DNA of 64,000 nt from Streptomyces sp. NBC_01497 (lineage in GTDB: Bacteria > Actinomycetota > Actinomycetes > Streptomycetales > Streptomycetaceae). Of this stretch, positions 1 to 64,000 are shown one piece after another. The stretch spans positions 3,844,001-3,908,000 of the forward strand of contig NZ_CP109427.1 in assembly GCF_036250695.1 (NCBI RefSeq). The letters are read 5' to 3'. Position numbers and translations under genes: made by a program. Within the stretch, counting starts at the first letter, position 1; every line of letters starts with the position of its first letter. The notes under the pieces are model-generated. The model did no database searches and was not told the origin of the DNA. It saw nothing but the letters and a program-made list of their open reading frames with translations.

Positions 1-1242
1 CCGCTGCGACGTCGTGGCCGCGAGCTCTGGCGGCGGCGCGGTGTGCGGGGCGGGGCGCTGGTCGTGGCGCTCACGGTCTGCGGGGCCGTCATCCTCGCCC
101 TGGTGCGCGACCAGACCGGCACGGAGGGCTTCCTCGTGGGCCTCGCCCTCGCGGTACTGCCGGTACCCGCGCTGATGGCCGTCTTCCGCTGGCTCGACCG
201 CGTCGATCCGGGCCCGTGGCGCAATCTGTTCTTCGCGTTCGCCTGGGGTTCCTGTGCCGCTGCCCTGGTGGCGATCATCGCGAACTCGTTCGCGACCGAG
301 TGGCTCGCGACCGCCACCGCCGACCCGTCCGGCGCCCAGTCCCTCGGAGCCACGGCCATAGCGCCGGTCATCGAGGAGAGCGCCAAGGGCACTGCGGTAC
401 TGCTGCTGTTCCTCTTCCGCAGACGCCATTTCACCGGCGTGGTGGACGGCGTCGTGTTCGCCGGCTTCACCGCCACCGGTTTCGCCTTCACCGAGAACAT
501 CCTCTACCTCGGCAACGCCTTCGGTGAGGACAGGACCCTCGGCGGCGGCGCGGGGCTGGCCTCGTTCACCGTGGCCACGTTCTTCGTACGGATAGTGCTC
601 TCGCCGTTCGCCCACCCGCTGTTCACCGTGCTCACCGGTATCGGCTTCGGCCTGAGCACCGTCGCGCGGGGACGACACGGGAGGCTGCTGCGGGTGGCAC
701 TGCCGCTGGCCGGCCTGTTCGGCGCCATGGGCATGCACGCCCTGTGGAACAGCTCGTCGGGCGTCTTCCCGCCGTTCGGTTTCTACCTCGTCTACGGGCT
801 GTTCATGGTGCCCGTGTTCGGCCTGGTGACGTGGGTGACGATCTGGGCGCGCCAGCGTGATCTGCGTACGGTCTCGGCGGTGCTGCCCGCGTACGTGGCG
901 GCCGGCTGGTTCGGCCCGGCCGCTCCGTACGCGCTGTCGTCGATGCGGGCGCGGACCGCGGCCCGGGACTTCGCGGGACGTACGTACGGTGCGACGGCGG
1001 CGCGGGCCGTCGCGGAGCACGGGCGGCACGCGACGGCGCTCGCGATGCTGCGCCACCAGGCGGAACAGGGCGTGTCCGTACCGGACTTCGCGGCGCGCGA
1101 GCGGGAGCTGCTGCACCGGATATGGGAACGCCGGGAGCCCGCCGGGGCCGCGCTGCTGCACGCCGCGCGGGCCACCGGCCGGGTCCCGGTGCCTCCGCCG
1201 TACCTGGACCACTGGGCGCCCAACCCCTACCGCGAGCTCTGA
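1..1242 (+). CDS. PrsW-family intramembrane metalloprotease (5' end cut by window edge)
   Basis: Polytopic membrane protein of the PrsW/CPBP-like family. From the GTG at 43 it is 399 aa, but the frame is open to base 1, so the true start is probably outside the window. Numbering from GTG 43, hydrophobic helices run from about residue 5 to 290. The family's EExxK motif is E111-E112-S-A-K115, followed by a conserved FTEN..Y helix near 147-155 and histidines in SPFAHP and MGMHALW helices, which fit zinc ligands. The last ~110 residues are a soluble charged tail. PrsW in Bacillus cleaves an anti-sigma factor; the substrate here is unknown because no sigma/anti-sigma pair is adjacent. The family call is firm, the role is inference. 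Confidence 0.88.
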   Translation, partial: PLRRRGRELWRRRGVRGGALVVALTVCGAVILALVRDQTGTEGFLVGLALAVLPVPALMAVFRWLDRVDPGPWRNLFFAFAWGSCAAALVAIIANSFATEWLATATADPSGAQSLGATAIAPVIEESAKGTAVLLLFLFRRRHFTGVVDGVVFAGFTATGFAFTENILYLGNAFGEDRTLGGGAGLASFTVATFFVRIVLSPFAHPLFTVLTGIGFGLSTVARGRHGRLLRVALPLAGLFGAMGMHALWNSSSGVFPPFGFYLVYGLFMVPVFGLVTWVTIWARQRDLRTVSAVLPAYVAAGWFGPAAPYALSSMRARTAARDFAGRTYGATAARAVAEHGRHATALAMLRHQAEQGVSVPDFAARERELLHRIWERREPAGAALLHAARATGRVPVPPPYLDHWAPNPYREL

Positions 1243-1416
1243 CCCGGCCCGACGGGAGCCCACCGGGAGCCCACCGCGGGCGAGGCGGGCGGCGGGCCGG
1301 CCGGGCGGGACGCGGCACGACCGCCTGCGTCCGGCCCGCCCCCTGCGTCACATCCGGGCGTGGGGCCCGAGGCGGACGGGTCTCACCGCACTCACGGATC
1401 TCACGGGCCGCACCGA

Positions 1417-1473
1417 CCGCACCGACCGCACCGACCGGACCGGACCGACCGCTCGGACCGCACCGACCCGCAC
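1417..1473. repeat. Short tandem repeat, 9-bp unit CACCGACCG
   Basis: Three close copies of CACCGACCG followed by degenerate copies (GGACCGACC, CGGACCGCA). They lie between the convergent PrsW-like and aldo/keto reductase genes, where I see no clear terminator hairpin. Confidence 0.6.
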
Positions 1474-1478
1474 AGGTC

Positions 1479-2423
1479 TCAGGCGGACGCGTTCGTGAGC
1501 CGGGTCATCTCGTCGTCGCTCAGGTGCAGGTCCTGCATCGCGAGGAGCGCAGGCAGCTGTTCCACGGTGCGGGCCGAGGCGATCGGCGCGACCACGGTGG
1601 GGCGCTGCGCGAGCCAGGCGAGGGCGACCGTGGCGAGTTCGGCGCCGCGCTCGTTCGCCACGGCGTCCAGCGCGGCCAGCACCTTCTGTCCCCGCTCGGT
1701 TTCCGCGTAGCCGCCCGCCCTGCCCACGCGCACGCTGTCCACGGTGGTGCCGGGCCGGTACTTGCCGGTCAGGAAGCCGGCGGCGAGAGAGAAGTAGGGC
1801 AGGACGCCGAGGCCGTTCGCCGCGGCCACGTCCTGCAGGTCGCCCTCGTAGGTGTCGCGGGAGACCAGGTTGTAGTGCGGCTGGAGCGCCACGTAGCGCG
1901 CGAGGCCCTCCCGCTCGGAGAACGCGAGCGAGGCGGTCAGCCGCTCAGGGCTGATGTTGGAGGCAGCGATCTGACGGACCTTGCCGGCCTTCACGAGCTC
2001 GTCGAGCGTCGAGATGATGTCCTCGACCGGGACGGACTCGTCGTCGAAGTGCGTGTAGTACAGGTCGATGTGGTCGGTGCCGAGCCTGCGCAGCGACTCC
2101 TCGGCGGCCGCCCTGATGGTGTCGGGCGCGAGGCCCTTGTACTCGGGGTGCGAGCCGACCTTGGTCGCGATGACCACGTCGTCGCGGTTGCCGCGCGCCG
2201 CGACCCACTGGCCGATCAGGGTCTCGGACCCGCTGCCCTTGCCGCCGTCCGCGAGCCGGCCATAGGCGTCGGCGGTGTCGACGAAGTTGCCGCCGCCCGC
2301 GAGGTACGCGTCGAGGATGGCGAAGGTGGCCTTCTCGTCGGCGCTCCAGCTGAAGACGTTGGCGCCCAGGCAGAGCGGGGACACGGACAGGTCGGAGGAA
2401 CCAAGTGTGCGTCGATCAGTCAT
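1479..2423 (-). CDS. Aldo/keto reductase
   Basis: 314-aa NADPH-dependent oxidoreductase of the AKR superfamily (TIM barrel, cytoplasmic). The catalytic tetrad is visible: D49 and Y54 in VDTADAY, K88 in ATKVG and H125 in YYTHFD. The length is normal. The C-terminal PIASART-type segment matches the phosphate-binding end of bacterial AKRs. The ATG start has a GGGGG stretch immediately upstream. It is transcribed alone; the upstream neighbour is 420 bp away. The natural substrate cannot be deduced. Confidence 0.9.
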   Translation of the reverse strand: MTDRRTLGSSDLSVSPLCLGANVFSWSADEKATFAILDAYLAGGGNFVDTADAYGRLADGGKGSGSETLIGQWVAARGNRDDVVIATKVGSHPEYKGLAPDTIRAAAEESLRRLGTDHIDLYYTHFDDESVPVEDIISTLDELVKAGKVRQIAASNISPERLTASLAFSEREGLARYVALQPHYNLVSRDTYEGDLQDVAAANGLGVLPYFSLAAGFLTGKYRPGTTVDSVRVGRAGGYAETERGQKVLAALDAVANERGAELATVALAWLAQRPTVVAPIASARTVEQLPALLAMQDLHLSDDEMTRLTNASA

Positions 2424-2846
2424 ACCCCCATTGAACAGCGCCGCACCCCGCCCGTACCGGCTGCCCCGTCCCGGGGGGCGGGCGCGGTGAAAAGCCGGCG
2501 GCTCCGGCGTCGGGGGGTGAGCGCCGGAGCCGCCGGGGTACCCGGCGGCCGGGGTTCCGGGATTCGGGGGGAAGTGCCCCGGATCCGGCTGCCGGTGGTC
2601 TGGGTGCGCGGCCGTTGGTCTGGGTGCGCGGCCGGTGCTCCGGGTGTGCTTCCTACAGGGCCGGGTCGCGCGGGGGACGGCGTGGGGACGTACGGGGAGC
2701 GGGGGAGCGGCAGTTGGACGCCCGTACGACGGCGAGGTGCGCGGGCACGGGCCGCCGAGCAGGCTGCGTGCCTGCCCCCCTGCCCCTCCCAGGTCCGCGT
2801 CGGCGGATCAGAGGCACCGGGGCAGGCGGCACGCGACGGGCCGGGG
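2424..2846. other. Intergenic stretch with a 20-bp direct repeat
   Basis: No gene I can support. It holds the upstream region of the aldo/keto reductase and the 3' side of the M23 gene. A 19-bp unit beginning TGGTCTGGGTGCGCGG occurs exactly twice, at 2596-2614 and 2616-2634. Long open frames crossing this region on either strand have no family signature and continue antisense to the real genes. Confidence 0.5.
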
Positions 2847-4775
2847 TCAGGGCTTGAGTCCGTGGTCCTCCAGCCAGGGACGGGGGTCGATCGCCGTACC
2901 GGCGGTCGTACGGACCTCCAGGTGCAGGTGCGGGCCGGTCACATTGCCGGTGGCACCGACCCTGCCGATGACGTCCCCGGTGCTGACCTTCTGGCCGACC
3001 GACACGAGCATCGAGGACTGGTGGCAGTACCAGAGCTCCTCGCCGTCGTCGAGCTTGACGACCGTGCGGTAGCCGTACGAACCGGCCCAGCCGGCCGACG
3101 TGACCGTGCCGCTGTGGACGGCCTTGATCGGCGTGCCGGTGGGGGCCGCGAAGTCGAGGCCGGTGTGGTACCCGGACGACCACAGGGGGCCGGGGTCCCC
3201 GAACTGGCCGGTGATCGTGTACGAGACGACCGGGAGGGTGTAGCTCTTGGCCAGCTCGGCGAGGCGCGCCGCCTCGGCCTTCTTCTTGGCCTCCGCCGCG
3301 GCCTTCTGCTTCGCCTCGTCCGCCTTCTTCTCCGCCGCCGCCTGCGTCTTCGCGGCCTCGGCCCGCGCGGAACGCACCGCGTCCTGCTCGGCCGCGGCCC
3401 GCTGGGCGTCGTCGGCGGCCTGCTGCTGCGCGGACGCCTGCTGGAGGATTCTCGCCCGCAGGGCCTCGCCCGCGTCCGTGTCACCGCGCTCGAAGTCGGC
3501 GGTGGTGACGCCCGCGGTGGTCAGCGGCGCGCCCGCGAGCACGGCCGCCGGCGCGGGCTTCTCGTCCGGCAGGAGCGAGCTGACGACCGGGAGCGAGGCC
3601 ACGCTCTGCGGGATGTGCTCCGCTATCGCGTCGGGCATCGATATGGACACGGGAGCCTTGCCCTGCGCCGCCGCGATCCCGCCGGCGCCCACGGCGGCGA
3701 TGACACCGACGCCGAGCACCGTGGAGCTGCGCGCGAGGGCGTTGCGCTGCTTGATGACCCGGTGCTTGCCGCGCAGCGCGGAGATCGAGGTGGCCGAACC
3801 CTCGTCCGCCGAGAACTCTCCCCAGGCGGTCTCCGCCGCGACGTCGGACGGCGTTTCCGGGAGCGGAGCGGCGGTGGCGGCGAGCCGCGCGCCGGCGGTC
3901 GGGGCGGCGTCGGTCGGGGGGTGCTCGGCCCGGGCGCTCTCGTGGAAGGCCGGGATGCCGCCGACCGCCGGGAAGGACCCGGTGTCACCGAACGCCGGGA
4001 AAGAGCCGGTGTCGTGAGCTGCCGGGAAGGAACCCGTGTCGTGGACGGCCGCGAACGATCCGGTGTCACCCACCGCCGGAAAGACGCCGGTTCCGCCGAC
4101 GACCGTGAACGACCCGGTGTCACTTACCGCCGGGAAGGAACCGGTGCCGTGGGCCGCCGCGAACGATCCGGTGTCACCCACCGCCGGGAAGGAACCCGTG
4201 TCGTGGACCGCCGCGAACGACCCCGTGTCGTGGACCGCCGGGTAGGAGCCCGTGTCGTGGACAGCCGCGAACGACCCCGTGTCGTGGACCGCCGGGTAGG
4301 AGCCCGTGTCGTGGACCGCCGGAAAGGTCCCGGTGCCGCCGGCCGGGCCGTCGCCGTACGGCTCGTATCCGTATCCGTGGTCCTGGCCCTGACCCTGGCC
4401 GTACTGAGCCTGTCGGTACCGGCCCTGGGCCTGGTCGCCGTACTGGCCACCCTGCGCGTACGGGCCCTGGCCGTACTGACCTTGGGCGTACTGGCCCTGG
4501 CCGTTTCCGTCGCCGTACGCGTGCGAGGCGGTGTCGTAGCCGTCGAACCCGGCGTCACGACCGCTCCGGCCGGCCTGACCGGGCCGATCGGCCTGCGGGA
4601 CGTGTGCGCCGTACGCGTCGTGGGAACCCTGGGGGGAGTAGCCGGTGCCGTAAGGCCCGTTCCCATAAGGGGCGTTGAAAGGAGCCTCATGGCTGAAGGA
4701 CTGGGTGCCGCCGAGCGGGCCGAGCGAGGGTGGGGTTTCGAACGGGGCTGCCGGGGCAGGCTTGTTGGACGCCAC
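2847..4775 (-). CDS. Membrane-anchored M23 (LytM-type) peptidase with nonapeptide repeats
   Basis: 642-aa probable peptidoglycan endopeptidase. The GTG start at 4775 is chosen because AAGGAAAGGAG sits nine bases upstream and a riboswitch precedes it. Order: Gly/Tyr/Gln-rich N-terminus (1-147), 14 tandem copies of TGSFPAVHD-like nonapeptides (148-273), acidic linker, basic stop and one hydrophobic helix (about 352-372), Ala/Lys/Glu-rich coiled coil (about 433-511), then the M23 domain (about 520-636). Zinc and catalytic residues are present: H537 and D541 (HTGLD), H585, H616 and H618 (HLHLE). The topology suggests N-terminus inside and peptidase outside. Family knowledge: Streptomyces cell-wall hydrolases are often under c-di-AMP riboswitch control, which fits here. 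The cytoplasmic repeat domain has no known role that I recognise. Confidence 0.92.
   Translation of the reverse strand: MASNKPAPAAPFETPPSLGPLGGTQSFSHEAPFNAPYGNGPYGTGYSPQGSHDAYGAHVPQADRPGQAGRSGRDAGFDGYDTASHAYGDGNGQGQYAQGQYGQGPYAQGGQYGDQAQGRYRQAQYGQGQGQDHGYGYEPYGDGPAGGTGTFPAVHDTGSYPAVHDTGSFAAVHDTGSYPAVHDTGSFAAVHDTGSFPAVGDTGSFAAAHGTGSFPAVSDTGSFTVVGGTGVFPAVGDTGSFAAVHDTGSFPAAHDTGSFPAFGDTGSFPAVGGIPAFHESARAEHPPTDAAPTAGARLAATAAPLPETPSDVAAETAWGEFSADEGSATSISALRGKHRVIKQRNALARSSTVLGVGVIAAVGAGGIAAAQGKAPVSISMPDAIAEHIPQSVASLPVVSSLLPDEKPAPAAVLAGAPLTTAGVTTADFERGDTDAGEALRARILQQASAQQQAADDAQRAAAEQDAVRSARAEAAKTQAAAEKKADEAKQKAAAEAKKKAEAARLAELAKSYTLPVVSYTITGQFGDPGPLWSSGYHTGLDFAAPTGTPIKAVHSGTVTSAGWAGSYGYRTVVKLDDGEELWYCHQSSMLVSVGQKVSTGDVIGRVGATGNVTGPHLHLEVRTTAGTAIDPRPWLEDHGLKP
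3957..4334 (-). repeat. 14 x 27-bp coding repeats (nonapeptide TGSFPAVHD)
   Basis: In-frame tandem array encoding residues 148-273 of the M23 peptidase. Each unit is nine residues, T-G-[SVT]-[FY]-[PAT]-[AV]-[VAF]-[HGS]-[DG]. Several neighbouring units alternate FPAV/FAAV or YPAV/FAAV, suggesting expansion by duplicating pairs of units. Confidence 0.95.
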
Positions 4776-4796
4776 GGGGGCGTGCTCCTTTCCTTC

Positions 4797-4930
4797 CTTC
4801 TCGCCTACCGGGTTAGCTGACGGGTTCGGAGCAGGAAGGTCTCCTACGGGTGCGCCCAGCTGCCGACAGGCAGCAAGTAACGCCCGATTCACCCCAATTG
4901 TTGGTTCCCCGGTTTCCTTGCGGAATTCGG
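4797..4930 (-). promoter_or_regulatory. ydaO/yuaA-type c-di-AMP riboswitch
   Basis: Read on the minus strand, the leader of the M23 gene contains the conserved blocks of the ydaO class in order: AAACCGGGGAACCAACA, then GGGTGAATC, and about 75 bases later CCGAACCCGTCAGCTAACC followed by GGTAGGCG. It ends just before the AAGGAAAGGAG ribosome site. In Streptomyces this class precedes rpf and M23/NlpC cell-wall hydrolase genes and turns expression off when c-di-AMP is high. The boundaries are approximate. Confidence 0.9.
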
Positions 4931-5429
4931 CGCACGCGCACGGCGCCATCTCTGACGACGGCTGGGACGACCGCGCTGCGTTATCGAACGTTAATAGAGA
5001 CCTGCCCGTTATTCCAAGCTGTTCCCGATGATCGTTAACGACTTCGCATCGGATCAACCGGGACAGATGCTGGCGCAACCGGGCGAGTTGACCGCACTTC
5101 GGTGACACGGACGGACACGCGCGATGTCCACGATGCGGTGCGGGCCCGCCGGTGCCCCCGCCATCGGCGAGCGGAGTGCTCGCAACCGGGCACCCACAGT
5201 GACGAAACACCGAGGGGCGATCGGGAGCCCGAGCAGGCACACCTGCGGACGGACGATCGGACGGACCCACCGAGCGGACCCATCGGGCGGACCGGCGGAC
5301 CGGGCCGCGCGTCTGAGCCCCTCGCCCGGGCCCCTCTCGTTCCCTCGCACCCTTGCCCCGCGTACGCACGGCATCACCGAGGCGGTCCACGGCGTACGGC
5401 AGGCCCGCGCCCCGCAGCGCTCACAACGC
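4931..5429. other. Upstream region of the M23 gene; no gene seen
   Basis: Contains an AT-richer patch (4978-5045) likely to hold the M23 promoter, including the palindrome TCGTTAACGA at 5032-5041 and an AACGTTAAT segment at 4987-4995. The rest, toward the phosphatase gene, is GC-rich with short GGACCCACCGAGCGG-like imperfect repeats and no supportable reading frame. Confidence 0.45.
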
Positions 5430-6668
5430 TCACAACGGCGGGACGACGTGCATGATCCTGCGTCGTTCCGGCTGCCGGTCCCCCGGCCTGTTCACCGCGA
5501 GGAGCGCCATGTCGTCGTTGGAGCCGCCCCCGGTGTGCACGCGTACGTCCCCGACGACCGCGTCGAGCAGTTCCTCCGGCCCGGGGAAGATCCGGCCGCT
5601 CAGCCGCTTCGCCGGTTCGTAGAAGACACCGTCCTTGTCCCGCGCCTCCGACAGGCCGTCCGTGTAGAACAGCAGCGTGGAGCCCGCCGGGTACGGGCGG
5701 GTGTCGGCCCGGTCCGGCCACGCGCCCAGCTCCGACATCCCGAGCGGCAGCGCGAACTGCCCCGGCTCCAGTGTCGTCACGAGGCCGGCGGGAGCCAGCA
5801 GCATCGGCTCGGGGTGACCGCGGTTGACCAGCCGTACGACCCCTTCGCCCCGGGGGATCTCGGCCAGCACCGCCGTCGTGAACGCCTCCCCCTCGTCCGT
5901 CTCGGACCGCCGGGTGCCCTCCCTCGTCAGGGCGCGGTCGAGGCGGTGCGCCACGCCCTCCAGCGTGCGCTCCTGCTCCGCCGCCTCCCGGAACGCGCCG
6001 ATCAGCACGGCCACCGTCCCCACGGCTTGCATGCCCTTGCCCCGCACGTCACCGACGATCAGCCGGACACCGTGGGGGGTGTCCTGCACCGCGAAGAGGT
6101 CGCCGCCGATGAACGCGTCCTCCTGTGCCGCCTCGTACCGTGCGGCGATGTGCAGCCCCCCGATCCGCTCCGCGGGCTGGGGCAGCACCGCGCGCTGCGC
6201 CGTCTCCGCGATGATGCGCGCGGACGCGAGGCGCTCGCCGCTGCGGCGCACGATGCGGTTGATGCCGAGGGCGAGCGCCGAGACGGTCACCACGGTGATC
6301 AGGTCGCCGACCGCCTCGACCCGGCCGATGGTGCCGTCCTGGATCCGCAGCAGCGCCTCGGTGGCGATCGCGACGAGCGCGATGATCGCGGTGCCGACGA
6401 GGCTGAAGAACGGCGCCGCGACCATCGGGGCGGCCGCGAAGAACGGGGACGCGGTGAAGCGGGTCGGCGTGACCGTGTCGAAGACGACGCCCACGAAGAT
6501 CACGACAAGCGGCAGCCAGAACCGGAACCTGCTCGGCCGCGGATTCGGGGTCTCCTCGCCCCGGACCGGCTCGCCGTCGCGGCGGGAGACCCAGTCGCGC
6601 GCGATGCGGACGCCGCGCGGACGCGTCATGACCCGGCCGCTACGCCCGTCGCGCCCCGTCTTCGCCAC
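5430..6668 (-). CDS. Membrane SpoIIE/RsbU-type PP2C serine phosphatase
   Basis: 412-aa protein phosphatase. The GTG start at 6668 has AGGAGAGAG seven bases upstream; an ATG at 6629 is possible but has no ribosome site. About four hydrophobic segments (roughly 50-160) anchor it. The C-terminal PP2C-like domain carries GGDLF, GDVRGKG, NRGHPEP and FYTDGLSEARD, the metal-binding and catalytic motifs of the SpoIIE family. Such enzymes dephosphorylate anti-anti-sigma factors in partner-switching cascades. No sensor (PAS/GAF) or kinase domain is fused and no partner gene is adjacent, so the signal may come through the membrane segments. The function is inference from family. Confidence 0.9.
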   Translation of the reverse strand: MAKTGRDGRSGRVMTRPRGVRIARDWVSRRDGEPVRGEETPNPRPSRFRFWLPLVVIFVGVVFDTVTPTRFTASPFFAAAPMVAAPFFSLVGTAIIALVAIATEALLRIQDGTIGRVEAVGDLITVVTVSALALGINRIVRRSGERLASARIIAETAQRAVLPQPAERIGGLHIAARYEAAQEDAFIGGDLFAVQDTPHGVRLIVGDVRGKGMQAVGTVAVLIGAFREAAEQERTLEGVAHRLDRALTREGTRRSETDEGEAFTTAVLAEIPRGEGVVRLVNRGHPEPMLLAPAGLVTTLEPGQFALPLGMSELGAWPDRADTRPYPAGSTLLFYTDGLSEARDKDGVFYEPAKRLSGRIFPGPEELLDAVVGDVRVHTGGGSNDDMALLAVNRPGDRQPERRRIMHVVPPL

Positions 6669-7016
6669 CAGTGGTCTCTCTCCTGCCGGTCTCCTCGCCA
6701 AGGCTGCGGACGGTACCGCGCTCCTCCCAGGCTGACCGCCGTGGCGCCCGGCGGCTAATCGCCATCGACCGACTGGCCTACCGCCCCGCCCCCGTCCGGA
6801 CCCCCGCCCAGGGCCCGGGGGACACGCGTGCACCGCCGTCCGGCTCCGTCGCGGCGGCCGGACCGCGCGCGTGGGCACCTTGCCACGACGGTACGCGCAC
6901 GAAGGGTGAACCCGCCCCGGGAAGTTGACGGTACCGCCTCCGGGACCGGGCCCCCGCGGCCGGTCACCTCCCTCCGCACCGCACGCCCGGTCCGTCCTCC
7001 CGGGTGCGACGCGGTC
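6669..7016. other. Intergenic stretch, nothing recognised
   Basis: Lies between the start of the phosphatase gene and the end of the ABC permease gene. It should hold the phosphatase promoter. No RNA gene or strong hairpin is seen. Confidence 0.3.
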
Positions 7017-7715
7017 TCAGACGGTCAGGCGCCGGATGGTGGCGAACCCGCCGGCCAGCATGACGACGACAGCCACGGCGAGGACGGCGGTGACACCGGT
7101 GGCCGTGATGGTGGCGAAGAAGCGGCCGATACCCGTCCAGCCGTGCATCCACGTGGCGATGACCGCGACCAGTGCCAGCACGCCCAGTTGCGTCCCGCCG
7201 AAGATCGTGACGCCGAGCAGCCCGGCGCGGCGGAAGACCAGGCCGTACCACGTCCCGTAGACGAACATCAGGACGAACGTGATCGTTCCCGTGAGCCACG
7301 ACAGGTACCAGGGCCCGTCGAGGAGGTAGGGAACACGGAAGTAGGCCATGTCCATGCCCCAGCCGCCGGTCGCCCGTTCGACGATCTGGCCGATGGCGAG
7401 GACGAACCCGAAGCACACGGCCAGGGCCACGGCCAGCGAGCCGGCACCGAGGAAGTACGTACGACGGCTGACTCCGAGGGAAAGGGCGAACGGCAGCGCG
7501 CGCGACACGGACTGGGCGCCCACGGAGAACACGACGATGAAGACCGCGGCCAGGCCCCCGACCCAGCGGTGGCTCGCGTCACCGGCCGGGGTGAGTTCGA
7601 GGACCACCACGTCGAGGACGAAACCGAAAGCCGCCCACGCCCAGGGCAGTACGAGGTAGTTGACGCGGTCCAGGAGGAGATAGCGGACGACCGTGACGAT
7701 GGAGGTGGGGCGCAT
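7017..7715 (-). CDS. ABC transporter permease (GntR/YtrA-linked)
   Basis: 232-aa integral membrane protein with about six hydrophobic helices. Its ATG overlaps the stop of the upstream ATPase gene (TGATG), so the two are translationally coupled. It is the membrane partner of the ATPase in a three-gene operon led by a GntR-type repressor. This layout is typical of YtrA-family operons that export or sense cell-envelope-active compounds. The substrate is unknown. The long upstream extension of this frame is antisense or out-of-frame DNA and not coding. Confidence 0.82.
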   Translation of the reverse strand: MRPTSIVTVVRYLLLDRVNYLVLPWAWAAFGFVLDVVVLELTPAGDASHRWVGGLAAVFIVVFSVGAQSVSRALPFALSLGVSRRTYFLGAGSLAVALAVCFGFVLAIGQIVERATGGWGMDMAYFRVPYLLDGPWYLSWLTGTITFVLMFVYGTWYGLVFRRAGLLGVTIFGGTQLGVLALVAVIATWMHGWTGIGRFFATITATGVTAVLAVAVVVMLAGGFATIRRLTV

Positions 7716-8614
7716 CAGGAAGCCCTCGCTGCCGTGAGTGCGGACTGCTCGTGGTCCTCGGCCGCGTGGACCGCGAGCTGCTGGAGGGTGACCCCCTCCA
7801 GCCGAAGGCGCAGGTGGTCGGCGAGCTCCTGGTCGCGGGTGTCGAGCCGGCCGACCATCACCGCCTTGGTCTGCGCGCCCAGCGTGCGCCGGCTCAGCGT
7901 CCTGCGGCCCGCGGTGAACCGGTCCACACCGGCGGTCGGCCCGGTGACGAGCGTGGCGGTGCCGCGCAGGTCGTCGGTGGGCGCGTCGAGGACGAGCCGG
8001 CCGTGGTCGATGACCAGGACCCGGTCGAGGAGCTCGGCCGCCTCGTCGATGAGGTGGGTCGACAGGACGATGCACCGCGGGTGGGCGGTGTAGTCGGCCA
8101 GCAGCTGGTCGTAGAAGAACGTGCGGGCGACCGCGTCGAGGCCCGCGTACGGCTCGTCGAACAGGGTGAGCTCGGCGCGTGCGGCGAGCCCGATGACGAT
8201 GCCGAGCGCGGTGCGCATGCCGCGCGACAGCTTCTTGATCGGTCGGGCCGGCGGCAGCTCGTACGCGTCGAGCAGCGTGCCGGCCAGGCCGGCGTCCCAG
8301 TTCGGGTACAGCAGCGAAGCCGCCGCGATCGCGTGCCGGACCCGCAGGTCGGGGTACGTCTGGTCCTCCCGTACGAGGATCATCCGGCGCAGCACCGCGT
8401 CGTTCTCCAGCGGCTCGGCCCCGAACACGTGCACGCGCCCGGCGGTGGCGAACTCCTGGCCGGCCAGGATGCGCAGCAGCGTGCTCTTCCCGGCGCCGTT
8501 GCGGCCCAGCAGCCCCGCGATGCACGGCGTGTCGATCTCGAAGGTGACACCGGCCAGCGCCTGATGGCCGCCGTAGCGCCGCTCGACCCCGGATACCGCG
8601 ACGGCCCTTGTCAT
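7715..8614 (-). CDS. ABC transporter ATP-binding protein
   Basis: 299-aa ATPase. Walker A is GRNGAGKST (37-45), the signature is LSRGM (129-133, a relaxed LSGGQ), and Walker B is LTLFDEP (149-155) followed by a D-loop AGLD. The start ATG overlaps the stop of the GntR gene by four bases (ATGA). The last ~80 residues form an extra C-terminal domain like those of drug/lantibiotic-type export ATPases. It supplies energy to the permease encoded immediately downstream. Confidence 0.9.
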   Translation of the reverse strand: MTRAVAVSGVERRYGGHQALAGVTFEIDTPCIAGLLGRNGAGKSTLLRILAGQEFATAGRVHVFGAEPLENDAVLRRMILVREDQTYPDLRVRHAIAAASLLYPNWDAGLAGTLLDAYELPPARPIKKLSRGMRTALGIVIGLAARAELTLFDEPYAGLDAVARTFFYDQLLADYTAHPRCIVLSTHLIDEAAELLDRVLVIDHGRLVLDAPTDDLRGTATLVTGPTAGVDRFTAGRRTLSRRTLGAQTKAVMVGRLDTRDQELADHLRLRLEGVTLQQLAVHAAEDHEQSALTAARAS

Positions 8615-9006
8615 GCTCTTCCCCCCGTGGTCACTTCGGCCGAGGCCAGTTCCTCGCGCAGCAGGCCCGACAGTTCGTCCAGCCCGATCCCGAGCCGCAC
8701 TGCCTCGACCACCAGCGGCCGCACGTAGCGGTCGGCGAAGCGGCGCCGCCGGGCCTGCACCAACTGCTCCCGGGCGCCCCTCGCGACGAACATCCCGACG
8801 CCCCGCCGCTTCTCCACCAGGCCCTCGTCCACGAGCACGGTGAGGCTGCGTGCCGCCGTGGCCGGGTTGACCCGGTAGTACGCCGCGAGTTCATTGCTGG
8901 ACGCGAGGCGCTCGCCCTCGCCCACCGTGCCGTCGGCGATCTGGTCCGTCAGCTCGGCGGCGATCTGGGCGAAGATCGGCCCCCCGTCATCGGCTAGTGG
9001 CATCAT
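8611..9006 (-). CDS. GntR-family transcriptional regulator (YtrA subfamily)
   Basis: 131-aa repressor: N-terminal winged HTH (PIFAQIAAELTDQIADG...LASSNELAAYYRVNPATAARSL) and a short C-terminal helical dimerisation tail instead of a ligand domain, as in YtrA. Two adjacent ATGs (9006 and 9003) follow GGAGGA very closely; the second gives slightly better spacing. An in-frame extension upstream to 9189 lacks a ribosome site and would run through the operator palindrome. It heads the operon with the ATPase and permease and probably represses it. Confidence 0.88.
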   Translation of the reverse strand: MMPLADDGGPIFAQIAAELTDQIADGTVGEGERLASSNELAAYYRVNPATAARSLTVLVDEGLVEKRRGVGMFVARGAREQLVQARRRRFADRYVRPLVVEAVRLGIGLDELSGLLREELASAEVTTGGRA

Positions 9007-9023
9007 TCCTCCATTGCTCAGCT

Positions 9024-9047
9024 GGTTCACTACCTTACTAATGAACC
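9024..9047. promoter_or_regulatory. Candidate GntR operator palindrome
   Basis: GGTTCA (9024-9029) and TGAACC (9042-9047) are perfect arms around a 12-base centre with two more symmetric bases on each side. It ends about 18 bases upstream of the regulator's start codon, where an autoregulatory operator would be expected. Confidence 0.6.
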
Positions 9048-9087
9048 GAGTCATCGGGCAAGGTCCGGCAAGGACGGGGAAGTGAAC

Positions 9088-9136
9088 TGGGGAGCCGGGG
9101 GCGGGGAAGGGCGGGGAGGAAGGGGCAAAGGGGGGC
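9088..9136 (+). other. G-run cluster, possible G-quadruplex
   Basis: Seven runs of three to six G within about 50 bases on the plus strand, upstream of the GntR promoter. It is unstructured as coding sequence. Confidence 0.45.
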
Positions 9137-9258
9137 GCGAGGTGGTGCCGACCGCGCCCATGAGGGTCCCGGCCGGATGTCGGCCGCATGCCACCTTCAG
9201 CTGCCCCGGCGAGGTGGCGGAGGTCCGGCTGTCGGCCCGCCGGTCACCCCAGAACGCA

Positions 9259-9294
9259 CCGAAGGCCCGGATTCCAAGGAATCCGGGCCTTCGG
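9259..9294 (-). terminator. Terminator of the initiator tRNA gene
   Basis: Perfect 17-bp stem (9259-9275 with 9278-9294) and an AA loop, starting seven bases after the 3' end of the tRNA. Confidence 0.85.
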
Positions 9295-9300
9295 TCAGAG

Positions 9301-9374
9301 TAGCGGGGACAGGATTTGAACCTGCGACCTCTGGGTTATGAGCCCAGCGAGCTACCGAGCTGCTCCACCCCGCG
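9301..9374 (-). tRNA. tRNA-fMet (initiator, CAT)
   Basis: 74-nt cloverleaf with anticodon CAU. It is the initiator because position 1 (C) does not pair with position 72 (U), and the anticodon stem ends in three G-C pairs (GGG CUCAUAA CCC). D-loop and T-loop (GGTTCAAATCC) are canonical. CCA is not encoded. Confidence 0.95.
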
Positions 9375-9451
9375 TCGTGAAACCAACTCTACGCCATCCG
9401 GAGCAAGATCTTTCCCACTTTCCCCGGGGCGCCCGCCCGCCCCGCCGGAAG

Positions 9452-9643
9452 CTACGCGGCAGGGACCACGTCCGCCTTGACGGCGGCGGCCCACTCGACC
9501 AGCAGCTGTTGATAACGCTCCTGCTCAACAGGGCTCAGGGAGGCGCCCGCGCGGGTCCACAGCGCGCGGATCTGGACGTTGACATCGGCGGCGGACCGCT
9601 CAAGACCGGGCTCGTCGATGGCTCGGGACGAAGAAGCGAACAT
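9452..9643 (-). CDS. Small conserved hypothetical protein
   Basis: 63-aa soluble protein beginning MFASSSRAIDEP and ending WAAAVKADVVPAA, mostly helical, no membrane segment. ATG 9643 is preceded by TAGTCT and then seven bases, which suits a leaderless transcript. A longer in-frame ATG at 9706 has no ribosome site. I do not recognise the family. Confidence 0.6.
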   Translation of the reverse strand: MFASSSRAIDEPGLERSAADVNVQIRALWTRAGASLSPVEQERYQQLLVEWAAAVKADVVPAA

Positions 9644-9739
9644 GTGCGCAAGACTACGGGCCGCCACTGACAATCGGCGGAGCGTGCGGGGCCGTCGGCC
9701 GCACATGTGAGGCAGAACACGCCCAGGAGGCTTGACCCG

Positions 9740-9952
9740 TCATCGCGTCACGTAATCGTGGGACACACCGCCCTGCCACTCCACCCAGGACGCGTCGTCG
9801 AGCAGCTCCCACGCGTCCGGCAGCCCGGCCCGGCGCAGGAATTCGACCAAGTCGTCGTCGGAGTGGGCCAGCCCCATGATCTGCCCGCGGACGGTGACCC
9901 TGCGGCCACCCGTCCCGGATGCCCGGTGTACGACGATCGGTACGTCATTCAT
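9740..9952 (-). CDS. Small conserved hypothetical protein
   Basis: 70-aa protein (MNDVPIVVHRASG...VSHDYVTR) with a beta-strand start (VTVRGQIMGLA) and an acidic helical part (SDDDLVEFLRRAG) that looks like a compact folded domain. ATG 9952 is preferred over a further upstream ATG because the encoded family-like part begins there. The function is unknown. Confidence 0.62.
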   Translation of the reverse strand: MNDVPIVVHRASGTGGRRVTVRGQIMGLAHSDDDLVEFLRRAGLPDAWELLDDASWVEWQGGVSHDYVTR

Positions 9953-10388
9953 GGCCCCAAGCCTGCGTCGAACCGGGCCTTCGCGCAGCATCCTGAGCGT
10001 TTTACCTTTGTCACGGGCCGCTTTTCACGGCCGTGCGGCCCCTGTCCGCACCCTTGCGTGCCACTTCAGGCGAATCGTTCCGCCAGGTGAGCGGCGATGG
10101 TACGGCGCACCGCCCGCCCCGCGGCCGCCCCGCTCCCCCCGTCCCGGCCGTTTGTGCGTACCGTCGCCCGCCGCCGTGAACGAGGGCCGCCGGGACCGAC
10201 GGGAATGACGGGACCGCCGGGAATGACACGACCGACAAGAACCACGCGTGCGTCCCGATCACCGGGCCCTCCGGGCCACGGGCCGTGCGGGCCATCCACA
10301 CACGACGGCGCCCCTGCCACAGGGACGGGAGGACGACGAGAAGCCCCCGCGCGGCGCAGGGCCGGCACGGGGGCGGAAGCGGGAGAAG
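9953..10388. other. Intergenic stretch before tRNA-Lys
   Basis: No gene supported. A hairpin with GCCCCCG (10343-10349) and CGGGGGC (10368-10374) arms downstream of the minus-strand tRNA-Lys could be its terminator. Otherwise nothing is seen. Confidence 0.4.
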
Positions 10389-10462
10389 TAGGCCGTGTGG
10401 GACTTGAACCCACAACCAACGGATTAAAAGTCCGCTGCTCTGACCAATTGAGCTAACGGCCC
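10389..10462 (-). tRNA. tRNA-Lys (TTT)
   Basis: 74-nt cloverleaf, anticodon loop CUUUUAA, canonical D-loop (TTGG) and T-arm (GGGTTCAAGTCCC). The acceptor ends in a G1-U72 pair. A near-identical copy lies at 16730-16803. Confidence 0.95.
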
Positions 10463-10676
10463 GCACCGCGAAGCATAGTCGGACGCCGCCGTGCGACATG
10501 CCCGAGGCCACGAGGGACGGTCCGCGCAGGCGCCGTCGGGACCGGAGACGGCCACCGGGCCCCAGGACCCCGGGCACACGGACAGGCGGGGCACAGGCGG
10601 GGCATGGACGGACATCCGGACGGGCAGGCGGGCCGACAGGCGGTCACAGAGGCGGCCAAGCCCCCGGACGCGCCCG

Positions 10677-11537
10677 TCAGTACTGCTTGTACAGGTCCGT
10701 CAGGAGCTGCCGCGTCCTGACCGCGGACTCCGCGTGGGCGACCATCCGGTCCATGGCCTCCTTGTGTTCGGCCACCTCGGCCACCTCGTCCAGGTAGAGC
10801 GCCCCCGTGAGGTACTCGATGTAGACCACGTCCGGCACCTCCGGCACGTCGAAGCGGAAGAGGACGAACGACGTGTACGTGCCGGGGTGGTGACCGGCCG
10901 ACAGCTCGGCCAGCTGGAGTGTCACGTTCGGCAGTTCCGACATCTCCAGCAGGCGGCCGATCTGGTCCCGCATCAGCTCGGGCGAGCCGACGGTCCGCAG
11001 CAGCACGGTCTCGTCCAGCACCGCCCAGTACGTCGGGGCGTTCTCCTTCGTCAGCAGGGCCTGGCGCTGTCTGCGCAGGGCCACATGGCGCTCGACGCGG
11101 TCCGGGTCGAGCTGGCCCACGGCGCCCGTGCGCAGGATCTCGCGCGTGTACTCCTCTGTCTGGAGGAGGCCGGGCACGAAGTGCGGCTCGTACGTACGGA
11201 TCGTCTTCGCGGCCTCCTCCAGGCTGACGTATCCGCTGAACCAGCCGGGCAGCACGTCGTGGAAGCGCTGCCACCAGCCCGGCTTGTTGGCCTCCTCCGT
11301 GATCTCCAGGAAGGAGGCGACGCCCGACGCCTCGACCCCGTACGCGGTCAGCAGGACCTGGAGGTACGGGATCTTCAGCGCGACCTCGGCGGACTCCATC
11401 CGGCGGATCGTCGCCACCGTCACGTGCAGGAGCTTCGCGGCCTGTTCCCGGGTCACCCCGGCCCGCTCGCGCAGACCGCGCAACTGTCTGCTCAGAACGA
11501 GCTGGCCTATCGTCGGGGCGGATCGTGGCTCACTCAT
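10677..11537 (-). CDS. Helix-turn-helix regulator, DUF5753 (WhiJ-like)
   Basis: 286-aa transcription factor: XRE-type HTH at about 12-60 (LRGLRERAGVTREQAAKLL..TVATIRRMES) and a C-terminal DUF5753 domain (YEPHFVPGLLQTEEYTR...HHPGTYTSFVLFRF). In Streptomyces such genes usually sit beside a small DUF397 (WhiJ/BldB-linked) partner. None is present on either side here, so this copy is solitary. Start ATG 11537 has a G-rich stretch 7-13 bases upstream. Targets are unknown. Confidence 0.88.
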   Translation of the reverse strand: MSEPRSAPTIGQLVLSRQLRGLRERAGVTREQAAKLLHVTVATIRRMESAEVALKIPYLQVLLTAYGVEASGVASFLEITEEANKPGWWQRFHDVLPGWFSGYVSLEEAAKTIRTYEPHFVPGLLQTEEYTREILRTGAVGQLDPDRVERHVALRRQRQALLTKENAPTYWAVLDETVLLRTVGSPELMRDQIGRLLEMSELPNVTLQLAELSAGHHPGTYTSFVLFRFDVPEVPDVVYIEYLTGALYLDEVAEVAEHKEAMDRMVAHAESAVRTRQLLTDLYKQY

Positions 11538-11820
11538 GATCCATGCCCCCCAGTGCGCGCATGGGCGCAGTCTGCCACAGGAGCAGAACGTGAGTGCGGG
11601 GCCGCTCGTCCCGTTTTCCCTCCCTTTTTCCCCCGGATTCCGGGCCTACCGGGACGGCGCCCCCGTCAAGGAACCACCCGGTGGAACGCACCCGTCGGAG
11701 CGGCGCCCGCGTCAAACCGACCGTCCGGTGTCGGCCGTGAGCCGCCTGTTCCGTCTCGGTCAGGCCGCGTCTCGCGGCCGCGGTCACACCGCCGGGCTCA
11801 CACCACCGGCCCGGGGACGG

Positions 11821-12726
11821 TCACGTCGCGGGCAGGGCGGCCGGGTGCCCGCGTCGCCGTCCCGCGTCCTTCAGGAACGTCAGCCCGTACACCGCCGTCG
11901 CCGCCGCCATGATCCCGAAACTCGGCGGGAGCGTCGGCACCCCGTAGCTCAGGGCGAGCCCGGCCCACATCTCGCCGAGCCCGAGCCCGGCGGACAGGGC
12001 GAGAGCCCGCAGCGGACGGTCGGTCAGGCGCATCGCCGCGCCGGCCGGGGCCGCGAGCAGGCCCAGCAGCAGCAGCGAGCCGACCGCCTGGGTGGCCTCG
12101 GCCGCGCAGGCACCCACGAGCACCAGGAAGACCAGACCGAGCAGCCGTACGGGAACTCCGCGCGCGGCCGCCACGGCCTCGTCCACCGACGCGAACAGCA
12201 GCGGGCGTGCGATCACCAGCATCACCAGGCAGATACCGGCGGCCACCAGGACCGCTGTCAGGGCCTGACCGCCCGACAGGCCGAAGATGGACCCGAAGAG
12301 GACATTCACTCCGGCGCCGCCGTTCCCCGCGCTGCGCGAGGTCGTGTACAGGGTGAGGAAGAAGGCGCCGAGGCCGAGGATCCAGGCGAACACCGAGCCG
12401 ATCGCGATGTCGTCCGCCCGCCCCTTCCGCCCGATGCCGCCGATCAGCAGCGCGATCGCGATCGTGCCGGCGAAGAGGCCGAGCCGCAGGTCGTAGCCGC
12501 CGGCGAGGGCGGCGAGTGCCCCCGTGAAAGCGACGTGGCTGAGCGCGTCGCCGGTGAAGACCTGGGCGCGCAGGACGAGGAAGTACCCCGTGAGCCCGGC
12601 GGCGAGCGCGATGGCCGAGCCCGCGAGGAAGGCGTGCAGGAAGTACGGGTGTGTGAAGGCCGCGAGCCAGCCGTGCCCGGCCCCGCCGGCCAGCGCCGGG
12701 AGCGCGAGGACCGTACGCACGGTCAT
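11821..12726 (-). CDS. Metal ABC transporter permease (second ZnuB/TroD-like)
   Basis: 301-aa membrane protein of the ABC-3 (ZnuB/TroC/TroD) family with about eight helices. Family segments seen: YFLVLRAQVFTGDALSHVAFTG near the N-terminus and RPLLFASVDEAVAAARGVPVRLLG in the middle. Its ATG overlaps the stop of the first permease gene by four bases. It is the last gene of the operon, which thus has two different permeases, as in Tro/Mnt-type systems that use a permease heterodimer. Confidence 0.88.
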   Translation of the reverse strand: MTVRTVLALPALAGGAGHGWLAAFTHPYFLHAFLAGSAIALAAGLTGYFLVLRAQVFTGDALSHVAFTGALAALAGGYDLRLGLFAGTIAIALLIGGIGRKGRADDIAIGSVFAWILGLGAFFLTLYTTSRSAGNGGAGVNVLFGSIFGLSGGQALTAVLVAAGICLVMLVIARPLLFASVDEAVAAARGVPVRLLGLVFLVLVGACAAEATQAVGSLLLLGLLAAPAGAAMRLTDRPLRALALSAGLGLGEMWAGLALSYGVPTLPPSFGIMAAATAVYGLTFLKDAGRRRGHPAALPAT

Positions 12727-13670
12727 GCCGTCCCTCCCGCTGTCAGGGGCAGCCGCCCGGTCCGGCCGCCGGGGCGCTGCCCGAGCCGGCCCCGCAGGTA
12801 CTGCCCGCCGCGCGCCAGTACGTAGAGGCCGAACGCGAACGTCGTCACGTAGAACCCGACGGGATACGGCGAGTAGTACGCGACCGTCAGCCCCGCCCAG
12901 GTCACCGCGACCGCGATCAGCACCGACAGCGCGAGGCTCACCGAGGGCCGCGCGCTGAGCGCCTGCGCCGCGGCACCGGGCATCACCAGCAGCGCGAAGA
13001 CCAGCAGCGTGCCGGTGATCTGGCTGGCGCCCGCCGTCGCCGCGCCCAGCAGGACGAGGAACACCGTGGACAGCAGCCGGACCGGGACACCCCGTCCCGC
13101 CGCGACGTCCGGGTCGACGGAGGCGAAGAGCAGCGGTCTGCCGACGGCCGCGAGCGCGAGGAGAGCCGCGGCGGTGACGGCGGCGAGCAGCCACACCTGG
13201 CCCGTCGTGATGCCGAGGAAACTGCCGAAGAGGAGGGAGGTCACGCCGCCGAGCAGCCCCTTGTAGAGGGTGGTGAAGAGGAAGCCGCAGGCGAGGAGGA
13301 ACGCCTGCACCGTGCCGGTGACGGCGGACTCGTGCCCGCCCGCGGCACGGCCCGTGCGCGGCATCGCCGCGACGACCAGCGCGGCGGCCACGCAGAAGGC
13401 GAAGTACCCGTACGTCGCCGACACGCCCAGCAGGGCGGCGCAGGCCGCGCCGGGGAAGCCGACGGTGGCCACGGTGTGGCCCGCGAAGCTCTGCCGGCGC
13501 AGCACCATGAACCAGCCCATGACGCCCGCGCCGACGGCGACGACCGTGCCCGCGCGAAAGGCGTTGACCATGAACGGGAAGGCCCACATCTCGCGCAGGT
13601 CGGCGACCGGGTTCCAGGACCAGGCGGGCAGCGCGTCGGCGGCGATGGTGAACGTGTCAGCCGTCGGCAT
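12723..13670 (-). CDS. znuB: Metal ABC transporter permease (ZnuB/TroC-like)
   Basis: 315-aa ABC-3 family membrane protein with about eight helices (WFMVLRRQSFAGHTVATVGFPG; RPLLFASVDPDVAAGRGVPVRLL). The ATG at 13670 follows GGAGGAG; the gene begins 14 bases inside the end of the ATPase gene. It forms the channel, probably with the paralogue encoded next. The two permeases share the same FASVDxxVAAxRGVPVRLL block. Confidence 0.88.
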   Translation of the reverse strand: MPTADTFTIAADALPAWSWNPVADLREMWAFPFMVNAFRAGTVVAVGAGVMGWFMVLRRQSFAGHTVATVGFPGAACAALLGVSATYGYFAFCVAAALVVAAMPRTGRAAGGHESAVTGTVQAFLLACGFLFTTLYKGLLGGVTSLLFGSFLGITTGQVWLLAAVTAAALLALAAVGRPLLFASVDPDVAAGRGVPVRLLSTVFLVLLGAATAGASQITGTLLVFALLVMPGAAAQALSARPSVSLALSVLIAVAVTWAGLTVAYYSPYPVGFYVTTFAFGLYVLARGGQYLRGRLGQRPGGRTGRLPLTAGGTA

Positions 13671-14688
13671 GACGCTCCTCCCGGGCAGTGCCCGCCGCGG
13701 AGGCGGGCGGCGTCGCCGCGGAGGCCGATGACTGCCGCGGCAGGGAGGCGGGCGGCGGCACCTGGGCCGGCGCTGCTCCGGGGCGTTCACCGATCCGCTC
13801 ACCGAGCCGGTCGGTGTGCCGGTCGGTGTGCCGGGCGGGGGCCTCGGGCTGACCGACCACCACGAGCCGTCCGTCCGACGTCGTCAGCACCTCGATGGAG
13901 GTGCCGTACAGCCGGGACAGGGTCGCGGACGTGATGACCTCGGCGGGGCGGCCGGTCACCGCGCCGCCCTCCGCCAGGTACACCACGCGGTCCAGCCGGG
14001 ACAGGATCGGGTTGACGTCGTGCGCGACCATCATCACCGCCACGCCCTCCTCCTGGCAGATCCGCCCGATGAGCGTGGCGACGGCCGCCTGGTTCGGCAG
14101 GTCGAGGCTGTCCAGCGGCTCGTCGAGCACGAGCAGTTCCGGGCGGCGCACGAGGGCCTGCGCGATCAGCAGCCGCTGCTGCTCGCCGCCCGAGCAGCTG
14201 CCGATCGGCCGGTGCGCGTACGACTCGGCGCCGACCAGCCGGATCACCTCGGCGACCCGCTCGGCGGCCGCCCTGGTCCGTGCCCCGAACCGGCCGGGCA
14301 GCGGGAACGGCAGCGGCAGTCCCCAGCGGTCGCCGTCCCAGCCGAGCCGGACCACGTCCGTGCCGCGCATCCGCAGGGACGCGTCGAAGCTGCGGCGCTG
14401 CGGCAGGTAGCCCACGCGCGCGCCGGCCGCGCCGGGCCTTTCACCGAGGACGCGCACCTCGCCCGCGGCCGGTGGCGCCACGCCCAGCAGGACCTTGACG
14501 AGCGTCGACTTGCCGACGCCGTTCGGGCCGAGCACGGCGACGAACTCCCCGGCGGCGACCTCCAGGTCGACGCCTGACCACAGGGTCCTGCCGCCGACCC
14601 GGACGCCCGCGCCGCGCAGCGAGACCACCGCGGGGGCGTCCTCCTGCGCCGCCGGCGCCGCCTGGGCCGGGGCGTGGGCCACGGTCAT
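13657..14688 (-). CDS. znuC: Metal ABC transporter ATPase (ZnuC-like)
   Basis: 343-aa ATPase. Walker A GPNGVGKST (54-62), signature CSGGEQQR and Walker B LLVLDEPLDSLD are intact. The ATG overlaps the stop of the binding-protein gene (ATGA). The C-terminal ~75 residues are a low-complexity tail (repeated HTDR, Ala/Pro-rich) that also overlaps the ribosome site of the next gene. It energises metal uptake with the two permeases. Confidence 0.9.
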   Translation of the reverse strand: MTVAHAPAQAAPAAQEDAPAVVSLRGAGVRVGGRTLWSGVDLEVAAGEFVAVLGPNGVGKSTLVKVLLGVAPPAAGEVRVLGERPGAAGARVGYLPQRRSFDASLRMRGTDVVRLGWDGDRWGLPLPFPLPGRFGARTRAAAERVAEVIRLVGAESYAHRPIGSCSGGEQQRLLIAQALVRRPELLVLDEPLDSLDLPNQAAVATLIGRICQEEGVAVMMVAHDVNPILSRLDRVVYLAEGGAVTGRPAEVITSATLSRLYGTSIEVLTTSDGRLVVVGQPEAPARHTDRHTDRLGERIGERPGAAPAQVPPPASLPRQSSASAATPPASAAGTAREERHADG

Positions 14689-15674
14689 TTCCCGGTCGCC
14701 TTGGCCAGCGCCGCCTGAATGCCCTTCAGCTGGCGGACCTGCCACTGCTGGAAGGAGGCACCGGCGGGGGTCAGGGTCTCGGTGACGGTGGCGACCGGGA
14801 TGCCCCTCGCCTTGGCCGCCTTGACCTGGGCCTGGACGTCGGGCGTCGCGTTCTGGCTGTTGTAGACGTAGACCTTGATCTTCTTGTCCGCGATCTGCCG
14901 GTCGATCGTGGACTTGTCCTTCGCGGTGGGGTCGGTGCCCTCACTGATCGCGTCGAGGAAGGACGCGGGGGTCAGGAGGTTCAGCCCGAGTCCCTGGGCG
15001 AGCAGCGCGAAGATCGACTCGGAGGCGCCCACGGGCGTGCCCGCGTACTTCGCCTTGATCGCTGCGATCTCCTGGGAGTACGGCGCGAGCGTGGTGTTCT
15101 CGAAGGTGGTCTTGAGCGTGTCGAAGTCGGCGGAGTCGGCCGGGTCGAGCTTCTTGTAGTCGGCCGTGATCTGCTCGATGACCTGGTGGACGTTGTCCGG
15201 CGAGTACCAGCGGTGCGGGTTGCCGTTCGCCGGTATGCCGACGAGCTTGCCGACCTCCAGGTCCGTACGGTCCTGCCCGGGGTTGGCGGCGAGCAGCTTG
15301 CCCGCCCAGGAGTCGTAGCCGATGCCGTTGACGATGGTGAACCGCGCGCCCGCGACCGTACGGGCGTCGGCGGCGGTCGGCTCGTAGTCGTGCGGGTCGG
15401 CGCTGGGGTTGTTGATGATGCTGGTGACCTTCACATGGCCGCCGCCCAGCTGCGAGGCGATGCTCCCCCAGAAGTTCTCGGCCGCCACCACCTGGATGGT
15501 CTTCCCGCCGGACTTCGCCGCGTCGGACGCCGAGGCGCCCTTCGCCTGCGACGACGCACCGTCCTTCGAGGCATCGGAGGCGTTCGAGGAGGGAGGGGTG
15601 GAGCAGGCGGCGACGGAGAAGGCGGCGAGGGCGGCTATACCGCCGAGGGCGAACCGGGTGGGAATGGCGTTCAT
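14685..15674 (-). CDS. znuA: Zinc/metal ABC transporter substrate-binding lipoprotein
   Basis: 329-aa cluster A-I solute-binding protein. Signal peptide with lipobox SVAAC; then a Ser/Ala/Lys linker; conserved ENFWGSIASQLGG, NPSADPHDYEPT and NPHRWYSPDNV blocks carry the metal-binding histidines, as in ZnuA/AztC. It lacks the long His-rich loop of many ZnuA proteins. ATG 15674 is preferred because TAGCGT lies seven bases upstream (possible leaderless start); GTG 15683 is the alternative. First gene of the uptake operon, preceded by two Zur-like boxes. Confidence 0.92.
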   Translation of the reverse strand: MNAIPTRFALGGIAALAAFSVAACSTPPSSNASDASKDGASSQAKGASASDAAKSGGKTIQVVAAENFWGSIASQLGGGHVKVTSIINNPSADPHDYEPTAADARTVAGARFTIVNGIGYDSWAGKLLAANPGQDRTDLEVGKLVGIPANGNPHRWYSPDNVHQVIEQITADYKKLDPADSADFDTLKTTFENTTLAPYSQEIAAIKAKYAGTPVGASESIFALLAQGLGLNLLTPASFLDAISEGTDPTAKDKSTIDRQIADKKIKVYVYNSQNATPDVQAQVKAAKARGIPVATVTETLTPAGASFQQWQVRQLKGIQAALAKATGK

Positions 15675-15689
15675 GACCGTCACGCTAGA

Positions 15690-15704
15690 TGAAAACGACT
15701 TTCA
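15690..15704. promoter_or_regulatory. Candidate Zur box 1
   Basis: TGAAAACGACTTTCA, a 7-1-7 inverted repeat close to the actinobacterial Zur consensus TGAAAATnATTTTCA. It sits 16 bases upstream of the znuA-like ATG, over the likely promoter. Confidence 0.7.
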
Positions 15705-15728
15705 AAACCATGGATGATTGCGCAGATA

Positions 15729-15743
15729 TGAAAATCATTACCA
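15729..15743. promoter_or_regulatory. Candidate Zur box 2
   Basis: TGAAAATCATTACCA; the left arm is a perfect Zur half-site and the right arm matches 5 of 7. It is centred 39 bases from box 1, on the same face as other tandem Zur sites, between znuA and the divergent His-rich gene. Confidence 0.65.
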
Positions 15744-15891
15744 TTCTGTGATAGGCGCCCCCGCGACCCCCCGCGGCCCGCGCCGCGTCATCGCGACCGG
15801 ATAAGTGATGGATATATGCGCGAATGGCAATATGCTAATGTTGCAATGTATTGATGAGTCGAACACATGATGTCCCTTGAGGAGTTGCGCC

Positions 15892-16194
15892 ATGACCTCA
15901 GCCGCCGACCACTCCCCGCACACCGGCCACGCCCACCAGCACGGTCCCGAGTGCGGGCACGTCGCGATCCCCCACAACGACCACACCGACTACGCACACG
16001 ACGGCCACCTGCACCGCGCCCACGGCGACCACGCCGACGAGTGCTCGACCTCGGGCCACGCGGCCCACGAGGCCCACTCGCACGAGCACGGCAGGGACTG
16101 CGGCCATGTCGCCGTCCCGCACGAGGACCACACCGACTACGTGCACGACGGCCACCGCCACGCGGCGCACACGGGCCACTGGGACGAGCACTGA
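15892..16194 (+). CDS. Histidine-rich, tandemly duplicated small protein
   Basis: 100-aa cytoplasmic protein with 27 His, 3 Cys and many Asp/Glu. Two 33-residue repeats (15-47 and 64-96) are 23/33 identical, each with HGxxCGHVAxPHxDHTDYxHDGHxH. There is no signal peptide or membrane helix. ATG 15892 has GAGGAG seven bases upstream; an in-frame start 15 bases further upstream is weaker. It is divergent from znuA and followed by an ArsR/SmtB-type zinc-motif regulator. Probable zinc buffer or chaperone; this role is inferred from composition and context only. Confidence 0.82.
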   Translation: MTSAADHSPHTGHAHQHGPECGHVAIPHNDHTDYAHDGHLHRAHGDHADECSTSGHAAHEAHSHEHGRDCGHVAVPHEDHTDYVHDGHRHAAHTGHWDEH

Positions 16195-16243
16195 GGGACC
16201 CGGCGAGCCCCAGCCCCGCCGGCCGGTCCGCTTGTCCGCTCTC

Positions 16244-16260
16244 CTGACAAGGATTGTCAG
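16244..16260. promoter_or_regulatory. Palindrome in the arsR-type promoter
   Basis: CTGACAA-GGA-TTGTCAG, perfect 7-bp arms. It lies 17 bases upstream of the regulator's ATG and overlaps the expected -35/spacer if TAATGT (16265-16270) is the -10. Good candidate for an autoregulatory operator. Confidence 0.55.
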
Positions 16261-16276
16261 ATGCTAATGTGCGCAT

Positions 16277-16579
16277 ATGACGATAACTCCGGAGGACGAT
16301 CCGCTGCAGAACCTGCAAGCGGCCGGTGACCTGTTGCGCGCGCTGTCGTCCCCGGTGCGGATCGGCATAGTCAGGGAACTGGCGGGTGGCGGCAGGCGCG
16401 TCCATGAACTGGTGGAGGCGCTGGGCGTGAGCCAGCCCCTCGTCTCTCAGCACCTGCGCGTCCTGCGCGCGTCGAGGATCGTCACGACGCGCAGGCAGGC
16501 CCGCGAGATCGAGTACTCGCTGCTGGACGAACACGTCGCCCACATCGTGCTCGACGCGATCAAGCACACCCGCGAGTGA
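16277..16579 (+). CDS. ArsR/SmtB-family regulator with alpha5 zinc motif
   Basis: 100-aa winged HTH repressor (recognition helix around QPLVSQHLRVLRAS). The C-terminal helix has D84-x-H86-x10-H97-x2-E100, exactly the alpha5 zinc-sensing site of SmtB/CzrA, so zinc (or cobalt) is the likely effector. TAATGT ends six bases before the ATG and there is no Shine-Dalgarno, so the mRNA may be leaderless. It is co-directional with the His-rich gene 82 bases upstream. No efflux pump is adjacent, which is unusual for this class. Confidence 0.9.
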   Translation: MTITPEDDPLQNLQAAGDLLRALSSPVRIGIVRELAGGGRRVHELVEALGVSQPLVSQHLRVLRASRIVTTRRQAREIEYSLLDEHVAHIVLDAIKHTRE

Positions 16580-16729
16580 TCCCGGGGGCCGTCGGGGAAA
16601 CTGCGGTCCTGATGACCGGCGGTCCTGATGACCGGCGAGCGCGACGTCCGGCAGCCCGAGTCCGGCGGTGCGGCGGTCCCGGGGGACGCGAGGCACTGCG
16701 GGGAGTACCGGAGTACCGGGAGAACGCGG

Positions 16730-16803
16730 TGGGCCGTGTGGGACTCGAACCCACAACCAACGGATTAAAAGTCCGCTGCTCTGACCAATTGAGCTAACGG
16801 CCC
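16730..16803 (-). tRNA. tRNA-Lys (TTT), second copy
   Basis: 74-nt cloverleaf, anticodon UUU. It differs from the 10389-10462 copy only at the acceptor end (C72 instead of U72) and one T-loop base. Confidence 0.95.
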
Positions 16804-16893
16804 GGTACGGCACACCGAGCATAGCCCGCCCGGCCGTTGTGGCCGATCGGGTATGCCGGCGGGCCGGCGCGCGGCGGGCCCTCGTCCGTACGA

Positions 16894-16934
16894 CAGCGGG
16901 CCCGCCCCACCGAAGAGGTGGGGCGGGCCCGCTG
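16894..16934 (-). terminator. Terminator of the DEAD-box helicase gene
   Basis: Perfect 18-bp GC-rich stem (16894-16911 with 16917-16934) and a GAAGA loop, 22 bases beyond the helicase stop codon. Confidence 0.85.
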
Positions 16935-16955
16935 CCATGTCATACCCGGGACGGG

Positions 16956-19205
16956 TCAGCCGTTGCGCTTCCAGCGCGGCTTGTCGTCACGGCGGCCGAA
17001 CGAACCGGTGCTCGTGCCGGTGCCGGTGCCACCGCGGTGCTCGTCACGCCGACCGGTGGGGCGGTCCGAGGAGCCGCCGCGGTAGCCACCGCTCGCCGGA
17101 CGGTCACCCTGCCGGTCGCGGTTGAACGGACGGTCGCTGCCGCTGCGGTGGTCCCGGTTGAACGGACGGTCGCCGGTACGGCCACCCCGGTCGCCGCCAC
17201 GGTCGTCACGGCGCTCGCCGCCACGGTCGTCACGACGCTGGAAACCACCACGGTCGCCACCGCGGTCGCCGCCACGGTCATCACGGCGCTGGAAACCACC
17301 ACGGTCACCACCGCGGTCGCCGCCACGGTCATCGCGACGCTGGAAGCCACCACGGTCCCCACCACGCTCGCCACCGCGGTCGTCACGACGGTCGCGGTTG
17401 AAGCCGCCACGGTCGCCACCACGGTCATCGCGGCGGAAACCACCGCGGTCACCGCCACGCTCGCCACCGCGGTCGTCACGACGGTCGCGGTTGAAGCCGC
17501 CACGGTCGCCACCACGGTCGTCACGGCGGAAACCGCCGCGGTCGTCGCGACGCTCGAAGTTGCCGCGCTCGTCGCGCCGCTGACGCTGCTGCTCGGCCTC
17601 GGCCGCGGCGGCCTTCGCCGCCGCCTCCTCGACCGCGCGCTCGGCCTCGGCCGCCACCTCGGCGACCGCTGCCTCCGGGTCGTCCCCGCGCTCACGGGCG
17701 GCGCGCGCCACCAGGCGGCCCGCCTCCTCGCGCAGCTCGGCGGCGCGGCGCTGCGCGCGCTCCAGCTGCTTCGTCAGGTCGGCGACCTCGCGCTCGGCCT
17801 GCTTGGCCGAGTTGTTCGCGGAGTCGGCCTGCACCTCGGTGAGCGAACGGGCGCCGGTGATCTCGGCGACCTCCGGGTCGAACGCGCCCGCGCCGCCCAC
17901 CATGTGGCGGGAGGCGTCGACGCCCGCGTCCTCCATCAGCCGGAAGATCTGGCGGCGCTGGTGCGGCAGCGCGAGGGAGACGACGACACCGGACTTGCCG
18001 GCGCGGGCCGTGCGGCCCGAGCGGTGCAGGTAGTCCTTGTGGTCACCGGCCGGGTCCACGTTCAGCACCAGGTCGATGCCGTCGACGTGGATGCCGCGCG
18101 CGGCGACGTCGGTCGCGACGAGAGCGTTGACGTAGCCGTCCTTGAAGTCGGCCAGCGTGCGCGTCCTGGCGCCCTGCGTCATGCCGCCGTGCAGCGCGTC
18201 CGCCTTCACGCCGGAGTCGCGCAGCTGCTCCGCGATCCGGTCGGCGCCGAGCTGGGTCCGTACGAAGATGATCGTGCGGCCCTTGCGGGCGGCGATGGCG
18301 GCCGTGACGGGCGCCTTGTCTTTGGGCTTCACCACGAGCACGTGGTGGGACATCGTCGTGACGTTGCCCTGGGCGCTGTCCACCTCGTGGCTGACCGGGT
18401 TGGTCAGGTAGCGCTTGACCAGCGTGTTGATCTCGTTCTCCATGGTCGCGGAGAACAGCATCCGCTGGCCGCCCGAGGGCACCAGGTCGAGCAGTTCGGT
18501 GACCTCGGGCAGGAAGCCCAGGTCCGACATCTGGTCGGCCTCGTCGATGACCGCGACCTGGATCTGCTCCATGGAGCAGGCGCCGCGGTTGATGAGGTCG
18601 CGCAGTCGGCCGGGGGTGGCGACGAGGACGTCGACGCCGCGCTCCAGCGCGTAGATCTGGTTGCCCATGGACGTACCGCCGCAGACGACCTTCATCTTGA
18701 GGCCGAGCACGTCGCCGTACGGCTGGAGGGCGTCCGCGACCTGCATCGCGAGCTCGCGGGTCGGGGTGAGGATGACACCGCGCGGCTTCTTCTTCTCCGT
18801 GCGGCCACTGGACAGCGTGGCGAGCAGCGGGAGGCCGAAGGAGAGCGTCTTGCCGGAGCCGGTACGGCCACGGCCGAGGATGTCCTTGCCGGCCAGGGCG
18901 TCCGGGATGGTCGCGATCTGGATCGGGAACGGGACCGAGACGCCGTTCTGCGCCAGCTTGCGCACGATGGACTCGGGCAGGCCGAGCTCGCCGAAGGTGG
19001 CCTCGGGGGCCGCGTCGGCGTCGATGTCGCCGTCCGCGTCGATGTCGTCCGCGACGGCGTCGAGCTCGTCGGCGGTCAGGGTGTCCTCGGCGATCGCGGC
19101 CGTGGTGTCGGCGGCGCCGGTGAGCGTCGCGGCGTCGGGCTGCCCGACCGCCTCGGGGGAGTCGTTCTCGGGCATGACGGGGTGCTCAGTACTGGAAACG
19201 GACAT
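16956..19205 (-). CDS. DEAD-box RNA helicase with long RGG tail
   Basis: 749-aa ATP-dependent RNA helicase. Acidic N-terminus (1-70); Q motif around F71-Q96; motif I GRTGSGKT (113-120); PTRELA; ATPGRL; DEAD (221-224); SAT; TDVAARG; HRSGRTARAG. After the helicase core comes an Ala/Glu coiled coil and about 190 residues of Arg/Asp/Gly repeats such as DRGGDRGGFQRRDD. RGG tails bind RNA and drive phase separation in other helicases. ATG 19205 is chosen with GGAAGG upstream; an ATG at residue 11 is possible. The transcript leader may be over 100 nt, as in cold-shock helicases. Confidence 0.92.
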   Translation of the reverse strand: MSVSSTEHPVMPENDSPEAVGQPDAATLTGAADTTAAIAEDTLTADELDAVADDIDADGDIDADAAPEATFGELGLPESIVRKLAQNGVSVPFPIQIATIPDALAGKDILGRGRTGSGKTLSFGLPLLATLSSGRTEKKKPRGVILTPTRELAMQVADALQPYGDVLGLKMKVVCGGTSMGNQIYALERGVDVLVATPGRLRDLINRGACSMEQIQVAVIDEADQMSDLGFLPEVTELLDLVPSGGQRMLFSATMENEINTLVKRYLTNPVSHEVDSAQGNVTTMSHHVLVVKPKDKAPVTAAIAARKGRTIIFVRTQLGADRIAEQLRDSGVKADALHGGMTQGARTRTLADFKDGYVNALVATDVAARGIHVDGIDLVLNVDPAGDHKDYLHRSGRTARAGKSGVVVSLALPHQRRQIFRLMEDAGVDASRHMVGGAGAFDPEVAEITGARSLTEVQADSANNSAKQAEREVADLTKQLERAQRRAAELREEAGRLVARAARERGDDPEAAVAEVAAEAERAVEEAAAKAAAAEAEQQRQRRDERGNFERRDDRGGFRRDDRGGDRGGFNRDRRDDRGGERGGDRGGFRRDDRGGDRGGFNRDRRDDRGGERGGDRGGFQRRDDRGGDRGGDRGGFQRRDDRGGDRGGDRGGFQRRDDRGGERRDDRGGDRGGRTGDRPFNRDHRSGSDRPFNRDRQGDRPASGGYRGGSSDRPTGRRDEHRGGTGTGTSTGSFGRRDDKPRWKRNG
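17150..17560 (-). repeat. Tandem coding repeats of the RGG tail
   Basis: Imperfect units of about 40-80 bp encoding GGDRGGFQRRDDR or GGDRGGFNRDRRDDRGGER occur six to seven times. Two consecutive FQRRDDRGGDR units are nearly identical at DNA level. Confidence 0.85.
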
Positions 19206-19530
19206 GCGAAATGCGAAACCTTCCGGAGTCTCGGCACGCGCCCAAACTCCGTGTTTCACCTCTCGACCGCCTCGATGCGGTCAGCCACGGTAAGGGAGAG
19301 TACGCGCCACACGGCGCTCTTCTTTTTCGGCGCCGGGAAATGATCAAACGATCTACTACCATACGCAGTGCTCGGCCCTTAAGGCAAACCGGCCCCGGGC
19401 GACCCTGCTCACATCCGCGCCACCGCCCCTGCCGGCCCCCTCCCCGCACCGCGGGCGCGGCCCCCCACGGGGCCGCCGCGCCGCGCCGCCCGGAGTGCCG
19501 GGCACCCCGTACGAGCCCTGCCCACGGTAC
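19206..19530. other. Upstream region of the helicase gene
   Basis: No gene supported. An AT-rich patch at 19335-19372 with TATGGT on the minus strand is the best promoter candidate, giving a leader of more than 130 nt. Confidence 0.4.
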
Positions 19531-20220
19531 TCATACCGGGCCCAACTGCGGGGACGCGGAAGGCTCCTTGCGCATCCCGAACCCGCCGTCCGGCGCCAGC
19601 GCCGTCGTGCGGACATCGGCCGCGGGCGACGCCGAGGGAGGCGCCGCGGGACCCGAAGGAGCGCCGCCGCTCCCGCCACCGTCCCCGCTCGCGCCGCCGT
19701 CGGCGCCCCCGGTCGACGGGCCCGCCGGAGGCTGCGCGGGCGGATCGCTCGCCGGCGGGTCCGCGGGCGGCGCGGGCGGCCCCGCGGGAACGCCCCCCAC
19801 CTGTCCGCCCGACGCCGTACCCGTAGCGCCCTCGGGCTTGTGGTGGTGGTGATGTCCGCCACCCGTCGTGATCTCCGGGGTCGGCTCGCCCGGCGAACTC
19901 GGCCCGGCCGACGCGCCCTTGCCGTCCTTGCCCGCCACGGCGGCCTTCTCGGCGTCCTTGCCGTCCTTGCCGCCGCCCGATCCGCCGTGCGCCGCGCCGT
20001 GGCCCGCGCCGCTCCGGCCGGACGCGCCGCCGAGCACGCCCGTCCCACCGCCCGTACGCCCCTTGGGCCCGGCGGAGCCGTGCCCCGCCTGCGAGTGTCC
20101 GGGGGCCGGGCCGCCCTCGGCGCCCCCCACGCTCATACAGCCGGCGGACGAGGCCACGGCCAGCGAGGCCGCGACCCACACGGCGGCGCGGCAGGAACGG
20201 GAAGCGGGCGAACGGCGCAC
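19531..20220 (-). CDS. Low-complexity lipoprotein with His run
   Basis: 229-aa secreted lipoprotein. Signal peptide with lipobox SSAGC; the mature part is Gly/Ala/Pro/Ser-rich, with GKDGKDAEKA-type repeats, a run of five histidines preceded by TTGGG, and PPADPPASDPPAQPP. No folded domain is visible. GTG 20220 has GGAGG seven bases upstream. Likely exposed on the membrane outer face; the His run could bind metal. The function is unknown. Confidence 0.75.
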   Translation of the reverse strand: MRRSPASRSCRAAVWVAASLAVASSAGCMSVGGAEGGPAPGHSQAGHGSAGPKGRTGGGTGVLGGASGRSGAGHGAAHGGSGGGKDGKDAEKAAVAGKDGKGASAGPSSPGEPTPEITTGGGHHHHHKPEGATGTASGGQVGGVPAGPPAPPADPPASDPPAQPPAGPSTGGADGGASGDGGGSGGAPSGPAAPPSASPAADVRTTALAPDGGFGMRKEPSASPQLGPV

Positions 20221-20367
20221 AGGGCACCTCCGGGAGCGGGGCGGGCACGGGGGACTCCCGCGAGCGCGGGCAGTACGTCGGCCTGTCCAACGGGCATGCG
20301 CCCGTCAGGGACACGCCCGTCGTAGCGCGCGTACGCTCGGCGCGCCCCCGCGGAGGTCCCCGTCGGC

Positions 20368-20718
20368 TCAGCCGTACCCCAGGGCGTGCAGCCGCTCGTC
20401 GTCGATGCCGAAGTGGTGGGCGACCTCGTGGACCACCGTCACCTCCGTCTCCGCGACCACGTCCTCGCGGGTGTCGCAGAAGCGGAGCGTCGGCCCCCGG
20501 TAGATCGTGATCCGGTCGGGCAGCACACCGGCGTACCACTCGCCGCGCTCGGTCAGCGGCGTGCCCTCGTACAGCCCGAGCAGTTCCCGGTCGGACGCGG
20601 GCGGCTCGTCCTCCACGAAGACGGCCACGTTGTCCATCAGCCGGGTGAGCTCGGGCGGGATCCGGTCGAGCGCCTCCGAGACCAGTTCCTCGAACTCCTC
20701 GCGCGTCATCTCCAGCAC
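20368..20718 (-). CDS. Minimal zinc metallopeptidase (HExxHxxGxxD)
   Basis: 116-aa protein of the short zincin family (PF06262-type). It has HEVAHHFGIDD near the C-terminus, giving HExxH plus a third ligand Asp, and an N-terminus MTREEFEELVSEALDRIP typical of the family. GTG 20718 and ATG 20709 are both plausible starts. Cytoplasmic. The physiological substrate is unknown for this family. Confidence 0.85.
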   Translation of the reverse strand: MLEMTREEFEELVSEALDRIPPELTRLMDNVAVFVEDEPPASDRELLGLYEGTPLTERGEWYAGVLPDRITIYRGPTLRFCDTREDVVAETEVTVVHEVAHHFGIDDERLHALGYG

Positions 20719-20916
20719 CCGGCCATTGTGACGGCTGGGCAGGTGGGGCGCGACGCCCGGTGGGGCGCGTCCGCTCCTGGCGGTCCGTCCGGGCGGTCCA
20801 CTGCCGCCCCGGCCACCCGGCCGAACCACCAGGGAAACCGTTTTGGCGATGTCTCGGACCATCCCCTATGCTTCTGCCGTCCTCCGAAGCGCCGAAGAGC
20901 GCCAGGTGGGCCCTTC

Positions 20917-20989
20917 GCCCCCATCGTCTAGTGGCCCAGGACGCCGCCCTTTCAAGGCGGTAGCACGGGTTCGAATCCCGTTGGGGGTA
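20917..20989 (+). tRNA. tRNA-Glu (TTC)
   Basis: 73-nt cloverleaf, anticodon loop CUUUCAA, canonical D-loop (GTGGCCCAGG) and T-arm (GGGTTCGAATCCC). Confidence 0.95.
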
Positions 20990-21294
20990 CCTCTGCGTAC
21001 TCTCCACATTTCGGCGGCCTCCCGCGAGGTTGTCGGAATGTGGTGGGTATTCGCCGCTCGGCCCACCGAAGGCATATCGATGTCCGGGGCCCGAGCCCTC
21101 GCACGATCCCGCCCCGCCGCCCAACGCCTTTGGGCGCGTCGTCGCATGTCCCGTCTCCGGATTTCTCGCACGGGCGTACGACATCCTCGGCAGCGGCACC
21201 CGTCCTCCACCGCGCCGGCCACGAATCCCCGTCACGGACGTCGCACCCGCCACGGCCGCGAGCAAGCGTTCCCGACCGCGAGGACACGACATCC

Positions 21295-22059
21295 ATGACC
21301 GGCGCACCGCACGAGTCCCTCCCGCAGCCGCTGCCCCCGGCCGGTGATGCCGTGCCCGCGGGGACCGTCCCGGGCGGCGCCGCGCACCCGGCGCTCGCCG
21401 TGGTCCGCGCCCCCGCCCAGGTCACCTCGGCCGTGCTCGTCCTGCACGGCGGGCGGGCCGTCGACCCTTCACCGGCCCGGGCCCGGCACCTGGCATCGCT
21501 GCGGATGCGTCCGTTCCTCCGCGCCCTCGCGCGCGGGCTCCCGCCGGACGGCGTCCTGCTGGGCCGTGTCCGCTACCGCCGCCGCGGCTGGAACGAGGAC
21601 GCGGCCGACCCGCTGCGGGACACCCTCGCCGCGCTCGACGAACTCGTCCGGCGCCACGGCCACGACGTGCGGGTGGTCCTGGTCGGTCACTCCATGGGCG
21701 GCCGGGCGGCGCTGCGGGCCGCCGGGCATCCGGCCGTGCACGCGGTCGTCGCACTGGCACCCTGGTGCCCGCCGGGTGAACCCGTACGCCAACTGGCCGG
21801 TGTGAAGGTCCTGTTCGCGCACGGCGACCAGGACCGCGTCACCGATCCGGCGGCAAGCCTCGGCATGGCCCTGAAGGCCCGCGCGGACGGCGGCGAGACC
21901 GCCGCACTGGTGCTCGACGGCGCCGGTCACGCGATGCTCGCCCGGGCCTCTGTCTGGCACCGGACGACGACCGGCACGGTCCGGGGCCTGCTCGGCCTCG
22001 CGCCGCTGCCGGACGTGGTGCGGGCGGCGTTCGGCGCGCCCGCCGCACTCCACCTGTGA
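21295..22059 (+). CDS. Alpha/beta hydrolase
   Basis: 254-aa serine hydrolase. Nucleophile S133 in GHSMGG, acid in HGDQDRVTD and histidine in DGAGHAM form the expected triad; the oxyanion segment is VLHGGR (50-53). It has no signal peptide. AGGA is 14 bases upstream of the ATG. It begins about 300 bases after tRNA-Glu. The substrate cannot be inferred. Confidence 0.85.
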   Translation: MTGAPHESLPQPLPPAGDAVPAGTVPGGAAHPALAVVRAPAQVTSAVLVLHGGRAVDPSPARARHLASLRMRPFLRALARGLPPDGVLLGRVRYRRRGWNEDAADPLRDTLAALDELVRRHGHDVRVVLVGHSMGGRAALRAAGHPAVHAVVALAPWCPPGEPVRQLAGVKVLFAHGDQDRVTDPAASLGMALKARADGGETAALVLDGAGHAMLARASVWHRTTTGTVRGLLGLAPLPDVVRAAFGAPAALHL

Positions 22060-22074
22060 CGGCCGCCCGCCGGG

Positions 22075-22155
22075 GCTCGGTGTCCCCGCACGGGCACGGT
22101 GTCCCCGCCGGGGCACGGTGTTCCCGCGCGGGCACGGTGTTCCCCGGCCGCGTGC
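22075..22155. repeat. 19-20-bp imperfect tandem repeat
   Basis: About four copies of CGGGCACGGTGT[TC]CCCGC between two plus-strand genes. Confidence 0.6.
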
Positions 22156-22276
22156 TCCCCGGGCGGCGGGGTCCGGGGGGGCAGGCCGGGGACGGGACCA
22201 CGCCCCGGAGCCACGACGGGGGATCGGCGCCAGGACGGGGGTCCGGCGCCACGCGGGGGTCCGGGAGACTGACGCG

Positions 22277-23203
22277 ATGCGCACACCGGTCCGACACCGC
22301 CCGCCCGTCCGCCGCCGCGCGACCGGCTCCGGCTTCGGTGTCCTTGTCCCCCTGGTCCTCGCCCTGTTCCTGACCGGCACCCTCGCGGGCTGCTCGGCGG
22401 CGCAGGCGCAGCGCCCGGGCCACCCGGCGGACCGGACCGCCCACACGCCGGCCGCCGCATCCCCCGGCCGTGTCCGGCTCCCGGACGCCGGGGCATCGTT
22501 CGACTACCAGCTCGGCGGGCCCTACCGCCCGCCCGCCGGGGTACGCGCCGTCTCCCGCGACCGGACCGCGCGCCCCGCCACCGGGCTCTACTCGCTCTGC
22601 TATGTCAACGCCTTCCAGGCCCAGCCGGGCGCCGCGAGCGCCACCTGGTGGCGCTCGCACCATCCGGAGCTGCTGCTGCGGGAGGGCCACGATCCGCAGG
22701 GCGCGCCGGTCGTCGACGAGGACTGGGACGAGCCGCTGTTCGACATCTCCACCCCGGCCGGGCGCACCGCGCTGCTCGGCGTCGTCGGAGGGTGGATCGA
22801 CGGCTGCGCACACGCCGGGTTCGCTGCCGTGGAACCCGACAACCTCGACTCGTACCAGCGCTCGAAGGGTCTGCTGCGCCGCGCCGACGCGGTCGCGTTC
22901 GCCGGGCTGCTGGCACGGCGCGCGCACCGCGACGGCCTGGCCGTCGCGCAGAAGAACACCGGCGAACTCCTCGGCCGGCGGCGGGACATCGGCTTCGACT
23001 TCGCCGTCGTGGAGGAGTGCGCGCACTACGACGAGTGCGCCGCGTTCTCGTCCGCGTACGACCGGCGCGTCTTCGACATCGAGTACGACGCCCGGAGCTT
23101 CGCCGCGGGCTGCCGGCGCTGGGGCCGGACTCTGTCGATCACGCTGCGGGACCGTGACGTGCTGCCGGCCGGCGAGCCCGGCCACCGCGACCGCCGCTGC
23201 TGA
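22277..23203 (+). CDS. GH114-like (endo-alpha-1,4-polygalactosaminidase family) lipoprotein
   Basis: 308-aa secreted protein. Signal peptide with lipobox LAGC (C39). The mature TIM-barrel part has LYSLCYVNAF, DISTPAGR, FAAVEPDNLDSY, VAQKNTGE and VEECAHYDEC segments typical of the GH114/TM1410 family; the acidic EPDN and EE residues are candidate catalytic groups. Characterised fungal members cut galactosaminogalactan, but the substrate of actinobacterial members is not known. 217 bases after the hydrolase gene, same strand. Confidence 0.85.
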   Translation: MRTPVRHRPPVRRRATGSGFGVLVPLVLALFLTGTLAGCSAAQAQRPGHPADRTAHTPAAASPGRVRLPDAGASFDYQLGGPYRPPAGVRAVSRDRTARPATGLYSLCYVNAFQAQPGAASATWWRSHHPELLLREGHDPQGAPVVDEDWDEPLFDISTPAGRTALLGVVGGWIDGCAHAGFAAVEPDNLDSYQRSKGLLRRADAVAFAGLLARRAHRDGLAVAQKNTGELLGRRRDIGFDFAVVEECAHYDECAAFSSAYDRRVFDIEYDARSFAAGCRRWGRTLSITLRDRDVLPAGEPGHRDRRC

Positions 23204-23254
23204 GTGCTCCGGAGTGGTCCGGCAGGGTGGAAGCGTGCGCTGGTCCGGCGCCCG

Positions 23255-24907
23255 TCATGCCGGCGGCAGGCCCGGACCCGGCCGCGGCTGCGGGCGACGC
23301 CATCCGAAGCCCCTGCCCGCCCGGGCGGTCGCCGGGGCCGCGGGCGACCTGCCGGTATCGTCCAGGGTGCGGGCCGCCGCCGCGATGTTGCGGACCATGC
23401 CGCCGAAGACGAACGCGTGGAAGGGGTACACGCTCCACCAGTACGCCTGGCCCAGGAAGCCGCGCGGGTGGAACAGGGCGCGCTGGCGGTAGACCGTTCG
23501 TCCCGCGTCGTCCTCCTCGGTACGCATCTCCAGCCACGCGAGCCCCGGCATCCGCATCTCGGCGCGCAGCCGCAGCAGACTGCCCCGTTCGATCTCCTCG
23601 ACCCGCCAGAAGTCCAGCGAGTCACCGACCCGCAGATGCTCGTCGTCCCTGCGCCCGCGCCGCAGGCCCACACCGCCGGCGAAGCGGTCGAGCAGCCCCC
23701 GTACGGCCCAGGCCGCCGACATCGAGTACCAGCCGTGCGCACCGCCGATGCCCTCGACGACCCGCCACAGCGAGGCGCGCGTGGCGTTCACGGGCGCCTC
23801 CCGCTCGTCCGTGTACAGGCTGCCGCCGGCCCAGTCGGGGTCGGTCGGTAGCGGGTCGCTGGGCGCGCCCGGCACCGAGGCGGACGACCAGCGCGTGTCC
23901 ACCCTCGCCTCCTGCACGCGGCGCAGGGCCAGCTCGATCGACCGGTCCAGTCCGTACGGGTGACCCGGCGGGTCCGGCACGTACCGGGCGATGTCGTGGT
24001 CCGCGCACACCACCTCGTGCCGCAGCGACTCCGTCAGCGGCCGTGCGAGCCCCGAGGGCACCGGCGTGACCAGGCCGATCCAGTGGCTGGAGAGACTCGG
24101 CGTGAGCACGGGCAGGGACACCACGAGCCGCTTCGGCAGGCCCGCCACCCGCGCGTAGCGCCGCATCATGTCACGGTACGTGACGATGTCGGGGCCCCCG
24201 ATGTCGAAGGCCCGGCTCACGTCCGCGGGCAGTTCGGCCGCGCCGACGAGGTAGCGCAGGACGTCCCGCACGGCGATGGGCTGGATACGCGTGTGGATCC
24301 AGCTGGGCGTGACCATCACGGGCAGCCGCTCGGTCAGGTACCGCAGCATCTCGAACGAGGCCGAGCCCGATCCGATGATCACGGCGGCCCGCAGCACGGC
24401 CGTCGGTGAGCCGGAGTCGAGCAGGATGTGGCCGACCTCGGCGCGTGAGCGCAGGTGCGGCGAGAGCTCCTGCACGGGCACCCCGCCGGGGGTGAGGCCG
24501 CCCAGGTAGACCAGACGGCGCACGCGGGCCTGCCTGGCCCGCCGCCCGAACGCGCGGGCGGCGCGCCGGTCCGTCTCCTCGAAGTCGCGCTTGCCCTGCC
24601 CGAGCGCGTGCACCAGGTAGTAGGCGACGTCCACGCCGTCCATGGCGGCTCCGACGCTGTCCTCGTCGGACACGTCGCCCTTGACGACCTCGACGTCCCC
24701 CGCCCACGGGTAGTCGCGCAGCTTCTGCGGCGTCCGGGCGAGGCAGCGCACCCGGTACCCCGCCGACAGCAGTTCGGGGACGAGCCTGCCGCCGATGTAG
24801 CCGGTCGCGCCGGTCACCAGGCAGAGCGCGCCCCGCCCGTCCACGGGCGCGCCGCTCGCGGCGTCCTCGTGCGTCCCGGTCCCCGTGCCCTCGTCGTCGC
24901 CCGCCAT
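23255..24907 (-). CDS. NAD(P)H-binding / DUF2867 fusion protein
   Basis: 550-aa cytoplasmic protein. Extended SDR-type Rossmann domain (GATGYIGGRL near residue 27-36, GDVSDEDSV, PIAVRDVLRYLVG) in the N-terminal ~330 residues and a DUF2867 domain (AWAVRGLLDRFAGGVGLRRGR...GDSLDFWRVEEIERGSLLRLRAEM) in the rest. ATG 24907 has GGAGG five bases upstream. Two-domain proteins like this are common in actinobacteria; the reaction is unknown. The 3' end approaches the GH114-like gene convergently with 51 bases between. Confidence 0.87.
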   Translation of the reverse strand: MAGDDEGTGTGTHEDAASGAPVDGRGALCLVTGATGYIGGRLVPELLSAGYRVRCLARTPQKLRDYPWAGDVEVVKGDVSDEDSVGAAMDGVDVAYYLVHALGQGKRDFEETDRRAARAFGRRARQARVRRLVYLGGLTPGGVPVQELSPHLRSRAEVGHILLDSGSPTAVLRAAVIIGSGSASFEMLRYLTERLPVMVTPSWIHTRIQPIAVRDVLRYLVGAAELPADVSRAFDIGGPDIVTYRDMMRRYARVAGLPKRLVVSLPVLTPSLSSHWIGLVTPVPSGLARPLTESLRHEVVCADHDIARYVPDPPGHPYGLDRSIELALRRVQEARVDTRWSSASVPGAPSDPLPTDPDWAGGSLYTDEREAPVNATRASLWRVVEGIGGAHGWYSMSAAWAVRGLLDRFAGGVGLRRGRRDDEHLRVGDSLDFWRVEEIERGSLLRLRAEMRMPGLAWLEMRTEEDDAGRTVYRQRALFHPRGFLGQAYWWSVYPFHAFVFGGMVRNIAAAARTLDDTGRSPAAPATARAGRGFGWRRPQPRPGPGLPPA

Positions 24908-25226
24908 CCGCGCCTCCACTGCCTCGGCGTCCGGCCGCTCGCGCGCACCGCCACGCGCACACCCTTCTCCGAGAGCGCGCAGCCGTACGCGTACCCCTGC
25001 CGGCGCCCGTGTCCCACCATCCCCCGCACGGAGCGCGGGCGCGCGCCGTGGCGGCGGCAGCGAGGACCGCTCCCCCACCGCCCGGGACGAACGGAAAGCG
25101 ACGGTTCGCCCACCGAGCGGCAGGGATACGGCCGCGGAGGCACCCGGCGCCACCCACGCGAGAGCACGGCGGCACTCGGCCGCAGCGCGCCGACTGCCCC
25201 CGGCCCCACCCCGTAGGCGGGCCCCG
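24908..25226. other. Intergenic stretch, nothing recognised
   Basis: Between two minus-strand genes. It should contain the promoter of the DUF2867 gene. No hairpin or gene is seen. Confidence 0.3.
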
Positions 25227-26213
25227 CTAACCGGCGGAGGACTCCCGGGTCGCCGGCTCGGCCGACGGCAACGAGGCCTGATACACGCCCAGGTGCGCGT
25301 ACGCCACCGCCAACAGCGGTGTCCGTACGCCCAGTCCGCTGCCCCGGGCCACCATGTCCCCCACGATCTGGTCGGCCTCCACCCGGTTGCCCTGCCGCAG
25401 GTCGCGGTACATGGACGAGGTCGTCGGGGCGCCCCGCTCCGTCATCGAGGCGTAGACGCCCGCCTGTTGAGCCTCGGTCAGCGGGCTGCCGGACGCCTCC
25501 GCCACGGCCAGGCACTCCGCCACCACGCCCCGGGCGAACTCCTCGCCTCCCGGCGCCGCCACGACGTCTCCGATCGCGCCGCGCATCAGGCAGGTGATCG
25601 CACCGAGGCTCGCCAGTGTCACCCACTTCAGCCACATGGCGGCGACCGGGTCGCTCAGCAGCCGGGTGGCGAACCCGGCGTCGCCCAGTTCCGCCTCGAC
25701 GGCGTGGATCCGCTCGGAGTCCGGGTCCTGCCGGTCGCCGAACATCAGCCGCTGCATGTCCTTCAGCTGGTGGATCGACCCGTCGGGCGCGAGCGTGGTC
25801 GCCACGTAACACACCCCGCCGAGCAGCGCGCCGGCGCCGAACCGCTTCTCCAGCACCTCCATGTGCCGCATGCCGTTGAGCATCGGCAGGATCATGGTGT
25901 GCTCGCCGACTGCGGGGGCCATGTCGTCGATCGCGCCGTCGAGGCCGTACGCCTTGACGCCGAGGAGCACGAGATCGTAGGCGCCGTCCTGCCCCGCCCC
26001 GTCCTGCTCCGCCCCGCGCAGTCCGGCGGCCGTCACGAGCCGGGGCCGCGCCACCCGGACGTCACCGCGCGGACTGCGGACGACCAGCCCGCTCTCCCGC
26101 AGCGCGGCCGCCCGGCCGGGCCGGACGAGGAACGTCACGTCCCGCCCCGCGGCCGCCAGTTGAGCCCCGAAATAGCCGCCGGTCGCGCCGGCTCCCACCA
26201 CGAGTGTGCGCAT
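25227..26213 (-). CDS. panE: 2-dehydropantoate 2-reductase
   Basis: 328-aa ketopantoate reductase family enzyme (NADPH-dependent, pantothenate pathway). N-terminal GAGATGGYFG dinucleotide site (7-16); KAYGLDGAI holds the conserved lysine region; MLNGMRHMEVLEKRFG and the C-terminal helical domain (WLKWVTLASLGAITCLMRG; SSMYRDLRQGNRVEADQI) match PanE. AAGGGA is seven bases upstream of the ATG. Paralogues of PanE are common, so the exact ketoacid is not certain. Confidence 0.85.
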   Translation of the reverse strand: MRTLVVGAGATGGYFGAQLAAAGRDVTFLVRPGRAAALRESGLVVRSPRGDVRVARPRLVTAAGLRGAEQDGAGQDGAYDLVLLGVKAYGLDGAIDDMAPAVGEHTMILPMLNGMRHMEVLEKRFGAGALLGGVCYVATTLAPDGSIHQLKDMQRLMFGDRQDPDSERIHAVEAELGDAGFATRLLSDPVAAMWLKWVTLASLGAITCLMRGAIGDVVAAPGGEEFARGVVAECLAVAEASGSPLTEAQQAGVYASMTERGAPTTSSMYRDLRQGNRVEADQIVGDMVARGSGLGVRTPLLAVAYAHLGVYQASLPSAEPATRESSAG

Positions 26214-26406
26214 CTCGTTCCCTTCTCGGCCGCTTCGCGCGCGGCCATGTCCGACCGCCCGGGCCGCACGAGCGGCCCCGGCACCGTGCGTCCATCATGC
26301 GAGGCGCCCGGCGGCCCGTTGCGTCCGGCCCGCGCGACCGGCACGCGGACGGTACGCCTGGCAGGATGGCGGCGGCCCCGGACCGCCCCGAGAAAGGCGC
26401 ACACAG

Positions 26407-27108
26407 ATGTCCGTGATCCACCGCACGACGCTGGAGCCGACGAAGATCGAACTGCTCACCGACTGGCTGCCGGGGCGCTCCTGGTACCTCGGCGGCGCGG
26501 ACGGTCCCCTCCTGGACCGCGCGGGCGGCTACCGTCTCGACGACCCGGAGGGCGCGGTGGGCATCGAGTTCATGGTGGTCACCGACGTGTCCGGACCGCT
26601 GCCCGTCGCCTACCAGATGCCGTTCACCTACCGCGCCGCACCGCTCGAAGGGGCCGAGCACGCCCTCGTCGGCACCACCGAGCACGGCGTGCTCGGCCGG
26701 CGCTGGGTGTACGACGGTGCCCACGACCCCGTGCTGGTCGGCCAGTTGTACGCGCTGCTGCGCGGCACGGCGAAGGCGCAAGCCCAGCAACAGAGCGACA
26801 CCCTCGACCCGACCGTCGTCGTCGAGCGCGTGGACTCCCCCCTGCCCCCCGCGACGCTCGGAACGGCGCCGGTGACCGCGGCCGACGGGCCGCAGGGCGC
26901 CGAGGTGCGCGTACCGGCCGGGGACGGGGAGCTGGCTCTGCGCATCCACCGCCTCCTGCGGCCGCACCCGGCCGAGGCGGACGCGCCGGCGGACGCCCGG
27001 GCCGCCGACGCGGCGACCGGCACCATCCTCGCCCGCGTCACGACGGGCTGGAGCGTTCCCGGCGGCACGACGGTGCGCGGTCCCTTCGCCACCGTCCTGC
27101 GCCCCTGA
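26407..27108 (+). CDS. Maltokinase N-terminal cap-like protein
   Basis: 233-aa soluble protein beginning MSVIHRTTLEPTKIELLTDWLPGRSWY, resembling the N-terminal cap domain of maltokinase without the kinase domain. The pattern GIEFMVVTD, YQMPFTYRAAPLEGAEHALVGTTEHGVLGRRWVYDGAHDP is characteristic. Such proteins are sometimes labelled glucan branching proteins by error. GAAAGG is about nine bases upstream of the ATG. Divergent from panE. The function is unknown. Confidence 0.78.
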   Translation: MSVIHRTTLEPTKIELLTDWLPGRSWYLGGADGPLLDRAGGYRLDDPEGAVGIEFMVVTDVSGPLPVAYQMPFTYRAAPLEGAEHALVGTTEHGVLGRRWVYDGAHDPVLVGQLYALLRGTAKAQAQQQSDTLDPTVVVERVDSPLPPATLGTAPVTAADGPQGAEVRVPAGDGELALRIHRLLRPHPAEADAPADARAADAATGTILARVTTGWSVPGGTTVRGPFATVLRP

Positions 27109-27281
27109 CCGCGACGCGGCACACCGCGGGGACCGTCTCGTGTCGCCTGTACGCGGTCCGGTTCGTGTCCGGGCGGCCGGGCCCGGTTCCTCACCGGCCC
27201 CGGCTCCCGGCCCCGCGTCCCGTACCGGCGACATGTGCGGCACTCTAGGGTTGTTGTTTTTCTCTGAACGCTCTTAGCTCA

Positions 27282-27311
27282 TTCGTGTTCCTTTCGTGTT
27301 CGTTCGTGTTC
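27282..27311 (+). promoter_or_regulatory. Three 9-bp direct repeats TTCGTGTTC
   Basis: TTCGTGTTC occurs exactly at 27282-27290, 27293-27301 and 27303-27311, spaced 11 and 10 bases. All lie 29-58 bases upstream of the methyltransferase ATG in an otherwise T-rich promoter, consistent with a regulator binding one face of the helix. Confidence 0.6.
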
Positions 27312-27339
27312 CACGGCCACTCGCGCAACGGAGTCCTCC

Positions 27340-28128
27340 ATGACCCAAGGCACACCCAAACCCCGGATCGACACCAGCAAGCCCCATCCGGCCCGGGTCT
27401 ACGACTGGCTGTTGGGCGGCAAGGACAACTACCTCGTCGACCAGGCCGTCGGTGACAAGCTCCCCGAGGACTCCAAGGCCGCCGCCCGGCAGAACCGCGC
27501 GTTCATGCAGCGGGCCGTCGCCTGGGCCGCGCGCGAGGGCTTCGACCAGTACCTCGACATCGGTACGGGCATCCCCACGCAGCCGAATCTGCATCAGATC
27601 GTGCAGCGGGTGAACCCGGGCGCCCGGATCGTCTACACGGACTTCGACCCGATCGTGCTCCGGCACGCGGAGGCCCTGCTCATCTCGTCGCCCGAGGGCA
27701 CGACCGACTACATCCAGGCGGACGTCCGCGACCCCGCCACGATCGTGGAGCACGCGAGGAAGATCCTCGACTTCGACCGGCCGGTCGTGCTGTCGCTGAT
27801 CGCGCTGATGCACTTCATCCAGGACGAGGAGGACCCCTACGGGATCGTCCGCACCCTGGTGGACGCCCTGCCCTCCGGCAGCCTGCTGATCTTCTCCCAC
27901 GGCACGACCGACTTCCACCCGGCCGAGCTGGTCGACACGGTGAAGGAGGCGTACAAGAAGGGCACCATCCCGCTGCGCTTCCGTACGCGTGAGGAGACGG
28001 CACGGTTCTTCACCGGCCTCGAACCGGTCGAGCCCGGCCTCGTCACCGCGCCGGAGTGGTACAAGGACGAGCCGCGCCCCGAGGAGGAGCGCAGCGGCAT
28101 CTACGCGGCGGTCCTCCGCGTCCCGTAG
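27340..28128 (+). CDS. SAM-dependent methyltransferase, DUF574 family
   Basis: 262-aa cytoplasmic methyltransferase-like protein. The N-terminal signature PHPARVYDWLLGGKDNY (16-31) defines the actinobacterial family. The SAM loop is LDIGTGIPT (72-80), and YTDFDPIVL and QADVRDP follow the Rossmann order. The family is much expanded in Streptomyces; its substrates are unknown. The promoter carries three direct repeats. Confidence 0.9.
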   Translation: MTQGTPKPRIDTSKPHPARVYDWLLGGKDNYLVDQAVGDKLPEDSKAAARQNRAFMQRAVAWAAREGFDQYLDIGTGIPTQPNLHQIVQRVNPGARIVYTDFDPIVLRHAEALLISSPEGTTDYIQADVRDPATIVEHARKILDFDRPVVLSLIALMHFIQDEEDPYGIVRTLVDALPSGSLLIFSHGTTDFHPAELVDTVKEAYKKGTIPLRFRTREETARFFTGLEPVEPGLVTAPEWYKDEPRPEEERSGIYAAVLRVP

Positions 28129-28165
28129 GACGGCGCGAGGAGAACAGCGCGAGGGCCCGAACGGC

Positions 28166-28203
28166 GCCGGCCCCCAGAACCCGCCGGGGTTCTGGGGGCC
28201 GGC
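28166..28203. terminator. Bidirectional terminator
   Basis: Perfect 17-bp stem (28166-28182 with 28187-28203) between the convergent methyltransferase and GH3 genes. Confidence 0.88.
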
Positions 28204-28254
28204 GGCACGCTCGGCCGGGGCGCGAGCCGACGGCCCCCGCCCCGCCTCGCGCGG

Positions 28255-31200
28255 CTATCCGATCGCCGCCGCGAACACGTGCAGTGCCGTGTTCGCCGGC
28301 AGCGTCACGTACGCCACCTGCTTGCCCGCCGTCAGCGGCACCGACGACGCGTACAGGCTGACCTGGTGGTCGTGCGGCAACGTGTCCGTGGCGGGGTTGT
28401 TCCAGTGCGCCGTGGTCGCGACCAGCGCGCTGCCGTCCACCGCCTTGTTGCTGTACCAGTCCGCCAGCGTCACCGTGCCGGTCGACGTCGTGCCGTCCGT
28501 GTACGTGACGGTGGCCTGCCCGCTCTGTGTGCCGTTCGTGCCCGCGCCGAGGAACGCCAGCCGCGAGCCCGATCCGTGCACCACCACGGCCTGCCCGGCC
28601 GCGGGCACGTCGTCGGCGCCGCCCGCCGCGACGTCCGGCCAGGTGAAGGTGGCCGCTGCCGTCGTCACCTGCCCGCCCGGAGTGATACCCGCGTCGGCCA
28701 GCGCCTGCGCCGAGTAGCTGTACCCGGCGCCGCCGAAGGTGCCGGCTCCGGGGTCGGCGTCGTCCGTCACTCCGACGTCCGTCGCCGAGGACGCCAGGTT
28801 CGGGTACGCGACCTGCACCGTCGCGGATCCGTCACCGGGGCTCGTACGCGGTGAGCCGAGGTAGCGGGTGGAGCCGGTCACCTGCGCGGAACCGCCCTTC
28901 GCGTCGGCCGGTACCTTCACGGACCAGGTCGTCGACACCGACCTGCCCGGCAGCACCGTGAGGTGCGTCGCCGCGCCGGAGGCCGTCGCCCGCCAACCGG
29001 ACGGCACGGACAGCTTCGTCGTCGGCGCGAGGACCGGCTGGGTCGAGCCGTTGGTGAACGTCGTCTTCACCGCGACCGTGGTGCCACCGGCCACCGGTGA
29101 GGGCGCGGACACCTTCGTGTAGCGCGGGCCCGTCGTCGTACGGACCTGGAAGCCGCCGCTCAGCGGGAGGCTGCGCGACGAGTCGCCCACGTGCACCTGG
29201 TAGGAGCCGGGGGTCAGCGTCCACGCCTGCGCGTCGGTGTTCCAGTACGACGCGTCGCGCGCCGTCACCTCGAAGGAGACCTGCTTCGTCTGGTGGGCCT
29301 TGAGGGCCACCTTCACGAAGCCCTTCAGCTGGTTCGCCGGCTCACCGGCGGCCTTCGGATCGCTCAGGTAGAGCTGCGCCACCTCGGAGCCGGCGCGGTC
29401 ACCGCTGTTGGTGACGTCCGCCGTCACGCGCAGCTTCCCGTTCTCCCGCAGCGTCGAGCCGTCGACCCGCAGGTCCGAGAAGCGGTACGAGGTGTACGAG
29501 AGCCCGTAGCCGAACGGGTAGAGCGGCGTCTCGCCCTTCGCGTCGTAGTACTTGTACCCGACGTCCAGGCCCTCCGAGTACTGCACCTTGCCGTCCACGC
29601 CGGGCCACTGCGCGGCGCTCGAAGCGGGCACCTGGTCCAGGGACTTCGGGAACGTCACCGGCAGTTTGCCGGAGGGGTTCACGTCGCCGTACAGCAGCGC
29701 CGCGATCGCGTTGCCGGACTCCTGGCCCGGGTACCACGCCTCGAAGACCCCCTTGACCTGGTCGATCCAGGGCATGGTGACCGCCGAGCCGGTGTTCAGC
29801 ACGACGACCGTGTTCGGGTTCGCCTTGGCGACGGCCTCGATGAGCGCGTTCTGGTCGCCCGGCAGGTCGATGTTCGCGAGGTCGCTGCCCTCGGACTCGA
29901 AGTCGTTGGCGTAGACGATCGCGACGTCCGACTTCGCGGCGAGGCCGGCCGCCTGGCCCACGAGGTCACTGCCCGGGGTCTCCCAGCCGAGGTGCACCTC
30001 GTCGCCGCCGGTGCCCTGGTAGTAGTCGACCTCGACCGACACCGGCTTGTCCGCGGTCAGCGTGACGGTGCCGGTCTGGGTGTGGGTGGCCTGGTCGCGC
30101 CAGTTGTCGATGACCTGCTTGCCGTCGATCAGCAGCCGGCTGCCGTCGTCGCTGGTCAGACCGAAGGTGTACGTGCCGGTCGCCGGCGGCGTCAGGGTGC
30201 CGGTCCACTTCGTGGAGAAGTCCGTGCCGGGCACGCCCGCGGCGGGTGCCGCGCCGTTCCAGTTGAAGTCGACCTGCGCGTCGGTGCGCGTCGCGGCCGG
30301 GGAGCCCGCGAGCGTCTCGTTCGCGTAGTAGTCGCCCTGCAGGCCGTGGCCGGTGCCGGACGGCGGGGTCAGGTACTGGCTGTCGACCAGGGGGAGCTGC
30401 CCGTTCGCGCTGACGTTGCCCTGCGCGTACGTGACGGTGGTCCCGGAGCCCGCGCGCGCCGTGATCCCGTCGTACGGCGTGACGGTGCCGGTGCCCGCGA
30501 CGGTGGCGCTGCCGCCGCCCGCGCTCATGGTGTCCTTGCCGGCGCCGTCACCGATGACGGCGATCGACTTGACCTTCTTGCCGTCCAGCGGCAGGACGTT
30601 GCCGCTGTTCTTCAGCAGGACGGCGCCGTCCTCGGCGGCCTGCTTCGCCACGGCGACGTGGCCGGCCGTGGACGCGACCGCGTCCGGTGTGTCGGCGGAC
30701 GGGTGGTCGAAGAGGCCGAAGCGGAACTCCTCGCGCATGATCCGAGTGACCATGTCGTCCACGCGGGCCTTGGCGACCTGCCCGTTCTGCACGGCGGTCT
30801 TGAGGGCCGTACCGAAGTAGGAGTCGTCGGGCATCTGCATGTCCATGCCCGCGTTCGCGGAGGCGACCGTCGAGTGGGTGCCGCCCCAGTCGGAGGTGAT
30901 GAAGCCGTCGAAGCCGAACTGGTTCTTCAGGATGTTGTTGAGGTAGGCGTTCTCGCAGGCGTACGTGCCGTTGATCGACGAGTACGAGCACATGGCCGAC
31001 GAGGGTTTGGCCTGGGCGACGATGGCGCCGAAGGCGGCCGTGTAGACCTCCTGGACGGTCCGGTCATCGATGACAGCGTTGTCAGTGACCGTGTTGCGGT
31101 TGGTCTCCTGGTTGTAGACCGCCCAGTGCTTCACCTGGGCCATCACGCCCTGGGACTGGATGCCCTCGATATCGGCCGAACCGATCTGCCCCGTGAGGTA

Positions 31201-31725
31201 CGGGTCCTCGCTGTACGACTCGAAGGCGCGGCCCCAGCGCGGGTCGCGGACGATGTTCACCGTCGGCCCGAGGTCGACGTCGACACCCTTGGTCTTGTCC
31301 TCGGCGCCGATCACCGCGCCGTACGCCTTCGCGACCGACGGGTCGAAGGACGCCGCGACGTTCGCCGCCGCGGGCAGCTGGGTCGTGTCGTCCATCCGGA
31401 CGCCGACCGGGCCGTCCTGCATCTTCAGGGCGGGGATGCACAGGCGGGCGTCGCCCGGGATGTAGCCGGTGTACGCGGAGCCGGCGGCCCCGTGCACCAT
31501 CGTGATCTCCTCGTCCAGCCTCAGCTTCGACAGGACCTGGGAGACACGGTGGTCGACCGGCGCCTTGGAGCCGATCCAGGGACAGGCGGCCGACGCCACG
31601 GACGCGGCGGTACCGGCCTGGGCGGGGGCCGCGGCAGCCGCGCCCTCGGACGCGGGTACGGCCATCGCCGCGGCGAGCAGAGCGCCGGACGCAACCGCTC
31701 CGAAGAGTGGTCTTCTTCTGCGCAT
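28255..31725 (-). CDS. Secreted GH3 beta-glycosidase with PA14 and NEW3 domains
   Basis: 1156-aa secreted glycosidase. Sec signal (MRRRRPLFGAVASGALLAAAM..); GH3 N-terminal domain with nucleophile D279 in TSDWGG and KHW, DPRWGRAFES motifs; GH3 C-terminal domain split by a PA14 carbohydrate-binding insert (GLQGDYYANETLAG...LTSDDGSRLLIDG); Fn3-like domain (NSGDRAGSEVAQLYLSDP); NEW3/NPCBM-associated domain (GGTTVAVKTTFTNGS); and a C-terminal beta-rich module (SATDVGVTDD...LHVFAAAIG). AGGAG is six bases upstream of the ATG. The enzyme acts on beta-glucosides or related glycans outside the cell; linkage specificity cannot be read. Confidence 0.93.
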   Translation of the reverse strand: MRRRRPLFGAVASGALLAAAMAVPASEGAAAAAPAQAGTAASVASAACPWIGSKAPVDHRVSQVLSKLRLDEEITMVHGAAGSAYTGYIPGDARLCIPALKMQDGPVGVRMDDTTQLPAAANVAASFDPSVAKAYGAVIGAEDKTKGVDVDLGPTVNIVRDPRWGRAFESYSEDPYLTGQIGSADIEGIQSQGVMAQVKHWAVYNQETNRNTVTDNAVIDDRTVQEVYTAAFGAIVAQAKPSSAMCSYSSINGTYACENAYLNNILKNQFGFDGFITSDWGGTHSTVASANAGMDMQMPDDSYFGTALKTAVQNGQVAKARVDDMVTRIMREEFRFGLFDHPSADTPDAVASTAGHVAVAKQAAEDGAVLLKNSGNVLPLDGKKVKSIAVIGDGAGKDTMSAGGGSATVAGTGTVTPYDGITARAGSGTTVTYAQGNVSANGQLPLVDSQYLTPPSGTGHGLQGDYYANETLAGSPAATRTDAQVDFNWNGAAPAAGVPGTDFSTKWTGTLTPPATGTYTFGLTSDDGSRLLIDGKQVIDNWRDQATHTQTGTVTLTADKPVSVEVDYYQGTGGDEVHLGWETPGSDLVGQAAGLAAKSDVAIVYANDFESEGSDLANIDLPGDQNALIEAVAKANPNTVVVLNTGSAVTMPWIDQVKGVFEAWYPGQESGNAIAALLYGDVNPSGKLPVTFPKSLDQVPASSAAQWPGVDGKVQYSEGLDVGYKYYDAKGETPLYPFGYGLSYTSYRFSDLRVDGSTLRENGKLRVTADVTNSGDRAGSEVAQLYLSDPKAAGEPANQLKGFVKVALKAHQTKQVSFEVTARDASYWNTDAQAWTLTPGSYQVHVGDSSRSLPLSGGFQVRTTTGPRYTKVSAPSPVAGGTTVAVKTTFTNGSTQPVLAPTTKLSVPSGWRATASGAATHLTVLPGRSVSTTWSVKVPADAKGGSAQVTGSTRYLGSPRTSPGDGSATVQVAYPNLASSATDVGVTDDADPGAGTFGGAGYSYSAQALADAGITPGGQVTTAAATFTWPDVAAGGADDVPAAGQAVVVHGSGSRLAFLGAGTNGTQSGQATVTYTDGTTSTGTVTLADWYSNKAVDGSALVATTAHWNNPATDTLPHDHQVSLYASSVPLTAGKQVAYVTLPANTALHVFAAAIG

Positions 31726-31821
31726 ACAGAACTCCTGTGGGGAGGACGGGGTATGGGAGGTGAGGACACGAGTGGCGGGAGAGGGAGGGAAACAGCCCCT
31801 GTGACAGCTGGTGTTTGCATC

Positions 31822-31841
31822 GAAACAGAACGAATTGTTTC
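31822..31841. promoter_or_regulatory. Palindrome upstream of the GH3 gene
   Basis: GAAACA (31822-31827) and TGTTTC (31836-31841), perfect arms around an 8-base centre, about 95 bases upstream of the GH3 start. Size and position suit a sugar-responsive LacI-type operator; that identity is inference. Confidence 0.55.
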
Positions 31842-32144
31842 TACGGCCTGTCATGTCCAGGGACAAGATGGCGGTGCCGGAATTGGCCGGATCATTGAAC
31901 TCGCCCCCCGCGCAGCACCGTCACCGGCAGGACCGGGCCCCGGGCGGACTCCCCGCGGCGCGGGCCGGCGCACGGACGGGCACGATCCGCCCGGCGGTCC
32001 GCACGGACGCCCGCCCGGCGCCCCCCGGCGGACCGCCGGTGACATGCCCCGCGCCACCCGCCCCAGCGGCCCCGAAGTGCGCCACGGCCGAAGTAAGGTA
32101 CGGGCCACCGCACCGGTAGCAGGCAGCAGGAAGCGAGCGAGTCC

Positions 32145-32501
32145 ATGCCCGAGAGCCCAGAGCGCTACGTCGCCCGCGTCGTGGACGTACCCGACCGGGG
32201 CATCAGGCTGGCACCCGCCACCGGGGCGGTGGCCCCCGGGGAGCCCACCGAGGCCAACCTGCTCGGCATGGCGGTCGCCCTCGCGCTCGGCTCCGCGGAC
32301 TACGAGCACCACCCGCAGCCGCGCGACCCCGAACTCCAGACCATCCAGGCGCTGCTCGCCGGCGAGGCCGTCATGCCGTGGCGCGCGCGGGCCGAGGCCG
32401 GGGACACCGTCCCGTACGTCGTGTGCGACCGCTCCCCGAGCGGCCACTACCGCTGCCGCGTCCAGCACCGTCCCGAGGACGAACCCGTCGAACCCCGCTG
32501 A
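32145..32501 (+). CDS. Conserved hypothetical protein
   Basis: 118-aa soluble acidic protein (MPESPERYVARVVDVP...). Short central hydrophobic helix ANLLGMAVALALG and a C-terminal beta part (VPYVVCDRSPSGHYRCRV). AGGAAG is about 12 bases upstream. I do not recognise the family. Confidence 0.72.
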   Translation: MPESPERYVARVVDVPDRGIRLAPATGAVAPGEPTEANLLGMAVALALGSADYEHHPQPRDPELQTIQALLAGEAVMPWRARAEAGDTVPYVVCDRSPSGHYRCRVQHRPEDEPVEPR

Positions 32502-32503
32502 CC

Positions 32504-32554
32504 GGTCGCGGCTTTCTTCGGTCGCGCGCCGCCCGGCCGGCGAAAGCCGCGACC
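32504..32554 (+). terminator. Hairpin after the hypothetical gene
   Basis: Perfect 13-bp arms GGTCGCGGCTTTC (32504-32516) and its complement (32542-32554) start right after the stop codon; the loop is long (25 bases). Confidence 0.65.
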
Positions 32555-32884
32555 CGCGACCCCGGGGCCGGGGCCCCGGACAGGCGGCCCGAACCAGTCG
32601 TCCCGCAGCCCCCACCCGGGACCTCCGGATCCGCCGTCCGGCACCCGCAGGACCTGCCCCGCAGAAGCCCGGCCGACGCTCCCGGAGCCTCGCGGCCGGC
32701 CCCGCCCGGAGCCCCGGCGCGGGGCTCCCCGCCCCCGCCCCGAGGCGGTCGCGGCAGGGCAGGGCACCCTTCCCGTTCTGATACGCTCGTCTAGCGACTT
32801 CGGGCAAGGAGCACCACCACTACCACCAGGTATCCGGTGGAGGCGCGCATCACCGTATGCGACACTTGCTCTCGCACATCGCCT

Positions 32885-32959
32885 GGTCCTGTGGAGCAGC
32901 TTGGAGTGCTCGCCACCCTGTCAAGGTGGAGGCCGCGGGTTCAAATCCCGTCAGGACCG
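32885..32959 (+). tRNA. tRNA-Asp (GTC), first copy
   Basis: 75-nt cloverleaf, anticodon loop CUGUCAA, discriminator G73. Identical to the copy at 37595-37669. Confidence 0.95.
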
Positions 32960-32987
32960 CTGCAGCTCGTCTTGTGTTGAGCTGCGT

Positions 32988-33061
32988 GGCTGGGTAGCTC
33001 AGTTGGTACGAGCGATCGCCTGAAAAGCGATAGGTCGCCGGTTCGATCCCGGCCCCAGCCA
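32988..33061 (+). tRNA. tRNA-Phe (GAA)
   Basis: 74-nt cloverleaf, anticodon loop CUGAAAA. It follows tRNA-Asp by 28 bases; a GCAGCTC/GAGCTGC hairpin (32962-32985) sits between them and may guide processing of a joint transcript. Confidence 0.95.
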
Positions 33062-33068
33062 CATCGGT

Positions 33069-33114
33069 ACGAGAGCGACTCGTCCCCGCGCAGAGCGGGG
33101 CGGGTCGCTCTCGT
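33069..33114 (+). terminator. Terminator after tRNA-Asp/tRNA-Phe
   Basis: 11-bp outer stem (33069-33079 with 33104-33114) and inner CCCCGC/GCGGGG stem, eight bases after tRNA-Phe. Confidence 0.8.
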
Positions 33115-33119
33115 CGTAT

Positions 33120-33178
33120 GCGCCCGCCTCCTCGCCGGCTGTCGCGAACGCGCCGGCCGCCGGCGAGGAGGCGGGCGC
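33120..33178. terminator. Second strong hairpin
   Basis: Perfect 20-bp stem (33120-33139 with 33159-33178) with a 19-base loop, directly after the first terminator and 73 bases before hrpA. It insulates hrpA from tRNA transcription. Confidence 0.7.
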
Positions 33179-33250
33179 GGTGACGCGGAGGGCGCGCTCA
33201 CGAAATGGGTTCGCCGGTTCGGCGGCCTCGGTGCGATCCTGGGATGCGGT

Positions 33251-36200
33251 ATGTCTACTTCCATCGCCGACCTCCAGTCCCTGCTGGCCGAGGTCTCCCT
33301 GCGCGACGCGCAGCGGCTCGGCCGCCGGCTCGAAGGCACCCGGCGCATCCGCAAGCCCGAAGCACGCCAGGCCGTGCTGGACGAGATCGCCGCCGAGGCC
33401 GGGAAGGCGGCCGAGCGCGTCCGGCGGCGCGCCGCCCGGCTGCCCGAGATCACCTATCCCGAACAGCTCCCCGTCAGCCGGCGCAAGGACACGATCCTGG
33501 AGGCGATACGCGACCACCAGGTCGTGATCGTCGCCGGTGAGACCGGGTCGGGCAAGACCACCCAGATCCCCAAGATCTGCCTGGAGCTCGGCCGGGGCGT
33601 GCGCGGCATGATCGGGCACACCCAGCCCCGCCGTCTCGCCGCCCGTACGGTCGCCGAGCGCGTCGCGGAGGAGTTGGGCACACCGCTCGGCGAGACCATC
33701 GGCTGGAAGGTCCGCTTCACCGACCAGGTCAACCCCGAGTCGACGTTCGTGAAGCTCATGACGGACGGCATCCTGCTCGCCGAGGTCCAGACCGACCGCG
33801 AACTGCTCGCGTACGACACGATCATCATCGACGAGGCGCACGAACGCAGCCTCAACATCGACTTCCTGCTCGGCTACCTCGCCCAACTGCTGCCGCGCCG
33901 TCCGGACCTCAAGCTCATCATCACGTCCGCGACGATCGACCCGGAGCGTTTCGCCCGGCACTTCGGCGCGTTCGCGGCCGTGGGCCCCGCCCGCGCCACG
34001 GGTTCCGCCGGCACCCCCGGCACCGCCCCCGCCGCCGACGCCGCCCCGGCGAAGGACCGCAGCGCCCCGATCATCGAGGTGTCCGGCCGTACGTACCCCG
34101 TGGAGGTCCGGTACCGGCCGCTCCTGGAAGAGGAGGGTGACGAGGGCGACCGCGACCAGATCACCGCGATCTCCGACGCCGTGGACGAACTCCAGGCCGA
34201 AGGGCCCGGCGACATCCTCGTCTTCCTCTCGGGCGAGCGCGAGATCCGCGACACCGCGGACGCTCTGGAGCGGCGTCACCTGAGGAACACCGAGATTCTC
34301 CCCCTGTACGCGCGGCTGTCCCACGCGGAGCAGCACCGCGTCTTCCAGCCGCACGGCAACCGCCGTGTCGTCCTCGCGACCAACGTCGCGGAGACGTCGC
34401 TGACCGTGCCCGGCATCAAGTACGTGATCGATCCCGGCACCGCCCGCATCTCCCGCTACAGCCACCGCACCAAGGTCCAGCGACTGCCGATCGAACGGGT
34501 GTCCCAGGCCAGCGCCAACCAGCGCAAGGGCCGTTGCGGCCGCACGTCGGACGGCATCTGCATCCGGCTGTACTCGGAGGAGGACTTCGTCTCCCGCCCC
34601 GAGTTCACGGACGCGGAGATCCTGCGGACGAACCTCGCGTCGGTCATCCTCCAGATGACGGCGGCCGGCCTCGGCGACATCGAGAAGTTCCCCTTCATCG
34701 ACCCGCCGGACCACCGCAACATCCGTGACGGCGTACAACTCCTCCAGGAGCTCGGCGCGCTGGAGCCGGACAGCAAGGACAAGCGCGGGCGGCTCACCCC
34801 GCTCGGCCGCAAGCTCTCCCAGCTGCCCGTCGACCCGCGCCTCGCGCGCATGGTCATCGAGGCGGACCGCAACGGCTGCGTGCGCGAGGTCATGGTGATC
34901 GCGGCGGCCCTGTCGATCCAGGACCCGCGCGAGCGCCCGGCGGAGAAGCAGGCCCAGGCCGACCAGCAGCACGCCCGGTTCAAGGACGAGACGTCCGACT
35001 TCCTGGCGTTCCTCAACCTGTGGCGCTATCTGCGCGAGCAGCAGGAGGCCAGGTCGTCGTCCTCGTTCCGGCGGATGTGCAAGTCCGAGTACCTGAACTA
35101 CCTGCGGATCAGGGAGTGGCAGGACATCTACAGCCAGCTCCGCACCGTCGCGCGGCAGATGGGGATCGTCCTGAACGAGGACGACGCCCCGGAGCAGCAC
35201 GTCCATGTGTCGCTGCTCGCGGGCCTGCTGTCGCACATCGGTATGAAGGACGTGAAGGACGGCAAGGACGGCAAGGGAGGGGCTGACAGCAAGGGCGAGG
35301 GCGGCCGGCGGGGCGGCGAGTACGTCGGCGCGCGGAACGCCAAGTTCGCGATCTTCCCCGGGTCGGCGCTGTTCAGGAAGCCGCCCCGGTTCCTGATGTC
35401 CGCCGAACTGGTCGAGACGTCCCGGCTGTGGGCGCGCGTCAACGCAGCGATCGAGCCCGAGTGGATCGAACCGCTCGCCGGCCACCTGCTGAAGCGCACG
35501 TACAGCGAGCCGCACTGGGAGAAGGACATGGCGGCCGTGATGGCGTACGAGAAGGTCACGCTGTACGGCGTGCCGATCGTCACCGACCGCAAGATCAACT
35601 ACGGCCGTGTCGACGCCGAGGTCTCCCGCGACCTGTTCATCCGCAGCGCGCTGGTGGAGGGCGACTGGCGGACCCACCACCAGTTCTTCCACGACAACCG
35701 CAAACTGCTCGGCGAGGTCGAGGAGCTGGAGCACCGCGCGCGGCGCCGCGACATCCTCGTGGACGACGAGACGCTGTTCGACTTCTACGACCAGCGGGTC
35801 CCTGACGACGTGGTCTCGGGCGCGCACTTCGACGCCTGGTGGAAGCGCAAGCGCGGTGAGGAGCCGGAACTCCTCGACTTCGAACGGTCGATGCTCATCA
35901 ATGAGGCCGCGGAGTCCGTCACCAAGGACGACTACCCGGACTCGTGGCGGGAGGGCCCCCTGAAGTTCCGGGTCACGTACCAGTTCGAGCCGGGTGCGGA
36001 CGCGGACGGCGTGACCGTCCACATCCCGCTGCAGGTGCTCAACCAGGTGACGGGTGAGGGCTTCGACTGGCAGATCCCGGGCCTGCGGGAGCAGGTCGTC
36101 ACCGAGTTGATCCGGTCGCTGCCGAAGCCGATCAGGCGGCACTACGTCCCGGCCCCGAACTTCGCGCAGCGCTTCCTCGACCGGGCCGTGCCCCGCCAGG

Positions 36201-37321
36201 AGCCGCTGCCCACGACCCTCGCCCGGGAACTGCGGCTCATGGTCGGCGTGCCGGTCACGGCGGACGACTTCGACGTGTCCCGCGTGCCCGACCATCTGAA
36301 GATCACATTCCGGATCGTCGACGAGAGACGGCGGAAACTCGCGGAGGCGAAGGATCTCGAAACGCTCCGCCTCCAACTGCGCCCCAAGGCACGCCAGGCC
36401 CTGTCCCAGGCCGCGGCGGCGACGGCGGAGCGCTCCGGCGGCGAGGCCATCGAACGCACCGGCCTCAAGGACTGGACGATCGGCTCGCTGGTACGGGTCT
36501 TCGAGACGCGCAGGGCGGGACAGCCCGTCAAGGCGTACCCCGCGCTCGTCGACCAGGGCGACACGGTGGCGGTACGGCTCTTCGACACCGAGGCCGAGCA
36601 GCGGCTCGCCATGTGGCGCGGTACGCGCCGGCTCATCCTGCTGAACATCCCGGTCAACGCGGCGAAGTTCGCGTCGGGCAAGCTCACCAACCAGCAGAAG
36701 CTCAACCTGTCGAGCAATCCGCACGGCTCCATCCAGGCGCTGTTCGAGGACTGCGCGACCGCCGCGGCCGACAAACTGATGGCCGACCACGGCGGACCCG
36801 CCTGGGACGAGGAGTCGTACCGCAAGCTCTACGACAGCGTCCGCGCGGACCTCGTCGACGCGACCGTACGGACCGTGGCGCAGGTGCAGCAGATCCTGGC
36901 GGCCTGGGGGGCGTGCGAACGGCGCCTGCGCGCCACGACGAGCCCGGCGCTGCTGCCCAACGTCCAGGACGTCAGGGACCAGCTGGCGCGGCTCGTACCG
37001 GCGGGGTTCGTGACGGCGGTCGGCGTACGGCGGCTGCCCGACGTCATGCGGTATCTCGTGGCGGCGGACCGGCGGTTGCAGCAGATGCCGACGGCCGTCC
37101 AGCGGGACACCACCCGCATGGAGAAGGTCCACGAGATGCAGGACGAGTACGCGTGGCTGCTGGAACAGCTGCCCCAGGGCCGCCCGGTGCCGGAGCAGGT
37201 CGAGAACATCCGCTGGATGATCGAGGAACTGCGGGTCAGTTACTTCGCGCACGCCCTGGGCACGGCGCAGCCCGTCTCGGACAAGCGGATCGTGAAGGCG
37301 ATCGACGCGGCGGCGCCGTAG
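33251..37321 (+). CDS. hrpA: ATP-dependent RNA helicase HrpA (DEAH)
   Basis: 1356-aa cytoplasmic DEAH-box helicase, full length for HrpA. Motif I GETGSGKTT (96-104), motif II DEAH (194-197), SAT, LVFLSGEREIRD (here ILVFLSGERE), TNVAETSLTVPGI and QRKGRCGR are present, followed by the HA2 and OB-fold region and the long DUF3418-type C-terminus. E. coli HrpA resolves stalled ribosomes; that role here is by homology. Residues about 238-258 form an Ala/Pro insertion in the helicase core. It is flanked by identical tRNA-Asp genes. Confidence 0.95.
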   Translation: MSTSIADLQSLLAEVSLRDAQRLGRRLEGTRRIRKPEARQAVLDEIAAEAGKAAERVRRRAARLPEITYPEQLPVSRRKDTILEAIRDHQVVIVAGETGSGKTTQIPKICLELGRGVRGMIGHTQPRRLAARTVAERVAEELGTPLGETIGWKVRFTDQVNPESTFVKLMTDGILLAEVQTDRELLAYDTIIIDEAHERSLNIDFLLGYLAQLLPRRPDLKLIITSATIDPERFARHFGAFAAVGPARATGSAGTPGTAPAADAAPAKDRSAPIIEVSGRTYPVEVRYRPLLEEEGDEGDRDQITAISDAVDELQAEGPGDILVFLSGEREIRDTADALERRHLRNTEILPLYARLSHAEQHRVFQPHGNRRVVLATNVAETSLTVPGIKYVIDPGTARISRYSHRTKVQRLPIERVSQASANQRKGRCGRTSDGICIRLYSEEDFVSRPEFTDAEILRTNLASVILQMTAAGLGDIEKFPFIDPPDHRNIRDGVQLLQELGALEPDSKDKRGRLTPLGRKLSQLPVDPRLARMVIEADRNGCVREVMVIAAALSIQDPRERPAEKQAQADQQHARFKDETSDFLAFLNLWRYLREQQEARSSSSFRRMCKSEYLNYLRIREWQDIYSQLRTVARQMGIVLNEDDAPEQHVHVSLLAGLLSHIGMKDVKDGKDGKGGADSKGEGGRRGGEYVGARNAKFAIFPGSALFRKPPRFLMSAELVETSRLWARVNAAIEPEWIEPLAGHLLKRTYSEPHWEKDMAAVMAYEKVTLYGVPIVTDRKINYGRVDAEVSRDLFIRSALVEGDWRTHHQFFHDNRKLLGEVEELEHRARRRDILVDDETLFDFYDQRVPDDVVSGAHFDAWWKRKRGEEPELLDFERSMLINEAAESVTKDDYPDSWREGPLKFRVTYQFEPGADADGVTVHIPLQVLNQVTGEGFDWQIPGLREQVVTELIRSLPKPIRRHYVPAPNFAQRFLDRAVPRQEPLPTTLARELRLMVGVPVTADDFDVSRVPDHLKITFRIVDERRRKLAEAKDLETLRLQLRPKARQALSQAAAATAERSGGEAIERTGLKDWTIGSLVRVFETRRAGQPVKAYPALVDQGDTVAVRLFDTEAEQRLAMWRGTRRLILLNIPVNAAKFASGKLTNQQKLNLSSNPHGSIQALFEDCATAAADKLMADHGGPAWDEESYRKLYDSVRADLVDATVRTVAQVQQILAAWGACERRLRATTSPALLPNVQDVRDQLARLVPAGFVTAVGVRRLPDVMRYLVAADRRLQQMPTAVQRDTTRMEKVHEMQDEYAWLLEQLPQGRPVPEQVENIRWMIEELRVSYFAHALGTAQPVSDKRIVKAIDAAAP

Positions 37322-37368
37322 AGCCGGGCCCGGAGACGCGACGCGGCCGGGCAGGGCGAGGCACAGGA

Positions 37369-37416
37369 CGGGCAGGTCCGGCCGGGCGGCCCCGACGGCC
37401 GAACCGGACCTGCCCG
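37369..37416 (+). terminator. Terminator of hrpA
   Basis: Perfect 13-bp arms CGGGCAGGTCCGG (37369-37381) and complement (37404-37416), 48 bases after the stop codon. Confidence 0.75.
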
Positions 37417-37550
37417 GTCGGTCCTCCCCCGGCTCTCCCCCGGTCGTCTTCCGGTCCTCTCCCGGCCCCCGCCGACGGCGGTTTCGGCCGGGCGTTCCCG
37501 TAGCGCCCGGATCGCACTGAGTGAGTTCGACCTGACCCTCTGAGCTGCTG

Positions 37551-37556
37551 TAGAGT
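37551..37556 (+). promoter_or_regulatory. -10 element of tRNA-Asp copy 2
   Basis: TAGAGT, 39 bases before the tRNA. The same hexamer precedes two of the tRNA-Gly genes in this window (55082 and 55243). Confidence 0.5.
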
Positions 37557-37594
37557 CTGTCTCCGCAGCCCGCACTCGCCGGGTAGCGAATCAA

Positions 37595-37669
37595 GGTCCT
37601 GTGGAGCAGCTTGGAGTGCTCGCCACCCTGTCAAGGTGGAGGCCGCGGGTTCAAATCCCGTCAGGACCG
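37595..37669 (+). tRNA. tRNA-Asp (GTC), second copy
   Basis: 75-nt cloverleaf identical base for base to the copy at 32885-32959; own promoter and terminator. Confidence 0.95.
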
Positions 37670-37679
37670 CAGTGCAGTG

Positions 37680-37711
37680 AAGGGCCCGCATCCCGAGGGA
37701 TGCGGGCCCTT
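37680..37711 (+). terminator. Terminator of tRNA-Asp copy 2
   Basis: Perfect 15-bp stem (37680-37694 with 37697-37711) with a GA loop, ending in TTT. Confidence 0.88.
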
Positions 37712-38578
37712 TCGCGTCGCCCGGGTCCACCACCGCGCCGCGGCCCCGCCGTTGCGGCTCGGATCGCCTCGTCGGGCCTCACGCTCGCCGCGCCGTCACT
37801 TCATCGGATCCTCACGGATGCCGCGCCCGTCACTTCGTCGGACCCCGACCCTCCCGCTCTCCACACCTGTCACCGCGTCCGGCCCTCCGCGCGCACACGC
37901 CCCTCACGTCATCGGGCGGTCCGGGCGCCGCGCCCCTCCGTCTTCCCGAGCGGCCCGGGACTTCCACCCGCCGCACGCGGGGGGAGATGGCCCCTGCGCA
38001 CCGCCGAGAAGCTTCTGAGGGGCCGTCAGGACGGCTCGTGGCACATCCCGGGACTTCCGGGACGTTCCACGGCTTCGGCGGACGCCCCGGAGCCCGACAG
38101 GCCCCCGCGCCACCGCCCGGGCCTCAAGGCCTTCAGGCGCGCCCCGGTACCTCCCGGTGCCCTGACCGACGGTTACAGGCCGATGTGCGTATTGACGCTC
38201 TTCTGGGCACGCGGGTAGTCAAGTGTCAGGCGTTCGCGGCCGCCTGGCGGCAGCGCCCGGGAGACGGTGGAGCCCTGAGGCAGACGTCCGACGACTCGGC
38301 CGCGCTTCTCGGCGCCAGGGGCCTGGCACGGCGGCCGACAAGACCGCAAGAGTGTGACGGGAGTCACTGAACTGATATGTGAACCATGCCCTCTTACCCC
38401 CTTCCTACATCACCTCAATTTTGTATGTGCCATTGCACTCTCGTGAAGGACACTTCCACACCTTCCGACACACCGACCGGTCGGATGGTGCCGACCCGCC
38501 GCCGCCGGGTGGCCACGGCGCCCTCAGGGGTGCCCCGGGCGGCCGGGGGCCGGCACCGGACGAGCACGGAGCGGGCGC
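37712..38578. other. Gene-poor stretch between tRNA-Asp and bldC
   Basis: No gene supported on either strand. 37787-37920 holds degenerate repeats containing GTCACTTC[AG]TCGGA. 38370-38460 is unusually AT-rich for this genome, with GTGAAGGA at 38441-38448 but no convincing reading frame behind it. A small RNA or short peptide gene is possible but I cannot show one. Confidence 0.4.
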
Positions 38579-38615
38579 AAAAAAATCGCGCTGGACCCGG
38601 CGGAGTCCAGCGCGA
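38579..38615 (-). terminator. Terminator of bldC
   Basis: Perfect 11-bp stem (38586-38596 with 38605-38615), followed on the minus strand by a run of seven U (A-run 38579-38585). One of the few classical U-tract terminators in the window. Confidence 0.85.
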
Positions 38616-38755
38616 TCGCACGACTTACCCGTATTGCTCGGGCATGGGGCCCGTTGGGGCAGGCACCCGTCGTGTGGAGCTATGTGCGGGACCGACCCAG
38701 TTGGGGGAACTGGCCGAGCCCTGCTTGTTGTGCCTGTTGAGCCCTAATGTGCTGT

Positions 38756-38962
38756 TCAGGCCTCACTGCGCTGCTGCGGGATTCCCGCAAGCAGTGCGCG
38801 GACCTCAGCCTCGCGGTACCGGCGATGTCCTCCGAGCGTTCGGATGGACGTGAGCTTGCCTGCCTTTGCCCAGCGTGTGACCGTTTTCGGGTCCACGCGG
38901 AACATGGAAGCAACCTCAGCCGGGGTCAGCAGCGGCTCGGCATCAGGGGTGCGAGCGGTCAT
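38756..38962 (-). CDS. bldC: Developmental regulator BldC
   Basis: 68-aa MerR-type winged-HTH DNA-binding protein without an effector domain, essentially the canonical BldC sequence (EPLLTPAEVASMFRVDPKTVTRWAKAG...GGHRRYREAEVRALL). BldC binds cooperatively to tandem direct repeats and holds vegetative growth before sporulation. GAGGAGG is six bases upstream of the ATG. Monocistronic: terminator 140 bases downstream. A palindrome lies in its leader. Confidence 0.97.
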   Translation of the reverse strand: MTARTPDAEPLLTPAEVASMFRVDPKTVTRWAKAGKLTSIRTLGGHRRYREAEVRALLAGIPQQRSEA

Positions 38963-38978
38963 GAGCGGCCTCCTCGGG

Positions 38979-39000
38979 AGAACCGAACCTTCTCGGTTCT
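38979..39000. promoter_or_regulatory. Palindrome in the bldC leader
   Basis: AGAACCGA (38979-38986) and TCGGTTCT (38993-39000), perfect 8-bp arms with a 6-base spacer. It starts 17 bases upstream of the bldC ATG, abutting the ribosome site. As RNA it can form a hairpin next to the Shine-Dalgarno; as DNA it could be an operator. Confidence 0.6.
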
Positions 39001-40052
39001 TTCCTCTAAATTCTGCACCTTGACCCGCGTTGCCCGAAATGGCGGACGCGGGCCGAGTCGGTTATAGGACGAACGGCTTGTCCTCGGCACTACAACTACA
39101 CCATCTGTCCAGCCACGTCGGCCAAACCGATGGAATTGCCCTCTGAGGTGTTCATCAGCGACGGAAGCCGATGGACCGTGCCATAGCGGACAGTCACCCA
39201 CCCGTGACGATCAGTCACAGAACCATCAGGAGCCACCAGACCCCCCATAGAGTGCAATGCCGAGCATTCCGCCCAGACTTGGGCGGAAGGAACCCTCCCC
39301 GGACTCCTTGTCCTATTTTGACACGAGGATGGGGGATGGGCACAAGGCCCTTGTTAGTGCGGTCCGTCACGCTTAAGGGTCAAACGCCCGGAATCGGGAC
39401 GTTGGGCAGAGACAAAGGGCCATCCCACCGCTGGTGCGCAGCCGGTGGACTCTGTGCGGTCCTGTGCGGCTCTGGGGGAAGACCCTGTGCGGGAGTGTAC
39501 GGACAATACGTGACGGACGCCGATTCCGGTACGTCGATCTACGCATCCCATACGGGCACCACGTCCAGTGCGGACAGACGAAGACCCCCGGAGCCGCTGA
39601 CGCGCGCCACCGGCGGCGTCCGCGACCAGGCCGCGGCCCCGAGCGGGCGGGGCCCCCAGCAGGCGGGGCCCCCGAGCAGGCGGGGGCCCCGAGCAGGCGG
39701 ACCCCACAGAGTCCGGACCAGTGCTCCGAGGACCACGGCGCGCGGCACGCGGCACGCGCCCGGCGGGTGCGGTCGGCGGACGCGGTCGGCGGTCAGGTCG
39801 GCGGGTGCGGTCGGCGGACGCGGTCGGCCGGTGCGGTCGGCCGGTGCGGTCGGCGGCCGTGGCGCGCTCGGCGGACGCGGTCGGCCGAGCGGCCCGCTCC
39901 AGCGGTGCGGTACGCCCAGCGGGTCCGGTGGGTCCACTTGTCCGGTGCCGCGCTGTGCCGTGCGCCCGGCGGGCCCGGTGGCTAGACCCGCCGCCGGGCG
40001 GCGCTTCGCCCGGTCCGTACGGGGGCGCGCTCCCGTCAGCGGGTCCCGTACG
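39001..40052. other. Gene-poor stretch upstream of bldC
   Basis: Two parts. 39001-39540 is relatively AT-rich and should carry the bldC promoter; it also has hairpin TTCCGCCCA/TGGGCGGAA (39267-39288) and the palindrome ACAAGG-C-CCTTGT (39342-39354). 39600-39960 is a degenerate GC-rich array of GCGGTCGGCGGACGCGGTCGG-like and GGGGCCCCGAGCAGGCGG-like units. No coding signature is seen. Confidence 0.45.
39760..39905. repeat. Degenerate GCGGTCGGC array
   Basis: More than eight imperfect copies of GGTGCGGTCGGC or GGACGCGGTCGGC, noncoding. Confidence 0.7.
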
Positions 40053-41033
40053 TCAGTTGGCGAACTGGAGGTCCCTGACCGCGCGCCAGCGCTCGGTGAG
40101 GCGCGCGTAGGCCGCGCCCGCGCGCTCCCCGTCCCCGTCGCGCAGCGCGGCGATGCCCTCCGCCACGTCGGCGGCCGAGTGGTCGCCCGTGAGCTGCTCG
40201 TCGGACAGCACATGCACCAGTCCGCCGTAGTCCAGTTCCACCAGGGACCTCGGGTGGAACTCCTCCAGCCACCGTCCGACGTCGATCAGGCTCTCGGTCA
40301 GCGGGCCGTCGTCGACCGTCTCCCGTACCGCCTTCAACCCGCGGGCCAGGCGCCTGCGGGCCTGCACCATCGGCGTCCGGTAACGCAGCGTCGGCACGTA
40401 CGCCGCCGTGTCACCGCCGTCATCCCGGCCGTGGCCCGCGCCGTCCCCGGTCCCGTCACCGTCCGTCGCGGCCTCCGCCTCGGTACGCGCGCCCGCGTCC
40501 ACGTCGGTGTCCGCGCCCGCGGGGACACCGTCGGGGCCGCCGGCGGCGCCCCCGTACTCCCGCTCGACGTCGGAGAACAGCGTGAACCAGCCGATCGGCA
40601 CCTGCCAGACGGAGCTCCTGATCCACGGCCTCGCGTCCGGGTTGCCCGCACGCCAGCGCTCGTAGTCCGCCGCCGCCTGCTCCCGGACCACCTGCGGGAG
40701 CACGACGTCCAGCAGCGCGTCGGGCAGCGTCTCGCCCAGTTCCTCCAGGGCGATCCATCCCCGCAGCCGCGTCCGCCACGGACAGACGCACACCACCCCG
40801 TCGACCTCGGTCACGAAGGCGTCCGCGCTCTCGTGAACCCGTACGGGTACCGGGGGCGTCGGCAACAGGTCGGCGAGCGATCTGCGCTGCTCGTCCTGCG
40901 CGGTGGGCGTCCCGCCGCGGCGCGCGTAGCGCGTCCAGTGCGTGCGTTCCGGTTCGGGGAACGCACCCAGCGGCTCGTACACCCGCAGGTAGGACGTGTA
41001 AGGGACCTGTACTGAGGAGGACACCGCCGGCAT
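40053..41033 (-). CDS. Conserved hypothetical protein
   Basis: 326-aa soluble protein beginning [25 protein letters not shown]. It has Trp/Arg-rich segments ([49 protein letters not shown]), then a ~50-residue acidic Asp/Gly/Ala insertion, then a helical C-terminus ([14 protein letters not shown]..). There is no membrane helix. ATG 41033 is chosen because the conserved-looking N-terminus starts there. Its place between bldC and vdh is conserved in Streptomyces as I recall. Function unknown. Confidence 0.8.
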
Positions 41034-41320
41034 GCCGGAATCGTCCCACGCCCCGCGCCCGGACGACCGTGCTCCGCCGTACCGGACGCGTACCGATCGG
41101 GCGGCGGCAGCGGCCGCAGCCGTGCCCGGCACGGCGGGCCCACGGGACGCGCCCGCCACCCGGGCGGGCGTGTCCAGGCACCCAACTGCCACCGATCCCC
41201 CCACCGGTGGGCCCGCTCGGGGCTACGCTCATGCCGAACCGGTCCCTCCGCGCGCCCCTCCCCACCCTCAGGAGAGACCCCGGAAGGGGCTCCGCCGCTT
41301 CGTACTTGGGAGTCACCACC

Positions 41321-42406
41321 GTGACCGATCTGACCGACGGCGTCCTGCACACGCTCTTCCACTCCGAACGGGGTGGGCACGAACAGGTCGTGCTCTGCCA
41401 GGACCTCGCCTCCGGCCTGAAGGCCGTGATCGCGCTGCACTCCACCGCCCTGGGCCCGGCCCTCGGCGGCACCCGCTTCTACCCGTACGCCACCGAGGAC
41501 GACGCCGTCTCCGACGCGCTGAACCTCTCGCGCGGCATGTCGTACAAGAACGCCATGGCCGGGCTCGACCACGGCGGCGGCAAGGCCGTCATCATCGGGG
41601 ACCCCGACCAGATCAAGACCGAGGCGCTGCTGCTCGCCTACGGCCGGGCCGTCGCGTCACTCGGTGGCCGGTACGTCACGGCCTGCGACGTCGGCACGTA
41701 CGTCCAGGACATGGATGTCGTCGCGCGCGCCTGCCCGTGGACGACGGGCCGCTCGCCGGAGGGCGGCGGGGCCGGCGACTCCTCCGTGCTCACCGCCTTC
41801 GGAGTGTTCCAGGGCATGCGCGCGAGCGCGCGGGAGAAGTGGGGCGACCCCTCGCTGCGCGGCCGCACGGTCGGCGTGGCCGGCGTCGGCAAGGTCGGCC
41901 ACCACCTGGTCGGGCACCTGCTGGAGGACGGCGCAGACGTCGTCGTCACGGACGTACGCGACGACTCCGTGGCCCGGATCACCGGCCGCCACCCTGGGGT
42001 GCGCGCCGTCGCCGGCACCGAGACCCTGGTGCGCCTCCCGGACCTCGACGTCTACGCGCCCTGCGCGCTGGGCGGAGCGCTCGACGACGCGACCGTGCGG
42101 GACCTGACCGCGGGCATCGTGTGCGGCGCCGCCAACAACCAGCTCGCGCACCCCGGCGTGGAGAAGGACCTCGCCGACCGGGGCATCCTGTACGCGCCGG
42201 ACTACGTGGTGAACGCGGGCGGGGTCATCCAGGTCGCGGACGAGCTGCACGGCTTCGACTTCGAGCGGTGCCGCGCGAAGGCCGCGAAGATCTACGACAC
42301 CACGCTCGAAATCTTCGCACGTGCAAATGCAGATGGTGTTCCGCCGGCCGCGGCGGCCGACAGGATCGCCGAACTCCGGATGGCGGAGGCCGTCGGGCGG
42401 GCATGA
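41321..42406 (+). CDS. vdh: Valine (branched-chain amino acid) dehydrogenase
   Basis: 361-aa NAD-dependent dehydrogenase that deaminates valine to 2-oxoisovalerate, feeding branched-chain and polyketide precursor metabolism. Catalytic lysine K88 in [18 protein letters not shown] dinucleotide loop; [11 protein letters not shown] and [12 protein letters not shown] as in Streptomyces Vdh. GTG 41321 has GGGAG eight bases upstream; the longer upstream frame covers the divergent promoter and is not coding. Divergent from the hypothetical gene. Confidence 0.95.
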
Positions 42407-42670
42407 CGGAGGCCCCGGCGAGACGTGACTCACGCCGGTCGGGCGGGTCGACCCCCGAGAAGGGGTTAAAATCGCCACTGACCAGCGAGTACGGGGCGTC
42501 TCGCCGGTTCTGCCCCCGGGCGCGTCATGTGGACGGCGTACCGCATGGCCTCGGAAGCAGGTACGGTTGAAGCCCTACGGACGGGACTCTCCACGGAGAG
42601 CTCGTTCTGAAACATGAACGCGTGTCAAGACTCTGGGGCCGAGTAGCCCCGTCACCGAGGGGGTCGAGCC

Positions 42671-42922
42671 ATGGGGCGCGGCCGGGCCAAGGCCAAGCAG
42701 ACGAAGGTCGCCCGCCAGCTGAAGTACAACAGCGGCGGGACAGACTTGTCGCGTCTGGCCAACGAGCTAGGCGCGTCGACTTCCAGTCAACCTCCGAACG
42801 GCGAGCCGTTCGAGGAGGACGAGGAGGAAGACGACCCGTACGCTCAGTACGCGGATCTGTACAACAACGACGATGACGAGGACGACGATTCAGGTCCCTC
42901 GTCACAGCGCCGCGGCGCTTGA
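42671..42922 (+). CDS. DUF3073 family protein
   Basis: 83-aa protein with basic N-terminus MGRGRAKAKQTKVARQLKY, a short helix (TDLSRLANELG) and a very acidic tail (EEDEEEDDP, NNDDDEDDD). Characteristic of actinobacterial DUF3073. GGGGG lies about 9-13 bases upstream; a GGGGC/GCCCC hairpin precedes it (42636-42651). Unknown function; the basic/acidic layout suggests nucleic-acid or protein interaction. Confidence 0.92.
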   Translation: MGRGRAKAKQTKVARQLKYNSGGTDLSRLANELGASTSSQPPNGEPFEEDEEEDDPYAQYADLYNNDDDEDDDSGPSSQRRGA

Positions 42923-43271
42923 CGTCTTTACACCTCCACCGTTTTCAGCTCTCCACCTGCCCGGCCCGGGATCACGGTCACGGACCGGGTTTGTGTTGAG
43001 CCGACAACCGTGAGCCCACCTGGCCGGAGCGTCCTTTCGTCCCGGCCGGGTTTCGCGGTTCCACCCACCGAACCGGGCCGTTTTGCCGCCGGGCCGGACC
43101 CGGTGGACCGGCCGGTCCACCCGGCCGTTCCGACGGATCAGGCCCGATCGCACTGTCCGGCCGAGGCCGCACCGCGGCCCGGTCGGCTCGGCGTGGTCGG
43201 TCCGCTCCGGCTCACCGTGACGTGCCCATGCGGCATGCCCGGACCGCCCGGCGTGCTGGGCGCCGTTCCGC
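42923..43271. other. Convergent intergenic region with 20-bp palindrome
   Basis: Between the 3' ends of DUF3073 and purM. A perfect 20-bp palindrome with no loop, GGTGGACCGG and its complement, lies at 43102-43121. No U-tract terminator is seen. Confidence 0.55.
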
Positions 43272-44351
43272 TCAGGCCGCGTGGTCGCCGACAAGGGTGG
43301 CTCCCGTGGTCTCTTCGCCGCGCTCGGTGATCTCTCCCGCCACCCAGGCGTCGACGCCCCGGTCGGCCAGCGTCGCCAGGGCCGCGTCCACCGATCCTGC
43401 GGGCACGACAGCGATCATGCCCACGCCCATGTTCAGGGTCTTCTCCAGTTCCAGTCGCTCGACGCCGCCGACCGCGCCGACCACCTCAAAGACCGGGGCC
43501 GGCCGCCAGGTGGACCGGTCGATCCTGGCGTGCAGCCCGTCCGGGATCACCCGTGCCAGGTTCGCCGCGAGTCCGCCGCCCGTCACATGGCTGAAGGCGT
43601 GCACCTCAGTGGTCCGGGTGAGGGCCAGACAGTCCAGCGAGTAGATCCGGGTCGGTTCGAGCAGTTCCTCGCCGAGCGTCCTGCCGAACTCCGCGACCTC
43701 CCGGTCCAGCGACCAGCCCGCACGGTCGAAGACCACGTGCCGTACCAGCGAGTACCCGTTCGAGTGAAGACCCGACGATCCCATGGCGATCACGACGTCA
43801 CCCGTGCGGATACGATCCGCGCCGAGCAGCCGGTCCGCTTCCACCACCCCGGTGCCCGCGCCCGCCACATCGAAGTCGTCCTCGCCGAGGAGACCCGGGT
43901 GCTCGGCCGTCTCACCGCCGACCAGGGCGCATCCCGCGAGCACACAGCCCTCGGCGATGCCCTTGACGATGGCGGCGACCCGCTCCGGACGGACCTTGCC
44001 GACACAGATGTAGTCCGTCATGAACAGCGGCTCCGCGCCGCACACCACCAGGTCGTCGACCACCATGCCGACGAGGTCGTGCCCGATCGTGTCGTACACC
44101 CCGAGCCGGCGCGCGAGATCGACCTTGGTCCCCACGCCGTCGGTCGCCGACGCCAGCAGCGGGCGCTCGTACCGCTTCAGCGCCGAGGCGTCGAAGAGGC
44201 CCGCGAAGCCGCCGATTCCGCCCAGCACCTCGGGCCTGCGGGTCTTCCTGACCCACTCCTTCATCAGCTCGACCGCGCGGTCGCCGGCCTCGATGTCGAC
44301 GCCGGCGGCCGCATAGCTGGCACCGGTGCGGGGGGCGGGGGACTGAGACAT
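43272..44351 (-). CDS. purM: Phosphoribosylformylglycinamidine cyclo-ligase
   Basis: 359-aa AIR synthetase, step 5 of de novo purine synthesis: closes FGAM to AIR with ATP. Typical blocks are ASYAAAGVDIEAGDRAVELMK, ATDGVGTKVDLA, DLVGMVVDDLVVCGAEPLFMTDY, GGETAEHPG and SHVTGGGLAANLARV. ATG 44351 starts the conserved N-terminus. It follows purF by 119 bases on the same strand and may be cotranscribed or have its own promoter in that gap. Confidence 0.96.
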   Translation of the reverse strand: MSQSPAPRTGASYAAAGVDIEAGDRAVELMKEWVRKTRRPEVLGGIGGFAGLFDASALKRYERPLLASATDGVGTKVDLARRLGVYDTIGHDLVGMVVDDLVVCGAEPLFMTDYICVGKVRPERVAAIVKGIAEGCVLAGCALVGGETAEHPGLLGEDDFDVAGAGTGVVEADRLLGADRIRTGDVVIAMGSSGLHSNGYSLVRHVVFDRAGWSLDREVAEFGRTLGEELLEPTRIYSLDCLALTRTTEVHAFSHVTGGGLAANLARVIPDGLHARIDRSTWRPAPVFEVVGAVGGVERLELEKTLNMGVGMIAVVPAGSVDAALATLADRGVDAWVAGEITERGEETTGATLVGDHAA

Positions 44352-44470
44352 GGCGGGAACTTTCGTGTCGTCGAACGTACGGAGCGGCACGTGGTACGGG
44401 TGGGCACCGGCCGACGGCGTACGGGATACGGGTACGGGTGTGTGACGGAGGACCTCGGGGCGGGCGCGGC

Positions 44471-45997
44471 CTACGGCCGGCGCAGCGCGTCCGCCGCCGC
44501 GGTGTCGGCCGGGCCCGCGGCGAGCTCGGTCTCCAGCAGCTGCTTGCCGAGCAGCTCCGGGTCGGGCAGATCCATCGGGTACACACCGTCGAAGCAGGCA
44601 CGGCACAGGTCCGGCTTGTTGATGGTGGTGGCCTCGATCATCCCGTCGAGGGAGATGTACGAGAGGGAGTCGGCGCCGAGCGAGGTGCCGATCTCTTCGA
44701 CGGTCATGCCGTTGGCGATCAGCTCGGCCCGGGTCGCGAAGTCGATGCCGAAGAAGCACGGCCACTTGACCGGCGGGGACGAGATGCGGATGTGCACCTC
44801 GGCGGCCCCGGCCTCCCGGAGCATCTTCACGAGGGCGCGCTGGGTGTTGCCGCGCACGATCGAGTCGTCCACGACGACCAGGCGCTTGCCCCGGATGACT
44901 TCCTTCAGCGGATTCAGCTTCAGCCGGATACCGAGCTGCCGGATCGTCTGCGACGGCTGGATGAAGGTCCGTCCCACGTAGGCGTTCTTGACCAGACCCG
45001 AGCCGTACGGAATACCGCTGGCCTCCGCGTAGCCGATGGCGGCCGGAGTACCGGACTCGGGCGTCGCTATCACCAGATCCGCGTCGGCCGGGGCCTCGGC
45101 GGCAAGTTTTCTGCCCATTTCCACGCGGGAGAGGTACACATTCCGACCGGCGATGTCCGTGTCGGGACGAGCCAGGTACACGTACTCGAAGACGCAGCCC
45201 TTGGGCTTTGCTTCTGCGAATCGAGTCGTTCGCAGCCCGTTCTCGTCGACGGCGATGAACTCGCCCGGCTCGATCTCACGGACGTACGCCGCACCGCAGA
45301 TGTCGAGCGCGGCGGACTCCGACGCGACGACCCAGCCGCGCTCCAGGCGGCCGAGCACGAGCGGTCGGATGCCCTGCGGGTCCCGGGCGGCGTACAGGGT
45401 GTTCTCGCTCATGAAGACGAGGGAGAACGCGCCCTGCACCAGGGGCAGCACCTTGGGCGCCGCCTCCTCCACCGTGAGGGGCTTGCCGTCCTCGTCGGTC
45501 TGGCCCGCGAGCAGGGCCGTGACCAGGTCGGTGTCGTTGGTGGCCGCCACCTGGGTGGCCCGGCCGTTCTCCTTGGGCAGAGCCGCGACCATCTCCGCGA
45601 GCTCCGCCGTGTTCACGAGATTTCCGTTGTGGCCGAGCGCCACCGAGCCGTGCGCCGTGGCACGGAACGTCGGCTGGGCGTTCTCCCACACGGAGGCGCC
45701 GGTCGTCGAGTAACGCGCGTGACCGACAGCGATATGGCCCTGGAGGGAGCCGAGAGAGGTTTCGTCGAAGACCTGCGAGACCAGGCCCATGTCCTTGAAG
45801 ACGAGGATCTGGGACCCGTTGCTCACTGCGATGCCCGCGGATTCCTGTCCGCGATGCTGCAGGGCATACAGTCCGAAATAGGAGAGCTTGGCGACCTCTT
45901 CACCCGGAGCCCAGACACCAAAGACGCCACAAGCGTCCTGGGGGCCCTTCTCACCGGGGAGCAGGTCGTGGCTGAGTCGTCCATCACCACGAGGCAC
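44471..45997 (-). CDS. purF: Amidophosphoribosyltransferase
   Basis: 508-aa first committed enzyme of purine synthesis (PRPP + glutamine to phosphoribosylamine). It is the propeptide type: residues 1-22 precede the nucleophile C23 in DACGVFG. Glutaminase N-terminus (ALQHRGQESAG, ARYSTTG, HNGNLVN) and PRTase loop VVVDDSIVRGNT are present; CRACFDG near the end is a metal/Fe-S cysteine region. GTG 45997 lies seven bases after TACACT and has no Shine-Dalgarno, suggesting a leaderless mRNA. Confidence 0.96.
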   Translation of the reverse strand: MPRGDGRLSHDLLPGEKGPQDACGVFGVWAPGEEVAKLSYFGLYALQHRGQESAGIAVSNGSQILVFKDMGLVSQVFDETSLGSLQGHIAVGHARYSTTGASVWENAQPTFRATAHGSVALGHNGNLVNTAELAEMVAALPKENGRATQVAATNDTDLVTALLAGQTDEDGKPLTVEEAAPKVLPLVQGAFSLVFMSENTLYAARDPQGIRPLVLGRLERGWVVASESAALDICGAAYVREIEPGEFIAVDENGLRTTRFAEAKPKGCVFEYVYLARPDTDIAGRNVYLSRVEMGRKLAAEAPADADLVIATPESGTPAAIGYAEASGIPYGSGLVKNAYVGRTFIQPSQTIRQLGIRLKLNPLKEVIRGKRLVVVDDSIVRGNTQRALVKMLREAGAAEVHIRISSPPVKWPCFFGIDFATRAELIANGMTVEEIGTSLGADSLSYISLDGMIEATTINKPDLCRACFDGVYPMDLPDPELLGKQLLETELAAGPADTAAADALRRP

Positions 45998-46568
45998 GCA
46001 ACCGAGTGTAGGCGAGATCGACCACCGGTCCGAATTCAGGATGAGGAAAATCCGGGCCATCACCTCCCGGCCGCCACGTAGCGTCACCGTGGCATCCCGG
46101 ACCGTACGACGGGCGGAAGCCCATGCTCCTGTTGGGCCCGTGCTCGCGCCCGCGCCCCACCTGTGCCCCACCCATGCCCCGCCCGTGCCCCAGCGGCCCG
46201 GGCGCCCTCGCCCGCAGGGGCTGCCGGCTGCCGGCCCCGGCCACGCGCCGGAACCGACGCACGGTGACCCACCTCATATGTGACCTTGCCCCACCCCGGC
46301 GCGGGAGGACCACCGGCACCCCACCCCGCGGCGGGTTTCACGGACCGCGGCCGGTCCGGGGCCGTGAGGGCGTGGCGCGGACGCACCACGCCGATGCGCC
46401 ATCCGGCGGGAGAAGGAGGACGACGGGCACCACCTCGCCGCCCGACCGTCCCTGACCGTCCCCGGCCGACCCCCTGCGCTCACCGGAAGTCCCCCGGCCG
46501 TCCCCTCGCCGTCCCGGCTCTCCCCGGGCCCTCGCCGTCCCGTCGAGCAGGGGGCGGGGCGGCGGGTC
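45998..46568. other. Upstream region of purF
   Basis: Contains the purF promoter (TACACT at 46005-46010 read on the minus strand) next to the start codon. The remainder is GC-rich with GTGCCCCACC-like imperfect repeats near 46138-46200 and no supportable gene. Confidence 0.45.
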
Positions 46569-47414
46569 TCAGCTCCCGTCGCTCCGCCGCACGGCGGCGG
46601 CCAGGCCGTCACCGTCCTTGCCCTTCAGGAACAAGGCCCGGTGGCTGACCTGCACCGTCACCGTGCCCCGCAGCACCTTGAGCACGCCCTGCTCGACCTG
46701 GTTCAGCGCGGGCGAGCACGCCATTCTGGTCGACAGCAAGCGCCCGAAGGTCACCGTCGAGCCGCTGATCCGCGCGGATGCGTGGAAGCTGTTGCACCCG
46801 AGGCTGCCGCTGACCGTCCCGTCCTCGCCGAAGGTGAAGTGCGCCTTTCCGGCCGTGCCCTTCGGCAGGGTGGCCGACGACTTCAGGCTGGTGAGGGCGT
46901 CCACGGTCCAGTCCGTCCCGACGAGGGGCGCGGCGGGCCGCGTGGTCAGCGTGACGCGGGTGCCGCGCTGCCGGGACGAGGTCAGCACGAGTTGCCTGTC
47001 GTCCGCCGCACGGCCGCTCACCTGGGCCTTGAGCGTCCCCTTGAACGCGTCACCGATCGCCTCCTCGTACTGCTCCAGATAGGCCGAGCACCCGACGAAC
47101 GTCCTGTTCAGGCCGCCCACCACCGTGATCTCGTCCCCCTCGACACGGACCCGTCCGCGGTACCCGTTGCACCCTGTGCCGAGAGAGAGCCGGCCGTCAC
47201 GCCCGATCTCCATGGTCGCGGCCGCCGGCACCCCGGGTTCGGCACCGGCCACGGTGAGGCCGTCGACCTTCCACCGGATCCCGGTCAGGGGCAGGTCGGT
47301 CCGCACCGGGCCGCTGCTGGCGGCCGGTCCCGGATCCGTCGCGGAGTGTGTACCGCAAGCGGCCGTGAAGGCCAGCAGTGCGGCGATGCCTACTGAGGCG
47401 TTCTGCTGCTTCTG
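46569..47414 (-). CDS. Lipoprotein with two META domains
   Basis: 281-aa secreted lipoprotein; lipobox FTAAC with C21. Two META/HslJ-type domains in tandem: GIRWKVDGLTVAG...LGTGCNGYRGRVRVEG...VGCSAYLEQYEEA and GTDWTVDALTS...SLGCNSFHASARISG...MACSPALNQVEQG. Each has the paired cysteines usual for the fold. META proteins are linked to envelope stress or secretion; the role here is unknown. ATG 47414 is used; ATG upstream at 47435 is possible. Confidence 0.87.
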   Translation of the reverse strand, partial: QKQQNASVGIAALLAFTAACGTHSATDPGPAASSGPVRTDLPLTGIRWKVDGLTVAGAEPGVPAAATMEIGRDGRLSLGTGCNGYRGRVRVEGDEITVVGGLNRTFVGCSAYLEQYEEAIGDAFKGTLKAQVSGRAADDRQLVLTSSRQRGTRVTLTTRPAAPLVGTDWTVDALTSLKSSATLPKGTAGKAHFTFGEDGTVSGSLGCNSFHASARISGSTVTFGRLLSTRMACSPALNQVEQGVLKVLRGTVTVQVSHRALFLKGKDGDGLAAAVRRSDGS

Positions 47415-47775
47415 CATGTCTCTCGGACGATCCATCGCCACACACGGTTCCGCAACCGCGCCAGCCCGTCACTCTCCGCACACGCCCTCGGCGTACCGGC
47501 CGGGCGAAAAGAGCTCCCGGCTCCCCCGGATCCCTGGCCCCGGCCCCGGCCCCGCAACCTCCGCCGCCCCTGGTCCACCCCGCCTCCACCCGGCTCGGGG
47601 CTCGCCCACCTGTATCGGCATCCCCCGGGAACGCGTGCGATCGCTGGACGCGGCGCTCGGAACGCGCGGGGGGACACGACGCCCGGACGCTAGCGATCGC
47701 GCCAACCCGCGGTCAGGGGACCCACCCGGCCCTCTGCCGGCCGGCAGTCCCGGTCAGCCCGACTCAGCCCATCAC
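47415..47775. other. Intergenic stretch, nothing recognised
   Basis: Upstream of the META lipoprotein and downstream of the sterol-carrier-like gene. No gene, RNA or clear hairpin. Confidence 0.3.
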
Positions 47776-48567
47776 TCAGCCCATCAGGGGAAGCAGCCCC
47801 GACAGATCCGCACGCTCCCCGCTCGCGCTGACCCGGCCCTCGGCGAGCGCCTCGTGCCAGGCCGACCGCCCGGTCGCGAGCCGCAGCCATACGAGCGGCT
47901 CCGTCTCCACCACGTTGGGCGGTGTTCCCCGCGTGTGCCGAGGGCCCTCCACGCACTGGACCACCGCGTACGGCGGGATCCGGACCTCCGTCGACGCCCC
48001 GGGGGCGCGCACCGCCAGCGCGTCGGCCAGGAGCCGCGTCGCCGTCGCGAGCGCCTGCCCGTCGAGCGGTACCGACAGGCCCGTCGCGCGGTTCAGGTCG
48101 TCGGTGTGGACGACGAGTTCCACCGTGCGGGTGACCAGATAATCGGTCAGGCGCATGGTCCCGGCGGTGGTCGCGATCAATCGGTCGCCCGGCGCCTGCG
48201 GCAGCAGCCTCGCCGCCCGGTCACCGACCACCGTGAACAGTTCCTCCGGCTCGCGCGCCGCCGCCAGCGCCTCCACGTTGTCGGCGATGGTGCTCGCCCG
48301 CGAGGACGTGGAGGACGGCCAGTCGAGCAGTGGCACCGCGGGCCCGTCCGGCTCCGGCGCCTCCAGGCTACGGTTCACCGCTTCCAAGGCCATCGTCAGA
48401 TGGGCGGCGAGCTCCCGGACCGTCCATGTACCCAGGCCCGTGGGCAGCGCGAACTGGTCGGGCGCGAGCCCCCTCACGGCCTCACGCGCATGCTCGAACT
48501 GGGCGAGGAGAGCGGCGCGCGTGCGCTCGTGGTCATAGCTGCGAAGTCGCTTCTTGGCTGGCGGCAC
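47776..48567 (-). CDS. Maleylpyruvate isomerase/sterol-carrier-like family protein
   Basis: 263-aa cytoplasmic protein. N-terminal DinB/MDMPI-like four-helix bundle (LLAQFEHAREAVRGLAPDQF..TWTVRELAAHLTMALEAVN; YLVTRTVELVVHTDDL with the two His regions) and a C-terminal SCP2-like part (VRIPPYAVVQCVEG..PLVWLRLATGR). In actinobacteria this fold includes mycothiol-dependent enzymes. The specific reaction is unknown. It starts just nine bases after the stop codon of the M23 gene, so the two may form an operon. Confidence 0.82.
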   Translation of the reverse strand: MPPAKKRLRSYDHERTRAALLAQFEHAREAVRGLAPDQFALPTGLGTWTVRELAAHLTMALEAVNRSLEAPEPDGPAVPLLDWPSSTSSRASTIADNVEALAAAREPEELFTVVGDRAARLLPQAPGDRLIATTAGTMRLTDYLVTRTVELVVHTDDLNRATGLSVPLDGQALATATRLLADALAVRAPGASTEVRIPPYAVVQCVEGPRHTRGTPPNVVETEPLVWLRLATGRSAWHEALAEGRVSASGERADLSGLLPLMG

Positions 48568-48576
48568 GGGACGAGA

Positions 48577-49464
48577 CTAGCCGAGCCCCCCAACCGGCTG
48601 CCGGGTGTCCGGGCTGCCCTCCTCGACGGTGAACGCCTCTTTGCCGACCGGGACTCCGACGCCGTGCCACCGGAAGGGCAGGCCGCGCGCCACATCGGGA
48701 TCGGGGTGGTCCATCAGCTGGAAGTGGAGGTGCGGCTCGGTGGAGTTGCCGGTGTTCCCGCAGCGGGCGATGGGCTGTCCCGCCGTCACCTGGTCGCCTG
48801 GGCGCACGTCGAGCGACCCCTGGCGCAGATGCGCGTACAGCGCGTACGTACCGCTTCCCAGGTCGAGGACGACATGGTTGCCGACCACCCAGCCGGCGCC
48901 CGCCAGGTCACGTATCCAGCTCTCCACAAGCAGCACGTAGGCCAGCGCCGGCAGTGAGGTGCGGCTGAGATGGTCGCGCTTCCCGTCGGACGCGTGGACG
49001 ACGGTGGCGTCCGCGACCGCGAGCACCGGAGCGCCGAACCCGGGGAACGCGCCGCTGCTCCGCACCACCGGCCAGAGCCGCGCGAAGCCGGGCCGGGTGT
49101 CCGGCTCGGGCTCGCCGACGATGTCTATCGCATACGTCTGCCCGTAGGCATGGGTTCCGTGGCTCGGCACCCGGTCGGCCGGGCTGTTCAGCGCCACCCA
49201 CCGCCCCCGCACGGGAGGGGCGCACTCCACCGCGGGCGGTCGCGCCGCCCTCCTGACCCGCGCGGTGGACCGCCCGAGGGCCACGAGCAGGCACATCCCC
49301 GCGGCCGCCGGCACCCAGGTGAGCCACCAGGCGAACGGCAGGGCGGTGATCCGGCCCGCGATGACGAGCCCCACGAACACCAGCCAGCTGAGCCGGTAGG
49401 CCACCATCATGATCTTGCGTCCGGATGCCCCGTGCCCCGGTGTTTCCCCGTTCGACTCCGACAT
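48577..49464 (-). CDS. Membrane M23-family peptidase
   Basis: 295-aa protein with two hydrophobic helices near the N-terminus (about 18-60), then an M23/LytM domain (HGTHAYGQTYAIDIVGE; YALYAHLRQGSLDVRPGDQVTAGQPIARCGNTGNSTEPHLHFQLMDH). HLHFQ and HxxxxxxxID zinc motifs are present. Unlike the 2847-4775 peptidase it has no riboswitch, coiled coil or repeats. GGGGGAG is just upstream of the ATG. Likely cell-wall hydrolase or regulator. Confidence 0.87.
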   Translation of the reverse strand: MSESNGETPGHGASGRKIMMVAYRLSWLVFVGLVIAGRITALPFAWWLTWVPAAAGMCLLVALGRSTARVRRAARPPAVECAPPVRGRWVALNSPADRVPSHGTHAYGQTYAIDIVGEPEPDTRPGFARLWPVVRSSGAFPGFGAPVLAVADATVVHASDGKRDHLSRTSLPALAYVLLVESWIRDLAGAGWVVGNHVVLDLGSGTYALYAHLRQGSLDVRPGDQVTAGQPIARCGNTGNSTEPHLHFQLMDHPDPDVARGLPFRWHGVGVPVGKEAFTVEEGSPDTRQPVGGLG

Positions 49465-49505
49465 CGCTCCCCCTGTGAAAGATCCTTGTTGTCGCGCTCG
49501 GGCCT

Positions 49506-49636
49506 TGCTGTTGAACCGGACTGCTGTTGACCCGGACTGCTGTTGACCCGCGCGGACCGAACCGCTGAGTCGCTGAGCCGTTGAGCCGTTGAGCCGTTGA
49601 GCCGTTGAGCCGTTGAGCCGTTGAGCCGTTGAACGG
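49506..49636. repeat. Two adjacent minisatellites (16-bp and 8-bp units)
   Basis: Three copies of a 16-bp unit GCTGTTGACCCGGACT (49508-49550) are followed by an 8-bp array: six perfect GTTGAGCC copies (49580-49627) flanked by degenerate ones (49564-49579, 49628-49635). Noncoding, between the M23 gene and the HTH regulator. Confidence 0.9.
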
Positions 49637-49757
49637 ACTTTCGTTGTCCCGGTCGGGCCCACTGTCCGTGGAGCGCCCCGGTGTTGCGACAGTCTCCCGC
49701 CGGGGCCGTACCGCCGGGACCGGGTGTGCGGCTGCCCGTTGGGGCCCCGCGCCCGGG

Positions 49758-50300
49758 TCAGGGCCGCGCGGCGGCCAGCATGACGAGCAGCGGCACGACC
49801 CGGTCGGGCGGTATCTCGTACTGCCCCCGGCCCGCCGTGCGCAGCCAGCCGGAGCCCGTCAGCTGTCGCAGGTGGTGGTAGATCTGGCCGGTCGTACCCA
49901 TCCCGTCGAGTTCGGTGAGCTCGGCCGCCGTGCGCCGGCCGCCCATGATCTCGCGCAGCAGCCGCAGCCTCACCCCGTGTCCGAGGGCGGCGAAGGCGTC
50001 CGCCTCCCGCGACCAGTCCCCGTCGAGCAACTGATCCGTGTCCATGCCGTACTGCCACTCGTACTCTTCGTGCGTGGGCAGGCGCACCGCGCCGGTGAAC
50101 AGCACGCCGCCGTCGTGCCGGCCCAGGTCCGCGAGCTCCACCTTCAGCCGCTGGAGGGCCCAGAACTCCGGCCGGACCGGCGGCACAGCCCCCTCGGGCA
50201 GGCCCTGTCCCGGCCCGGCGTCCTCGCCGTCCGGCACCGCTGTGCCCTCCAGCTCCGCCAGCCTGCGTTCGAGTTCGGTGACACGCTGTTCCAGCCCCAT
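49758..50300 (-). CDS. ArsR-like helix-turn-helix regulator
   Basis: 180-aa protein. N-terminal coiled coil (MGLEQRVTELERRLAELEG), a middle segment (GVLFTGAVRLPTHEEYEWQYG) and a C-terminal winged HTH (FAALGHGVRLRLLREIMGGRRTAAELTELDGMGTTGQIYHHLRQL). No metal-binding cysteines or DxH motif are seen, so the effector is unknown. An ATTACGT repeat block sits directly upstream, probably its operator. Confidence 0.82.
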   Translation of the reverse strand: MGLEQRVTELERRLAELEGTAVPDGEDAGPGQGLPEGAVPPVRPEFWALQRLKVELADLGRHDGGVLFTGAVRLPTHEEYEWQYGMDTDQLLDGDWSREADAFAALGHGVRLRLLREIMGGRRTAAELTELDGMGTTGQIYHHLRQLTGSGWLRTAGRGQYEIPPDRVVPLLVMLAAARP

Positions 50301-50308
50301 GTCTCGAC

Positions 50309-50327
50309 ATTACGTAATCACGTAATT
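50309..50327. promoter_or_regulatory. ATTACGT operator-like repeats
   Basis: ATTACGTAAT (50309-50318, perfect palindrome) runs into ATCACGTAATT (50317-50327), 9-27 bases upstream of the HTH regulator's ATG. The strongly AT-rich block in GC-rich DNA supports an autoregulatory site. Confidence 0.6.
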
Positions 50328-50377
50328 TCGCACAAGACCCCAATGCCCTCGGCGGAAAAGTCATCCGAAAACACAGA

Positions 50378-50408
50378 TGCCGGTACCGACATCTCGTCGG
50401 TACCGGCA
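50378..50408 (-). terminator. Terminator downstream of the DUF4177 gene
   Basis: Perfect 13-bp stem TGCCGGTACCGAC (50378-50390) with 50396-50408, ATCTC loop, followed on the minus strand by a T-containing tract. Confidence 0.8.
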
Positions 50409-50454
50409 ATCTGACGGCCGCTGCTCACGCAACAGCCCCTGGGACAAAGCTTGT

Positions 50455-50658
50455 TCAGGCTTCGCGAGGACGCTCGAACGTCAGGAGGAGACCCTCCACA
50501 GCGCCCGGTCCGACCCGCCCCTTCACGTCCGCGGAGGTGATGGCCTTGAGCGCCCAGCCCTCCTCCGCGTGCTTGTTGAGCGTCTTCTCCAGCTTTCCGC
50601 TGTCGAGAGCGTCGCCTATCAGCGACTCCCTGAACGTCGCGACCTTGTACTCGAACAT
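50455..50658 (-). CDS. DUF4177 family protein
   Basis: 67-aa protein (MFEYKVATFRESLIGD...EEGWALKAITSADVKGR...LLLTFERPREA), typical alpha/beta DUF4177 fold with the conserved EGWxLKAI. AGGGG is about nine bases upstream. Function unknown. Confidence 0.85.
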   Translation of the reverse strand: MFEYKVATFRESLIGDALDSGKLEKTLNKHAEEGWALKAITSADVKGRVGPGAVEGLLLTFERPREA

Positions 50659-51030
50659 GGGGTGTTCCCCTCGCTCATGACCTCTGACCGCACGGCGGGA
50701 CGCGTGCGGCGCCCAGCCAATCACGCGGTCGGCCGAGCCGGATCCGCACCCGGGGGACCCGGCTCCTTCGAGGAGCCGAACCCCGCGGGGGCGGATCGGC
50801 CCGCAGTCCCCAGGCCTGACACATCCATCCGGGACCCGGCACATCCGGGAGCCGGCACGTCGGGCTCCGGCACGTCGGGCTCCGGCACGTCGGGCTCCGG
50901 CACGTCGGGCCCCGGGCGCACCCGAAAACCGGCGCGCCCGGGGCCCGACAGGCCCGCACACCCGGAACGCGGCCCACCCGGAACGCGGCCCTCCCGCGAT
51001 CTCGCGGCGCCCGTCCGGCCGCCGTTCAGG
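50659..51030. other. Region downstream of purL with 15-bp repeats
   Basis: No gene supported. 50853-50912 holds four copies of the 15-bp unit GGCACGTCGGGCTCC (last degenerate); 50958-50990 repeats CCGGAACGCGGCCC twice. Confidence 0.55.
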
Positions 51031-53289
51031 TCAGGCCATCAGCGCCGCGATCGTCCCCTCGTGGGCGGTGCGCAGTTCCTCCAGCGACACCGTGAACTCG
51101 CCCTGGAGCTCGACGACATCACCGTCCACCACACCGATCCGGGTCGCGGGCAGACCCCGCGCACCGCACATGTCGGTGAACCGCAGCTCCTCGCTGCGCG
51201 GCACGGAGACGAGCGCACGGCCCGCGGACTCGCTGAACAGCAGCGTGAACGCGTCCAGGCCGTCCGGCACGATCAGCCGTGCGCCGTTGCCGCCACGCAG
51301 GCAGGACTCGGTGAGCGCCTGGATCAGGCCGCCGTCACTCAGGTCGTGCGCGGCGTCGATCATGCCGTCGCGGGAGGCCGCCACCAGGATCTCGGCGAGC
51401 AGCTTCTCCCGGTCCAGGTCCACGGCCGGCGGCAGTCCGCCGAGGTGGTCGTGGATCGCCTGCGACCAGGCGGAACCGCCGAACTCCTCGTGCGTGTCAC
51501 CCAGCAGGAAGATGAGCTGGCCGGCCTGCTCGAAGGCCATCGGCGTACGGCGCGCCACGTCGTCGATCACGCCGAGCACGGACACGACCGGCGTGGGGTG
51601 GATCGCCGCCTCGCCCGTCTGGTTGTACAGCGACACGTTGCCGCCGGTCACCGGCGTCCCCAGCTGGAGGCAGCCGTCCGCGATGCCGCGCACGGCCTCC
51701 GCGAACTGCCACATCACGGCCGGGTCCTCCGGTGAGCCGAAGTTCAGGCAGTCCGAGACCGCGAGCGGCCGCGCGCCGGAAGCCGCGACATTGCGGTAGG
51801 CCTCCGCCAGCGCCAGCTGCGCGCCGGTGTACGGGTCGAGCTTGGCGAACCGGCCGTTGCCGTCGCTGGCGAGGGCGACGCCGAGTCCCGTCTCCTCGTT
51901 GATCCGCACCATGCCGCTGTCCTCGGGCTGGGCGAGGACCGTGTTGCCCTGCACGAACCGGTCGTACTGGTCGGTCACCCACGCCTTCGACGCCTGGTTC
52001 GGCGAGCCGACCAGCTTCAGGACCTGCTCGCGCAGTTCCTTCGCGTCCGCCGGGCGCGGCAGGGCGTTCGCGTGGTCCGCCTGGAGGGCGTCCTGCCATA
52101 CGGGGCGTGCGTACGGGCGCTCGTAGACCGGGCCCTCGTGCGCGACCGTGCGCGGGTCGACGTCCACGATCTTCTCGCCGTGCCAGAAGATCTCCAGCCG
52201 GTCGCCGTCGGTGACCTCGCCGACGACCGTGGCGATGACGTCCCACTTCTCGCAGATCGCGAGGAAGCGCGCGACCTTCGACTCCTCGATCACCGCGCAC
52301 ATGCGCTCCTGCGACTCGCTCATGAGGATCTCCTCGGGCGAGAGCGTGGAGTCGCGCAGCGGTACGTCGTCCAGCTCGACGCGCATGCCGCCGGAGCCGT
52401 TCGAGGCCAGCTCACTCGTCGCGCAGGACAGGCCCGCGGCGCCGAGGTCCTGGATGCCGACGACCAGCTTCTCGGCGAACGCCTCCAGCGTGCACTCGAT
52501 CAGCAGCTTCTCCTGGAAGGGGTCGCCGACCTGGACCGCCGGGCGCTTCGAGGGCTTGGTCGCGTCGAACGTCTCGGACGCCAGGATCGACGCGCCGCCG
52601 ATGCCGTCGCCACCGGTGCGGGCCCCGTACAGGACGATCTTGTTGCCGGTGCCCGATGCCTTCGCGAGGTGGATGTCCTCGTGCCGCATCACGCCGATCG
52701 CGCCGGCGTTGACGAGCGGGTTGCCCTGGTAGCAGGCGTCGAAGACGAGTTCGCCGCCGATGTTCGGCAGGCCGAGGCTGTTGCCGTAGCCGCCGATGCC
52801 CGCGACGACACCCGGCAGCACACGCTTGGTGTCCGGGTGGTCGGCCGCGCCCATGCGCAGCGGGTCCACGACCGCGACGGGACGGGCGCCCATCGCGATG
52901 ATGTCGCGCACGATGCCGCCGACGCCGGTGGCCGCTCCCTGGTAGGGCTCCACGTACGAAGGGTGGTTGTGCGACTCGACCTTGAAGGTGACCGCGTACC
53001 CCTCGCCGACGTCCACGACGCCCGCGTTCTCGCCGATGCCGACGAGCATCGCGTCGTTCTGCGGGACCTTCTCGCCGAACTGCCGCAGGTGGACCTTGCT
53101 GCTCTTGTACGAGCAGTGCTCGGACCACATGACGGAGTACATGGCGAGCTCGGCGCCGGTGGGACGACGGCCGAGGATCTCCCGCACGCGTGCGTACTCG
53201 TCCTCCTTGAGGCCGAGTTCCTTCCAGGGCTGATCGACGTCGGGCGTCTTGCTCGCGTTGTCCACTGTGTCGAGGGTGGTGAGGCTCAT
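51031..53289 (-). CDS. purL: Phosphoribosylformylglycinamidine synthase subunit PurL
   Basis: 752-aa small-type PurL, the ATP-dependent synthetase subunit of FGAM synthase (FGAR to FGAM, step 4). Conserved [50 protein letters not shown] and [10 protein letters not shown] are seen. Its ATG overlaps the purQ stop by four bases. It needs PurQ for ammonia and PurS for assembly, both encoded just upstream. Confidence 0.97.
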
Positions 53290-53969
53290 GAGGCGCTTAC
53301 CAGCTTCTTGAGGATCGAGGTGAAGAATCCGAGACCGTCGGTACCGCCCGTACCGATCAGCGGCTCGACCGCGTGCTCGGGGTGCGGCATGAGCCCCACG
53401 ACGTTGCCCGCCGCGTTGGTGATGCCGGCGATGTCCCGGAGCGAGCCGTTGGGGTTGCCGTCGAGGTAGCGGAAGGCGACCCGGCCCTCCGCCTCCAGCT
53501 CGTCGAGCGTGCGCTCGTCGGCGACGTACCGGCCGTCGATGTTCTTGAGGGGGACGGTGATCTCCTGCCCGGCCGAGAAATCGGCGGTCCAGGCCGTGCG
53601 CGCGTTCTCGACGCCGAGCTTCTGGTCCTTGCACACGAAGTGCAGGTGATTGTTGCGCAGCATGGCGCCCGGCAGCAGGTGGGTCTCCGCGAGGATCTGG
53701 AAACCGTTGCAGATCCCGAGGACCGGCATGCCTGCCCTGGCCTGCTCGATGACCTGTTCCATCACCGGCGAGAAACGCGCGATGGCTCCGGCGCGCAGAT
53801 AGTCGCCGTAGCTGAAGCCACCGGCGAGCACGACCGCGTCGACCTGCTTCAGGTCCTTGTCGCGGTGCCAGAGGGACACGGGCTCGGCCCCGGCGATACG
53901 CGCGGCGCGCAGCGCGTCACGGTCGTCGAGCGTTCCCGGAAAAGTGACGACTCCGATGCGGGCGGTCAC
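53286..53969 (-). CDS. purQ: FGAM synthase glutaminase subunit PurQ
   Basis: 227-aa class I glutamine amidotransferase that supplies ammonia to PurL. Nucleophile C87 in GICNGFQ, triad His in MPHPEHA, N-terminal [12 protein letters not shown]. The GTG start overlaps the purS stop (GTGA). Confidence 0.97.
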
Positions 53970-54238
53970 TTCACCGGCTCCGTGATCGCTGAGGGCTCCT
54001 CGACCTTTACGGCGAAGTCCTCGATCACGGTGTTGGCGAGGAACGTCTCCGCCATCTCGTGGATGCGGGCGAGGGCGGCGTCGTCCACCGGTCCCTCGAC
54101 CTCGAGCTCGAAACGCTTTCCCTGACGGACGTCGGCGATGCCCTCGAATCCGAGACGCGGCAGCGCGCGCTGCACGGCCTGTCCCTGGGGGTCGAGGATC
54201 TCCGGCTTGAGCATGACGTCGACTACGACGCGTGCCAC
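53966..54238 (-). CDS. purS: FGAM synthase subunit PurS
   Basis: 90-aa PurS ([20 protein letters not shown]...), the small bridging subunit of the PurLQS complex. GTG 54238 is preferred: GGGAG lies five bases upstream, whereas the GTG two codons earlier overlaps it. First gene of purSQL, all three overlapping by four bases. Confidence 0.94.
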
Positions 54239-54385
54239 TGGCACTCCCGGTGGTGTGGTGCGGGCTGTTTTCGCTGTGTTCTTCGGGGGAGGCCCCGGGC
54301 TCCGGGGGGCGTCACCCCCCGACAGTGAATCCCCAGGGAATCCCCCTCGACCCCCCGAGCTCCCCTCAGCCTACCTGTACCGAGA

Positions 54386-54401
54386 ATCTACGCGGGTAGA
54401 T
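54386..54401. promoter_or_regulatory. Palindrome ATCTAC-GCGG-GTAGAT
   Basis: Perfect 6-bp arms, 148 bases upstream of purS on its likely promoter. Candidate purine-regulon operator; no such consensus is known to me in Streptomyces. Confidence 0.45.
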
Positions 54402-54540
54402 ACCCCTGGCCGCAGATCACGTCCTGATATAGCGGGGCAGTGGGGCCGGAAAACCCGGGCGAAAAATCTGCGGCCGTCATCCACCCATTGACGCAGGACA
54501 CGCTGAAATAATTGACCGGGCTTCACAATGTCGCACCTCC

Positions 54541-54562
54541 CGCTGTACAAAGGAATACAGCG
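54541..54562. promoter_or_regulatory. Palindrome CGCTGTA-n8-TACAGCG
   Basis: Perfect 7-bp arms around CAAAGGAA, 109 bases upstream of the lsrL start codon. Candidate operator for lsrL. Confidence 0.5.
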
Positions 54563-54670
54563 AAAAACAGCATTGTCCGAGAACAGCCGGAAGACCGGTG
54601 TCGCCGCACGTCAGCCCTGCGCAAACGCGGGCCCGGAGCGCCGCGGTGCCGCAGGAAAGGACCGATATCC

Positions 54671-55006
54671 GTGGCGCAGCGCGTAGTGGTCACTCTCTCC
54701 GACGACATGGACGGCGGAGAAGCGGCGGAAACGGTCGCGTTCGGTCTGGACGGCAAGTCGTACGAGATCGACCTGAATCCCGCCAATGCGAAGAAACTGC
54801 GCAAGGCCCTCGCGCCCTACGTGGCCGCGGGCCGCAGGCAGACAAATGCGAGCAAGCGCGGCAAGCTGCGCGCTTCGTACCATCACACGTCCCTCGACCC
54901 GGACCCGGCCGCCGTCCGCGCGTGGGCGCAGTCGCACAAGATGGACGTGCCGGCCAGGGGCCGCATCCCCAAGCGCGTCTACGAGGCGTTCCGCGAGGCG
55001 AGTTGA
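54671..55006 (+). CDS. lsrL: Lsr2-family nucleoid-associated protein (LsrL-type paralogue)
   Basis: 111-aa H-NS-like xenogeneic silencer. N-terminal dimerisation beta-sheet (MAQRVVVTLSDDMDGGEAAETVAFGLDGKSYEIDL is the usual start), then a C-terminal AT-hook-like domain with R96-G97-R98. GTG 54671 follows AGGAAAGGA. Streptomyces carry Lsr2 plus a paralogue LsrL beside the purine genes; the position here matches LsrL. The linker HHTSLDPDPA is shorter than a typical Lsr2 linker. Confidence 0.9.
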   Translation: MAQRVVVTLSDDMDGGEAAETVAFGLDGKSYEIDLNPANAKKLRKALAPYVAAGRRQTNASKRGKLRASYHHTSLDPDPAAVRAWAQSHKMDVPARGRIPKRVYEAFREAS

Positions 55007-55081
55007 GCCACGGGTGGGGGGGTGGGGGCGCTCACGACGCCCCGGGCGCCCTCGATTTGCCATCCACCCCGGGTGATCGGC

Positions 55082-55087
55082 TAGAGT
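55082..55087 (+). promoter_or_regulatory. -10 element before tRNA-Gly(UCC)
   Basis: TAGAGT, with TTGCCA 19 bases upstream as a poor -35. Gives a short tRNA leader of about 43 bases. Confidence 0.5.
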
Positions 55088-55136
55088 CTGGAACACGCCG
55101 AGGGGCAAGGCCGAAAGGCAAGAACCTCCGGAGCGT

Positions 55137-55208
55137 GCGGGTGTAGTTCAGTAGTAGAACGCCCCCTTTCCAAGGGGGAGGCGCAGTGTGCAATTCCTGT
55201 CACCCGCT
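55137..55208 (+). tRNA. Divergent tRNA-Gly (TCC), possibly non-elongator
   Basis: 72 nt with perfect acceptor (GCGGGTG/CACCCGC, T73), D-stem GTTC/GAAC and anticodon stem CCCCC/GGGGG with loop UUUCCAA, so tRNA-Gly(UCC). The D-loop is AGTAGTA, lacking the G18-G19 pair, and the T-arm GCAGT-GTGCAATT-CCTGT lacks UUC at 54-56 and closes with a U-C mismatch. Both elbow contacts found in all other tRNAs of this window are missing. Known parallel: staphylococcal non-proteogenic tRNA-Gly used for peptidoglycan bridges has UU for GG and UGUAAAU for the T-loop. Otherwise a decaying pseudogene. Confidence 0.8.
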
Positions 55209-55242
55209 CCGCATCGCTCTCCGACCACTTCGGTGGATCGGG

Positions 55243-55248
55243 TAGAGT
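55243..55248 (+). promoter_or_regulatory. -10 element before tRNA-Gly(GCC) copy 1
   Basis: TAGAGT, 28 bases before the tRNA. Confidence 0.45.
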
Positions 55249-55275
55249 GATGAGCACATCGCCCGCTCGATGTGT

Positions 55276-55348
55276 GCGGACGTGGCTCAGTTGGTAGAGC
55301 ATCACCTTGCCAAGGTGAGGGTCGCGAGTTCGAATCTCGTCGTCCGCT
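55276..55348 (+). tRNA. tRNA-Gly (GCC), copy 1
   Basis: 73-nt canonical cloverleaf, anticodon loop CUUGCCAA region reading GCC, D-loop with GG (AGTTGGTA), T-arm GAGTTCGAATCTC. Confidence 0.95.
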
Positions 55349-55356
55349 CAGTGATC

Positions 55357-55387
55357 AAAGGCCCCGGTCTCATCGACCGGGGCTTTT
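55357..55387 (+). terminator. Terminator of tRNA-Gly(GCC) copy 1
   Basis: 13-bp stem AAAGGCCCCGGTC / GACCGGGGCTTTT (one G-U) ending in four T. Confidence 0.85.
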
Positions 55388-55619
55388 GGCGTACCCGGGC
55401 ACGCTGGTTTCTCCTGCCGCATGCCCGCCCAGGATCCAGATCGTTCCCCACCTGACGCCGACACCGCGTCGGCCCCTCGCGTCGCGCTCTGATTCGGCTG
55501 CCGCGAGCCCGAGTTCGGCAAGCCGCTTCGCGATCGGGAGGACGGCCGCGTACGGGAAGACGGCGCGCAACGACACGGTCGTCACCCGTCCGCACGGAAT
55601 CCGGGTCCGGACCGTCGGG

Positions 55620-55742
55620 TCCGCGCTCAGCCGGGCCCGGACTACCGGGTCCGCACACAGCCGGGTCCCGGACTACCGGGTCCGCACTCAGCCGGGTCCC
55701 GGACTACCGGGTCCAGACAGAGCCGGGTCCCGGACTACCGGA
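55620..55742. repeat. 31-bp tandem repeat, about four copies
   Basis: Unit starts GGACTACCGGGTCCG and ends CAGCCGGGTCCC; successive copies are nearly identical. It lies between the two tRNA-Gly(GCC) genes in 520 bases otherwise without a gene. Confidence 0.9.
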
Positions 55743-55844
55743 AGTGTCGGGGACCTTGTGACGGCGGCCACAGATGTACGGGGCCATCCCCGCCGCCGTG
55801 CAACCGTCGCACGGCGGCGGGGATCGAACGGGAACGAGGTTGGG

Positions 55845-55850
55845 TATAGT
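55845..55850 (+). promoter_or_regulatory. -10 element before tRNA-Gly(GCC) copy 2
   Basis: TATAGT, 22 bases before the tRNA. Confidence 0.5.
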
Positions 55851-55871
55851 GGGGGACGCACCACAGCGCAT

Positions 55872-55944
55872 GCGGACGTAGCTCAGCTGGTAGAGCGCAA
55901 CCTTGCCAAGGTTGAGGTCGCGAGTTCGAACCTCGTCGTCCGCT
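55872..55944 (+). tRNA. tRNA-Gly (GCC), copy 2
   Basis: 73-nt canonical cloverleaf, anticodon GCC; it differs from copy 1 in the D-stem/anticodon stem bases only by compensated changes. Confidence 0.95.
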
Positions 55945-55949
55945 CGTGA

Positions 55950-55983
55950 GAAGGCCCCCTTCCCCATCGGGAAGGGGGCCTTC
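55950..55983. terminator. Terminator of tRNA-Gly(GCC) copy 2
   Basis: Perfect 15-bp stem (55950-55964 with 55969-55983), CATC loop; may also stop purC transcripts coming from the other strand. Confidence 0.85.
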
Positions 55984-56247
55984 ATCGTTCCCACAGTGCC
56001 GGGTTGCCGCCCTGCCGCCCCCACCGCGCCGCCGCACCGGTACCGCCCGAGGCCGCGGCCCGGACGCTCACGTCCGGGCCGCCGTTTTCTCCGGATACTG
56101 GCTTTCGCGTTCCAGCTCTCCGTGTTCCGACTCTCGTGTTCCAGCTCTCGTGTTCCAGCTCTCCGCGTTCCGGTTCTCCGGACAGCGGTTCTCCTCCGGG
56201 GTCCGGATTCGGGATTTCTCCGGGTCCGGGTCCGGTTCCGCGCTTCC

Positions 56248-57147
56248 TCACTTCCAGGTGATGCCCGTGATGCGCCGGTAGGCCTCCAGGTACTTGGCGC
56301 GGGTCGCCTCGACGACGTCCTCGGGCAGCTCCGGCGGCGGCAGCTCGCCGTTGCGGTCCCAGCCGGACGTGGGGGACGTCAGCCAGTCACGTACGTACTG
56401 CTTGTCGTACGAAGGCTGCGCGTGGCCCGGCTCCCACTCCTCGGCGGGCCAGAAGCGGGAGGAGTCGGACGTCAGCACCTCGTCGGCGAGGACGAGCCGG
56501 TCGCCGTCGAAGCCGAACTCGAACTTGGTGTCGGCCAGGATGATGCCCCGGTCCCGGGCCACGTCCCGGGCCCGGCCGTAGATGTCGAGCGTCGTACGGC
56601 GCAGCTGCGCCGCCGTCTCGGCACCGACCTGGCGGGCGACCTCCTCATAGGCGACGTTCTCGTCATGGTCGCCCACGTCGGCCTTCGTCGCGGGCGTGAA
56701 GATCGGCGCCGGCAGCTCGGACCCGTCCACGAGGCCCTCGGGCAGGGCGAGGCCGCAGACCGTGCGGGTCTCGCGGTACTCGGCGAGGCCGGAACCCGTG
56801 AGGAAACCGCGGGCGACGCATTCGACCGGGAGCATCTTCAGCGCTGTGCACACCATCGTGCGGCCCTCCCAGTCGGCGGGGGCGCCCGCAGGGAGGTCGG
56901 TGGAGATCACATGGTTCGGGACGATGTCGGTGAGACGGTCGAACCACCACATCGAGAGCTGGGTGAGGATCCTGCCCTTGTCGGGGATCTCCGTCGGCAG
57001 CACCCAGTCGTACACGGAGATACGGTCGGTCGCGACCATGACCAGGTCGCCGGCCTCGTTGCGATAGAGGTCGCGCACCTTGCCCGTATGCAGGTGCTGG
57101 AGGCCCGGAACCTCGATCGGCTGCGGTTTCTCCACGAATCCGGCCAT
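56248..57147 (-). CDS. purC: Phosphoribosylaminoimidazole-succinocarboxamide synthase
   Basis: 299-aa SAICAR synthetase, step 8 of purine synthesis (CAIR + aspartate + ATP). Motifs HTGKVRDLY, ATDRISVYDWVLPTEIPDKGRILTQLS, PVECVARGFLTGSGL, DTKFEFGFD and DEVLTSDSSRFWP are intact; it is the long (~300 aa) actinobacterial/fungal form. ATG 57147 with GAAGGG about 11 bases upstream. Confidence 0.96.
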   Translation of the reverse strand: MAGFVEKPQPIEVPGLQHLHTGKVRDLYRNEAGDLVMVATDRISVYDWVLPTEIPDKGRILTQLSMWWFDRLTDIVPNHVISTDLPAGAPADWEGRTMVCTALKMLPVECVARGFLTGSGLAEYRETRTVCGLALPEGLVDGSELPAPIFTPATKADVGDHDENVAYEEVARQVGAETAAQLRRTTLDIYGRARDVARDRGIILADTKFEFGFDGDRLVLADEVLTSDSSRFWPAEEWEPGHAQPSYDKQYVRDWLTSPTSGWDRNGELPPPELPEDVVEATRAKYLEAYRRITGITWK

Positions 57148-57626
57148 GTCCGTGCGCCCTTCTCTGCGATCCCCTGACGGGTCTCTCTGATGGCGGGGCC
57201 TCCGCCTGTCCTGTCCGGGTCGACCTGCCCGGGCCGCCCTCGCCGGGCCGCCTGTTCGGGTCGCCCTCGCCGGTACGTCCTGCTCGACGGTCTCGCGGCC
57301 CCCGGTGATCTGCGCGATCACTCCTTCGATTCTCCCGCACCGGCGGAGCACGGCAGTCCGCAGGGGCGGCCCACCGCCGCATCCGCCAGGTCGGCGGGTC
57401 AGGAAGGGCCGCGCGGCACAGCACCCCGCCGGCCGTCGGGCGCGGGCGTCCGGCCACGGGCCAACGGGCCACGGGCAACGGGCAACGGGCAACGGGCAAC
57501 GGGCAACGATGATCCGTTACGGCGGACCGACAGCGAGCGTGCGGTCGGCGGGGGACGTTCGTCCGGACACACAGGGCGCTCGCACGGCAGCCGAGGGCAT
57601 GCACGGCTCGGCAGGGGGTTCGGGGC
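57148..57626. other. Upstream region of purC
   Basis: Should carry the purC promoter. 57474-57508 is a 7-bp tandem repeat GGGCAAC (about five copies) continuing from GGGCCAC. No gene supported. Confidence 0.45.
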
Positions 57627-59084
57627 TCAGTCGCGCTTGCAGATGCGGTCGAGCAGGTTGGCGGTGGCCCGCTGGATGCGCGAGTCGACATGGCCAGGAC
57701 GATCCAGCGCCGGCGACCAGGCGAAAGTCCCGGAGGCGAACACCAGCGCACCGGACGGGGCACGGTAGAGGGAGGTCTCCTGATGCCTCGGCGCCCCTTC
57801 AGTGTCGCGGTACGGGGAGTGCGCGAGCAGCATGCGGTCCTCGTGGTCCGGCAACGGGGCGCGGGGGAAGTAACGATCGGCCTCACCCGCCACGAGTCCG
57901 TCGATCCGGTCGCCCTCGACCGCGCCGGAGGCCTCCCACAGCCAGTGATCGACGTTCCTGACGACGAGCGGGTGCGGCTCGGGGACCCGCCCGGCGTACT
58001 GGATGCCGATGATCTGCTGCTCGGCGGTGTCCACCTCCCGCCAGAGCGACGGCTTTCCGGGACCGTGCCGCTTGCGGCAGGTCAGCAGCCGGTCCGGCAC
58101 GCCGGAGGCGGACGGGCCCAGCTCCACCTGCCAGTACATCGAGTTGGCGGAGAGGAAGACGAGCGAGGTGCCGATGTCGCGGGCCCGCTCCACGGTGCGG
58201 CGCATCGGGACGGACCAGTACTCGTCGTGGCCGGGAAAGACCAGACCGCGGTACCGCGAGGGGTCGACGCGACCCGCGTGCAGGTCACGGGCGTCGGCGT
58301 AGGCGAGGTCGTAGCCGTACCGCTCGGCCCAGCGGATGAAGTCGTACGCGTGCCCGACATGCAACGGCAGACCGGCGCCCGCGTACGGGCGGTCGAATGA
58401 CACCGTGACGGCGGCGTCCTGTTCGCCGAGGAGCCGGCCCTGCTCGTCCCACGCGTGGTAGAGGCTCGCGCCCGTCCTGCCGTCCTCCGGATAGAGGTTG
58501 TAGGCCTGCCAGGTCAGGTCGGGGAGCAGGAGGAGCAGGTCGGCGGGGTGGTTGTCCCGGACGGTGAAGGGGACGTGGGAGCGGTAGCCGTCGGCGGTGG
58601 TCAACACGGCCACGTAGGCGCCGATCGACCAGTACGAAGGCACCTGCAGCCGCCAGGACAGCCACCAGTGGTGGCAGGAGACCGTACGGTCCGCGGTCAT
58701 CGGCGGCGGCTGGACGATGCCCGCCAGCCGGGGACTGGTGATGATCTTGCGGGCGCCCTCGCCGTTGTAATGGCCGATGCGGTAGACGTCGACCGAGAAC
58801 TCCTGCGGTGGGTCGACGGTGACATGGAAGTCGAGGGCCTCGCCCGGGGCGACGGCGCCGCTGGACGCGAAGCCCTTGATCTGGCGGCGTACGTCGTCGG
58901 CGGTCCTCGGACCGCCCCGGGCCCGGCCCAGGTCCGGGTCCGCGTACCAGGGAACGACCTGTCCCGTGTCGTCGAAGTAGTTCTCGCTGCCACGGAGCCA
59001 GGGCAGGGGGCCCTGGCCGAAGGGGTCGGTGACGGCGTGTGCGAGTGCGCCCGACTCCCACCGCCGGATGTGGTCCGCCCCCAT
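57627..59084 (-). CDS. DMFase beta-subunit-like (DUF6605) protein
   Basis: 485-aa soluble protein with the domain found in N,N-dimethylformamidase large subunits: ALDFHVTVDPPQEFSVDVYRIGHYNGEGARKI, LPDLTWQAYNLYPEDGRTG, VSFDRPYAG, FPGHDEYWSVPMRRTVERA, FLSANSMYWQV. There is no signal peptide and no small-subunit gene nearby, so DMF degradation is unlikely; many Streptomyces carry such proteins of unknown role. AAGGGG is eight bases upstream of the ATG. Confidence 0.85.
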   Translation of the reverse strand: MGADHIRRWESGALAHAVTDPFGQGPLPWLRGSENYFDDTGQVVPWYADPDLGRARGGPRTADDVRRQIKGFASSGAVAPGEALDFHVTVDPPQEFSVDVYRIGHYNGEGARKIITSPRLAGIVQPPPMTADRTVSCHHWWLSWRLQVPSYWSIGAYVAVLTTADGYRSHVPFTVRDNHPADLLLLLPDLTWQAYNLYPEDGRTGASLYHAWDEQGRLLGEQDAAVTVSFDRPYAGAGLPLHVGHAYDFIRWAERYGYDLAYADARDLHAGRVDPSRYRGLVFPGHDEYWSVPMRRTVERARDIGTSLVFLSANSMYWQVELGPSASGVPDRLLTCRKRHGPGKPSLWREVDTAEQQIIGIQYAGRVPEPHPLVVRNVDHWLWEASGAVEGDRIDGLVAGEADRYFPRAPLPDHEDRMLLAHSPYRDTEGAPRHQETSLYRAPSGALVFASGTFAWSPALDRPGHVDSRIQRATANLLDRICKRD

Positions 59085-59591
59085 CGTGCGCCCCTTCTTC
59101 GAGCCCCCTGGACACGCGGTGCTGGGGACCGCGGGCACTTCGGTGACACGAGATGTCGGGCGCCGGCTGTCAGCGCCGACCCCCAGCACATCACATAACG
59201 CACGCGGCTCGTCACCGATCGTCGCTAATTGACGCGAGCGGAGGGACCCATTCGGGAGAACTCTGGGGGGTTTGGTGCGCACTGGGGCGATTGGTGCTGC
59301 TGGGACGGCAGTTCGGGAGCGCGGCGAGCGACAGAGGTACCTCACGGCGGTGCCGGATGTCACCGTGCCGCGCGGTGTTCACCCCCGCGGGCCCGTCCCT
59401 CGCAGCCGCGTGATGCGTTGCGACCGCGTGATGCGTTCGGAACGGATCCGCGGTGTTCGTACGTCTTCGCGTGTCTTCGCGTGTCTTCGCGTGTCTTCGT
59501 ACGGATCTCCCCGGCGAGACTGCCATCGCGTGGCTCCCCCGCACGGCGGCGATCCTGGCAGGCCACCCCAAGCCCCCCGAACGGCCGTTGG
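59085..59591. other. Intergenic stretch with short repeats
   Basis: 59461-59500 is a 10-bp tandem repeat GTGTCTTCGC (about four copies, first and last degenerate). CCGCGTGATGCGTT occurs twice (59406, 59424). No gene supported. Confidence 0.5.
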
Positions 59592-61925
59592 TCAGACGAG
59601 CCGTACGGGTTTCTCCGGCCGGACTCCGAGGGAGGTGAGCCAGCTCCGCAGGGGCCCGGGGTCACCGTCCTCGACCAGGCTGTGCACAGGCCCGCTGAGG
59701 TCGGCATGCCGCTCACCCCGTACGAGCAGGGTGGGGCCGTCGAGCCAGTCGAGTCCGGGATGCGCACCGGCCGTGTCCACGGCGGAGCAGCAGACCATCG
59801 CGGTGACGTGGTCGGCGAGCAGTTCCCGGCCGCTCCTCGGCGGCTGGAGGGGAACGAGGGGCAGCGGGTCACTGGCCCTCGCCGAACGCCCGCCCGGCCC
59901 GGTCGACGCGCCCTGCGACGCGGCGGCCTCGCGGGCGAGTTCGGCGCTGATACGGGCGGCGAGGGCATCGGCGGGGGTGTCCCGCCCGGCGGTGCGGATG
60001 TCCGCCGCGGAGTTGGTCCGGATGTCCTGCGATCCGGCGGGGCCTGACGGTTCGGCTGGGTCTGACGGGTCGGCTGGGTCAGCGGAGTCAGCGGGGTCAG
60101 CAGCGTCGTCGACCGAAGGGCTTTGCGCCGGGTCTCCGCAAGCGCGGCCGTCCGTGGTCCCGGCATCCACCGGGGTTCTCCGGACGGCACCACTGGTGGT
60201 TCCGGGGACCGCCGGGTTCACGGGCGCGGTGCCCGCCGTGGTGGCCTTCGGGGCTGTGGCATCCGGGAGCGCCATGTGCGGGGACTCCGTGTCCGGGGAA
60301 GCCGTGTCCGGGTCCATCCGCTCGCCGAAAGCCGCGTCCAGCGCTTCCAGGCCGCGGGGCACCACCGGGAGCGTGTCGTCGCCGGGGTCGCCGAGCAGCG
60401 CCTCCGGATCCGCCGCCGGTGTCTCCTGCGAACGGGAGGCTCGCGGCTCCCCGCCCGGGTGCTGTCCGCCGACCCGCTCCGAGGCTCCGGCAACCGGGCC
60501 CGCACCGGCCGAACCGGTCGGGTCCGTCACACGGGACATGACCGGTGTCCCGCCGAGGGCGCCGTCGTCGCGGCCCTCACGGAGCGGGCGCCGGGAGAGG
60601 TGGTCGAGGACCCGGCTCAGCGTCGGGCCCATCGGACCCTGCACGCCGCCCGGGTGGCGCCCGCCCATCTCGTCCAGCACACGGTGGAGCCGGGCCGCCT
60701 CCGTACGCCATTTACGGTCGACCACTTCATCCGGATAGTCCTGCCAGTCGATGGGCGACCAGTCCGGTCCGCACTCGGCCGGTCCGCCGTGGAAGAGCCG
60801 GGCGGCCAGCAGGGAGGCGGCCTCGTCCATCGTGCCGGGCTCCTCCAGGAGGTCGCAGGCCGGCCGCTCGCCGAGTCGCGAGGCGAAACCTTCGGCGAGG
60901 CGGTCGCGACGGGACAGTTCGGTGAGAGCCGAGACGACGCCCGCGTCGAGCCGGGCGGGCCAGCGGCCCATGCGCCAGGCGGGCAGCGCGACCCGCGTAA
61001 GCAGCCGGTCCCAGCCCGCGTAAGCGAGGCCTACCTGTTCCTGCGCGACGATCCGCAGTCCGTAATCCACAGCCTGTGCACGCTCGGACGCCGCAGCGGC
61101 GACCCCGCGTTCCATGAGGGCCGCGTGTTCCCCGCAGGCACGGAGCAGGAGCCGGGCGATCCGGCCGACCGGGACGAGCACCGCGGCACGCAGCGGGCCG
61201 GGATGCGGCCGATCGGCGACCGCAACCGCCGCGTCGAGTCCCCGTACGAACCGGCGGGCCGCGGCTATGTCGGGATGAGCCGCGGAGCCCGTACCCGCCA
61301 CGACAGGGGCGAGGACGGCCCGCAGCTCGGCGATCCGCATCCACCAGAGGAAGGGCGACCCCACGACGAGGACGGGCGCGACAGGCGCCGGGCGACCCGT
61401 CCGCACGGACCGGCCGTCCCCCCTCTCCGCATTCCCGCCCGTGCTTCCCGCGAACGACCGCCCCGGGGCGGTCGCGTGTGTCGCGTGGGCCCGGTGCGTA
61501 CGGTCCTCCAGCCAGCTGTCGCAGTCGGGCGTCAGGGCTATCGCGGACGGCGGTGGCACACCGAGCCGCTCCGCCAGGTCCCTGACCAGGCGGTACAGAT
61601 CAGGAGCGGTTTTCTCCGCGACAGCGACCGTCGGACTCAGGGCGGGCTCGGCCCGCGCGACCACGGCCGCCACCGCGCCGGCCAGCAGCAGGACGACCAC
61701 CGCGAGGCCGGAGACGGCCCACCGGGCGATGTCCCAGCCCGTGCCCGTCAGCCGCCCCGTGCCCGCCGCGACCAGCAGGACCACGGACACCGCCGCGGGC
61801 AGCAGGGCCACGCCCAGCCCCCTGCCGCGGACACGCAGCACGGCCAGAGCCCTGGCGCGGGCGAACCGGGCGCCCACCTCGTCGCCGATGGTGGCACCTG
61901 AATCAGTGGTGCTGGAACTGGACAC
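59592..61925 (-). CDS. Large membrane protein resembling an inactive M48-type protease
   Basis: 777-aa protein with two hydrophobic helices (about 37-55 and 68-92). The following region, PDLYRLVRDLAERLGVPPPSAIAL (108-131) and SPFLWWMRIAELRAVLAPVVAGTG...HPDIAAARRFV (190-227), aligns by eye with M48/HtpX-like proteases, where AELRAVLAHELGH is expected. Here residues 207-211 are PVVAG, so HExxH is absent. A long central Asp/Pro/Ala-rich region (repeated ADPAD, about 580-660) and a C-terminal domain (DHVTAMVCCSAVDTAG...LLVRGERHADLSG) follow. GTG 61925 has GAGG seven bases upstream. The function is unknown; the pseudo-protease reading is inference. Confidence 0.78.
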   Translation of the reverse strand: MSSSSTTDSGATIGDEVGARFARARALAVLRVRGRGLGVALLPAAVSVVLLVAAGTGRLTGTGWDIARWAVSGLAVVVLLLAGAVAAVVARAEPALSPTVAVAEKTAPDLYRLVRDLAERLGVPPPSAIALTPDCDSWLEDRTHRAHATHATAPGRSFAGSTGGNAERGDGRSVRTGRPAPVAPVLVVGSPFLWWMRIAELRAVLAPVVAGTGSAAHPDIAAARRFVRGLDAAVAVADRPHPGPLRAAVLVPVGRIARLLLRACGEHAALMERGVAAAASERAQAVDYGLRIVAQEQVGLAYAGWDRLLTRVALPAWRMGRWPARLDAGVVSALTELSRRDRLAEGFASRLGERPACDLLEEPGTMDEAASLLAARLFHGGPAECGPDWSPIDWQDYPDEVVDRKWRTEAARLHRVLDEMGGRHPGGVQGPMGPTLSRVLDHLSRRPLREGRDDGALGGTPVMSRVTDPTGSAGAGPVAGASERVGGQHPGGEPRASRSQETPAADPEALLGDPGDDTLPVVPRGLEALDAAFGERMDPDTASPDTESPHMALPDATAPKATTAGTAPVNPAVPGTTSGAVRRTPVDAGTTDGRACGDPAQSPSVDDAADPADSADPADPSDPAEPSGPAGSQDIRTNSAADIRTAGRDTPADALAARISAELAREAAASQGASTGPGGRSARASDPLPLVPLQPPRSGRELLADHVTAMVCCSAVDTAGAHPGLDWLDGPTLLVRGERHADLSGPVHSLVEDGDPGPLRSWLTSLGVRPEKPVRLV

Positions 61926-62332
61926 GGTCGGACCTCACCCCCTCTGCCCCGCGACGGTTGCTCACTCCCCCACTGTGGCATCCGTCACTGACATCGCAAT
62001 GCCGGTGGGCCAAGTGCCGGAATGCCTGCGCCGCACCCTAGTTGGGCCGTGGGCGACCGTCACACGGTTGGCTCAGCCGTCACCCGATGGAATGGCTTTG
62101 GGTAAAGGTGCTGGCATATCGCGACCGATCCGTTTCGCGATACGACAAAGGCTCGATACGACAAACGGCACCGGCGAACGAGCGAGTCACGGCCCATTGC
62201 GCGCTGCTATCCGCTATTTGCTCGCTGCTCACTGCTCGCTGCTCGCTGCTCACGACCTTCTGGTTGCCGGGCAGGGCTCACTGCTCACTGCTCACGACAA
62301 AAGCCGTCCGACACAGGCGGCCGACACATGAC
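61926..62332. other. Intergenic stretch with GCTCACT-type repeats
   Basis: 62215-62300 contains repeated GCTCGCTGCTCACTGCTC-like units. No gene supported. The upstream part should hold the promoter of the 61925 gene. Confidence 0.45.
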
Positions 62333-62367
62333 AAAAGGCGCCCGGCTCCCTGAGGGGCCGGGCGCCT
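62333..62367 (-). terminator. Terminator of purD
   Basis: Perfect 11-bp stem (62336-62346 with 62357-62367), followed on the minus strand by UUUU; 27 bases past the purD stop. Confidence 0.85.
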
Positions 62368-62393
62368 CACGCCGGTCGTGGACGTGTCGCCGG

Positions 62394-63644
<1,251 letters not shown>

Positions 63645-64000
63645 GTGAGCCAGCCTATCGGGCGGCCGTACGGGCACTTCGCCCCGTCCGTGAGACCTCG
63701 TACGGTTCGGCGGAATCCGGACTCCGTGGGACGGGCCGGCCGGACCGGATCGACGTGAGCGGGATCGGCCGGAGCGGCATCGGCCGGCGCAGTGGTCCAC
63801 AGGAGCGTGATCGGTCGGATCAGGGTCGTCCGGATCAGAACCACCCGGGCGGGATCGGCCGGAATCAGCCGGGCGGCACGGGCCGGGAACCCGGAACAGG
63901 TCGGCTGGGAACAGGTCGCCCGGGGACAGCTCCCCTGGGAACAGGTCGCCTCGGGACAGGATCAGCCCGAACTCGATCGGCGAAACCCGGCTCGCTGGGA
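63645..64000. other. Right window edge, no gene seen
   Basis: Contains the purD promoter. 63880-63960 has three imperfect copies of GGGAACAGGTCG[CG]. No reading frame I can support. Confidence 0.4.

Follow-up and report, generated by a model that had tools for sequence, protein, structure and literature searches.

A second, oddly built tRNA-Gly(UCC) conserved in Streptomyces and most close relatives looks ill-suited to the ribosome

The staphylococcal precedent and the build of the Streptomyces tRNA

Non-proteogenic tRNA-Gly(UCC) species of Staphylococcus aureus and S. epidermidis (Giannouli et al. 2009) are treated in passages of PMC4052509, PMC8007984 and PMC9976931, the first of which gives the GG at positions 18-19 as replaced by UU or CU, and describes changes that weaken binding to EF-Tu, A49-U65 substituting for G49-U65 and A51-U63 for G51-C63, with G49.U65 named as a strong EF-Tu pair. 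The diversion of aminoacyl-tRNA charge by Fem-type enzymes is called 'somewhat unclear' in most instances in a passage of the same paper (PMC4052509). For Streptomyces coelicolor, PMC4790382 has a single glycine added by FemX, where staphylococci add five.

We analysed a 64,000-nucleotide stretch of the Streptomyces sp. NBC_01497 genome (the window), in which the first-pass annotation had picked out a tRNA-Gly(UCC) with perfect stems, no G18-G19 in its D loop and both elbow contacts lost (Table 1). The anticodon is indeed UCC, and the gene scores 56.3 bits with the Rfam tRNA model (gathering score 29), while an ARAGORN run on the window made no call at this position. CCA is not encoded, the letters beyond U73 being CCG. 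The stems are not perfect, as the Rfam alignment places one unpaired, inserted U within the T stem (GCAG[u]G UGCAAUU CCUGU); taking the T loop as eight bases instead leaves a U.C mismatch in the stem. Compared in the Rfam alignment with the canonical tRNA-Gly(UCC) gene of the same genome, the odd tRNA has G to A at 18 and U to G at 55, with G19, U54, C56 and A58 unchanged, and A-U rather than G-C at 51-63. Only the first letter of G18-G19 has therefore changed, and of the two elbow contacts 19-56 is intact, while 18-55 is altered but swapped (A18 with G55). Glycine identity in tRNA resides in G1-C72, C2-G71, U73, C35 and C36, and all of these letters are intact. With RNAfold the cloverleaf was not the top structure for the odd tRNA, nor for the canonical UCC tRNA.

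The genome (G000, 9.08 Mb) gave 67 Rfam tRNA matches, and the separate canonical tRNA-Gly(UCC) that the first-pass annotation had suggested seeking is present (G000:C1:5654966-5655036:-), so that the odd tRNA need not be the decoder. The canonical tRNA has its acceptor ends, anticodon and U73 in common with the odd one, but is 71 rather than 72 bases long, and has G18/U55, G51-C63 and an unbroken T stem (GCGGG/CCCGT) instead of a bulged one. A tRNA-Gly(CCC) is found at G000:C1:4411275-4411345:- and tRNA-Gly(GCC) at three places, a glycine set that may be incomplete with 30 of the 67 tRNA places read. The other tRNAs of the window number nine, and their ordinary loops, as first annotated, were borne out: GTTC and GG are present in all 33 distinct tRNAs that ARAGORN called in the window and the own-genome loci, where the latter cover 30 of the 67 Rfam places and ARAGORN favours canonical tRNAs.

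The T loop of the S. epidermidis non-proteogenic tRNA-Gly presumably reads GUGC. As far as the cited passages describe the staphylococcal type, the likeness consists of an unusual UCC species accompanied by ordinary glycine tRNAs able to decode, an altered D loop, T loop and T stem, A51-U63, a low tRNA-detection score, and a genome which also encodes a glycine-adding Fem enzyme. A51-U63 matches, but the UU or CU reported at 18-19 is absent, with A18 G19 in the window and in 36 of 40 distinct copies (see below) and G18 G19 in four. At 49-65 and 51-63 the staphylococcal tRNAs are given as A-U and A-U and the window has G.U and A-U, one of the two replacements, and the T-stem bulge of the Streptomyces tRNA has no mention for staphylococci in the relevant passages of PMC4052509, PMC8007984 and PMC9976931. 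As staphylococci are an unrelated lineage, the resemblance would be convergent if the role is the same.

Table 1. Features at the odd tRNA-Gly(UCC) locus (window positions)
Feature	Position	Strand	Details	Source
purS, syntenic flank	53966..54244	-		ORF list
Lsr2-family gene (lsrL of the first-pass annotation)	54671..55006	+	putative GTG start	ORF list
-35-like hexamer TTGCCA (predicted promoter of the tRNA itself)	55057..55062	+		sequence
-10-like hexamer TAGAGT (predicted)	55082..55087	+	49 bases 5' of the tRNA	sequence
Odd tRNA-Gly(UCC)	55137..55208	+	72 bases; A18/G55, extra T-stem base, A51-U63, G49.U65, U73	
Canonical tRNA-Gly(GCC)	55276..55348	+		ARAGORN, Rfam
Canonical tRNA-Gly(GCC), second copy	55872..55944	+		ARAGORN, Rfam
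purC, syntenic flank	56248..57147	-	putative start	ORF list

Conservation, locus and promoter

A covariance model (R1) built from 15 sequences, with a family cut-off of E 1e-16 or better, found 92 copies of the odd tRNA in 90 of 121 Streptomycetaceae genomes, including 28/28 genomes of the own genus, and covering 15 of the 17 genera in the family sample. All 92 copies scored at least 84.8 bits, compared to 72.8 for the best ordinary tRNA in a 20-genome subset, and 91 are 72 bases long (71 in G082). The 31 genomes without it comprise 27/27 of genus g14, 3/3 of g11 and, from the two g16 genomes, G028, where the absence may be a gap, as the lsr2-like locus was not in the two stretches examined and the same-genus G016 has the tRNA. 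Of the 394 genomes in the class sample, 49 gave a match; 40 of these are own-genus with a best copy of at least 98.7 bits, while the nine outside the genus had at most 74.5 bits, going by score in the range of ordinary tRNAs. Twenty of the 345 class-sample genomes without a match were identified, so own-genus genomes may be among the rest; six suspected ones were found to be other genera. In the phylum sample, 17 of 396 genomes matched a pattern for genes resembling tRNA-Gly(UCC) in which 55 is not U, a pattern with part of the D arm fixed, so that some forms may escape it: 12 own-genus genomes with GTGC, and five others with GTCC and a normal GG.

The search was also run with a 24-base probe from the 5' half of the tRNA, which includes A18 and excludes the T arm. 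It matched at least 118 contig stretches, 117 of them with a full 72-base copy (the copy in L057 is incomplete), and among the matches listed the full copies belong to Streptomyces (115), one '[Kitasatospora] papulosa' and one Parcubacteria MAG. The T arm GCAGTGTGCRATYCCTGT was present in 116/116 full-length copies outside the Parcubacteria MAG among the matches listed, identical except for two loop positions, and as these were found by a probe without the T arm, this conservation goes beyond chance. The odd loops noted at first are thus conserved in related species. Tandem duplicates were seen at G449:C7, G098:C15, G015:C1 and L146:4171-4359, and a triplicate at G485:C9:294962-295267, with a spacing of about 115-160 bases; the G015, G098 and G449 duplicates and the G485 triplicate would fit a need for dosage.

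We compared 40 distinct 72-base copies, selected with a regular expression which fixes the length, G19, U54, C56, A58 and other letters, but leaves 18, 55 and the T-stem strands free. The stem pairs all form in 38 to 40 of the 40, and both partners have changed at each of the five pairs of the anticodon stem (columns 26-42, 27-41, 28-40, 29-39 and 30-38) and at columns 11-23, 3-69 and 6-66, giving the conserved cloverleaf with compensatory changes of a functional tRNA. G19, U54, C56 and A58 are in 40/40 because the expression fixes them, and agree in 20 genus representatives (regular expression) and in 12 covariance-model matches, the model leaving these letters free. Positions 18/55 are A/G in 36 copies, G/U in four and mixed in none, and as the four G/U copies belong to g2 and g5, which are sisters with support 100 in a purL+purQ tree, G/U is probably a single event within the family. 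Pair 51-63 is A-U in 40/40, 49-65 is G.U in 36 (the window copy included) and A-U in four, and 32/38 splits into 22 copies with C/G and 18 with U/A. No copy read is without the extra T-stem base, which lies one step lower in G010 and is a C in G054.

In each of the 20 loci examined, the odd tRNA follows a gene of the lsr2-like kind (the window and 14 others, plus G018, G022, G029, G046 and G054); among those listed, most plasmid relatives of the lsrL product are annotated as Lsr2 family protein. A tRNA-Gly(GCC) follows in all loci read but G007, where the contig ends, and starts at most 628 bases downstream in 104 of the 117 copies listed, some of the 13 misses having little flank. On the opposite side are purL and purQ (14/15 loci, not G010), and purC is within the examined stretch in 12/15 loci (not G007, G013 and G015), several kb off in some genomes; we take the two pur genes of Table 1 to be purS, from its place beside purQ/purL and its sequence, and purC. 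The g14 and g11 genomes have this locus too, but with no odd tRNA in it (4/4 read: L282, L285, L289 and L291), and cell-wall genes have no evident link with the odd-tRNA locus. The tRNA has a conserved predicted promoter of its own: the window hexamers are separated by a spacer of 19, and the pattern TTGnnn-N15-20-TAnnnT[CT]TGG precedes 104 of the 113 copies whose flank is long enough among the matches listed, with spacer 19 in 103 of the 104 and a distance to the tRNA of 47-51 in 102. Elsewhere in the window, short GC-rich direct repeats (gccgggtcc...actaccgggtccgc) were noted by eye at 55590-55700, between the two tRNA-Gly(GCC) genes, and a c-di-AMP riboswitch (ydaO/yuaA leader) at 4787-4942 on the minus strand (Rfam, 99.2 bits).

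The gene is nearly certainly real, functional, lineage-specific and under selection, and Streptomyces and most close relatives thus keep a second glycine tRNA whose odd build looks ill-suited to the ribosome. A streptomycete tRNA of such build may be new, as titles and abstract starts of the papers listed from the open-access literature, a scope outside which subscription journals fall, held no description of one in Streptomyces.

FemX and the relatives without the tRNA

The first-pass annotation had linked the tRNA to FemX. The FemAB family (PF02388, E 1e-10) is found in 120 of 121 family genomes (no match in G022), that is, in 89/90 with the odd tRNA and 31/31 without, so its presence does not discriminate; co-occurrence gives the link no support, and we dropped it as proof of role. 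Seven FemX orthologues of g14 and g11 are full length, with 74-79% identity over 371-374 residues to the own-genome protein. A second FemX-like gene was also seen in g11 (G011 and G025; L302 and L312), grouping with the second own-genome copy (L294) and that of G017 (support 82/72); it is possibly VanK-like.

Kitasatospora is reported to lack mbl. A single MreB-family gene was found in 9/9 g14 genomes tested (also in G004 and G015), and the purL+purQ tree, which leaves out G010 and G028, places g14 beside g3 and g4 (support 97 for g3+g14+g4, 52-61 inside). On these grounds we label g14 as probably Kitasatospora; going by the same tree, the odd tRNA would have been lost once or twice in the family. 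UDP-MurNAc-pentapeptide-Gly is reported for K. viridifaciens strains in PMC8092295, where muropeptides that lack DAP-linked glycine make up minor shares of the wild-type monomer rows seen (0.69% and 1.00%). If g14 is Kitasatospora, wall glycine there does not need the odd tRNA, and a wall of the same type is apparently made by relatives that do without it. The '[Kitasatospora] papulosa' record (L149), which the taxonomy places under Kitasatospora, does carry the odd tRNA, but its lsr2-like protein resembles that of the own genus most (82.7%, versus 68-70% to g14/g11), which makes the name doubtful.

The elbow swap and possible roles

The Parcubacteria match (L065, G845) is a tRNA-Gly(GCC) with A18 and G55. 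The swap is found in 2 of the 35 distinct tRNAs read from this MAG (L065, L313-L342; 45 Rfam places), namely L065 itself, beside which no other GCC species was seen, and a tRNA-Met resembling an initiator, and both would be needed for translation unless further copies were missed. As in the odd tRNA, 18 and 55 are swapped together and G19 and C56 kept, but the Parcubacteria tRNAs are without the T-stem extra base, have an encoded CCA, and apparently decode. Four further tRNAs of this MAG carry TCC T loops. A18.G55 is thus probably a different tertiary pair with which a tRNA can still decode, and its presence in seemingly decoding tRNAs means that the swap alone is no proof of exit from translation. 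The first-pass argument from the elbow is thus weakened and finds no support, with G19-C56 kept, 18-55 swapped jointly, and two apparently decoding tRNAs sharing the swap; judged by sequence, the T-stem bulge and A51-U63 are stronger hints of a non-ribosomal role.

The departures from consensus, together with the absence from g14 and g11, could point to a decaying, functionless duplicate, but with a T arm identical bar two loop positions (116/116 listed), two-sided stem changes and a conserved promoter this is barely conceivable, and we ruled it out on the conservation of the tRNA. The strongest rival to a wall donor is a special decoding tRNA, whose bulge and swapped 18-55 would be tolerated or offset one another, and which would read GGA/GGG, perhaps with altered efficiency or at certain growth stages. 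In its favour, U33, the UCC anticodon, G15-C48 (39/40), G19-C56 and U54-A58 are kept (the last four letters being fixed by the regular expression), the likely initiator tRNA and only tRNA-Gly(GCC) seen in the Parcubacteria MAG have A18/G55, and U32-A38 of the window copy is also found in the own-genome GCC and CCC glycine tRNAs. However, a canonical tRNA-Gly(UCC) is already in the genome, all copies read have the extra T-stem base, and C32-G38 pairing is possible in 110 of 116 copies listed versus 0/33 own-genome tRNAs, and we regard a decoding role as rather unlikely. That FemAB presence does not track the odd tRNA would suit a glycine donor or uncharged sensor in another process, such as another aminoacyl transferase, secondary metabolism or regulation by the glycine supply; a cluster-specific biosynthetic role sits badly with a tRNA kept at a single core locus in 15 of the 17 genera sampled (the partner search covered FemAB only), and altogether we consider such use distinctly improbable.

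The leading mechanism, which we favour tentatively, is that the odd tRNA supplies glycine for peptidoglycan via FemX; the grounds for preferring it are the EF-Tu-face anatomy of the T stem, the existence of a canonical counterpart, the bridge of one glycine and the precedent in staphylococci. Against it stand the FemAB genes of the 31 genomes without the tRNA, the DAP-linked glycine of Kitasatospora, the elbow swap in seemingly decoding tRNAs elsewhere, the G49.U65 of the window copy, and a locus with no evident cell-wall neighbours. EF-Tu grips tRNA at T-stem sites near pair 53-61 and at 51-63. GlyRS should charge the odd tRNA because the glycine identity letters are kept, and the glycine-loaded form would be a weak EF-Tu ligand, free in the cytosol, because of the extra base by pair 53-61 and A51-U63 at the EF-Tu grip. 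The weak EF-Tu binding proposed at first would thus come from the bulge and A51-U63, rather than from the elbow changes, with the strong pair G49.U65 speaking against it. The most likely user would be FemX, adding the single glycine to the peptidoglycan precursor, with the odd tRNA as a supplement to the canonical Gly-tRNA donor, not a replacement or requirement. The analysis shows the conservation, the anatomy, the conserved promoter and the canonical counterpart, while expression, charging, weak EF-Tu binding and use by FemX are what we infer. It may be, although we would stop just short of an even chance, that a tRNA withdrawn from translation by its T-stem bulge became a cytosolic wall-glycine donor independently of staphylococci, and that some lineages of the family, with Kitasatospora probably among them, subsequently gave it up but retained FemX.

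The coupled 18-55 swap is a caution against concluding from elbow changes alone that a tRNA no longer serves translation. Fem-type enzymes and the ribosome are competitors for aminoacyl-tRNA, and the odd tRNA is a conserved candidate for the diversion of charge, in genetically tractable Streptomyces and with a natural contrast in the genera without it, which makes the question directly testable.
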